Assembly (NCBI GenBank): GCA_022824265.1 | Contig: JAJEAG010000070.1 | Coordinates: 1-34,492 of the forward strand | Source of the DNA: Candidatus Poribacteria bacterium | GTDB taxonomy: Bacteria > Poribacteria > WGA-4E > WGA-3G | DNA: 34,492 bases | Direction: 5' to 3' | Part shown: in pieces, positions 1 through 34,492 of the stretch | How positions within the stretch are numbered: the first letter of the stretch is position 1 | Layout of the letters: every line of letters starts with the position of its first letter | Notes under the pieces: model-generated | What the model was told of the DNA's origin: nothing | What the model saw: the letters and a program-made list of their open reading frames with translations, nothing else | Databases searched by the model: none | Made by a program: the position numbers and the translations under genes

Positions 1-1
1 T

Positions 2-115
2 GCATTACGAAATACCGCATTAGCAGTATTCCGCTTTGCAGGGGTTACGCGGATAGCTGATACGATGAAATACTATGCTTCAAAACCTAAACTCGCAGTT
101 AACCTCATAAATTGA
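2..115 (+). pseudogene. C-terminal end of an ISAs1-type transposase (partial)
   Basis: An open frame enters from the left edge and ends at TGA 113-115, giving 37 residues. It reads as a run of the type LRN-x-A-x-x-x-x-R-x-AG-x-T-x-IA, then a Tyr-Tyr-Ala segment and a short tail. This resembles the extreme C-terminus of ISAs1-family (H-repeat-like) DDE transposases, which typically read LRNLAI..LRLAG.TNIA. Only the last part of the protein lies in the window, so it cannot be said whether the gene is intact upstream. A CCCTG at 136-140 could mark the element's right terminus, because many elements of this family begin CAGGG, but this is weak. The family call rests on pattern recognition from few residues. 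Confidence 0.6.
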
Positions 116-157
116 GAATCCTTAAAACTAAATAACCCTGCTTAGAATAACTTAATT

Positions 158-186
158 TTGACAGAAATACTGTTATATGGTATGAT
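158..186 (+). promoter_or_regulatory. Strong sigma70-type promoter
   Basis: TTGACA at 158-163, a 17-base spacer and TATGAT at 181-186 form a near-consensus promoter. It lies just downstream of the transposase remnant and about 350 bases before the first large gene. The predicted start near 193 would produce an A/C-rich, G-poor leader. Confidence 0.65.
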
Positions 187-402
187 AGCAAAATTCAGAC
201 ATATAGGATATATTGTTATCAAATGCAATAACACTACAAAACCCAACATCCAACACACAACTTACAAAATCAAGGAACCAATGACAATCAACCAAATTCA
301 AAACGAAATCCTCAAATAAATCACACAAAACTTATGCAATGCGACGACAACATACCAAAAAACAACTAAAAACTATTTTTTCTTTCTTACGCAGGACAGA
401 AT
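187..402 (+). other. G-depleted leader region with a 12-codon reading frame
   Basis: This non-coding stretch is rich in A and C and has very few G residues: about nine G between 226 and 380. It contains a tiny frame at 281-319 (ATG to TAA, 12 codons, MTINQIQNEILK) preceded by AAGGAA at 272-277. The product matches nothing I recognise. A T-rich run follows at 376-387. No conserved RNA fold or longer gene is apparent. It could be a leader peptide, an independent small transcript or simply skewed intergenic DNA. Confidence 0.35.
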
Positions 403-430
403 TTGACATAACGGTTGCATAACATATTCT
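403..430 (+). promoter_or_regulatory. Promoter of the ATP-grasp/alpha-E/transglutaminase operon
   Basis: TTGACA at 403-408, a 16-base spacer and TATTCT at 425-430. It is the second promoter-like site upstream of the gene at 535, leaving a 5' leader of about 100 bases. That leader ends in a very strong ribosome binding site, AAGGAGGGAGG, about 10 bases before the ATG. Confidence 0.55.
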
Positions 431-534
431 ATTAGTACTTTTATATGTGTAAACCGTTAGCCTAACTTACAATAACATTTCGGGAACGGTACACCCAATT
501 CTTGATATGAGCACAAGGAGGGAGGTATATCACA

Positions 535-1977
535 ATGACAAGATTTGATGGATACAAAACTGACGGATTTTATGATGAAATGTTTTTTGAAGACGGTAGC
601 GCGCGTCCTGCTGTTCAAATGCTCGTAGAAAGAATAAGTAATTTTGAGAATGGAGAATTTATTCGACGACAAATTACTGCTGAACATGCTTTGCTCAGAA
701 TGGGGATAACTTTCAATGTTTATGCAGATGAACAAGGAGTTGAAAGGATATTTCCGTTTGACCTTATACCTCGTATCATAGATGCAAACGAATGGGAATG
801 GATAGAACGCGGTCTCAAGCAGAGAATCCATGCACTTAATCTGTTTATAGATGATGTTTACCACGATCAGAAAATCATCAAAGATGGAGTCGTACCTGCT
901 GATGTAGTCCTTTCATCAGATCGTTATCTTGAACAATGTATCGGATTAAATCCTCCTCACGGTATCTGGTGTCATATCACTGGAACCGATCTCGTCCGTG
1001 ATGGTGATGGTCAGATCTATGTTTTAGAAGATAATCTCGGTTGTCCATCAGGTGTATCGTATGTAATGGAAAATCGACAACTGATGAAACGTACTTTTCC
1101 GCAGTTGTTCGGTATGTCACAAATACAACCTGTAGAAGATTATCCGAGTCGATTACTGGATATGCTGCAATACCTTGTGAGTGATAGAGTTATATCTCCA
1201 GTTGTTGCATTACTTACACCCGGTATTTATAACTCTGCATATTTTGAGCACTCCTTCCTGGCACAACAAATGGGTGTATCATTAGTAGAAGGTCGTGATC
1301 TTGTCGTGATGGAGGGGTATGTACACATGCGTACAACCAAAGGATTTGAACGTGTTGATGTCATCTATAGACGCATTAACGATGATTTCCTTGACCCAGA
1401 AGTATTTAAGCCAGAATCACTTTTGGGGGTACCTGGTCTAATGGATGTTTACAAATCCGGTCGACTTGCTTTAATCAATGCTCCCGGAACTTGTGTTGCT
1501 GATGACAAAGTTATATGTTCGTATGTGCCAGAGATAATCAAATACTACCTTGATGAAGATATTATTGTGCCAAATGTACCAACCTATATGTGTTGGGAAG
1601 ATGATGATCGCAAATATGTCTTAGAGAATTTGGATAAACTCGTTGTGAAGGAAGCAAATCAATCGGGTGGTTACGGAATGTTGATTGGACCTCATGCCAC
1701 ACGAGCAGAACATGCCGAATTCGCAAAGAGAATAAAAGAGAATCCACGTAATTACATCGCACAACCCACCCTCGCACTATCTCGTGTACCAGTATTGATA
1801 GAAGATCATTTTGAAGGAAGACATGTAGATTTGCGTCCATTCATTCTATATGGTGAGGACATTTATGTCCTTCCCGGTGGACTAACTCGAGTCGCATTGA
1901 AAAAAGGATCCTTGGTCGTAAATTCTTCACAAGGTGGAGGTAGTAAAGATACTTGGGTATTGTCTGGTTCAGTATAG
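535..1977 (+). CDS. Circularly permuted ATP-grasp ligase (COG2308-like)
   Basis: A 480-residue protein of the circularly permuted ATP-grasp type (DUF404/DUF407). Such enzymes are predicted to activate a carboxylate with ATP and form an amide bond; the substrate is unknown. Visible motifs are an acidic EDN at 165-167 before a CPSG turn, YRRINDD at 278-284, the lysine and glycine-rich nucleotide loop VVKEANQSGGYG at 370-381, VDLRPF at 431-436 and a C-terminal SSQGGGSKDTW at 464-474. All are intact, so it should be active. No signal peptide or membrane segment is seen. The start is set by AAGGAGGGAGG just upstream. It is the first gene of a five-gene colinear cluster and lies 9 bases ahead of the alpha-E gene, its usual partner. 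Confidence 0.93.
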   Translation: MTRFDGYKTDGFYDEMFFEDGSARPAVQMLVERISNFENGEFIRRQITAEHALLRMGITFNVYADEQGVERIFPFDLIPRIIDANEWEWIERGLKQRIHALNLFIDDVYHDQKIIKDGVVPADVVLSSDRYLEQCIGLNPPHGIWCHITGTDLVRDGDGQIYVLEDNLGCPSGVSYVMENRQLMKRTFPQLFGMSQIQPVEDYPSRLLDMLQYLVSDRVISPVVALLTPGIYNSAYFEHSFLAQQMGVSLVEGRDLVVMEGYVHMRTTKGFERVDVIYRRINDDFLDPEVFKPESLLGVPGLMDVYKSGRLALINAPGTCVADDKVICSYVPEIIKYYLDEDIIVPNVPTYMCWEDDDRKYVLENLDKLVVKEANQSGGYGMLIGPHATRAEHAEFAKRIKENPRNYIAQPTLALSRVPVLIEDHFEGRHVDLRPFILYGEDIYVLPGGLTRVALKKGSLVVNSSQGGGSKDTWVLSGSV

Positions 1978-1986
1978 GAGAAAAGT

Positions 1987-2970
1987 ATGCTTAGTCGTGT
2001 GGCAGAATCAATCTATTGGATGAGTCGATATATAGAACGTGCGGAAAATGTAGCGCGTTTTGTTGATGTCAATCTACAGCTTATTCTCGATCAACCGACG
2101 GGTATGCAGGCTCAATGGGATCCGTTGGTTGCAACCACAGGTGATGATGAAGTTTTTGAAGAACGTTACGGTGAAGCCACTCGAGAAGCAGTTCTGAAAT
2201 TTCTGAGTTTTGATACAGAAAATCCTAACTCAATTATATCCTGTCTGCGTGCGGCGCGTGAGAATGCGCGATCTATTCGCGAGAATATTTCGTCCGAGAT
2301 GTGGGAGCAGCTCAACGATGCTTATTTGATGGTTACGGAAACATCTGAAGAGTGGGCAATGGCGGAACCACATCAGTTCTTTACTGACATCAAAGTGGCA
2401 TCACATCTGTTTATGGGACAAACAGATAATATTATGTCCCACAGTGAAGGGTGGCACTTCTGCCAATTGGGTCGGTTAATTGAACGGGCAGATAAAACAT
2501 CTCGTATTGTTGATGTAAAATACTTCATTCTACTACCCTCAGTATCGGATGTAAATACCCCCTTTGATGACATTCAATGGGGAGCATTACTACATTCTGC
2601 AAGTGCCTTTGAAATGTACCGCAAAACACATGGTCTCATTGCTCCTAACAAAGTTGTTGCTTTCCTACTACTTGACCGCGAATTTCCCCGTTCTGTTCTG
2701 TATTGTATATCAAAGGCGGAAGAATCTTTGCACGCTATATCTGGCACTCCGTTAGAGACCTTTTCAAATTCTGCTGAACAAGGTTTAGGACAATTGCGTT
2801 CAGAATTTGCCTATGCACAAGTTGATCAGATACTACATAGCGGTTTGCATGAGTTTCTTGATGCATTTCAAACAAAACTCAACGATGTTGGGGCAGACAT
2901 TTATAAGACGTTTTTCGCATTACGTCCTGTCAATGGAGAATCCACACAATCGCAATCACAAAAGCAATGA
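1987..2970 (+). CDS. Alpha-E domain protein (DUF403)
   Basis: A 327-residue, mostly helical protein. The N-terminus reads LSRVAESIYWMSRYIERAEN, the signature opening of the alpha-E domain (COG2307). Its members are nearly always encoded beside or fused to circularly permuted ATP-grasp ligases, and they are inferred to assist the ligase or bind its product; the exact role is unknown. A second conserved block, GRLIERADKTSRIVDVKY, lies near residues 161-178. It follows the ligase by 9 bases with GGAGAAAAG upstream of the ATG, which indicates translational coupling. A second alpha-E domain occurs in the fusion at 6390-9083, so the pair is present twice. Confidence 0.92.
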   Translation: MLSRVAESIYWMSRYIERAENVARFVDVNLQLILDQPTGMQAQWDPLVATTGDDEVFEERYGEATREAVLKFLSFDTENPNSIISCLRAARENARSIRENISSEMWEQLNDAYLMVTETSEEWAMAEPHQFFTDIKVASHLFMGQTDNIMSHSEGWHFCQLGRLIERADKTSRIVDVKYFILLPSVSDVNTPFDDIQWGALLHSASAFEMYRKTHGLIAPNKVVAFLLLDREFPRSVLYCISKAEESLHAISGTPLETFSNSAEQGLGQLRSEFAYAQVDQILHSGLHEFLDAFQTKLNDVGADIYKTFFALRPVNGESTQSQSQKQ

Positions 2971-3001
2971 TTAAGGATTCTATATACAAAGGTAGACTGT
3001 C

Positions 3002-3018
3002 TTAGAAACTTTTTCTAA
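3002..3018 (+). other. Short hairpin in the operon spacer
   Basis: TTAGAAA, CTT loop, TTTCTAA: a 7-base stem in the 62-base gap between the alpha-E gene and the DUF2126 gene, just before the ribosome binding site GAGGTTACGG. There is no U-tract beyond it, so a processing or stability element is more likely than a terminator. Confidence 0.35.
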
Positions 3019-3032
3019 CTGAGGTTACGGAA

Positions 3033-6000
3033 ATGGCAATTCGTGTGGCAATCAATCACAAATCTCTTTATCAATATGATCGGATTGTTTCGCTTTCACC
3101 TCATATCTTCCGTTTGAAACCTGCCCCGCATTGTCGCACACCGATTGAAGCATATTCACTCAAAATTGTTCCTGAGAACCACTTTATCAATTGGCAACAA
3201 GACCCTTTCGGAAATTACCAGGCAAGAGTGATTTTTCCAGAACCTACTCAATCCTTGTCTCTTGAAGTAGATTTGATAGCGGATATGACGGTTATTAATC
3301 CGTTTGACTTTTTTCTTGAGGAAAGCGCGGAACACTATCCATTCAACTATGACGAGCAGCTCAAAAAAGATCTAATGCCTTATATGGAGGTAAAGGAAAA
3401 TGGTCCAAAACTATTAGAGTGGTTAACTGGGATTAATAAATCCAGAGAGAAATTAATAGATTTTCTTGTAAGTATCAATCACCGTTTATGGGAAGATATA
3501 AAGTACACAATTCGCATGGAACCTGGTGTGCAACTTTGTGATGAAACATTGGATAAACAGACCGGTTCATGTCGGGATAGTGGGTGGTTACTCGTTCAGA
3601 TTTTACGACATCTTGGATTAGCAGCCCGTTTTGTTTCAGGTTATCTTGTGCAACTTGTTGCTGATCAAAAACCTGTAGAAGGACCAGCAGGTCCATTACA
3701 GGATTTTACTGACTTGCATGCGTGGTGTGAGGTGTATGCACCGGGGGCGGGATGGATAGGACTTGATCCAACGTCAGGATTATTCGCTGGTGAAGGTCAT
3801 ATACCATTGGCATGTGTACCTGATCCTGTGAGTGCTGCGCCAGTTACAGGTCATACGGATTTATGTGAAACAGAATTTTCATACAGTAATAACGTGCGAC
3901 GAATTCACGAAGACCCACGCGTCACAAAACCTTACACTGAAGAACAATGGAATAAAATAAATGCACTTGGTCAACAAGTGGATGAACACATTGTGCACGA
4001 CGACATACGATTGACAATGGGCGGTGAACCGACTTTTGTTTCCATTGACAACTCCGACAGTCCAGAATGGGATACGGAAGCGGATAGTCAAGAAAAACGC
4101 AAATTAGCAGCAGATTTATTGATACGATTACGAGATAGTTTTGGACCTGGCGGTGGTCTATACCATGGGCAAGGAAAATGGTATCCAGGTGAACCACTAC
4201 CCCGTTGGAAGTTTGGGTGTTTCTGGAGAAAAGATGGACAACCTGTATGGAAAAATGAAAGCCTCCTCGCTGAACCGGATAAGGACTATGAATTTGGTAT
4301 TGATCATGCAGAACGGTTCATATTACATTTGGCAAAAAAGTTAAATGTATGCTCAGAAAACATAAAACCCGCTTATGAAGATTTAGTGTTCTTTCTATGG
4401 ACTGAGGGCAAACTACCTTTGAACATCAATCTACACGATTTTGACTTCAACGAGGTATCAGAACGTCAGAAGTGTCTGCATCTACTGCAGGAGAATAAAC
4501 TTGGTGAACCGATTGGTTACGTCCTGCCACTACGTTGGGATTTAGAGAACAACTCTTGGGAAAGTTCTGCGTGGAATTTCAGAAATGATAACATGTTCTT
4601 ACTACCAGGGGATTCTCCGTTAGGATACCGTCTGCCACTTGAATCATTGGAATGGGTTGATCCAGAAAAAGAAGAACCAATATTTGAACGTGACCCATTT
4701 GAACCGCGTGATATGAATATCACTATTAATAACAGCAAAGACAATGAAATTGAGACGGATGTGAAGGAATCTATTGTCCGTACAGCACTGTGTATTGAAC
4801 CCCGAGACGGACGGATGCACGTTTTTATGCCTCCTGTGACACATCTGGAACATTACCTTTCGTTACTTAAAGTTATTGAATCTATATCTGATGAATTGAA
4901 AATACCAGTTATTTTTGAAGGATATGAAGTTCCGCACGATTGGCGAATTCAATCGCTTAACGTAACACCTGATCCGGGTGTAATTGAAGTCAACATCCAT
5001 CCTGCCGAAAATTGGGATGAATTAGTAAATAATATTACAACGCTTTACGAACAAGCAAGATTATCTGGACTAAGTGCAGAAAAGTTCATGTTAGATGGAC
5101 GGCATACTGGTACTGGAGGGGGTAATCACATTATCATAGGTGGACCAACACCCGCTGATAGTCCTTTGTTACGTCAACCTAATCTATTACGCAGTCTCAT
5201 CACCTATTGGCAACACCATCCAGGTCTGTCATATCTCTTCTCAAGTGCTTTTATCGGTCCCACAAGCCAAGCACCTCGCGTAGATGAAGGTCGCGACGAA
5301 CAACTCTATGAACTTGAGGTAGCATTTCAACAGATACCAGATACCATATCCACAGATTTGAATACTGATACAGATAAATCACCGTATTGGTTGATAGACC
5401 GCTTGTTACGTCATCTACTGGTAGATTTGACAGGTAACACACATAGATCAGAATTTTGCATAGATAAACTCTATTCACCGGATTCAGCAAGTGGACGGCA
5501 AGGATTACTTGAAATGAGAGCATTTGAGATGCCTCCACATCCCCAGATGAGTGTTGTTCAGATGCTTTTGATTCGGACACTGATTACTAAATTTTGGCGT
5601 ACACCTTATAAAGGCAAACTGGTTCGTTGGGGAACAGAATTACATGATAGATTCATGCTTCATCACTACGTACGATCTGACATCCAAGAAGTCATAACAG
5701 ATATTCAATCCTCAGGTTATCCATTTGAAATGACATGGCTTGATCCATTCTTTGAATTTCGTTTCCCGATTCTCGGTAAAATAAATATTCAGGACATTGA
5801 ACTGGAGCTACGCATGGCAATTGAACCGTGGCATGTCCTTGGTGAAGAGATGACTCGGACAGGCACATCACGTTTCGTAGACTCTTCGGTAGAGCGACTC
5901 CAAATAAAACTGTCTGGTATGGCAGACACTCGGTATATAGTAACATGCAATGGTCGGCGTCTAATTTTACATAGTACCGGTTCACACGGCGAGTATGTTG

Positions 6001-6371
6001 GAGGAGTAAGGTATCGTGCATGGCAACCACCGTCAGCATTACACCCAACTATAGGTGTACATTCTCCGCTTGTTTTTGACATCATTGACACATGGAATGG
6101 ACGTGCAATCGGTGGTTGTACATATCGAGTGTCACATCCTGGTGGAAGAACCTATGACACTTTTCCAGTCAATGCTTATGAAGCCGAAGCAAGACGTGTT
6201 AGTAGATTCGCAACAGAAGGTCATACTTCTCCTGTTATACATTCACAACCATCTGGAGCTGCGACAGGGACTTTTTTACCTGAAGGCACACCTCACAAGC
6301 AAGTAGATGTTCCTCCTGAAGAGATAAATCCAGAATACCCATACACATTGGATTTGCGAAGAAATTTGTAA
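3033..6371 (+). CDS. Transglutaminase-like protease fused to DUF2126
   Basis: A 1112-residue protein. Residues 1-90 match the N-terminal beta domain of bacterial transglutaminases. The core follows with Cys180 (GSCRDSGW), His229 (DLHAWCEVY) and Asp245 (GLDPTSG), a complete papain-like triad. Residues from about 300 to the end are the DUF2126 region (COG4196), beginning near the LTMGGEPTFVS motif and containing a Gly-rich FGPGGGLYHG segment and many conserved Trp and His residues. Proteins of this type are encoded with ATP-grasp/alpha-E pairs, where the transglutaminase domain is inferred to act as a peptidase or transferase on the ligase product. DUF2126 has no assigned reaction. There is no signal peptide. 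GAGGT at 3021-3025 serves as the ribosome binding site. Confidence 0.92.
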   Translation: MAIRVAINHKSLYQYDRIVSLSPHIFRLKPAPHCRTPIEAYSLKIVPENHFINWQQDPFGNYQARVIFPEPTQSLSLEVDLIADMTVINPFDFFLEESAEHYPFNYDEQLKKDLMPYMEVKENGPKLLEWLTGINKSREKLIDFLVSINHRLWEDIKYTIRMEPGVQLCDETLDKQTGSCRDSGWLLVQILRHLGLAARFVSGYLVQLVADQKPVEGPAGPLQDFTDLHAWCEVYAPGAGWIGLDPTSGLFAGEGHIPLACVPDPVSAAPVTGHTDLCETEFSYSNNVRRIHEDPRVTKPYTEEQWNKINALGQQVDEHIVHDDIRLTMGGEPTFVSIDNSDSPEWDTEADSQEKRKLAADLLIRLRDSFGPGGGLYHGQGKWYPGEPLPRWKFGCFWRKDGQPVWKNESLLAEPDKDYEFGIDHAERFILHLAKKLNVCSENIKPAYEDLVFFLWTEGKLPLNINLHDFDFNEVSERQKCLHLLQENKLGEPIGYVLPLRWDLENNSWESSAWNFRNDNMFLLPGDSPLGYRLPLESLEWVDPEKEEPIFERDPFEPRDMNITINNSKDNEIETDVKESIVRTALCIEPRDGRMHVFMPPVTHLEHYLSLLKVIESISDELKIPVIFEGYEVPHDWRIQSLNVTPDPGVIEVNIHPAENWDELVNNITTLYEQARLSGLSAEKFMLDGRHTGTGGGNHIIIGGPTPADSPLLRQPNLLRSLITYWQHHPGLSYLFSSAFIGPTSQAPRVDEGRDEQLYELEVAFQQIPDTISTDLNTDTDKSPYWLIDRLLRHLLVDLTGNTHRSEFCIDKLYSPDSASGRQGLLEMRAFEMPPHPQMSVVQMLLIRTLITKFWRTPYKGKLVRWGTELHDRFMLHHYVRSDIQEVITDIQSSGYPFEMTWLDPFFEFRFPILGKINIQDIELELRMAIEPWHVLGEEMTRTGTSRFVDSSVERLQIKLSGMADTRYIVTCNGRRLILHSTGSHGEYVGGVRYRAWQPPSALHPTIGVHSPLVFDIIDTWNGRAIGGCTYRVSHPGGRTYDTFPVNAYEAEARRVSRFATEGHTSPVIHSQPSGAATGTFLPEGTPHKQVDVPPEEINPEYPYTLDLRRNL

Positions 6372-6389
6372 TTAGATGCTATTGGAATT

Positions 6390-9083
6390 ATGCAACAGAA
6401 TGATCTAACACATTGGAAAATAATTAATCAGGGCTATCTCAATGCTGTGCTTTCAAACAGTGAACAGACTGATGAAATGTTGAGGAACTCAGGGGAGATT
6501 CACCCCCATTGGCAAACGTTCATTCAATCCTTCAACACGCTCGGTTTGGAAGAAATAGTTTCCCGTCACAAAGATGCAGCACGACTGCTTCGTGAAAATG
6601 GTGTTACTTATGTCGTTCATGGTGAACATCAAGAACATCGCCCTTGGGAATTAGATATAATACCATTCATCATATCGGAGTCAGACTGGAAATTCATCTC
6701 GTCTGGACTAATACAACGTGCAAATCTCTTAAGTCTGGTCTTGAAAGATCTCTATGGTGAGAAAAGGCTAATCAAAGACGGGGTAATCCCTCCAGAAGCA
6801 ATTTATTCACACGCAGGATTCCTGCGCTCTTGTCATGATTTGACACCACAAGTTGATAATCCGTTATTTACGTATGCTGCGGATATTGGTAGGGACTCTT
6901 ATGGTAGTTTTTGGGTGTTGAGTGATCGAAGCCAAGCACCTTCTGGTGCTGGATTCGCACTTGAAAATCGAACTGTACTTGCACGCACATTGCCCAACCT
7001 ATTCGGTGAAATTGGGGTTCATCGTCTTTCCTCCTATTTTCGTACAATACAGAACTGCATTGCTGAATTAGCACCAAGACAGATAGATAATCCACACGTT
7101 GTTGTCTTGACACCTGGTCCCTACAATGAAACCTATTTCGAACATGCTTACTTAGCAAACTATCTTGGCTACACTCTGGTTCAAGGAGATGACTTAACAG
7201 TTCTGGACGGACGTGTGTGGCTAAAATCGTTGGACGGATTGGTACCCGTTGATGTCATTTTGCGTAGGGTTGATGATCTTTTTTGTGATCCGCTGGAACT
7301 ACGTCAGGATTCTCGTCTTGGAGTTGCAGGTATGTTAGATGCAATTCGTCAAGGTAATGTGATTGTTATTAATCCGCCGGGCTGCAGCATCTTGGAGAAT
7401 CCTGCTTTGCTACCATTCTTACAGAACATCGCGAATAGATTAATAGGTGAAGATCTGCAACTTCCCTCTGTTAAGACATGGTGGTGTGGTAATAACAAAC
7501 ATCGAGAATACGTGCTGAACAACATCAATAAGTTGGTTATCAAACCAATAAATCGTCCAATTGGTGCTAAACCAACTTTTGGATCAGAACTGAGTCAGAA
7601 TGAACTCAACTCCCTTCGTAAAAAGATTGATGCCAAACCACACCTATATGTTGGACAGGATTACATTAACCTTTCCACAACCCCTACTCTCATTGATGGT
7701 AAGTTACTACCTCGTCGCTCAATTCTTCGCAGTTTTCTATTTGCAGAAAATTGTGGATATACAATAATGCCAGGTGGACTCACCCGTTGTGAAGGTGCAC
7801 AAGGTGAATTAACTGTGTCAATTCATGATGGTGGGGTTAGTAAAGACACTTGGATACTCGCTTCAGAACAAGAACAACATATCAGTTTATGGCAACACCT
7901 CAAAGTAGGACCGAATATATTAGAACAGACACAGGGATTGTCAAGCAGGTCTGCCGAAAATCTGTTTTGGGTAGGACGATATGCAGAACGGGCTGAAGGA
8001 CATGCACGACTTCTTCGCATTACATTGGATAAAATGCAGATGGGTTTGGAAAGTTCATTATCGGAAAAACCTAATACTACAGATGGATTAACGGAAACAC
8101 ATGGAGAAGAATCATACAACAAATCAGAACTTACATATCTCCAAAGTATGCTTCGTACATTAACAGGACTTACCTCATCCCATCCGGGTTATGTTAAGAA
8201 CGAAGGTCAAGAATTAATAAATCAACTGATCTCTACTATGCTGGATACAAAACACAATGGCAGTTTGGTGTCGACACTTCACTCATTAATTAGTGCTGCA
8301 TTTGCAGTACGCGACAGATGGTCCACAGACACATGGCGGGTGATGAATAACATTGAAAATCAATGTGAATTGCTTGAAAAAAATATGTCAATCTACGAGC
8401 ATTCGCAATCACAACAAGTCTTAGGTGAATCTGATGAACGCACTTTACAACATATTCAAACTGAATTAGATCAGCTTATGATTTTTCTTTCAGCCTTGAG
8501 TGGTTTAAACGCTGAGAGTATGACACAAACCATAGCTTGGGTAAGTCTTGACATGGGTCGTCGTATTGAACGCTCACTGCTTCTGATTGTACTATGTCGA
8601 TCCTGTTTCGTTACTGTGCAAGATGAATGGATTGAACATTTACTTCTTGAATCTATTCTTATTGCATCTGAAAGTTTGATTACCTACCGCGGACGGTATC
8701 GTTCTGCTTTACACCTTCCAACTGTCCTTGAGATGCTACTTCTTGATGAAAGCAACCCACGATCATTGGTATTTCAACTAAAACGTCTTCAAGAACAGAT
8801 ACGTGATCTACCACGCGATAGACTTGGCTATGGACTCAGCGATGAAGAACAATTGATCTTGGAAGCATTAACACAGCTGCAACTGTCAAATACTTCTCAG
8901 CTCGCACATCGTTCTGAACAAACGACACAACGTCACGGATTAGAAAAACTGTTAGTTCGTCTTGCACAAATATTGATAGAAATATCCGATGTTCTTACAC
9001 ATACCTATTTCAGCCATGTTCAAGGACAAGAACAGTTGGTTAATACCGATTCTCAAAGTAACATTCCACACAATGAACTATAA
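6390..9083 (+). CDS. Circularly permuted ATP-grasp / alpha-E fusion protein
   Basis: An 897-residue fusion. Residues 1 to about 500 are a second circularly permuted ATP-grasp module; residues from about 510, starting GLSSRSAENLFWVGRYAERAEG, are an alpha-E domain. Compared with the stand-alone ligase at 535, several motifs differ: EDN is replaced by SDR, the Gly-rich KEANQSGGYG loop by KPINRPIGAK, and VDLRPF by SILRSF. RRVDD, MPGGLTR and GGVSKDTW are kept. Fused members of this family are often divergent in this way, so it may use another substrate or be regulatory. It starts 18 bases after the DUF2126 gene and overlaps the next gene by 11 bases. The ribosome binding site is weak. Confidence 0.92.
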   Translation: MQQNDLTHWKIINQGYLNAVLSNSEQTDEMLRNSGEIHPHWQTFIQSFNTLGLEEIVSRHKDAARLLRENGVTYVVHGEHQEHRPWELDIIPFIISESDWKFISSGLIQRANLLSLVLKDLYGEKRLIKDGVIPPEAIYSHAGFLRSCHDLTPQVDNPLFTYAADIGRDSYGSFWVLSDRSQAPSGAGFALENRTVLARTLPNLFGEIGVHRLSSYFRTIQNCIAELAPRQIDNPHVVVLTPGPYNETYFEHAYLANYLGYTLVQGDDLTVLDGRVWLKSLDGLVPVDVILRRVDDLFCDPLELRQDSRLGVAGMLDAIRQGNVIVINPPGCSILENPALLPFLQNIANRLIGEDLQLPSVKTWWCGNNKHREYVLNNINKLVIKPINRPIGAKPTFGSELSQNELNSLRKKIDAKPHLYVGQDYINLSTTPTLIDGKLLPRRSILRSFLFAENCGYTIMPGGLTRCEGAQGELTVSIHDGGVSKDTWILASEQEQHISLWQHLKVGPNILEQTQGLSSRSAENLFWVGRYAERAEGHARLLRITLDKMQMGLESSLSEKPNTTDGLTETHGEESYNKSELTYLQSMLRTLTGLTSSHPGYVKNEGQELINQLISTMLDTKHNGSLVSTLHSLISAAFAVRDRWSTDTWRVMNNIENQCELLEKNMSIYEHSQSQQVLGESDERTLQHIQTELDQLMIFLSALSGLNAESMTQTIAWVSLDMGRRIERSLLLIVLCRSCFVTVQDEWIEHLLLESILIASESLITYRGRYRSALHLPTVLEMLLLDESNPRSLVFQLKRLQEQIRDLPRDRLGYGLSDEEQLILEALTQLQLSNTSQLAHRSEQTTQRHGLEKLLVRLAQILIEISDVLTHTYFSHVQGQEQLVNTDSQSNIPHNEL

Positions 9084-9948
9084 AATAACCCACAATACAC
9101 ATTACAGTTATAGTAATCTCGTTAATTTATGTTACAACGAAGCACGACTTACCCCACGTAGTTTTGGACGACAAAAATGTAACCATAGTGAATTAACTGT
9201 TGAACCAGATCCCACAAATTACCGTGAACGAAAGGATTTCTTTGGAAATACTGTCAGTTATTTTACAATACAACGTCCACATCAAGAATTAGTTGTGACT
9301 GTTATAAGTAATGTTGAAGTCAATAAACCTAAAATGCCATGCGAAACAGTTGAGTCAATGGGATGGAAATATGTGCAGGAGCGGTTACAAAAAGATACGG
9401 ATGAAGAGATATTGGAAATGAGACAATATATACTTGACTCTCCAATGATTCCGGATCTATCTGACTTACGTACTTATGCTGAAAAATCATTCACTCCGAA
9501 TCGTCCTCTGCTTGAATCAGTAAAGGAATTGACAGAACGCTTATACATCGAATTCGATTATGATCCAGATTTCACTTCTGTTGCCACACCATTAAAAGAA
9601 GTGGTTGAACACCGTCGGGGTGTGTGTCAAGATTTCGCTCATCTCGCTATTGGATGTGTGCGGTCAATCGGATTAGCAGCACGATATGTAAGTGGCTACA
9701 TTGAAACGGTCACTGATCCTGACAAAGAACAGTTGGTAGGTGCAGGTGCTTCGCATGCATGGTTTTCGGTCTACTTTCCTGATATCGGATGGATAGATTT
9801 TGACCCTACGAACAACCAAATTCCATCAGACAGACATATCACTATTGCATGGGGTAGAGATTACTCAGATGTAACCCCACTTAAAGGTGTTGTTTATGGG
9901 AGTGGATCACACGAATTATCTGTTACGGTTGATTGTAGGGCTGTTTAA
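9073..9948 (+). CDS. Transglutaminase-like cysteine peptidase
   Basis: A 291-residue protein with the bacterial transglutaminase N-terminal domain (residues 1-80) and the core domain with Cys185 (RGVCQDFAH), His228 (SHAWFSVY) and Asp244 (IDFDPT). The triad is complete. It resembles the COG1305 proteins that accompany ATP-grasp/alpha-E systems. An in-frame start at 8989 exists, but the family N-terminus begins at the ATG at 9073 (MNYKITHNTHYSYS). That gives an 11-base overlap with the fusion gene and implies translational coupling. It lacks DUF2126 and any signal peptide. It closes the five-gene operon. Confidence 0.9.
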   Translation: MNYKITHNTHYSYSNLVNLCYNEARLTPRSFGRQKCNHSELTVEPDPTNYRERKDFFGNTVSYFTIQRPHQELVVTVISNVEVNKPKMPCETVESMGWKYVQERLQKDTDEEILEMRQYILDSPMIPDLSDLRTYAEKSFTPNRPLLESVKELTERLYIEFDYDPDFTSVATPLKEVVEHRRGVCQDFAHLAIGCVRSIGLAARYVSGYIETVTDPDKEQLVGAGASHAWFSVYFPDIGWIDFDPTNNQIPSDRHITIAWGRDYSDVTPLKGVVYGSGSHELSVTVDCRAV

Positions 9949-9996
9949 GTGGTGTGCAGAATAGAAATATAATGAGATTGTATTGAAATTTCATGA

Positions 9997-10884
9997 CTAT
10001 TCTCTGATATAGAGTGCCCCATCCCTATTTACGCTAACAAGTCGATATCCATCAGTTTCCTTAATTCCACAGAATGCCAATTCCCAAATAAAACCCTCTT
10101 GTGAAGGAATAGTGGACATCAAACCTCTCGCGTCAACATTCCAGATTCGTATTTCAGGATCTCTTCCACCACTGACAAGGATTTCACCATCTGGTGAAAA
10201 AGCCAAAATATAAACCGAATCTGAATGTGCATTAAAACTGGCAAGTAGATGTTGACTCTCAAGTTCCCACAAACGTACTACTGTGTCCGATCCACCACTT
10301 GCAAGCAATTTACCATCAGAAGAGTATGACAATGCCAACACCAATCCATCATGTGCAGAAAAGGAGGAAAGTTGTCGACCTGTTTCTATCTCCAATATCC
10401 GTATCTTACCATCTGCACTCCCACTCACAACCATTTTTCCGTCAGGAGAGAATGTCAAAGCTCGTATCCTACTCGGATCCGCAGTTGTATTACTTAATAA
10501 TCGCGCAGTTTCTTCATTCCATGATGTCAAAGGCACACCATCAGGAGAAGATGCTAAAGCATTGACAAGATTAGATGAGCCACCAGCAAGTGTTGCTATT
10601 TCGTTTGAGGTATCTATATCCCATAGTCGGAGAGTACCATCCTCACTTGCACTTACAAGATTGTGACTGTCAGGTGAAAAGGAAAGTGCTCTGATACGGT
10701 CAGAATGACCTGATAAAACAGCAGCTTGCTTTCCAGAATCTAAATCGTAGATCCAGATCCGATTATCACCACCAGCAGCAAGTTGATTACCATTATGAGA
10801 TAATGTTAATCCGGTAATCCGTTCTCTATTGATTCTATCCTGTAGACTGGTTGGTAATTCTGATTGAGTTACTGTATCAAACAT
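9997..10884 (-). CDS. WD40-repeat seven-bladed propeller protein
   Basis: A 295-residue cytoplasmic protein made entirely of WD40-type repeats, with the recurring pattern (L/S)FSPDG, (L/V)(A/V)SG(S/G)xD, (I/V)R(L/I)W. Seven blades can be counted. The third (around residues 105-140) is about nine residues short and lacks the terminal WD-like strand. Such propellers act as binding platforms; no enzyme domain is attached, so its partner is unknown. No Shine-Dalgarno sequence precedes the ATG on this strand, so the mRNA may be leaderless or start elsewhere. It converges with the transglutaminase operon, leaving 48 bases between them. Confidence 0.85.
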   Translation of the reverse strand: MFDTVTQSELPTSLQDRINRERITGLTLSHNGNQLAAGGDNRIWIYDLDSGKQAAVLSGHSDRIRALSFSPDSHNLVSASEDGTLRLWDIDTSNEIATLAGGSSNLVNALASSPDGVPLTSWNEETARLLSNTTADPSRIRALTFSPDGKMVVSGSADGKIRILEIETGRQLSSFSAHDGLVLALSYSSDGKLLASGGSDTVVRLWELESQHLLASFNAHSDSVYILAFSPDGEILVSGGRDPEIRIWNVDARGLMSTIPSQEGFIWELAFCGIKETDGYRLVSVNRDGALYIRE

Positions 10885-11097
10885 TATTTTTCTTTAGGAG
10901 GTTAGATGATTAATTGAGGAACCCTGTAAAATGCTCTTAACTTCAAATGAATAAATCTATATAAATTACAATTCAATCTTGATATAGTAGAGGATAAATT
11001 ACTCTATATTCTGTGTTAGACAGTATATCAGATATATTTCATAAATTCAAATGTTTCTTTGTAACGTCTATACACCGAAATAAGGATGAAAATCTAT

Positions 11098-11126
11098 TTG
11101 AATTTGGCATTTGTTTATGTTAAAAT
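11098..11126 (+). promoter_or_regulatory. Promoter of the sugar isomerase gene
   Basis: TTGAAT at 11098-11103, a 17-base spacer and TAAAAT at 11121-11126. The predicted transcript would have a leader of only about 15 bases holding AGGAGG (11135-11140). The rest of the 263-base gap from 10885 shows nothing else recognisable. Confidence 0.55.
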
Positions 11127-11147
11127 TCAAAATCAGGAGGAAATTAT

Positions 11148-11912
11148 ATGAAAGTAGGTATTAGAGACGGGATGTTACCCGTACCATTTGAAGAATCGTT
11201 TAAGCAAGCAAAAGATATTGGTTTCGATGGAATTGAGTTGTGTATGGGAGTTAATTATCGACAACATACTTTATGGCAGGATGGGGGAATTGATATAGTA
11301 AATAGTCTTGCTGAAGATGCGGGGATTGAAGTTTCATCACTCTCACCAGGTGGTTTTACGGCATTCTCATTTATGAATCCAATTGATAGTATCCGTTCTG
11401 AAGGTATTGCAAAATTACAATATCTGTCAGAAACATGCCCAAAAGTAGGTGCAAATGTCGTTCTTGTGCCTTTTTTTGGAGGTGGACAAATAAAGGAAGA
11501 ACATATTACATCATCCCGTTTTATTGATGGGTTTAAGGCTGCCGCTGAAACTGCAGAAAAACATAATGTATATCTTGGCATCGAATCCACTATAAACGCA
11601 GATCAACACCAACAAATCATAGATCAAGTTGGTTCAAAACATGTTGGTGTCTATTACGATATGGGAAATGCTACAAATCTTGGATATGACTCCCCTTCTG
11701 AAATTCGTAGTTTGGGCAGTTCCATAGTACAGATGCATATTAAAGATACTGGTGGAAATCACGCAGGTGAAGGTGACGTAGACTTCCCGGCGGTCTTCAA
11801 GGCTGCACATGCCATAGGTTACGACAGTTGGTTTGTCCTTGAAACACCTGGGAAAGATGACGCAATCGCATCTGCTGCAAAGAACATGAATTTTGTTAGA
11901 GACAACTTCTAA
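11148..11912 (+). CDS. Sugar phosphate isomerase/epimerase, TIM barrel
   Basis: A 254-residue protein of the xylose-isomerase-like TIM-barrel family (AP_endonuc_2 fold). Four probable metal ligands are spaced as in tagatose/psicose 3-epimerases: Glu146 (GIEST), Asp171 (YYDMGNA), His197 (QMHIKD) and Glu232 (VLETPG). It probably epimerises or isomerises a keto sugar or inositol derivative; the substrate cannot be read from sequence. AGGAGG lies 7 bases upstream of the ATG. It appears monocistronic and is followed by a hairpin. Confidence 0.85.
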   Translation: MKVGIRDGMLPVPFEESFKQAKDIGFDGIELCMGVNYRQHTLWQDGGIDIVNSLAEDAGIEVSSLSPGGFTAFSFMNPIDSIRSEGIAKLQYLSETCPKVGANVVLVPFFGGGQIKEEHITSSRFIDGFKAAAETAEKHNVYLGIESTINADQHQQIIDQVGSKHVGVYYDMGNATNLGYDSPSEIRSLGSSIVQMHIKDTGGNHAGEGDVDFPAVFKAAHAIGYDSWFVLETPGKDDAIASAAKNMNFVRDNF

Positions 11913-11928
11913 TCCCATAAATTGTGGT

Positions 11929-11955
11929 TGTAGGACGTTGACCCATCGTCCTACA
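11929..11955 (+). terminator. Hairpin after the sugar isomerase gene
   Basis: TGTAGGACG, a 9-base loop and CGTCCTACA form a perfect 9-base stem starting 17 bases after the stop codon. The following bases are A-rich, not T-rich, so it is a weak intrinsic terminator at best, or an mRNA 3'-end stabiliser. Confidence 0.45.
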
Positions 11956-12045
11956 CAAACAAATATAAAATTAATATACATATCATAGAAAATCAATGAA
12001 TAAATACAATAGCGTTAGCTTGCATTGTCCGTCTGGAGGATTGGT

Positions 12046-12849
12046 ATGAACAATCAGAAATTGGTTCTTCCACAATCAGAAGCCAAGAAATTACTATCAC
12101 TCCCAATACGCGAAGCAGAACAACTATTTCAAAGTTATGAAAAAGAAGAACAACTTCAAATAATACGTGCAACACGCAATCCAAAACAACGAGAAGAACT
12201 CTATTATCTTGTTCCAGACTGTACTGATTTAATTCAGGAAAGTCCCACTGAAGATGTTCTTCAAGTCCTAGATACACTACTCGGAACAGGTCTCGCTTGT
12301 GGTCTTCTTCCTTGTTTATCCAACGAACAATTTGAAGAGATCATGGATATAGCTATTTGGCGTGATGGTAAAATAGATGAAAATTCACTGAGTCTCTGGT
12401 TGTTTGAGTTAAGTGAATGTGAAAGGGATGACCTTAGTAGATTCCTCGGACAAATCGATCTACGGATTCTTGCTGGACTTCTAAAGAATCGTGTTAAGTT
12501 GAAGGGAACACTTGGTGCATTGATGATAGAAGAAGGTATCATTGATCCAAATTCACCGTCAATTGAATGTAAAGACGATCAAGCAAGAGCAATTCTCAAT
12601 GCAATATGGGAAGCAGATGATACCTACTTCACACAGTTATTAAAGGAAATGTTCGCAATTGACAAAGAAGGTGATGTAGAAACTGAATTAGTAACTGCAT
12701 TGGAAAAAGCAACTGCCGAAAGAGCTGAACGAGTGAAAGCACGCGACAGTAAAGCAGGTATCAAGATTACTGAATCCGATCTGACAGAACATGTTGATTT
12801 AGATTCCCTTGACCTTGCCGAGGAAAAAAAGGAAAATGCAGACGAGTAA
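12046..12849 (+). CDS. DUF6178-like protein, N-terminal part
   Basis: A 267-residue, acidic, helical protein. Its middle section (ELYYLVPDCTDLIQ... near 40-60, then LPCLSNEQFEEIMDIAIWRDGKID) resembles the N-terminal half of DUF6178 proteins, which have no known function. The ATG at 12046 is preferred over the TTG at 12025 because GGAGGA (12035-12040) lies 5 bases upstream of it. The C-terminal 40 residues are highly charged and end immediately after a run of seven A (12824-12830). The next gene overlaps by 14 bases in the +1 frame and resembles the C-terminal half of the same family, so the two may be one broken or frameshifted gene. Confidence 0.7.
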   Translation: MNNQKLVLPQSEAKKLLSLPIREAEQLFQSYEKEEQLQIIRATRNPKQREELYYLVPDCTDLIQESPTEDVLQVLDTLLGTGLACGLLPCLSNEQFEEIMDIAIWRDGKIDENSLSLWLFELSECERDDLSRFLGQIDLRILAGLLKNRVKLKGTLGALMIEEGIIDPNSPSIECKDDQARAILNAIWEADDTYFTQLLKEMFAIDKEGDVETELVTALEKATAERAERVKARDSKAGIKITESDLTEHVDLDSLDLAEEKKENADE

Positions 12850-13786
12850 ATTCTCACTTGTTTCCGGTGCGACTATTGATGGACATTCATTTTTAGCGCG
12901 AACTTTGATGCATGGTGATTCTCTTGGTAGAATTGATCCTGAACTTTCCGAAAGTCTTTCCGAGGACATCGCAGCACTTGCACACAAATTGATTACCATG
13001 AAGGTCACAGACCTTTCTGATGAAACAGATCTTCGCGCACAAATTCAAACTGCATTTGCCCTTACGAGTCTCGGTTTAGAATACGGTAGTAAAGGAAACT
13101 TAGACAAAGCAGTTAGTGTTTTAATAGCAAATCCTATTATCAAATTTTTCCAAATCGGTAATACACTGACCGATAAATTATTAAATAGAGCAAGTTATTT
13201 ACTCAATCAGGCGGTGATAGAGCCGCCTGAATCACTTGTGCATATTGATCTTGACAACATCCGAATCTATAATCATGCAGAAGCTGAATTCCTTGATGAA
13301 GTATCTAATCACAACACTACCATTACTTCCGCACAAGTAATAATTAAAGAAAAATATCAACCGCGCACATTCTCACAACTTTCCGATATGGAAATTATCC
13401 GTCAACAGTTAGATTTTATTGAAGCACGGTGGGCTTACGTAAAAGCATTACCACTTGATGATCTATTTTCTGTAGATCCACCACTAAATATAGCAATTGA
13501 TCCTATTCAAACATTAACGCTTAGTTTGATGGCAAATTTGACATTGTATTACCAACCATCACTACAGTTAGAAAGAGAAACACTTGGTGACTTCCGAGAC
13601 ATCATATATAATGAAGATGATGAGGAAATACGTAATGCCCCCCGTCAACGTTTATTAGACTGGATAGAACAGTATCTCATACAAGATAACCATTCTGAAG
13701 AAACTATATCTTATACTGTTGCTTATTGGGATGCCTGTATGCGTGAAATAGTTAATCCCAATCAGGATATTCAGAGATTGTTGTGA
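12836..13786 (+). CDS. DUF6178-like protein, C-terminal part
   Basis: A 316-residue helical protein. The segment FALTSLGLEYGSKGNLDKAV, then a leucine-rich PIIKFFQIGNTLTDKLLNRASYLL (around residues 80-125), resembles the C-terminal half of DUF6178 proteins, where a Phe-rich 'lF.vG....kL..rA' motif is typical. The ATG at 12836 has AAGGA directly before it and overlaps the upstream gene by 14 bases; an in-frame TTG at 12809 is less likely. Deleting one A in the run at 12824-12830 would join both genes into one protein of about 579 residues, close to the usual family length. Confidence 0.68.
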   Translation: MQTSKFSLVSGATIDGHSFLARTLMHGDSLGRIDPELSESLSEDIAALAHKLITMKVTDLSDETDLRAQIQTAFALTSLGLEYGSKGNLDKAVSVLIANPIIKFFQIGNTLTDKLLNRASYLLNQAVIEPPESLVHIDLDNIRIYNHAEAEFLDEVSNHNTTITSAQVIIKEKYQPRTFSQLSDMEIIRQQLDFIEARWAYVKALPLDDLFSVDPPLNIAIDPIQTLTLSLMANLTLYYQPSLQLERETLGDFRDIIYNEDDEEIRNAPRQRLLDWIEQYLIQDNHSEETISYTVAYWDACMREIVNPNQDIQRLL

Positions 13787-13877
13787 AACAATTTTGGATA
13801 TTTTATTGAGTTATCACCCTATGTATCACATTCATATAGTTGTCTTCCCGTCCTATAATGATTTCACATTAAGAAAA

Positions 13878-13906
13878 TTGCATATCTCGTAATTTTGTGT
13901 TATTAT
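13878..13906 (+). promoter_or_regulatory. Promoter of msrA
   Basis: TTGCAT at 13878-13883, a 17-base spacer and TATTAT at 13901-13906. The predicted leader is about 65 bases and contains a hairpin between the Shine-Dalgarno sequence and the start codon. Confidence 0.5.
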
Positions 13907-13933
13907 ACACACATTGATTATAAAACAATATGT

Positions 13934-13977
13934 AGGAGCATTACGTTGTAATTTCATAGGACAACGTAAAGATACAA
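13934..13977 (+). promoter_or_regulatory. msrA: msrA leader: Shine-Dalgarno separated from ATG by a hairpin
   Basis: AGGAG at 13934-13938 is 39 bases from the ATG at 13978, too far for normal initiation. Between them lies a perfect 9-base stem, TTACGTTGT (13941-13949) and ACAACGTAA (13961-13969), with an 11-base loop. Folding leaves 2 + 8 unpaired bases, an effective spacing of 10. An in-frame TAG at 13957-13959 rules out a start nearer the AGGAG. Confidence 0.55.
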
Positions 13978-14517
13978 ATGCAAATAGAAACTGCAACTTT
14001 CGGTGCAGGATGTTTTTGGTGTGTTGAAGCAGTTTTTCAACAGCTTAAAGGTGTCAAAAAGGTAGTATCGGGTTATACCGGTGGATCAACTGCAAATCCA
14101 AACTACCGTGAAGTCTGCACAGGGGAGACCGGGCACGCGGAAGTTATTCAGATTGAATATGAACCTGATGTTATCTCATTCAAAGAACTGTTAGATGTTT
14201 TTTGGCATACACACGATCCAACCACTTTAAACCGTCAAGGTAACGATACAGGCACACAGTATAGATCAGCAATTTTCTATCATTCTGAATCACAAAAAAA
14301 TATAGCAGAAGAATCTAAAACAGAGATGGACAATTCTGGTATATGGGATGATCCGATTGTAACTGAGATTACCGCTATTGATGTGTTTTATCCTGCTGAA
14401 GAATACCACCAGAACTATTTCCAGTTAAATCCAAGCCAACCGTATTGCCAATTTGTAATACATCCAAAGATGAAAAAATTCACAAAAGATTATAAAGATA
14501 AATTAAAACCTGAATAG
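13978..14517 (+). CDS. msrA: Peptide methionine sulfoxide reductase A
   Basis: A 179-residue enzyme that reduces methionine-S-sulfoxide in proteins and free methionine. The catalytic GCFWC motif is at residues 11-15 with Cys12 as nucleophile, followed by GVKKVVSGYTGG and the conserved block GHAEVIQIEYEP. FWHTHDPT and TQYRSAIF are also present. The length is typical for a stand-alone MsrA without an MsrB domain, and no signal peptide is seen, so it is cytosolic. It has its own promoter and a structured leader, and is followed by a long hairpin. Confidence 0.97.
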   Translation: MQIETATFGAGCFWCVEAVFQQLKGVKKVVSGYTGGSTANPNYREVCTGETGHAEVIQIEYEPDVISFKELLDVFWHTHDPTTLNRQGNDTGTQYRSAIFYHSESQKNIAEESKTEMDNSGIWDDPIVTEITAIDVFYPAEEYHQNYFQLNPSQPYCQFVIHPKMKKFTKDYKDKLKPE

Positions 14518-14532
14518 TGTTTCATGTAATAA

Positions 14533-14579
14533 AAATATGTGCATTTGTAATACCTTATCCTATTACAATACACATATTT
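14533..14579 (+). terminator. Long hairpin between msrA and the adaptor gene
   Basis: AAATATGTG (14533-14541) pairs with CACATATTT (14571-14579). The inner arms ATTTGTAATA and TATTACAAT extend the stem, with one mismatch and one bulged T, around an 8-base loop. It starts 16 bases after the msrA stop and is followed by TCAGTTT, so it is a probable but not classical terminator. Confidence 0.5.
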
Positions 14580-14602
14580 CAGTTTAAAAAGGAGTCAGGA
14601 TA

Positions 14603-16192
14603 TTGAAGTCGATTATTATATATGTATTGACGGTAACAGCATTATGTTTTTCTGTTATTACTACTGAAGGGATTTCTCAGGAAACAGAACAACCTATCGC
14701 TGTAAGTGTAGAAACACCACGTCGCATCTCAATTGTATCAGAAAAAACATATAACGGACATTTAGTACCACGTGCTGAAGTAAAGGTTTATGCCAACATA
14801 TCTGGAAAATTAGTAAAATTAAATGCTGTACCAGGTCAAACCGTTGCAAAGGGAGATGTCCTTGCACAGAGTAGTGCACGGCAAGCGACCATTGATGCAA
14901 TTAAGGCTGAAGTTGCAGTAAGTGTAGCAAAATCACAACTGACAACAACAGAAGCAAACGCACAGACACGTATTGAAACACAACTGGTAACGGCAAAAGA
15001 ATCAGTCGCAGATGCTGAGTCAAAATTGGAGGAAACTAAATCTCTTGCTGAAATGCGTATAAGGAATCAATTGATTCAGGCAGAATCAGCATATAAAGCT
15101 GCACAAGCAAATTTTGAACGCGCGAAAGTTAGTTCAAAACAAGGATTGGAACGTGCAAAAACAGAATTTGCAAAAGCAACATCTGATTTTGAACGGGATA
15201 AAGAATTACACGAACAGGAACTTATAAGTGATAGTGCCTATGAAGCATCTGAAACGCGCTTCAAACTTGTACAAAGTAGACACGAAGAGGCTGTAGCTGC
15301 AGCAACTCAATTTGAAGATGGTACTGCTCAAGTCACCGTAGAAAAAACTAAAGCAGAATTAGCAGTCGCAAGAAAAATTGTTGAAAGTAGAGGCTGGGAA
15401 CGTGAGATTGCTGCTGCGGAATCAAAAGTAACACAAGCAAAAGCAAACTTGCAAACTGCACAGAAACTTGTTGAAGCAAAAGCATGGGAACGCGAAATAG
15501 AAATCGCAAAATCCGCAGTCAGTGAAGCAGATGAACAACTTAAACTTGCACGTGAACAAGTGAATGAAGCTGTGATTACATCTCCAATAGATGGTGTGAT
15601 CGCACAACGACATCTTGAACTGGGTGATTATGCAAAATCGGCTGCATCTTCTGGTCAACCTGTATATACTGTTGTGGCTATGGATATCCTTAAAGCAGTT
15701 TGGAGTGTATCGGTAAGTGATATAAACATTATTAAAGAAGGCAATATGGTGCTAATTTCTACTGCATCTGGAATTCAAAATATAATTGGAACAATTGATT
15801 TCATCAGTCCGATTGTCAAACAGGGAGAGAATTCAATTACTGTTCATGCAACACTTAATAAACCTTTAGGAAATCGGACAGAGAAAGATACTTCTGTTCT
15901 AGTCCATAACAAAGCATTAAAACCAGGTATATCCGTTACCATATCACTAAAAACTGGTGAAAGGAAAAACGTTCTACTGTTACCACGCCGTGCAGTCTTG
16001 AATATTCAGCGTGGAATAGGTGACATATTTGTAGTAGAAGAAAATGTGGTACGTCAGAAACAGGTGAACGTAGGTGGAATATACGGTGGAGAAATAGAGT
16101 TAAGTTCACAATTAACTCTGTCAACTAACGTGATTGTAGAAAATCAACATTTACTGTCGGAAGGCGCACCTGTGTCAATATCGACTGAATGA
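14603..16192 (+). CDS. Periplasmic adaptor (HlyD/MFP) protein of an efflux system
   Basis: A 529-residue protein with an N-terminal hydrophobic signal sequence (about residues 4-25), a lipoyl/barrel-sandwich half-motif (YANISGKLVKLNAVPGQTVAKGDVLAQ), a long coiled-coil hairpin (about 90-325), the second lipoyl half (ITSPIDGVIAQRHLELGDY) and beta-barrel and membrane-proximal domains. It would bridge an inner-membrane pump to the outer membrane. The hairpin is much longer than in typical RND adaptors and includes a near-repeat with VEsrgWEREI and VEakaWEREI about 30 residues apart. No pump or outer-membrane channel gene lies in the window. The start is TTG at 14603, with AAGGAG 8 bases upstream. 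Confidence 0.88.
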   Translation: MKSIIIYVLTVTALCFSVITTEGISQETEQPIAVSVETPRRISIVSEKTYNGHLVPRAEVKVYANISGKLVKLNAVPGQTVAKGDVLAQSSARQATIDAIKAEVAVSVAKSQLTTTEANAQTRIETQLVTAKESVADAESKLEETKSLAEMRIRNQLIQAESAYKAAQANFERAKVSSKQGLERAKTEFAKATSDFERDKELHEQELISDSAYEASETRFKLVQSRHEEAVAAATQFEDGTAQVTVEKTKAELAVARKIVESRGWEREIAAAESKVTQAKANLQTAQKLVEAKAWEREIEIAKSAVSEADEQLKLAREQVNEAVITSPIDGVIAQRHLELGDYAKSAASSGQPVYTVVAMDILKAVWSVSVSDINIIKEGNMVLISTASGIQNIIGTIDFISPIVKQGENSITVHATLNKPLGNRTEKDTSVLVHNKALKPGISVTISLKTGERKNVLLLPRRAVLNIQRGIGDIFVVEENVVRQKQVNVGGIYGGEIELSSQLTLSTNVIVENQHLLSEGAPVSISTE

Positions 16193-16327
16193 CAAATGAA
16201 TTTTGTATCTATTAGTCACGATTTTATGTTTATTCATCCACAATCATGCAACAATTGATTCACATAATATTCTTTGAACTGAATACCAATGTCATATAAA
16301 ACTATCCATTGTAATTTCCGCTCATAT

Positions 16328-16357
16328 TTGCTATCATAATAAACGAACAACTATATT
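16328..16357 (+). promoter_or_regulatory. Possible promoter of the GH-A hydrolase gene
   Basis: TTGCTA at 16328-16333, an 18-base spacer and TATATT at 16352-16357, about 24 bases before the ATG. Nothing else is recognisable in the 188-base gap. Confidence 0.4.
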
Positions 16358-16380
16358 AATCTAAATATAATGGATGAAAT

Positions 16381-17400
16381 ATGAAAACAAATGTCAGCAT
16401 TATAGATGATGCATTTTATATAAATGAAGAAATAACTTATAAAGGACGCGAGTATAAAGGTAATAAGATTGAGGGTTTGCTTCTCAATAGTAGAATGGTA
16501 CAAGGTGTTTTTGATGATCGCAATCCTGATACGGTTCATCGTTGGGAATATCCTGACACAGGAAAATGGGATGCGGAACGTAATACTCGTGAATTTTTAT
16601 CAGCCATGCCAACATGGAAAGCACACGGGGTTTTGGCTTTTACCATAAACCTTCAAGGTGGGAGTCCTGAAGGGTATTCAAAAGCACAACCATGGCACAA
16701 TTCCGGTATTGAATCCGATGGAAGTCTCAACCCAGATTACCTTTCCCGTCTAAAACGTATTATAGACTTTGCTGATGAACTTGGAATGGTAGTCATACTC
16801 GGTTATTTCTACTTCGGACAAGACCATCGCTTGGACGATGAACAAGCAGTTATACGTGCAACAGACAACGCAACCAAATGGTTATTTGATAACGGATATA
16901 CTAATGTTATAGTTGAAGTTAACAACGAATGTAATGTTAGATATTCACATGATATATTAAAACCAGACAGGGTTCATGAACTAATTGAACGAGTGAAATC
17001 TAAATCACGTAATGGTAGAAAATATCTTGTTGGAACAAGCTATGGTGGTGGTAGAGTGCCACTTGAAAATGTCGTCCGGGCATCCGATTTTTTACTCGTG
17101 CATGGTAACGGGGTAGGAGATCCGAATCGTATCCTTGAAATGGTACAACAAACACGTCATGTTGCTGGTTATCGTCCTATGCCAATTCTATTCAACGAAG
17201 ACGATCATTTCGATTTTGACAAACCACTTAATAACTGCATCGCGGCAATTAGTCAATACGCTTCATGGGGTTACTTTGATCCAGGTGAAAACGACTACCA
17301 TCACGGGTATCAATCTGTTCCTGTTCAATGGCAAATTAACACCCCACGTAAACGCGCTTTTTTTCAGTATATTCGCGATATAACAGGATACACTCCATAG
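16381..17400 (+). CDS. GH-A clan-like glycoside hydrolase, TIM barrel
   Basis: A 339-residue protein that reads like a cellulase-type (GH5-like) TIM barrel. IVEVNNECN places an Asn-Glu pair at residues 182-183, the position of the acid/base at strand 4. ILFNEDDHFD gives Glu273, a plausible nucleophile at strand 7. Other markers are VVILGYFYFGQ after strand 3 and LLVHGNGVGD. There is no signal peptide or binding module, so it would act in the cytosol, unusual for a polysaccharide hydrolase; it may work on oligosaccharides. The substrate cannot be assigned. The slipin gene starts 15 bases after its stop. Confidence 0.72.
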   Translation: MKTNVSIIDDAFYINEEITYKGREYKGNKIEGLLLNSRMVQGVFDDRNPDTVHRWEYPDTGKWDAERNTREFLSAMPTWKAHGVLAFTINLQGGSPEGYSKAQPWHNSGIESDGSLNPDYLSRLKRIIDFADELGMVVILGYFYFGQDHRLDDEQAVIRATDNATKWLFDNGYTNVIVEVNNECNVRYSHDILKPDRVHELIERVKSKSRNGRKYLVGTSYGGGRVPLENVVRASDFLLVHGNGVGDPNRILEMVQQTRHVAGYRPMPILFNEDDHFDFDKPLNNCIAAISQYASWGYFDPGENDYHHGYQSVPVQWQINTPRKRAFFQYIRDITGYTP

Positions 17401-17415
17401 AAAGGAACAGTGAAT

Positions 17416-18186
17416 ATGTCTGAAATTCCATTTTATTATTTTCCAATTGCAATAGCAGTCATAATTATGTTTGCAACCAGTTTCCGAATTCTGAAAGAAT
17501 ACGAACGGGCTGTTATTTTCAGGTTAGGACGTTTCATAGGAACACGTGGTCCTGGACTCGTAATTATGATACCGTTCTGGATAGAAAGAATGCAAAGAGT
17601 TAGTCTACGGGTAATCGTTAACGATGTTACACCACAAGATGTGATTACAAAAGACAATGTCTCTGTCAGTGTAAATGCTGTTTTGACATTTCGGGTAGCA
17701 GAACCAGAAAAAGCAGTTATTGAGGTAGAAGAATTTGGCTTTGCTATTTCACAAATCGCACAAACTACACTACGTAGTGTACTCGGGCGCGCAGAACTTG
17801 ACGATTTGCTATCTGAACGAGAAAAACTCAATCAGGATTTAGAGGAAATCATTAAAAAGCAGTGCGAACCGTGGGGGATTGAAGTTCATGCAATGGAAAT
17901 TAAGCACGTTGACCTACCTGTAGAAATGCAGCGGGCAATGGCAAAACAAGCAGAGGCGGAACGTGAACGAAGAGCTAAAGTAGTTCATGCTGAAGGAGAA
18001 TTTGAATCGGCTGAAGTATTAACTGACGCAGCTAAAATCCTAAGTGAAACGCCAACTGCAGTACAACTTCGGTTTCTTCAAGCGTTGGTAGAGGTAAGTG
18101 CTGAGAAAAACTCCACAGTCATATTCCCGATTCCAATCGATCTTCTCAGTCCGTTTATTAACAAACAATCGGAAAAAACTGAGTAA
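17416..18186 (+). CDS. Slipin (SPFH/band 7, stomatin-like) membrane protein
   Basis: A 256-residue protein with one N-terminal membrane segment (about residues 6-22) and a band-7 domain starting [22 protein letters not shown]. The block [31 protein letters not shown] is typical of prokaryotic slipins. A charged coiled-coil ([18 protein letters not shown]) lies near 180-200. Slipins oligomerise on membranes and are often paired with an NfeD gene, absent here. ATG 17416 is chosen over GTG 17410 because AAAGGA (17401-17406) is 9 bases away. It sits 15 bases after the hydrolase and converges with the next gene. Confidence 0.93.
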
Positions 18187-18202
18187 TGTGACTTAAGTAG
18201 AA

Positions 18203-19258
18203 TTACCAATCCTCATCAAGGAATGGCGTACTGGGATAACTGTAGACATTTCCTTCAAAGTTACGTAACTGAATTTCATCGTCATCAAAAGCCACAATTG
18301 GATCTGGTATTAAAGCAATTTTTCCACCACCACCTGGTGCATCAATCACATAATGTGGTACACCAAGACCAGAAATATGTCCACGTAATGCTGCGACAAT
18401 GTTTAGTCCAGTTTCCACTGCAGTTCTAAAATGATCAGTTCCAACGACAAGATCCGCTTGATATATATAATACGGTTTAACACGAATTCGTAATAATCCC
18501 TTCATCAGTTCAACCATAACAGTTGGATCGTCATTTACACCTTTGAGTAAAACAGCTTGATTACCAAGAGGTATTCCTGCATCTGCTAACATTCCACAAG
18601 CTTTTTCTGTTTCAGGTGTTATCTCGCGAGGATGATTGAAGTGCGTATTAATATAAAATGGATGGTAACGTTTTAATATTTCACATAACTCTGGAGTAAT
18701 TCGTTGGGGTAATGTAACTGGAACGCGTGAACCAATACGGATGATTTCCAGATGCTCAATTGCCCGAAGACCACCTACAATCATCTCAATCTTTTTATCG
18801 GTCAACATTAATGGGTCACCACCAGAAATAATTACATCACGAATCTCTGGATGATCCTGAATATAGGCAAGTCCTCTTTCTATATTGCCTTCTGATATTG
18901 AATGCGGATCACCAACTTTCCGCTTACGAGTGCAAAAACGACAATAAATAGGACACATGTAATTAACATAGAAAAGTGCTCTGTCGGGATACCTATGGGT
19001 TACGTTTGGCACTTCACTGTCATCTTCTTCATGGAGCGGATCCTCTACACCAGTCCTGATTAACTCGCGAGGATCAGGAACTACCTGTTTCCAGATTGGA
19101 TCCCCAGGTTTCTCAATCAGACTTAAATAATATGGATTGATACGGATCGGAAATTCTTTGTGAATGCGCCGCATCTCTTCTATATCTACATTAAATACAG
19201 ACGCAAGTTTTTCTGGTGTATTGACAGTATCCCTAACAAGTTGCTTCCATTCTTCCAT
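18203..19258 (-). CDS. kamA: Lysine 2,3-aminomutase-family radical SAM enzyme
   Basis: A 351-residue radical SAM and PLP enzyme. The iron-sulfur Cys triad CPIYCRFC is at 102/106/109. DAPGGGGK supplies the PLP lysine Lys313. The acidic residues that bind the substrate lysine amino group in lysine 2,3-aminomutase are matched by Asp269 (QADLVVG) and Asp306. This favours L-lysine over glutamate as substrate and argues against EpmB, which lacks this arrangement. The product would be beta-lysine, used for the osmolyte N-acetyl-beta-lysine or in lysine fermentation. No acetyltransferase (ablB) or kam cluster is adjacent. AAGGGAA precedes the ATG. Confidence 0.88.
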   Translation of the reverse strand: MEEWKQLVRDTVNTPEKLASVFNVDIEEMRRIHKEFPIRINPYYLSLIEKPGDPIWKQVVPDPRELIRTGVEDPLHEEDDSEVPNVTHRYPDRALFYVNYMCPIYCRFCTRKRKVGDPHSISEGNIERGLAYIQDHPEIRDVIISGGDPLMLTDKKIEMIVGGLRAIEHLEIIRIGSRVPVTLPQRITPELCEILKRYHPFYINTHFNHPREITPETEKACGMLADAGIPLGNQAVLLKGVNDDPTVMVELMKGLLRIRVKPYYIYQADLVVGTDHFRTAVETGLNIVAALRGHISGLGVPHYVIDAPGGGGKIALIPDPIVAFDDDEIQLRNFEGNVYSYPSTPFLDEDW

Positions 19259-19295
19259 AAATTGGTTCCCTTAAATGTGTTTTCAGGTATTAAAA

Positions 19296-19832
19296 TCAGT
19301 TACGGATATCCTCGGAGTTGTGCGTAACCTCGTTCATAATGTCACCTTCACGAAGTTGATCTACCACATCTATACCCTCAACGACACGTCCAAATGTGGT
19401 GTAACTTCCGTTTAGATGAGCATATCCGCTTGTATCTTCGTTAAGACAAATGTAGAATTGACTTCCAGCAGAATCTGGGGAGGGTTTTCGTGCCATAGCA
19501 ATGACACCTTTTTCATGAGCAGGCATCTTCTCGCGTAACGTGGCGTTTTTAAATTCGCCTGGGATTGTCCATCCAGGTCCACCTGTTCCTGTACCATCTG
19601 GATCTCCACCTTGGATAACGAAATCTTTTACATATCTGTGGAATGATAGACCATCATAAAATCCAGACTCAACTAATTTTACAAAATTTGCTACGGTTTT
19701 TGGCGCACATTCTGGATAAAGTTCTATGATAATGTTTCCTTTATCTGTTTTAAGCGTTACAATTGACAACTGATTATTTGTACTTGAAATGGCTGCGTTT
19801 AATAACGAATAAAATAAACTTAATTGCATCAT
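19296..19832 (-). CDS. Cyclophilin-type peptidyl-prolyl isomerase
   Basis: A 178-residue protein with the complete cyclophilin core: TDKGNIIIELYPECAPKTVANF, the FHRYVKDFVIQGGDP block with catalytic Arg, GSQFYI, and FGRVVEGIDVVDQL. About 25 extra residues precede the domain. They are mildly hydrophobic but lack the positive start of a clear signal peptide. The start is uncertain: GAGGT directly abuts the first ATG (19832), and the next in-frame ATG (19829) has only 3 bases of spacing. It lies 37 bases upstream of the aminomutase gene on the same strand, so both are probably cotranscribed. Confidence 0.9.
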   Translation of the reverse strand: MMQLSLFYSLLNAAISSTNNQLSIVTLKTDKGNIIIELYPECAPKTVANFVKLVESGFYDGLSFHRYVKDFVIQGGDPDGTGTGGPGWTIPGEFKNATLREKMPAHEKGVIAMARKPSPDSAGSQFYICLNEDTSGYAHLNGSYTTFGRVVEGIDVVDQLREGDIMNEVTHNSEDIRN

Positions 19833-20030
19833 ACCTCACTAAAATTCTATTATTGTAACATTTAAAAAAACAAAAATTGCTGTAGATATAAATATTAAAT
19901 TGATAGAAACAAAGACATTAAACTGGAAAATTTACTTGAGTACATCCATATCCACTTGAAACATGATACATATATTTCTACCTGAAGTCAAGTGAAATAT
20001 CCTCAGTTCAGGGTTATTTATTCAGTAGTC

Positions 20031-20060
20031 TTGACATTGTATGGTTTAATATGTTACTCT
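20031..20060 (+). promoter_or_regulatory. Promoter of disA
   Basis: TTGACA at 20031-20036, an 18-base spacer and TACTCT at 20055-20060. It lies inside the long form of the disA frame, which supports the later GTG start. Between 19833 and 20030 I see only AT-rich DNA. Confidence 0.45.
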
Positions 20061-20084
20061 AATATTAAGAATGAGGTGAATGTC

Positions 20085-21191
20085 GTGCTGAAAATTCCTA
20101 CCGAAAATCAGAAGGAACGAGAACTCGTTTCTACATTAAAACTGCTGTCACCAGGGACATATCTACGTGAAGGTATTGACTTAATTATCCAGTCCAATAC
20201 GGGTGGTTTAATAGTTGTTGGTGATACTCCAGAAATATTGAATTTGACTGAGGGTGGTTTTAGGATAAATTGTCCTTACACACCTACGCGTCTCTCTGAA
20301 TTAGCAAAAATGGATGGGGCTATCATTCTTTCATCAGACCTGAAAAGAATCGTCCGTGCAAATGTGACTCTACAGTTAAACACATCTATATTTTCTAATG
20401 AAACTGGATTACGACATCGCGCAGCAGAAAAATTTTCAAAGGATACAGGTCACATTGTACTTGCAGTGTCAAGAAGACGTAACACATTGACACTTTACTC
20501 AGCAGAACAACACTATCTCTTCCGTGAACGACCAATTCTGATATCAGGGGCAAACCAAACTATGCTCGCGTTGACACAATACGCAAAATATATGCAAAAT
20601 GCAATTGCCTCTCTAAACTGGGCAGAGTTAAGTGGAACAACTACACTTACAAACATAATTAATACTATCCAAGTGTGTGAAAGAGTACGTCGGACAGAAT
20701 ATGAACTAAATAGATACAGAATTGAATTAGGAACAGAAGCACAATCACTTCAACTCACTCCTCCTGATTTATCAGTAGAAATTGAAAGTGCATTACTCAT
20801 CATTAAGGACTATTATAGGGACGAAGAATTACATGAAAATCAAGTCTTTGAAGAAATATTTGAACTAAATGCGGATGACCTATCAGAGGAGAGCAATATC
20901 AGTACTGCCCTTGGATACCCATCTAATATTAACAATTTTGATGAAATATTAGTTCCACGTGGATATAGGATGTTAAGCCAAATTCCACGTATCCCAATGG
21001 ATATTGTTGAAAATATAGTTGAAAGATTGAAAACATTAGACGTAATTATAACTTCCTCCATTGAAACATTAAAAGAGATTAAAGATGTAGGAAAAACACG
21101 AGCAACAGTAATTAAGGAAGCATTGGTTCAAATGAAAACGGGAACAACACAACCTCAAGTTTTTGCACTTCCGATATATGATTGGGAATAA
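20085..21191 (+). CDS. disA: DNA integrity scanning diadenylate cyclase
   Basis: A 368-residue DisA. The cyclase domain carries DGA at 77-79 and TGLRHR at 107-112, the two signature motifs for making cyclic di-AMP from ATP, and SRRRNTLTLY follows. The linker domain spans about 150-300. A helix-hairpin-helix ends the protein (IETLKEIKDVGKTRATVIKEAL), as in DisA that scans branched DNA. GTG 20085, with GAGGTG five bases before it, fits the family N-terminus. An upstream in-frame GTG at 19992 would add a hydrophobic stretch that is really promoter DNA. No phosphodiesterase gene is adjacent. Confidence 0.9.
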   Translation: MLKIPTENQKERELVSTLKLLSPGTYLREGIDLIIQSNTGGLIVVGDTPEILNLTEGGFRINCPYTPTRLSELAKMDGAIILSSDLKRIVRANVTLQLNTSIFSNETGLRHRAAEKFSKDTGHIVLAVSRRRNTLTLYSAEQHYLFRERPILISGANQTMLALTQYAKYMQNAIASLNWAELSGTTTLTNIINTIQVCERVRRTEYELNRYRIELGTEAQSLQLTPPDLSVEIESALLIIKDYYRDEELHENQVFEEIFELNADDLSEESNISTALGYPSNINNFDEILVPRGYRMLSQIPRIPMDIVENIVERLKTLDVIITSSIETLKEIKDVGKTRATVIKEALVQMKTGTTQPQVFALPIYDWE

Positions 21192-21241
21192 ATGCTAATC
21201 TTCAACAATAATTAAACACAAATGTGATAAGGAGTCTTGTA

Positions 21242-22585
21242 ATGATACGATTCGGTGTTTTAATCAATTGGATAAATAACGTAAAGCGAGATAAGGTATA
21301 CCATTCTATCTTTGTATATAGTATCTTTCTTAGTGTCATGTTTCTTGCTGCCTGCAGCGGAAAACTGGGTTCAATTCAACAAGGTGATGTTGATACACAT
21401 ATTCAACAAGCAGAACAAGCAATAGGATTAGCTCATGATGCAAATGCACCTTCACTTGCATTTAAGGAATTCGAACAAGCCGAAACCTATCTTGAGATGG
21501 CAAGAGAAGCACTCGCAAACAATAATGGATTAGATGCCATTACTTATGCAAATAAAGCTATATCACATGCAATAATTGCACAACGAATAGCAATTCAAAA
21601 CTCAGTCAGTGCTGGATATAATACTACAATTTTTGAAAAAGATGCACTCATAACTGAACTCCGTAAAAGCATGAAAGCACAAGAACAAAAGATGAGTGAC
21701 TTAGAAACAAATATTAATGAGTTTGTTGAAACTGAAAAGCAACTACAAACCAATATACGCATCCTTGAGAATAAGAACCAAGAACTTACCGATGATAGAA
21801 GAACTCATCAGGAAAAAGTTGCAGAACTGAATGCAACTTTAAAGTCTATTCAAGCGAGAATTGACAAATCTGAAGCAGATGTCAAAAGTTATGGCATGCA
21901 AGTAAAAAACCTATCACGTAAACTTGAAGTTGCTGATACTATTGCTAATTCTGCAAATAAGCAAAAACGGGCTGCCATCGCTGAAAGTGAATTATTGAAG
22001 AAACAGATACGTGAGCAGGCAAAGATTTATACAGATAAACTTGCAGAAGCTGCAAAAAAGAGTGTTGTCACTGAACACGCTGAATATTTACGTAAAGCCA
22101 AAGCGGAAGCACGGGCTTATGAGAAACAACTGCATAGTAATGAACCAAAACGAACAGGAAGAACATCTCTTTCAACACAGCAAATTAATGCTGGAAAAGC
22201 AGTATTAAGTAATTGGGAAAATGCATGGAATAGCAAGAATCTTAATGCTCATTTGGAACATTACATACCAAATATTACTGCAACAAAAATAGTAACTCGT
22301 GAGAGTAAAGAGAATCAAAGCAATATCGATCGAAGTGAAATTGAATCTTCACTAAGAGAGATGAATACGCAATCTTGGAACAAATTTCAATCAAGTTTTG
22401 AGGTAGAACAAGAAAGTGTCATCGGATTATTAAAATATAGACGTTTAGTTTCCCCCGCACAGACGGAAGATGACACTGAATTATACGATATGTGGTTCCG
22501 TGAAATATGGGCACATCAGGTTCAAGGTAAATGGAAAATATATCGCGAAATTTGGCAAGTCTATGAAAATGTCCCAAAATTTTAA
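21242..22585 (+). CDS. Lipoprotein with coiled coil and Cds6/SnoaL-like C-terminal domain
   Basis: A 447-residue predicted lipoprotein. A hydrophobic segment at about 22-36 ends in the lipobox LAAC with Cys38. Next comes a DUF4398-like helical stretch (IQQAEQAIGLAHDANAPSLAFKEFEQAETYLEMAREAL), then a long coiled coil (about 130-300). The C-terminal 130 residues resemble the NTF2-like domain of Cds6/SnoaL proteins (VLSNWENAWNSKNLNAHLEHY to VYENVPKF). ATG 21242 is used because AAGGAG lies 7 bases upstream; an in-frame GTG at 21224 overlaps that site. It follows disA by 50 bases and precedes a gene with the same C-terminal domain by 11 bases. Confidence 0.8.
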   Translation: MIRFGVLINWINNVKRDKVYHSIFVYSIFLSVMFLAACSGKLGSIQQGDVDTHIQQAEQAIGLAHDANAPSLAFKEFEQAETYLEMAREALANNNGLDAITYANKAISHAIIAQRIAIQNSVSAGYNTTIFEKDALITELRKSMKAQEQKMSDLETNINEFVETEKQLQTNIRILENKNQELTDDRRTHQEKVAELNATLKSIQARIDKSEADVKSYGMQVKNLSRKLEVADTIANSANKQKRAAIAESELLKKQIREQAKIYTDKLAEAAKKSVVTEHAEYLRKAKAEARAYEKQLHSNEPKRTGRTSLSTQQINAGKAVLSNWENAWNSKNLNAHLEHYIPNITATKIVTRESKENQSNIDRSEIESSLREMNTQSWNKFQSSFEVEQESVIGLLKYRRLVSPAQTEDDTELYDMWFREIWAHQVQGKWKIYREIWQVYENVPKF

Positions 22586-22596
22586 GGAGTAAGTAG

Positions 22597-23997
22597 ATGA
22601 ACGACTTTCAAAACACTACAAAAACCACACTATCAACAATTATAAAGTGGGGGACAATCCCATTAATACTTGTCACCTTAGTGGTAATTGGTATCTTACT
22701 TACCAGTTCAAGTGAAACATCTTCCGGTTTTTTAACTAAATGGAAAAATGCAATGGAATCAGGAAGTATTGAAGCTTACGATACTTTATGGGATAATAAT
22801 GCTCGCGGTCAACTTAATTCAGGATATCAACACACCTCTGAACTTTTTGCTGAAAGATTTGTGATAGAAGTTAATATATCTAACGCTGTTGATAGAACAC
22901 GAAAAGTTGCTCAATACCCAAATTATTTGCAGATTGAAGAAATACCAATACTTGTACATGCAATCGGAGAACCAATTCTTCAGTCGAGAACGTTAACGAT
23001 TGCAAAAAAAGGGTTTTTTCGTAAACATTGGAAACTTGTCAGAGATGAGGTAATTAGTGAAGAAATTGGATCCGATTTGACTGCGTTTGAGGCAACCAGA
23101 TCAGCTGGAAAAACACCTCAAAACAATAGTCCTGTTGCACCTTTAGTAATGGAATGGAAAGAAGCACTTGAATCACAGAACAACAAAAAATATACCTCAC
23201 TCTGGGATAAATCCGCACGTAAGAAACGACAGAATAATTATCAACTTGCTCTTGCGCAATTGTCAGAAACATCAAAAGTTGACTTAAGTCTTGCTACCTA
23301 TTCTCCAATTGCAAATTCAAAAACAAAACATGTGGTAGAAAACATTAGTGTAACTACATATAATGCTGGAACTCCTATTGCACCTCATACACGAAGATTA
23401 TCCGTTGAAAAAAAAGGATTTTTTATCCGACGTTGGAAATTAATCAATGATGAAGTAGTAGGAGATTATCTTTCTGAGCAACCTATACCACAACAGCAAC
23501 AACCAGAGATGGATTCTATACAGGAAGAAACCGAATCTGGAATCTATAACGGTGACGCACCGATTGACACACAACTCAAGGTAGGTCAAGTTCTTGGAAA
23601 ATGGCAGAAAGCATGGGAAGACAAAGACATTGATACTTACATGTCAATCTACTCAGATAGAGCATTAATAACCCGCGTCTCCGTTCGAAATGGTAAGGAA
23701 ATCCCATCTTATCTCACAAAAAATCAACTACGTGAAAAAATGAAAAGACTAAACGTGCATTACTCTGATATTCAGGTCAAGATATCCAATCTGGTTGTAA
23801 ATGGAGACAGAGCAGTCGCTGACCTTGAATTCCTACAAGAATTCAAGGGAACACCCGCATCAGGTTCACGACCAGCATATTCTGATTTAGGACTTAAACA
23901 ATTGGATTTAATGATTGATCCTTCTGATGGATATTGGAAGATTTACGGTGAGACATGGAGTCGTTACGAAGAGGTACCAAAGTTTCCTAAAAACTAA
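22597..23997 (+). CDS. Membrane-anchored protein with three NTF2/Cds6-like repeats
   Basis: A 466-residue protein with one N-terminal membrane segment (about 18-36), the rest probably outside the cytoplasm. Three tandem domains of about 110-130 residues follow, each opening with a pattern like xxWKxAxExxxxxxYxxLWD. The first two share KKGFF(R/I)(K/R)xWKL(V/I)xDEV near residues 132-149 and 274-291. The third ends SRYEEVPKFPKN, almost the same as the end of the preceding lipoprotein. A Gln/Pro-rich linker separates domains two and three. Function is unknown. The two proteins are probably cotranscribed and may form one envelope complex. Confidence 0.78.
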   Translation: MNDFQNTTKTTLSTIIKWGTIPLILVTLVVIGILLTSSSETSSGFLTKWKNAMESGSIEAYDTLWDNNARGQLNSGYQHTSELFAERFVIEVNISNAVDRTRKVAQYPNYLQIEEIPILVHAIGEPILQSRTLTIAKKGFFRKHWKLVRDEVISEEIGSDLTAFEATRSAGKTPQNNSPVAPLVMEWKEALESQNNKKYTSLWDKSARKKRQNNYQLALAQLSETSKVDLSLATYSPIANSKTKHVVENISVTTYNAGTPIAPHTRRLSVEKKGFFIRRWKLINDEVVGDYLSEQPIPQQQQPEMDSIQEETESGIYNGDAPIDTQLKVGQVLGKWQKAWEDKDIDTYMSIYSDRALITRVSVRNGKEIPSYLTKNQLREKMKRLNVHYSDIQVKISNLVVNGDRAVADLEFLQEFKGTPASGSRPAYSDLGLKQLDLMIDPSDGYWKIYGETWSRYEEVPKFPKN

Positions 23998-24076
23998 CCT
24001 GGGTTATATACAATTATCCAGCTGGAACACTCAAAATAGTTACCATCATTCTCATTGATAGTAATATCTACACAAG

Positions 24077-24490
24077 ATGCCAACTGAGTTTAGAACTAAA
24101 CGTAAAATTGAGTTCTCTGATACTGACATGGCAGGAATCGTCCATTTTTCAAGGTTTTTTATCTTTATGGAAACCGCTGAACACGAATTCCTACGGAGTT
24201 TAGGAACGAGTGTAGCAACAGAATGGGATGGAAACAAAATCGGTTGGCCTCGACTTACAGCATCATGTGAGTATCTAAGTCCGTTGAGATTTGAAGATGA
24301 AGTGGACATCCGTCTTTGTGTAACCAACAAAGGAACAAAATCTCTTACATATCAATTCTACTTTACGCTTGATGGTAAGGATATCGCACGCGGACAACTT
24401 ACCACTGTTTGCTGCATTACTAATTCAGACGAAAAGTTACAAGCAATTCCAATCCCTGAGTTCATCTCCTCTCAAATCTCTATAACCTAA
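24077..24490 (+). CDS. Hotdog-fold acyl-CoA thioesterase (YbgC/4HBT-like)
   Basis: A 137-residue single hotdog domain. IEFSDTDMAGIVHF near the N-terminus contains Asp17, which aligns in position with the catalytic Asp of 4-hydroxybenzoyl-CoA thioesterase, followed by the helix FSRFFIFMETAEHEFLR. It should hydrolyse a short- or medium-chain or aromatic acyl-CoA; the natural substrate is not predictable. No tol-pal genes are near, unlike classical ybgC. The ribosome binding site is poor. An imperfect hairpin (24039-24065) lies just upstream. Confidence 0.88.
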   Translation: MPTEFRTKRKIEFSDTDMAGIVHFSRFFIFMETAEHEFLRSLGTSVATEWDGNKIGWPRLTASCEYLSPLRFEDEVDIRLCVTNKGTKSLTYQFYFTLDGKDIARGQLTTVCCITNSDEKLQAIPIPEFISSQISIT

Positions 24491-24527
24491 TATATCAGTC
24501 CAATATACTTACATATTTGAGGAAGTA

Positions 24528-24935
24528 ATGAAAAATATACTCAACATTACTGATGCAGAAATTGTTCGAATTGAAGGCGAAGCACCGAGAACGTTGTATA
24601 CACTTATTCAACCAAATATACAGAATACAGAACGTTTTTCAATGGGGTTAGAAGAAATTGATCCCAATAGTGAAATACCAATGCATTCACATAGTGAGGA
24701 AGAAGAGATAATTTTTGTGTTCGCAGGAAAAGGAAAAGCGTATGTTGGTGGCGAAGAGTCAGAAGTGAAAAAAGGAACAGTAATCTATATACCACCAAAT
24801 GTGGATCATCGATTTGTCAACACAAGTGACGTGCCTCTATGGATTACTTGGACGCTTTCACCACCCGGTTTTGAAAAAAAGATTCGTAAAATAGCTGATG
24901 GTACTGCAGGGATGGAAATATATAGCGAATCATAA
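24528..24935 (+). CDS. Single-domain cupin protein
   Basis: A 135-residue double-stranded beta-helix protein. The two cupin motifs are visible: His53, His55 and Glu59 or Glu60 in MHSHSEEEE, and His94 in PPNVDHRFVNT. It should bind one divalent metal. Such small cupins are isomerases, dioxygenases or sugar-binding proteins, and the reaction cannot be assigned. GAGGAAG lies 5 bases before the ATG. It follows the thioesterase by 37 bases and converges with the EF-G gene, 9 bases away. Confidence 0.88.
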   Translation: MKNILNITDAEIVRIEGEAPRTLYTLIQPNIQNTERFSMGLEEIDPNSEIPMHSHSEEEEIIFVFAGKGKAYVGGEESEVKKGTVIYIPPNVDHRFVNTSDVPLWITWTLSPPGFEKKIRKIADGTAGMEIYSES

Positions 24936-24944
24936 TCAAGACTT

Positions 24945-27041
24945 TCAAGAACTACTTACAGATGATGGTGCAACGTCATAATGTGAAAATTCCAATGTAA
25001 AAGCACCACGTCCTTGTGTCATAGAACGTAGTTGCGTTGTGTATTGAAAGGTCTCTGCTAAAGGTATAATGGCATTAATAATGTTAGTCATATCTTGAGA
25101 ATCTGTCTCGTTGATTTGAGCACGACGCGCATTCAAGTCTCCGATTACTTTTCCTACATGTTCATCTGGAACTGTAATATGTATGTTCATAATCGGTTCA
25201 AGCAATAATGGCTTTGCATTCCTTACTGCTTTCTCAAATGCAACTACAGCTGCCGCCTCATACGCAGTCTCTGATGAATCGGTTGGATGCGTTGAACCAC
25301 CTGTGACAGTAACCTTTATATCCTGTAACGCATACCCCATAAGAGTACCACTGCCCATTGCCCCTTCAAGGGCAGTCTCAATTGATGGTATAAATTGTCG
25401 CGGTATTTTAGTCTCATCAGATCTATCCTCAAATTCAAAACCCTTATCTCTTTCTAAAGGTTCAACACGAAGCACAACATCTCCGTAAATACCCTCCTCG
25501 TCTGTTTTATGGATATGTGTTCCGCGTCCTTCTGCAGTTGTGCTAATTGTCTCACGATATGCTACCTGTAACTGATGGACACGCGCATTCACACCAAACT
25601 CACGAATCATTCTGTCTGTGAGTATTTCTAAGTGAAGTTCCCCCATACCAGAGATAATCCGTTGTCCAGTTTCTTTATCAATATCAACAGTAAATGTCGG
25701 ATCTTCATCCATAAGTTTTTCCAGCGTTTCTTCCAACGCATCTGTGTCACTTGCACGTTCAGGTTCAATCGCAACGGAGATTACTGGCGGTGGAAATTCA
25801 ATTGACTCAAGCAACAATGGATGTTGTATATCGCTCAAAGTATGTCCAGTTTTGGTCGTACGCATCCCGACGAGTGCCACGATATCACCGGCATAAGCAG
25901 CATCACAACTTGCTTCTTTATTCGCATGCATCTGTAATATTCTATTCACACGTTCACGTTTTTCTGTTGCTACATTATAGACTACTTCTCCACGTTTAAG
26001 CGTGCCAGAATAGACCCTGCAATAAACCAGTTTATCCACAGTGTCATGACTTGCTACTTTAAAGGCTAAGGCAGAAAACGGTTCAGTGTCATCCGCATGT
26101 CGTACAACAGATTCAGATGCTTCGGATTTTGACCTTTTGGAGGATTTGCCTTTTGCAGGTATAGATATTTCACCTTCTATCGGTGGAACATCAACAGGAG
26201 ACGGGAGGAAATCAATTACAGCATTCAGTAAAGGTTGCACGCCTTGATTCTTTAATGAACTACCGCATAATACAGGAATAAAACTACCTTTTAATGTTGC
26301 TCCTCTAATACCTGTCACTAACTCCTCAACTGAAATATCATTTCCTTCAAGATATTTTTCAAGAAGGTCATCATCTTCAGATGCAACATTCTCCAATAGT
26401 GATTCACGTGCAGAATTTGCTTTATCTTCCATTTCAGGAGGAATTTCTGCTTCTTCAAATGTCTTACCTTGATCAGATTCATTCCAATAGAGTGCTTTCA
26501 TACCCATCAGATCAACAATTCCACAAAAATCTCGCCCTTCACCAATTGGTAATTGCAAAGGCACAGGATTTGTGTCAAATCTATCTGTCATCATCTCAAG
26601 TACACGACCAAAATTTGCTCCGACACGATCCATCTTATTTACGAAAGCAATCCGTGGAATCTGATACCGTTCTGCTTGATTCCATACCGTTTCAGATTGT
26701 GGTTCAACACCACCAACTGCACAAAATAGTGCAATCACACCGTCCAATACACGTAGTGAACGTTCAACTTCAACGGTAAAATCAACATGTCCGGGCGTAT
26801 CAATCAGATGAAATGCATGGTCTCGCCAGAAACAGGTAGTAGCGGCTGCAGTTATCGTTACGCCACGTTCACGTTCCTGAACCATCCAATCCATTTCTGC
26901 TGTTCCATCATCTACCGTTCCAATTTTATGTTTCTTTCCTGTATAAAATAGGATTCGTTCGGTTGTGGTTGTTTTGCCTGCGTCAATGTGTGCTGCTATG
27001 CCAATATTACGCACCTTTTCAATCGGGTATTCGCGTGCCAT
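24945..27041 (-). CDS. fusA: Translation elongation factor G (stand-alone copy)
   Basis: A 698-residue EF-G with all GTPase motifs: AHIDAGKT at 17-24, the RGVTI switch I region near 59-63, DTPGH at 81-85 and NKMD at 135-138. Domains II to V follow to the end. It drives ribosome translocation or, in some paralogues, ribosome recycling. Residues about 291-314, between the GTPase domain and domain II, hold an extra Lys/Ser-rich stretch ([14 protein letters not shown]) not typical of housekeeping EF-G. It has no rpsL, rpsG or tuf neighbours; instead it follows a dehydrogenase gene by 27 bases, so it may be a second EF-G. AAGGAAA precedes the ATG. Confidence 0.95.
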
Positions 27042-27068
27042 CTGTTTCCTTAAATTATCTGTGAGAAT

Positions 27069-28070
27069 CTAATTATCAGTATTCCACTGAAGAACAACAC
27101 CAAGTAACTCAGGATTCCACTCCATCAACAATTGATATGCCTTTGGTGCATCATACCCAGGTACACGATGACTTATCATGGGCGCAACATTAAACCTTTT
27201 ATGTGATATAAGAGATAACATCAAACGACTGTCATCTTCACTTGTCCAGAAATTTGCTGATGACTCTTGACGTGGTCTGATAGAATTGTGTGCCCCGTAG
27301 ATAATCAAACCCTTTTTATGTACATCTCGATAGAAATTAACCTTTGGAGTCTCACCTCGTGTACTTGCTAATAACACCACTCGGGCACCCCAACCTGCTA
27401 CAGCCAAAGCAGTACTGATAGCATCCGGATGACCTGTTGCCTCTATTACAACAACTGGTCCTTTACCCATAGTCATCTCTGACAATCTCTCAGAAAAATC
27501 CTTATCTTCAGGATTGAGAGTATAGTCCACCCCTACCTCTGTAGATAGTTCAAGTCGACTATCAGTCAAATCAGCAGCAATAACTGGAACCGCCCCACTA
27601 AGTCTGGCAAGTTGCAACGCAAGTAATCCGATGAGTCCTTGCCCGATCACTAAGGTTGCTTCTCCCAATTCAATACTTGCTTTACGCACCCCTTGCAGTG
27701 CAATTGCACCGAGGTTAAAGAAAACAACTTCTTCCGCAGCTACTTCCGAGGAATTAACCTTTAGTAAACGACTTCCTGTAGCAACATAATGGCTTGTATG
27801 TCCATGTGTTGTAGCAACCCGATCACCTACTTTATACCCACTAACATCTTCACCAATTTCCACCACTTTTCCAATATTGCTATATCCAGGTCTTGAAGGA
27901 TACCTACCTTGTGCATTCGGTAATCCCAATAAAAAAGCCCTTTCTGTTCCAGGACTTATAAGGGTGCATTCTGTTGCTACCAAAACTTCGTCAGGTTTGA
28001 TAGTAGGTATATCAAATTCCTCGATCTCAACTGTAGCACGACTTGGCCATATTACCCGTTGACCTTTCAT
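27069..28070 (-). CDS. MDR-superfamily dehydrogenase without catalytic zinc ligands
   Basis: A 333-residue medium-chain dehydrogenase/reductase. The Rossmann motif VIGQGLIGLLALQLA and the following IAADLTDSRLELS indicate NAD(P) binding. The usual catalytic zinc motifs are absent: TLISPGTERAF replaces the CxxCGTD segment and PGYSNIGKV replaces GHE. This pattern is seen in the branch related to bacteriochlorophyllide/threonine-type dehydrogenases, which in these bacteria may act on sugars; the substrate is unknown. ATG 28070 with AGAGGT 8 bases upstream is preferred over TTG 28079. Its leader overlaps the htrA terminator. EF-G follows on the same transcript. Confidence 0.85.
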   Translation of the reverse strand: MKGQRVIWPSRATVEIEEFDIPTIKPDEVLVATECTLISPGTERAFLLGLPNAQGRYPSRPGYSNIGKVVEIGEDVSGYKVGDRVATTHGHTSHYVATGSRLLKVNSSEVAAEEVVFFNLGAIALQGVRKASIELGEATLVIGQGLIGLLALQLARLSGAVPVIAADLTDSRLELSTEVGVDYTLNPEDKDFSERLSEMTMGKGPVVVIEATGHPDAISTALAVAGWGARVVLLASTRGETPKVNFYRDVHKKGLIIYGAHNSIRPRQESSANFWTSEDDSRLMLSLISHKRFNVAPMISHRVPGYDAPKAYQLLMEWNPELLGVVLQWNTDN

Positions 28071-28084
28071 GAAATCCAACCTCT

Positions 28085-28133
28085 AAAAAAAGGATAATCG
28101 TTTATGAAGTATATCACAAAAACGATTATCCTT
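28085..28133 (-). terminator. Intrinsic terminator of htrA
   Basis: A perfect 14-base inverted repeat, AAGGATAATCGTTT and AAACGATTATCCTT, with a 16-base loop, followed by seven T on the minus strand. This is a textbook Rho-independent terminator 84 bases after the htrA stop codon. A promoter for the next gene overlaps it. Confidence 0.8.
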
Positions 28134-28136
28134 CAA
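28108..28136 (-). promoter_or_regulatory. Promoter of the MDR dehydrogenase / EF-G unit, inside the terminator
   Basis: On the minus strand TTGAAG (28136-28131), a 17-base spacer and TATACT (28113-28108). The -35 box overlaps the upstream arm of the terminator and the -10 lies in its loop. A transcript from here carries only the right arm and cannot form the hairpin. Confidence 0.5.
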
Positions 28137-28216
28137 ATTGTTATTACTGCTTCTGTTTAGATAACAATGATTCTATCTCATCAGGATCTAAGGACTGAAA
28201 TCAATAGCAATAACCA

Positions 28217-29833
28217 TTATCGGTCATTTTCACTGATCTTTAATGTTACAAATTTGCCACGCTGCCTTAAATCCTTGAAATAAACAAGTGCTAAAGTTTC
28301 ATTACTTTCACCAAGTTCTTTTACTATTGTCTCATAGTCTTCCAAAGAGTTAATTTCGTTATAATCTATCTCCTTAATGAGATAACCAACTCTAATGCCA
28401 AGCCTATGTGCAACACTTCCTGGTTCAACATTCATGACGATAACACCAGTTTCACCTTGGTGTCCATGCTGGTTTGCCAATTTAGGTGTCAAAGATTGAA
28501 CATGCATACCAGCTAATTTTAATGGACTAACATCGGGGTCAATAGATTCATCAAGACTCTCAATTGCCTCTTCTGTCCGTTTTTCCAATTTAACGGATAA
28601 CAGAATCTTTTCTTTGTTTCGTAGAATTTTCAGTTTTACTTTAGTGCCAACACCTGCAGATCCAACAAGATGCATTAAGTGGGTTGAATCTCGGATTGAT
28701 TGTCCATCAAATTCAAGGATCACATCACCAGGACGAAGTCCGGCTTTTTCTGCTGGACTTCCTCGTCCGACATCATTTACAGCTGCTCCATGGACTTGAT
28801 CAAGTTTCAGTTTTTCTGCTATATCATGCGTAACGGATTTCATACGTATACCAAGCCATCCCCGTACAATTTCCCCATGTTCAATTAACTGCGGTAATAG
28901 TTGACGCGCTGTATTACTTGGTATGGCAAAACCGATTCCAACATTACCCAAATCTACACCATTCGTAGCGATCATAGTGTTAATTCCTACTAATTCACCA
29001 CGTATGTTAATCAAAGCACCACCGCTATTACCTTGATTAATTGGTGTGTCCGTTTGTATGAAATTGCCATATTTTATATTAGAGAGATAGTTTGCACGGT
29101 TTTTTGCACTTACAACGCCGCGTGTGACAGTTTGTGAAAGATTAAACGGTGTTCCAATAGCTATTACCCATTCACCCACTTCTAATGTATCAGAATCACC
29201 AAATGGAAGAGCGGATAATCCTTCAGCTTTAATTTTTAGAACGGCTAAATCAGTACCACTAACTTCTGAACGAGCAGAATCACGACCTATTAACTCTGCC
29301 TTATATTCTTTACCATCGGCTAAGGTTACTAATATTTCATCTGCTTTTTCAATGACATGGCTGTTGGTAAGAATATAACCATCATCACTGATGATAACAC
29401 CAGAACCGATTCCTCTTATATCAGGAAGTGGTTCTTGATTATTTGGAGTAGGATCTGTTTCATAACCAAATCCATGAGGTTGCATCCCACGAAATCTATC
29501 CATAAAACGTCTCAACTCATCTCTATCCATGTCCTGTCGAGGAATAACACGTAATCTTGGAATTGTTTCATCAACTTTTTGCTCAGTAAAAGTGGTTATT
29601 TGCACAATTGATGGTCGTGTACGTTTAACTAAATTTATAAAAGCGCGATTTGCACGTTCAAGATATTGAAAATCTTCCGATTCTGTAAATGCATTATGTG
29701 TTTCACCTTCAGCAGTAGGTACTACAAACTCATTTCCAGTTTGAGAAATAATCAATCCTACAGTAAGGACAAGTCCTGACAATATCAATATTACTGCTGC
29801 ATGTCTGTTAAGTAAGCGTCTGAAGTTTAACAT
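28217..29833 (-). CDS. htrA: HtrA/Deg-family periplasmic serine protease with two PDZ domains
   Basis: A 538-residue protease and chaperone. An N-terminal hydrophobic segment (about 13-30) acts as signal or anchor. The trypsin-like domain has His159 (TNSHV), Asp195 (GTDLAVL) and Ser270 (GNSGGAL). Two PDZ domains follow: the first around 315-410 (GWLGIRMK, RGSPAEKAGLRPGDVI), the second around 440-530 (GVIVMNVEPGSVAHRLGIRVGYLI). A linker before the protease domain is Arg- and Pro-rich. It degrades misfolded envelope proteins. ATG 29833 is chosen because GGAGG lies 8 bases upstream and overlaps an in-frame TTG at 29848. It ends in a strong terminator. Confidence 0.95.
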   Translation of the reverse strand: MLNFRRLLNRHAAVILILSGLVLTVGLIISQTGNEFVVPTAEGETHNAFTESEDFQYLERANRAFINLVKRTRPSIVQITTFTEQKVDETIPRLRVIPRQDMDRDELRRFMDRFRGMQPHGFGYETDPTPNNQEPLPDIRGIGSGVIISDDGYILTNSHVIEKADEILVTLADGKEYKAELIGRDSARSEVSGTDLAVLKIKAEGLSALPFGDSDTLEVGEWVIAIGTPFNLSQTVTRGVVSAKNRANYLSNIKYGNFIQTDTPINQGNSGGALINIRGELVGINTMIATNGVDLGNVGIGFAIPSNTARQLLPQLIEHGEIVRGWLGIRMKSVTHDIAEKLKLDQVHGAAVNDVGRGSPAEKAGLRPGDVILEFDGQSIRDSTHLMHLVGSAGVGTKVKLKILRNKEKILLSVKLEKRTEEAIESLDESIDPDVSPLKLAGMHVQSLTPKLANQHGHQGETGVIVMNVEPGSVAHRLGIRVGYLIKEIDYNEINSLEDYETIVKELGESNETLALVYFKDLRQRGKFVTLKISENDR

Positions 29834-29955
29834 TCTCTTATCCTCCAATTTATATCATTATGCCACTTAGAAAATATATGTATTTTTGTCTTTACGAAAT
29901 AAAAACACACCGATGAAGTAAAAGAGTTGCATAAAAAATACAGTAAGTACTCGTT

Positions 29956-30309
29956 TTATTCACCCCTTGAAATTTTATCTACATGTTCTTGAACAATATG
30001 TTCAGGACATGATTTGATGAATAACCATCCACCTGGTACAAGTATTATAAATGCACCTATAGCAATGTCATCTATTCGTCCAATTAATGGAAGGATAAAG
30101 TCACCATCAAAGGGATAAACAAAATACGCAATAGCAAAAATGACTGCGAATATTTCAAATATAACAAGAATTGTCTTTTTATATATTGGGATACGTTCAT
30201 CACGAAATAGACGCAATGCCAACCGAATGAAGTTAGGAAAATGGAGAAAGATACGTAAAAAACGAAATAACCCTCGTCCTTTACTGCCGAAGAAAAAAGG
30301 ATTTATCAT
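29956..30309 (-). CDS. YkvA-like (DUF1232) small membrane protein
   Basis: A 117-residue protein. The segment FPNFIRLALRLFRDERIPIYKK, followed by two hydrophobic stretches around YFVYPFDGDFILPLIGRIDDIAIGAFIIL, matches the DUF1232/YkvA pattern, in which a PxD and a GxxDD motif flank a membrane hairpin. Function is unknown. There is no clear ribosome binding site before the ATG. It lies 122 bases upstream of the htrA start on the same strand and is divergent from the sugar isomerase gene. Confidence 0.82.
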   Translation of the reverse strand: MINPFFFGSKGRGLFRFLRIFLHFPNFIRLALRLFRDERIPIYKKTILVIFEIFAVIFAIAYFVYPFDGDFILPLIGRIDDIAIGAFIILVPGGWLFIKSCPEHIVQEHVDKISRGE

Positions 30310-30363
30310 GCATCAATTTTACCAAAATATTGGTGTTTGTGCAATCCAATTTCAATATTAACC

Positions 30364-30392
30364 TTGACATCTATCAACCTAATTTGTATACT
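30364..30392 (+). promoter_or_regulatory. Promoter of the second sugar isomerase gene
   Basis: TTGACA at 30364-30369, a 17-base spacer and TATACT at 30387-30392: one of the closest matches to consensus in the window. The leader would be about 45 bases. Confidence 0.65.
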
Positions 30393-30444
30393 ACCCCATA
30401 TTTATTCTTCCACATATTGATATATGAATTAGTAAGGAGAGATA

Positions 30445-31209
30445 ATGGCAACACAACTCGCAGCACAGTTATATACACTCAGAGAATTCACCAAGACAGA
30501 AGACGATATTGCCAAAACAATGAATAAGGTCAGACAACTTGGATATGAAGCTGTCCAATGTTCCGCACTCGGACCAATTGAACCTGAAGCACTCAAAAAG
30601 ATTGTTGATAATGAAGGAATAACAATATGTGCTACACATACAAGTTATACACGAATGCGCGACGAACCACAAGCAGTTATTGATGAACATAATTTATGGG
30701 GATGCAAACACGCTGCTATTGGTGGTCTTCCTGGTGAATACCGCACAAAAGAAGGATATGCTAAATTTGCACAGGAAGCCTCTGAAGTCGGGGCAAGACT
30801 TGCTGAAGGCGGTCTGATCTTCTCATATCATAATCACAGTTTCGAGTTAGAAAGATTTGATGGACGCACAGGCTTGCAAATACTATATGAGGAGAGTGAT
30901 CCAAAACATTTCAATAGTGAAATTGATACATATTGGATACAGCATGGTGGAGGGGATCCTGCCGAATGGATACGCAACTTAAAAGGACGCGCTCATATTG
31001 TGCATCTCAAAGATATGGTTGTCGTGGGTAATTCGCAACGTTATGCTGAGGTCGGTGAAGGTAATCTAAACTGGTCAGCAATCATGGATGCCTGTGAGTA
31101 TGCAGAAGTGGAATGGTATATTGTGGAACAAGATTCATGTTATGAACGAGATCCATTTGATAGTTTAGGAATCAGTTTAAAAAACCTTCAAGGAATGGGT
31201 CTAACTTAG
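30445..31209 (+). CDS. Sugar phosphate isomerase/epimerase, IolE-like TIM barrel
   Basis: A 254-residue TIM-barrel protein. The SYHNHSFEL motif at about 127-135, Asp161 (IDTYW), His187 (VHLKD) and Glu228 (YIVEQD) are the metal-site pattern of xylose-isomerase-like epimerases and inosose dehydratases. It probably acts on an inositol or keto-sugar derivative. It is a different branch from the isomerase at 11148. AAGGAG precedes the ATG. It has its own strong promoter and ends against a palindromic element that separates it from the convergent LamG genes. Confidence 0.87.
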   Translation: MATQLAAQLYTLREFTKTEDDIAKTMNKVRQLGYEAVQCSALGPIEPEALKKIVDNEGITICATHTSYTRMRDEPQAVIDEHNLWGCKHAAIGGLPGEYRTKEGYAKFAQEASEVGARLAEGGLIFSYHNHSFELERFDGRTGLQILYEESDPKHFNSEIDTYWIQHGGGDPAEWIRNLKGRAHIVHLKDMVVVGNSQRYAEVGEGNLNWSAIMDACEYAEVEWYIVEQDSCYERDPFDSLGISLKNLQGMGLT

Positions 31210-31220
31210 AAACAATATCT

Positions 31221-31328
31221 AATTAACGTGAGTTCCATAATTAATCCAATTACCGCTGTAGATTGGATTGAGGGACGAAACCCAATCTACGGAGATATTC
31301 GTGCTGATTTATAGAACTCACGTTAATT
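31221..31328. repeat. Nested palindromic (MITE/REP-like) element
   Basis: AATTAACGTGAGTTC (31221-31235) and GAACTCACGTTAATT (31314-31328) are perfect 15-base inverted repeats; four more pairs follow after one mismatch. Inside them, GTAGATTGG (31258-31266) pairs with CCAATCTAC (31282-31290) around a GAGGGACGAAA-type loop. It fills the gap between two convergent genes and could stop transcription both ways. Confidence 0.7.
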
Positions 31329-31337
31329 CTATTCAAC

Positions 31338-32108
31338 TTAGTAGACAGTTTTCAAATTTCCCCATGTAGTTGAAAGTTTGGCAAGCGGATCTACAGGTGT
31401 GGCTTGGGAACTTATATTTTTAAGTGCATTAATGTCATCTCCACTAAGCGCACGGTTCCAAAGACGCACTTCATCAATCATACCTGTAAATACGTTATTG
31501 GGTCTATCGCAATCTTGTGCGATTCGCAATGGATCATCAATAGATTTGAGTGCACCGGGAACAGCACCTTCACCAATGATCTCGCCATCAATATAAAGTT
31601 TTGCTATTTCACCATCGTTAGTAAAAGCAACATTCACCCACTTGTTGGTTTCAGGTAAGTCAGCATTGACATCAGCACGACCTTCTTCGGTTTCAAAACG
31701 GAGTTTGAAAGTGCCTTTTTCACTGAACAACCCGTATTGTCCTCTACCACCACATCCACCGTGGACAGACTTACCGACTATTTGACGGGTGCCATCCCAA
31801 GTTTCCGCATATATCCATGCCATAAAGGTACATTCATTCACGTTGAGGGCATCAGTACTTTCAACGGTAACCCAAGTACCACTTCCACCACCAGCAAATT
31901 TCAACGCTTTTCCAAATTTACCATCTACCCAAGTAGGATTATCAATCGTTCCATGGTGTTCGTTACCACTGATATCTTCAGCAATATTACCTGATCCTTC
32001 ATCAAATGAAAAATTTAGCACCAGTCCTTCTGAATAATCACCTCGGGTAATGAAAGGTGTTAGCAATACAAGAGCTATAGCTATTGTTACAATTTTAACT
32101 TTAAACAT
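31338..32108 (-). CDS. Secreted LamG-domain protein (paralogue 1)
   Basis: A 256-residue exported protein: signal peptide at residues 1-22, then one concanavalin-like LamG/LamGL domain (GLVLNFSFDEGSGNIAEDISGNEHHG to IDEVRLWNRALSGDDI). Such domains bind carbohydrate or protein ligands at the cell surface. The tail PLAKLSTTWGNLK is shared with the next gene and may be a sorting or anchoring signal. The middle (about NECTFMAW to KLRFETE) is almost identical at the DNA level to the paralogue. AGGAGGAAG lies 5 bases before the ATG. It follows paralogue 2 by 21 bases, so both are probably cotranscribed. Confidence 0.88.
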   Translation of the reverse strand: MFKVKIVTIAIALVLLTPFITRGDYSEGLVLNFSFDEGSGNIAEDISGNEHHGTIDNPTWVDGKFGKALKFAGGGSGTWVTVESTDALNVNECTFMAWIYAETWDGTRQIVGKSVHGGCGGRGQYGLFSEKGTFKLRFETEEGRADVNADLPETNKWVNVAFTNDGEIAKLYIDGEIIGEGAVPGALKSIDDPLRIAQDCDRPNNVFTGMIDEVRLWNRALSGDDINALKNISSQATPVDPLAKLSTTWGNLKTVY

Positions 32109-32129
32109 AAAACTTCCTCCTATTTTAAT

Positions 32130-32978
32130 TTAGAAAATAAATTTTATTTTTCCCCAAGTAGTTGATAGTTTGTCAGTTGGGTTTACAGCCAGAACTTGAT
32201 CTACACCTTGGTCTTTATACTGATTAATATCGTTTTCACTTAAGGAACGATTCCAAAGACGAACTTCGTCTATCATACCTGCAAAAACATTATTAGGTCT
32301 ATCGCAATCTTGTGCAATCCTCAAAGGATCCTCATTCGTTTTTAGTTTACCTGGAATATTACCAACCATTACTTCTTTTCCATCTATATAGATTTTTCCA
32401 GTTTTACCATCATTAGTAAAAGCGACATGGATCCACTTTTCGGTTTCAGGCAAGTCAGCATTGATGTCCGCGCGACCACCTTCGGTTTCAAAACGGAGTT
32501 TGAAAGTGCCTTTTTCACTGAACAACCCGTATTGTCCTCTACCGCCACATCCACCGTGGACAGACTTACCGACTATTTGACGGGTGCCATCCCAAGTTTC
32601 CGCATATATCCATGCCATAAAGGTACATTCATTTACATTTATGGCATCAGTACTTTCTACAGTAACAAAAGTACCACTGCCAGCACCATTAAATTTCAAT
32701 GCTGATTTAAATTTACCTTCTACCCAATTTGGAAGGTCAATTTTTCCATCATGACCATTTCCGCTGATATCCTCTGCGATATCACCATTACCTTTATCAT
32801 AAGAATGATAGAGTATTAACCCATCCGAAAAGTCTGCAGAATTAACAAGTGGCACCGATAATAAAACTAAAGTAAACAATAATATATATCTCAACATATT
32901 CTGGAAATTGACACCGTTGTAAATCAACGAATCTAATTTCATATTAGGAATTATCGTGGTTTTTGTGTGCAATTTCAT
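32130..32978 (-). CDS. Secreted LamG-domain protein (paralogue 2)
   Basis: A 282-residue paralogue of the gene at 31338. It has one LamG domain and a tail, DKLSTTWGKIKFIF. The ribosome binding site AGGAGGAAAC supports the start at 32978, which places about 27 residues before the hydrophobic signal core (LRYILLFTLVLLSVPLVNSA, about 29-48). A start at the internal Met28 would give a normal signal peptide but has no ribosome binding site. It is first in a two-gene operon behind a promoter overlapped by a palindrome. Confidence 0.85.
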   Translation of the reverse strand: MKLHTKTTIIPNMKLDSLIYNGVNFQNMLRYILLFTLVLLSVPLVNSADFSDGLILYHSYDKGNGDIAEDISGNGHDGKIDLPNWVEGKFKSALKFNGAGSGTFVTVESTDAINVNECTFMAWIYAETWDGTRQIVGKSVHGGCGGRGQYGLFSEKGTFKLRFETEGGRADINADLPETEKWIHVAFTNDGKTGKIYIDGKEVMVGNIPGKLKTNEDPLRIAQDCDRPNNVFAGMIDEVRLWNRSLSENDINQYKDQGVDQVLAVNPTDKLSTTWGKIKFIF

Positions 32979-33003
32979 TGCTGTTTCCTCCTATGGAATA
33001 AAG

Positions 33004-33020
33004 TTGATACATAGTATCAA
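33004..33020. promoter_or_regulatory. Operator-like palindrome over the LamG promoter -10
   Basis: TTGATAC, ATA, GTATCAA: a perfect 17-base dyad. It covers the whole predicted -10 box (33011-33016, minus strand) of the LamG operon, the classical place for repressor binding. Confidence 0.55.
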
Positions 33021-33039
33021 TTAACACAAAAATTTACAA
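33011..33039 (-). promoter_or_regulatory. Promoter of the LamG operon
   Basis: On the minus strand TTGTAA (33039-33034), a 17-base spacer and TACTAT (33016-33011), about 33 bases upstream of the start codon at 32978. Confidence 0.5.
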
Positions 33040-33058
33040 CGATAATTTTTTAGAATTG

Positions 33059-34240
33059 TTAGATTACCTCCATCCAAACACCTGGTACAAATCCCGGATA
33101 CTTACCTTCACTAAATGCGGGATAATACTCCCCCTCACTTGTAAAATCGTGAACTGATTCCCCCCCATCTGGGTTAGGTATATGTACCCTGCAAATATAG
33201 TCGCTCTGTTGGAATAACTGTTGCGGTGTAGGTGTAGATGGGTCAACACGATACGCTGCTAATGCGTCCTCATCTATTGTAACCCCCAAACCGGGTGTAT
33301 CAGGAACTTGTATTTCACCATCAACGACTTCAAGTCGTTTCTCGAGCAGATCTGATTCCCACAACTCATGACAAGTGATAGCTGGCAATTCTGCCTGTGA
33401 AAGCACAGCACCAAGATGTACACAGTATGCTGTTGTTATACCAGTACCAACCATTTGTAACCAAAACGGTTGATCGAATGAAGAACAGATCGCATTTGTT
33501 CGTTGTAATGATTTGACACTACCTCCAACAACAAACCCACCACAACAACGTGCGTGTAGGCATGATTCATTGTAATGTTCAACGATACGTTTTTCAACCG
33601 CTTCTTGTAGTCTCTTCGCTCCTTCTATATCAGTTCCAAGATAGAATGGACTTTCGTAGATGGCTACATTTGGATGTTGGTCTAACTTCTGTAACACAGG
33701 TATAGCATTGTCTGGTGTTAGCAGAAAACCGTTGAAGTCAATATCAAGACGATAGTCATCTGGTACAGCATCGCCAACAGCGTCAACTTGTGCGTATATA
33801 TCGCGCCAAGGTCTTGCTTTCAACTTCGCAGATGTATAACCACGTTTGACAGATTCTTGTACTTCAGCAACCCAATCTTCCGGTGGCATGTCGATATCCC
33901 ACCAAGAAATAGGACATTTATCCCGCACTTTAGGACCTATCAAGTCAGACACAGGCACACCGACCGTTTTTCCAACAGCATCATAGAGTGACATCTGGAT
34001 ACCAAATCCTACGCCATCATTATTCATACATGCATAAGGATTTTGCCCTACTAAACCTTCAATATTACCTGATTCATTATAAAGATTATCACCATATCCA
34101 ACTACTCCATTACTCAGTTCCGTACGGTAAACATAGACTCTCTCACCATGTGTTGCAGCACGGTTCATATGACGACTAACGCGGTCACAGTAAAAGGGAA
34201 TATTCAAAGTTATTGTCTCAATGTTTTTGATACTTAGCAT
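33059..34240 (-). CDS. Enolase-superfamily (mandelate racemase/dehydratase-like) enzyme
   Basis: A 393-residue protein of the mandelate racemase / muconate lactonizing branch. The barrel shows the KxK motif (Lys139, Lys141), and metal ligands Asp168 (LDIDFNG) and Glu196 (IYESPF); the third ligand is probably the acidic residue in EHYNES near 221-225. It should abstract the alpha proton of a carboxylate and racemise or dehydrate a sugar acid; the substrate is not assignable. GGGAGG lies 7 bases before the ATG. An IS200/IS605-type element ends about 45 bases upstream on the same strand, so its expression may be affected by that insertion. Confidence 0.9.
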   Translation of the reverse strand: MLSIKNIETITLNIPFYCDRVSRHMNRAATHGERVYVYRTELSNGVVGYGDNLYNESGNIEGLVGQNPYACMNNDGVGFGIQMSLYDAVGKTVGVPVSDLIGPKVRDKCPISWWDIDMPPEDWVAEVQESVKRGYTSAKLKARPWRDIYAQVDAVGDAVPDDYRLDIDFNGFLLTPDNAIPVLQKLDQHPNVAIYESPFYLGTDIEGAKRLQEAVEKRIVEHYNESCLHARCCGGFVVGGSVKSLQRTNAICSSFDQPFWLQMVGTGITTAYCVHLGAVLSQAELPAITCHELWESDLLEKRLEVVDGEIQVPDTPGLGVTIDEDALAAYRVDPSTPTPQQLFQQSDYICRVHIPNPDGGESVHDFTSEGEYYPAFSEGKYPGFVPGVWMEVI

Positions 34241-34286
34241 CTTATTCCTCCCAGCTATTAGTTAGAACCAAATTGTAGCATAGATC

Positions 34287-34430
34287 TGACATACTCCGAA
34301 GTCTAAAGACTTGGGGTTCTTTCCTTGATTGTATCAAGGTTTCCTGCTGACGCAGGACAACATTGGACTTCTAATCTGCGTCCAACGGGCGTTGCCATAG
34401 ACACCACTACGGGGTTGCCAAAACAACCCA
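34287..34430 (-). ncRNA. Predicted omega RNA at the tnpB 3' end
   Basis: Five successive hairpins span the tnpB terminus: 34412-34429 (6-base stem), 34363-34385 (6), 34342-34357 (6), 34323-34339 (7) and 34296-34315 (5, plus 2 pairs after a mismatch). The last ends near TGTCA (34291-34287), the probable element end. In TnpB systems the guide RNA scaffold overlaps the gene end, and the guide is the flanking DNA read next. Confidence 0.6.
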
Positions 34431-34492
34431 GATACTTTTTTCTTATATTCAGCGCACCAACACCATCGCGATGATTGGAAAATCCACATTTA
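34303..34492 (-). CDS. tnpB: TnpB-type RNA-guided nuclease, C-terminal part
   Basis: An open frame enters from the right edge and ends at TAG 34305-34303; 63 codons are in the window. It begins at the last zinc-ribbon half (KCGFSNHRD) and contains the RuvC-III type signature NHRDGVGALNI, where the Asp is catalytic, followed by a variable basic tail. This is the usual end of TnpB from IS200/IS605 elements. The rest of the gene, and whether a tnpA partner exists, lie beyond the window. The 3' part overlaps the structured RNA region. Confidence 0.82.
   Translation of the reverse strand, partial: KCGFSNHRDGVGALNIRKKYLGCFGNPVVVSMATPVGRRLEVQCCPASAGNLDTIKERTPSL

What the first reader, a model, noticed from the sequence alone, without database searches (positions are those of the whole stretch)
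34287..34430. A five-hairpin omega RNA overlapping the tnpB end, with a readable guide
Five perfect or near-perfect stems occur back to back in 135 bases, far more order than a coding end needs, and they stop at the hairpin typical of an IS200/IS605 right end. TnpB is known to use a guide RNA that starts inside its gene and runs into the flank. Here the guide would be the minus-strand bases just below about 34287, beginning GATCTATGCTACAATTTGG.
Basis: partly seen in the sequence, partly recalled or inferred. Interest (0 to 1): 0.72.

Follow-up and report, generated by a model that had tools for sequence, protein, structure and literature searches.

The report
TnpB guide-RNA end of a transposon
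The right edge of this Poribacteria contig carries the tail of a small jumping gene whose last 150 bases fold into a conserved guide-RNA scaffold for its RNA-guided nuclease TnpB; the kind is known, but related elements confirm the folds, the element's exact edge and its guide unusually clearly.

Summary
Window 34286-34491 (minus strand) is the 3' end of a tnpB-only IS200/IS605 element, one of seven right-end copies in this Poribacteria genome. Six stems, not five, lie in 34296-34429. Across 59 related elements five of them are 92% paired, with double compensatory changes at 20 of 31 pairs; every slid control stays at or below 51%. The terminal hairpin also covaries.

One correction: the element ends at 34286, not 34287. 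All seven copies carry G there and then diverge, so the guide starts ATCTATGCTACAATTTGG at 34285.

Three further results. (1) The 4th base of the DNA guide tetranucleotide before the hairpin (GAAC) pairs with the last base of the cleavage site (TCAG). Relatives show T:A, C:G, G:C and A:T, with one exception. (2) A pseudoknot joins the last bases (UGUCA) to the loop of stem 2 (UGGCA). It covaries in several lineages but fails in one subgroup. (3) Left ends give target/TAM TTAT. TnpB has the alternative RuvC-II glutamate.

RNA production and cutting are inferred, not shown. This is a new, well-supported member of a known kind.

The parts
34286..34491 (-). 3' part of a tnpB-only IS200/IS605 element; the rest is cut off by the contig end (5' part seen in sister copy C46)
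   Evidence: seven near-identical right-end copies in the genome diverge after 34286; left ends found on other contigs
34303..34491 (-). C-terminal 62 codons of TnpB; stop TAG lies in the loop of the terminal hairpin
   Evidence: the longer copy C70 (236 aa) matches PF07282 and PF01385
34412..34429 (-). stem S1 (34429-34423 with 34418-34412)
   Evidence: four of seven pairs with double compensatory changes
   Evidence: 100% of cells paired, three pairs with double changes
34393..34397 (-). 5' strand of the pseudoknot (UGGCA) in the loop of S2
   Evidence: covaries with 34291-34287 outside one subgroup
34361..34387 (-). stem S3 (34387-34380 with 34368-34361)
   Evidence: 76-79% paired, five pairs with double changes; the weakest of the stems
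34342..34357 (-). stem S4
   Evidence: 99% paired, e.g. C-G 34 versus U-A 25 at one pair; many relatives have the tnpB stop codon in this loop
34323..34339 (-). stem S5
   Evidence: 99% paired, four pairs with double changes
34316..34319 (-). right guide tetranucleotide GR = GAAC (DNA level)
   Evidence: 4th base covaries with the last base of CR in 51 of 52 distinct right ends
34296..34315 (-). terminal hairpin IP_R with UUUA loop (one mismatch in this copy)
   Evidence: several Watson-Crick types at the outer pairs
34286..34289 (-). right cleavage site CR = TCAG; last bases of the element
34287..34291 (-). 3' strand of the pseudoknot (UGUCA, positions -6 to -2 before the guide)
34266..34285 (-). 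predicted guide, ATCTATGCTACAATTTGGTT (about 16-20 nt of flanking DNA)
   Evidence: boundary; guide position and length by analogy with ISDra2 (PMC8612924)

Best explanation
This is the right end of a tnpB-only (IS1341-type) IS200/IS605 element in a Poribacteria genome. The last ~150 bases of the tnpB strand do two jobs. As RNA they form an omegaRNA (reRNA) scaffold of six stems and a pseudoknot, followed at once by a guide copied from the flank (ATCTATGCTACAATTTGG...). TnpB would use it to cut the emptied donor site, next to a TTAT motif, and so keep the element in place. As single-stranded DNA the terminal hairpin, with guide GAAC and cleavage site TCAG, is the right-end signal for a Y1 transposase acting in trans. 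Shown: the boundary, the folds by covariation, the GR:CR pairing rule, the TTAT left target, the overlap with tnpB. Inferred: transcription, processing, TnpB cleavage, the exact TAM, the source of TnpA.
For: Fold beyond chance. RNAalifold found four of the stems unprompted in 59 elements, with 14 of 22 pairs doubly compensated. Named structure of five stems: 92.3% paired against 83.3% shuffled and at most 51% slid; 203 double-change cells against 69 shuffled, 0 of 500 shuffles as high. Terminal hairpin covaries; GR4:CR4 is T:A 32, C:G 13, G:C 5, A:T 1, mismatch 1 among 52 distinct right ends, and GR4 changes 10 times on a TnpB tree with no extra joint changes (GR4 10, CR4 11, joint 11). Left ends TTAT with AAAA or TTAC with AAAG. 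Pseudoknot 130 of 130 at its two informative positions outside one subgroup. PF07282/PF01385; solved TnpB ISDra2 among relatives. Exact right boundary from seven copies and an unoccupied orthologous site.
Against: No transcript or cleavage data. No intact tnpA in the element and only one weak Y1 hit in the assembly. The two orthologous unoccupied sites read TTAA and TTTA, not TTAT, before the guide, and the left flank of this copy was not found. The pseudoknot fails at its informative positions in the GTTCA-ended subgroup (0 of 38). The terminal hairpin has a mismatch in this copy. Rfam has no matching family, which is neutral.
Confidence: 0.93

Rival explanations
1. The hairpins are only DNA signals for the transposase, or a by-product of coding constraint; there is no omegaRNA.
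For: The terminal hairpin with GR and CR is very probably a DNA transposition signal, and stems S1-S2 and most of S3 lie inside coding sequence in the relatives.
Against: Stems S1-S5 lie outside the transposase site yet covary strongly, and slid controls lose it. S4-S5 lie at or beyond the tnpB stop in many relatives and still covary. A 314-bp tnpB-less element in the same genome keeps the ends, while the scaffold model R1 gives only weak hits away from tnpB copies.
Confidence: 0.04
2. The TnpB is a nuclease-dead repressor (TldR-like) that uses the RNA to silence the downstream gene.
For: The element sits about 45 bases upstream of an enolase-superfamily-like gene and reads into it; the canonical RuvC-II glutamate is glycine (IVMGDL).
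Against: All 79 related TnpB proteins keep Glu six residues before the zinc finger (ExxxxxxCxxC), the alternative catalytic position of PMC10711439, and the RuvC-I and RuvC-III aspartates are found in 76 of 79 each. Rearranged RuvC-II can be active (PMC10278001). The copies are mobile, with varied flanks.
Confidence: 0.04
3. An ordinary intrinsic terminator or decaying insertion remnant with no current role.
For: tnpA not found; this copy has one mismatch in the terminal hairpin; contig cut.
Against: No T-run after the hairpin; sister copies about 99% identical and open reading frames intact as far as assembled, so the family was recently mobile.
Confidence: 0.05

Closest known systems
ISDra2 TnpB reRNA/omegaRNA (Deinococcus radiodurans; PMC8612924, PMC10097598)
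   Same: scaffold from the tnpB 3' end plus the right end, guide directly after the element, terminal stem with UUUA loop, pseudoknot using positions -6 to -2 before the guide
   Different: more hairpins in series (S1-S5 before the terminal one); pseudoknot partner in the S2 loop at -112 to -108 with a different sequence; predicted TAM TTAT instead of TTGAT; TnpB with rearranged RuvC-II
IS608 ends (Helicobacter pylori; PMC5934647)
   Same: CL/GL and CR/GR tetranucleotides with a hairpin: IS608 TTAC/AAAG and TCAA/GAAT; some relatives here use exactly these
   Different: this element uses TTAT/AAAA and TCAG/GAAC; relatives also use TCAC/GAAG and TCAT/GAAA
TnpB with rearranged RuvC-II (Ealt, PMC10711439; RII-r clades in PMC10278001)
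   Same: ExxxxxxCxxC in 79 of 79 proteins
   Different: RuvC-I is D-hydrophobic-G (DVG here), not the DPG of pro-Fanzors; IS605-type ends and, in relatives, Y1 tnpA rather than a serine recombinase

Membership tests
IS200/IS605 element (tnpB-only, IS1341 type) | subterminal imperfect palindromes at both ends | tested here: met
   right end; left end (from sister copies)
IS200/IS605 element (tnpB-only, IS1341 type) | insertion 3' of a fixed short target, no target duplication | tested here: inconclusive
   TTAT precedes the left ends inspected in the genome, both full copies and left-end-only matches; orthologous unoccupied sites show TTAA or TTTA, and the two flanks of one copy could not be joined
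IS200/IS605 element (tnpB-only, IS1341 type) | guide tetranucleotides that pair with the cleavage sites | tested here: met
   GR4:CR4 in 51 of 52 distinct right ends; GL:CL TTAT/AAAA and TTAC/AAAG
IS200/IS605 element (tnpB-only, IS1341 type) | Y1 transposase available | tested here: inconclusive
   one weak Y1 hit in the own genome; several relatives carry an ORF directly upstream of tnpB that reads as a Y1-type tnpA (by eye)
TnpB RNA-guided nuclease | OrfB_IS605 / TNB domains | tested here: met
   PF07282 1.1e-21, PF01385 1.9e-9
TnpB RNA-guided nuclease | D-E-D catalytic residues | tested here: met
   by sequence motif: alternative Glu in 79 of 79, RuvC-III Asp in 76 of 79; not tested in a structure model
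TnpB omegaRNA | structured RNA ending exactly at the element's right end | tested here: met
   structure by covariation, boundary; the RNA itself was not observed
TnpB omegaRNA | pseudoknot adjacent to the guide | tested here: inconclusive
   130/130 at informative positions in 65 elements, 0/38 in the 19 GTTCA-ended elements
TnpB omegaRNA | RNA bound by TnpB, flank-derived guide, TAM-dependent cleavage | not testable with these tools
   needs RNA-seq and cleavage assays

The most novel reading that the evidence does not exclude
The last bases of these elements carry three layers at once: a DNA code (the cleavage-site base that must match the guide tetranucleotide), an RNA pseudoknot strand, and, through its partner in stem 2, a TnpB codon. 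Lineages switch the two sides of each code together, giving a covariance-supported omegaRNA class for TnpBs with rearranged RuvC-II, shared at least in part between Poribacteria and cyanobacteria and not yet in Rfam.
Probability: 0.5. Interest if true: 0.5.

Novelty: new member of a known kind. Interest (0 to 1): 0.42.

Why it matters
Many TnpB guide RNAs are guessed from a single sequence. Here dozens of related elements in Poribacteria give a scaffold supported by compensatory changes, an exact guide boundary and a predicted TAM, so it can be synthesised and tested directly. It also separates, within one stretch of 150 bases, which bases are constrained as transposase DNA and which as guide RNA.

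Tried and rejected
Rfam scan of the region: only chance matches. Left flank of this copy via the orthologous unoccupied site of G009: the query was mostly a dispersed repeat and gave no left-end contig. Automatic right-end finders mis-registered some hairpins; the single true GR:CR exception left after checking is L093 (GAAT with TCAT). First automatic pseudoknot finders picked wrong loops where an extra hairpin is inserted; replaced by alignment columns and checked positions. A pseudoknot with GAA in the S3 loop, copied from ISDra2, was considered: it fits GTTCA ends but not the UGUCA ends. Solo scaffold copies without tnpB: the model's weak hits away from tnpB were right-end-only or MITE-like sequences. 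Terminator reading rejected: no T-run.

Full report
What is there. The window is contig C29 of a 100-contig genome. A search of GTDB species genomes found the close relatives of its TnpB in Candidatus Poribacteria MAGs, with more distant ones in cyanobacteria, an Armatimonadota MAG and an unclassified bacterial MAG. At its right edge, on the minus strand, an ORF runs off the contig end and stops at 34303. It is the C-terminus of TnpB: a longer copy on C70 (236 aa) matches PF07282 and PF01385 and, in the PDB, Cas12f and TnpB including ISDra2.

Boundary. The genome holds seven copies of this right end (C29, C70, C73, C98, C45, C44, C77). They are about 99% identical up to ...GAGTATGTCAG and then all differ. 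The shared last G is 34286. A second set of elements in the genome ends ...TATGTCAA, with A shared by all. In genome G009 the orthologous gene locus has no element and matches the window from 34285 onward at 96%.

Structure. The strand folds far better than shuffles (z -3.8). From 45 genomes with close relatives I took 80 loci and aligned 59 right ends of the same branch (alignment A1). RNAalifold, given no structure, returned S1, S2, S4 and S5, with 14 of 22 pairs showing both-sided changes. For the named five stems: 92.3% of cells paired, against 83.3% after shuffling and 43-51% when slid by 1-3 columns; 203 double-change cells against 69; covariation score 0.342 against 0.168; no shuffle of 500 as high. 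S3 is the weakest (76-79% paired). The terminal hairpin was scored separately because its alignment register varies: the second pair alone is C-G 18, A-T 17, T-A 13, T-G 4 over 52 distinct right ends.

DNA layer. In IS608 the cleavage sites are recognised by tetranucleotides 5' of each hairpin (CR TCAA with GR GAAT, CL TTAC with GL AAAG; PMC5934647). Here GR is GAAC and CR is TCAG. Over 52 distinct right ends the fourth bases are T:A 32, C:G 13, G:C 5, A:T 1, with one mismatch (L093). On a TnpB tree GR4 changes at least 10 times, CR4 11 times and the pair 11 times, so the changes coincide; five independent contrasts on well-supported branches all agree, although five are too few for the sign test to reach 0.05. 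Block exchange of the whole end by recombination could contribute to this count. Left ends show TTAT with AAAA (all own copies) and TTAC with AAAG in five relatives. The predicted target and TAM of this element is TTAT. The two orthologous unoccupied sites read TTAA and TTTA at that place, so this is not directly confirmed for the window copy.

RNA layer next to the guide. In ISDra2 a pseudoknot pairs positions -6 to -2 with -106 to -102, and the terminal stem has a UUUA loop (PMC10097598). Here UGUCA (34291-34287) can pair with UGGCA in the S2 loop (34397-34393). Across elements the two sides change together: TGTCA with TGGCA or TGACA, TATCA with TGATA or TGGTA, CGTCA with TGGCG, and in cyanobacteria AGTCA with TGGCT. 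The two informative positions pair in 130 of 130 cells of 65 elements; shuffled mean 113.8, maximum 122. This shuffle does not correct for relatedness; the number of independent switches is small (about three to four). The 19 GTTCA-ended elements do not pair there (0 of 38), so the pseudoknot is supported but not universal.

Protein layer. In the window tnpB reads through the whole scaffold and stops at TAG in the terminal loop. Many relatives stop at a TGA in the S4 loop, yet S4-S5 still covary there, which argues for RNA rather than protein constraint. The canonical RuvC-II glutamate is replaced (IVMGDL), but all 79 proteins have Glu six residues before the zinc finger, the alternative position of PMC10711439. 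PMC10278001 reports that a TnpB with rearranged RuvC-II can cut DNA.

Mobility. The element has no tnpA: in copy C46 tnpB follows the left end directly. Several relatives carry a tnpA-like ORF directly upstream of tnpB (read by eye). The own assembly has one weak Y1 hit, so a transposase in trans is missing or unassembled. A 314-bp tnpB-less element with the same two ends is present on C77. The R1 model found the scaffold with strong scores only in tnpB copies.

Judgement. The feature is a TnpB omegaRNA and right end, filed under IS200/IS605 with the target rule and transposase source inconclusive. Nothing here shows the RNA or its activity. Novelty lies in the quality of the natural evidence and in a covariance-supported scaffold for an Ealt TnpB group that Rfam does not list, not in a new kind of system.

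Noticed in passing
window 33059-34240: An enolase-superfamily-like gene (by eye, not searched) starts about 45 bases past the element end, in the same direction, so tnpB transcription would read into it.
   Followed up: no
window 31338-32108 and 32130-32978: Two adjacent, very similar secreted-looking ORFs (LamG-like by eye), probably a tandem duplication.
   Followed up: no
L016 (G000:C77, element of 314 bp): A tnpB-less element with the same left end and right end (MITE-like), ending GAAC...TCAG.
   Followed up: partly
G000, about 40 places: An ~83-base dispersed repeat, also next to the orthologous gene in G009.
   Followed up: no
L093 (G070:C9): The only element whose guide and cleavage bases do not match (GAAT with TCAT); possibly a defective copy.
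   Followed up: no
L071, L074, L079 and others ending GGGTTCAA: A subgroup with a shortened end (GTTCA) that does not fit the pseudoknot; may use another partner.
   Followed up: partly
window 34298: C in the terminal hairpin, shared with the C77 copy only; the other five copies have G, so two source lineages may exist.
   Followed up: no
L094, L097-L107 and others, alignment A1 columns 40-60: An extra hairpin inserted in the S2 loop of one branch (e.g. ATGGGTTCTACCCGCAT), inside the tnpB coding sequence.
   Followed up: no
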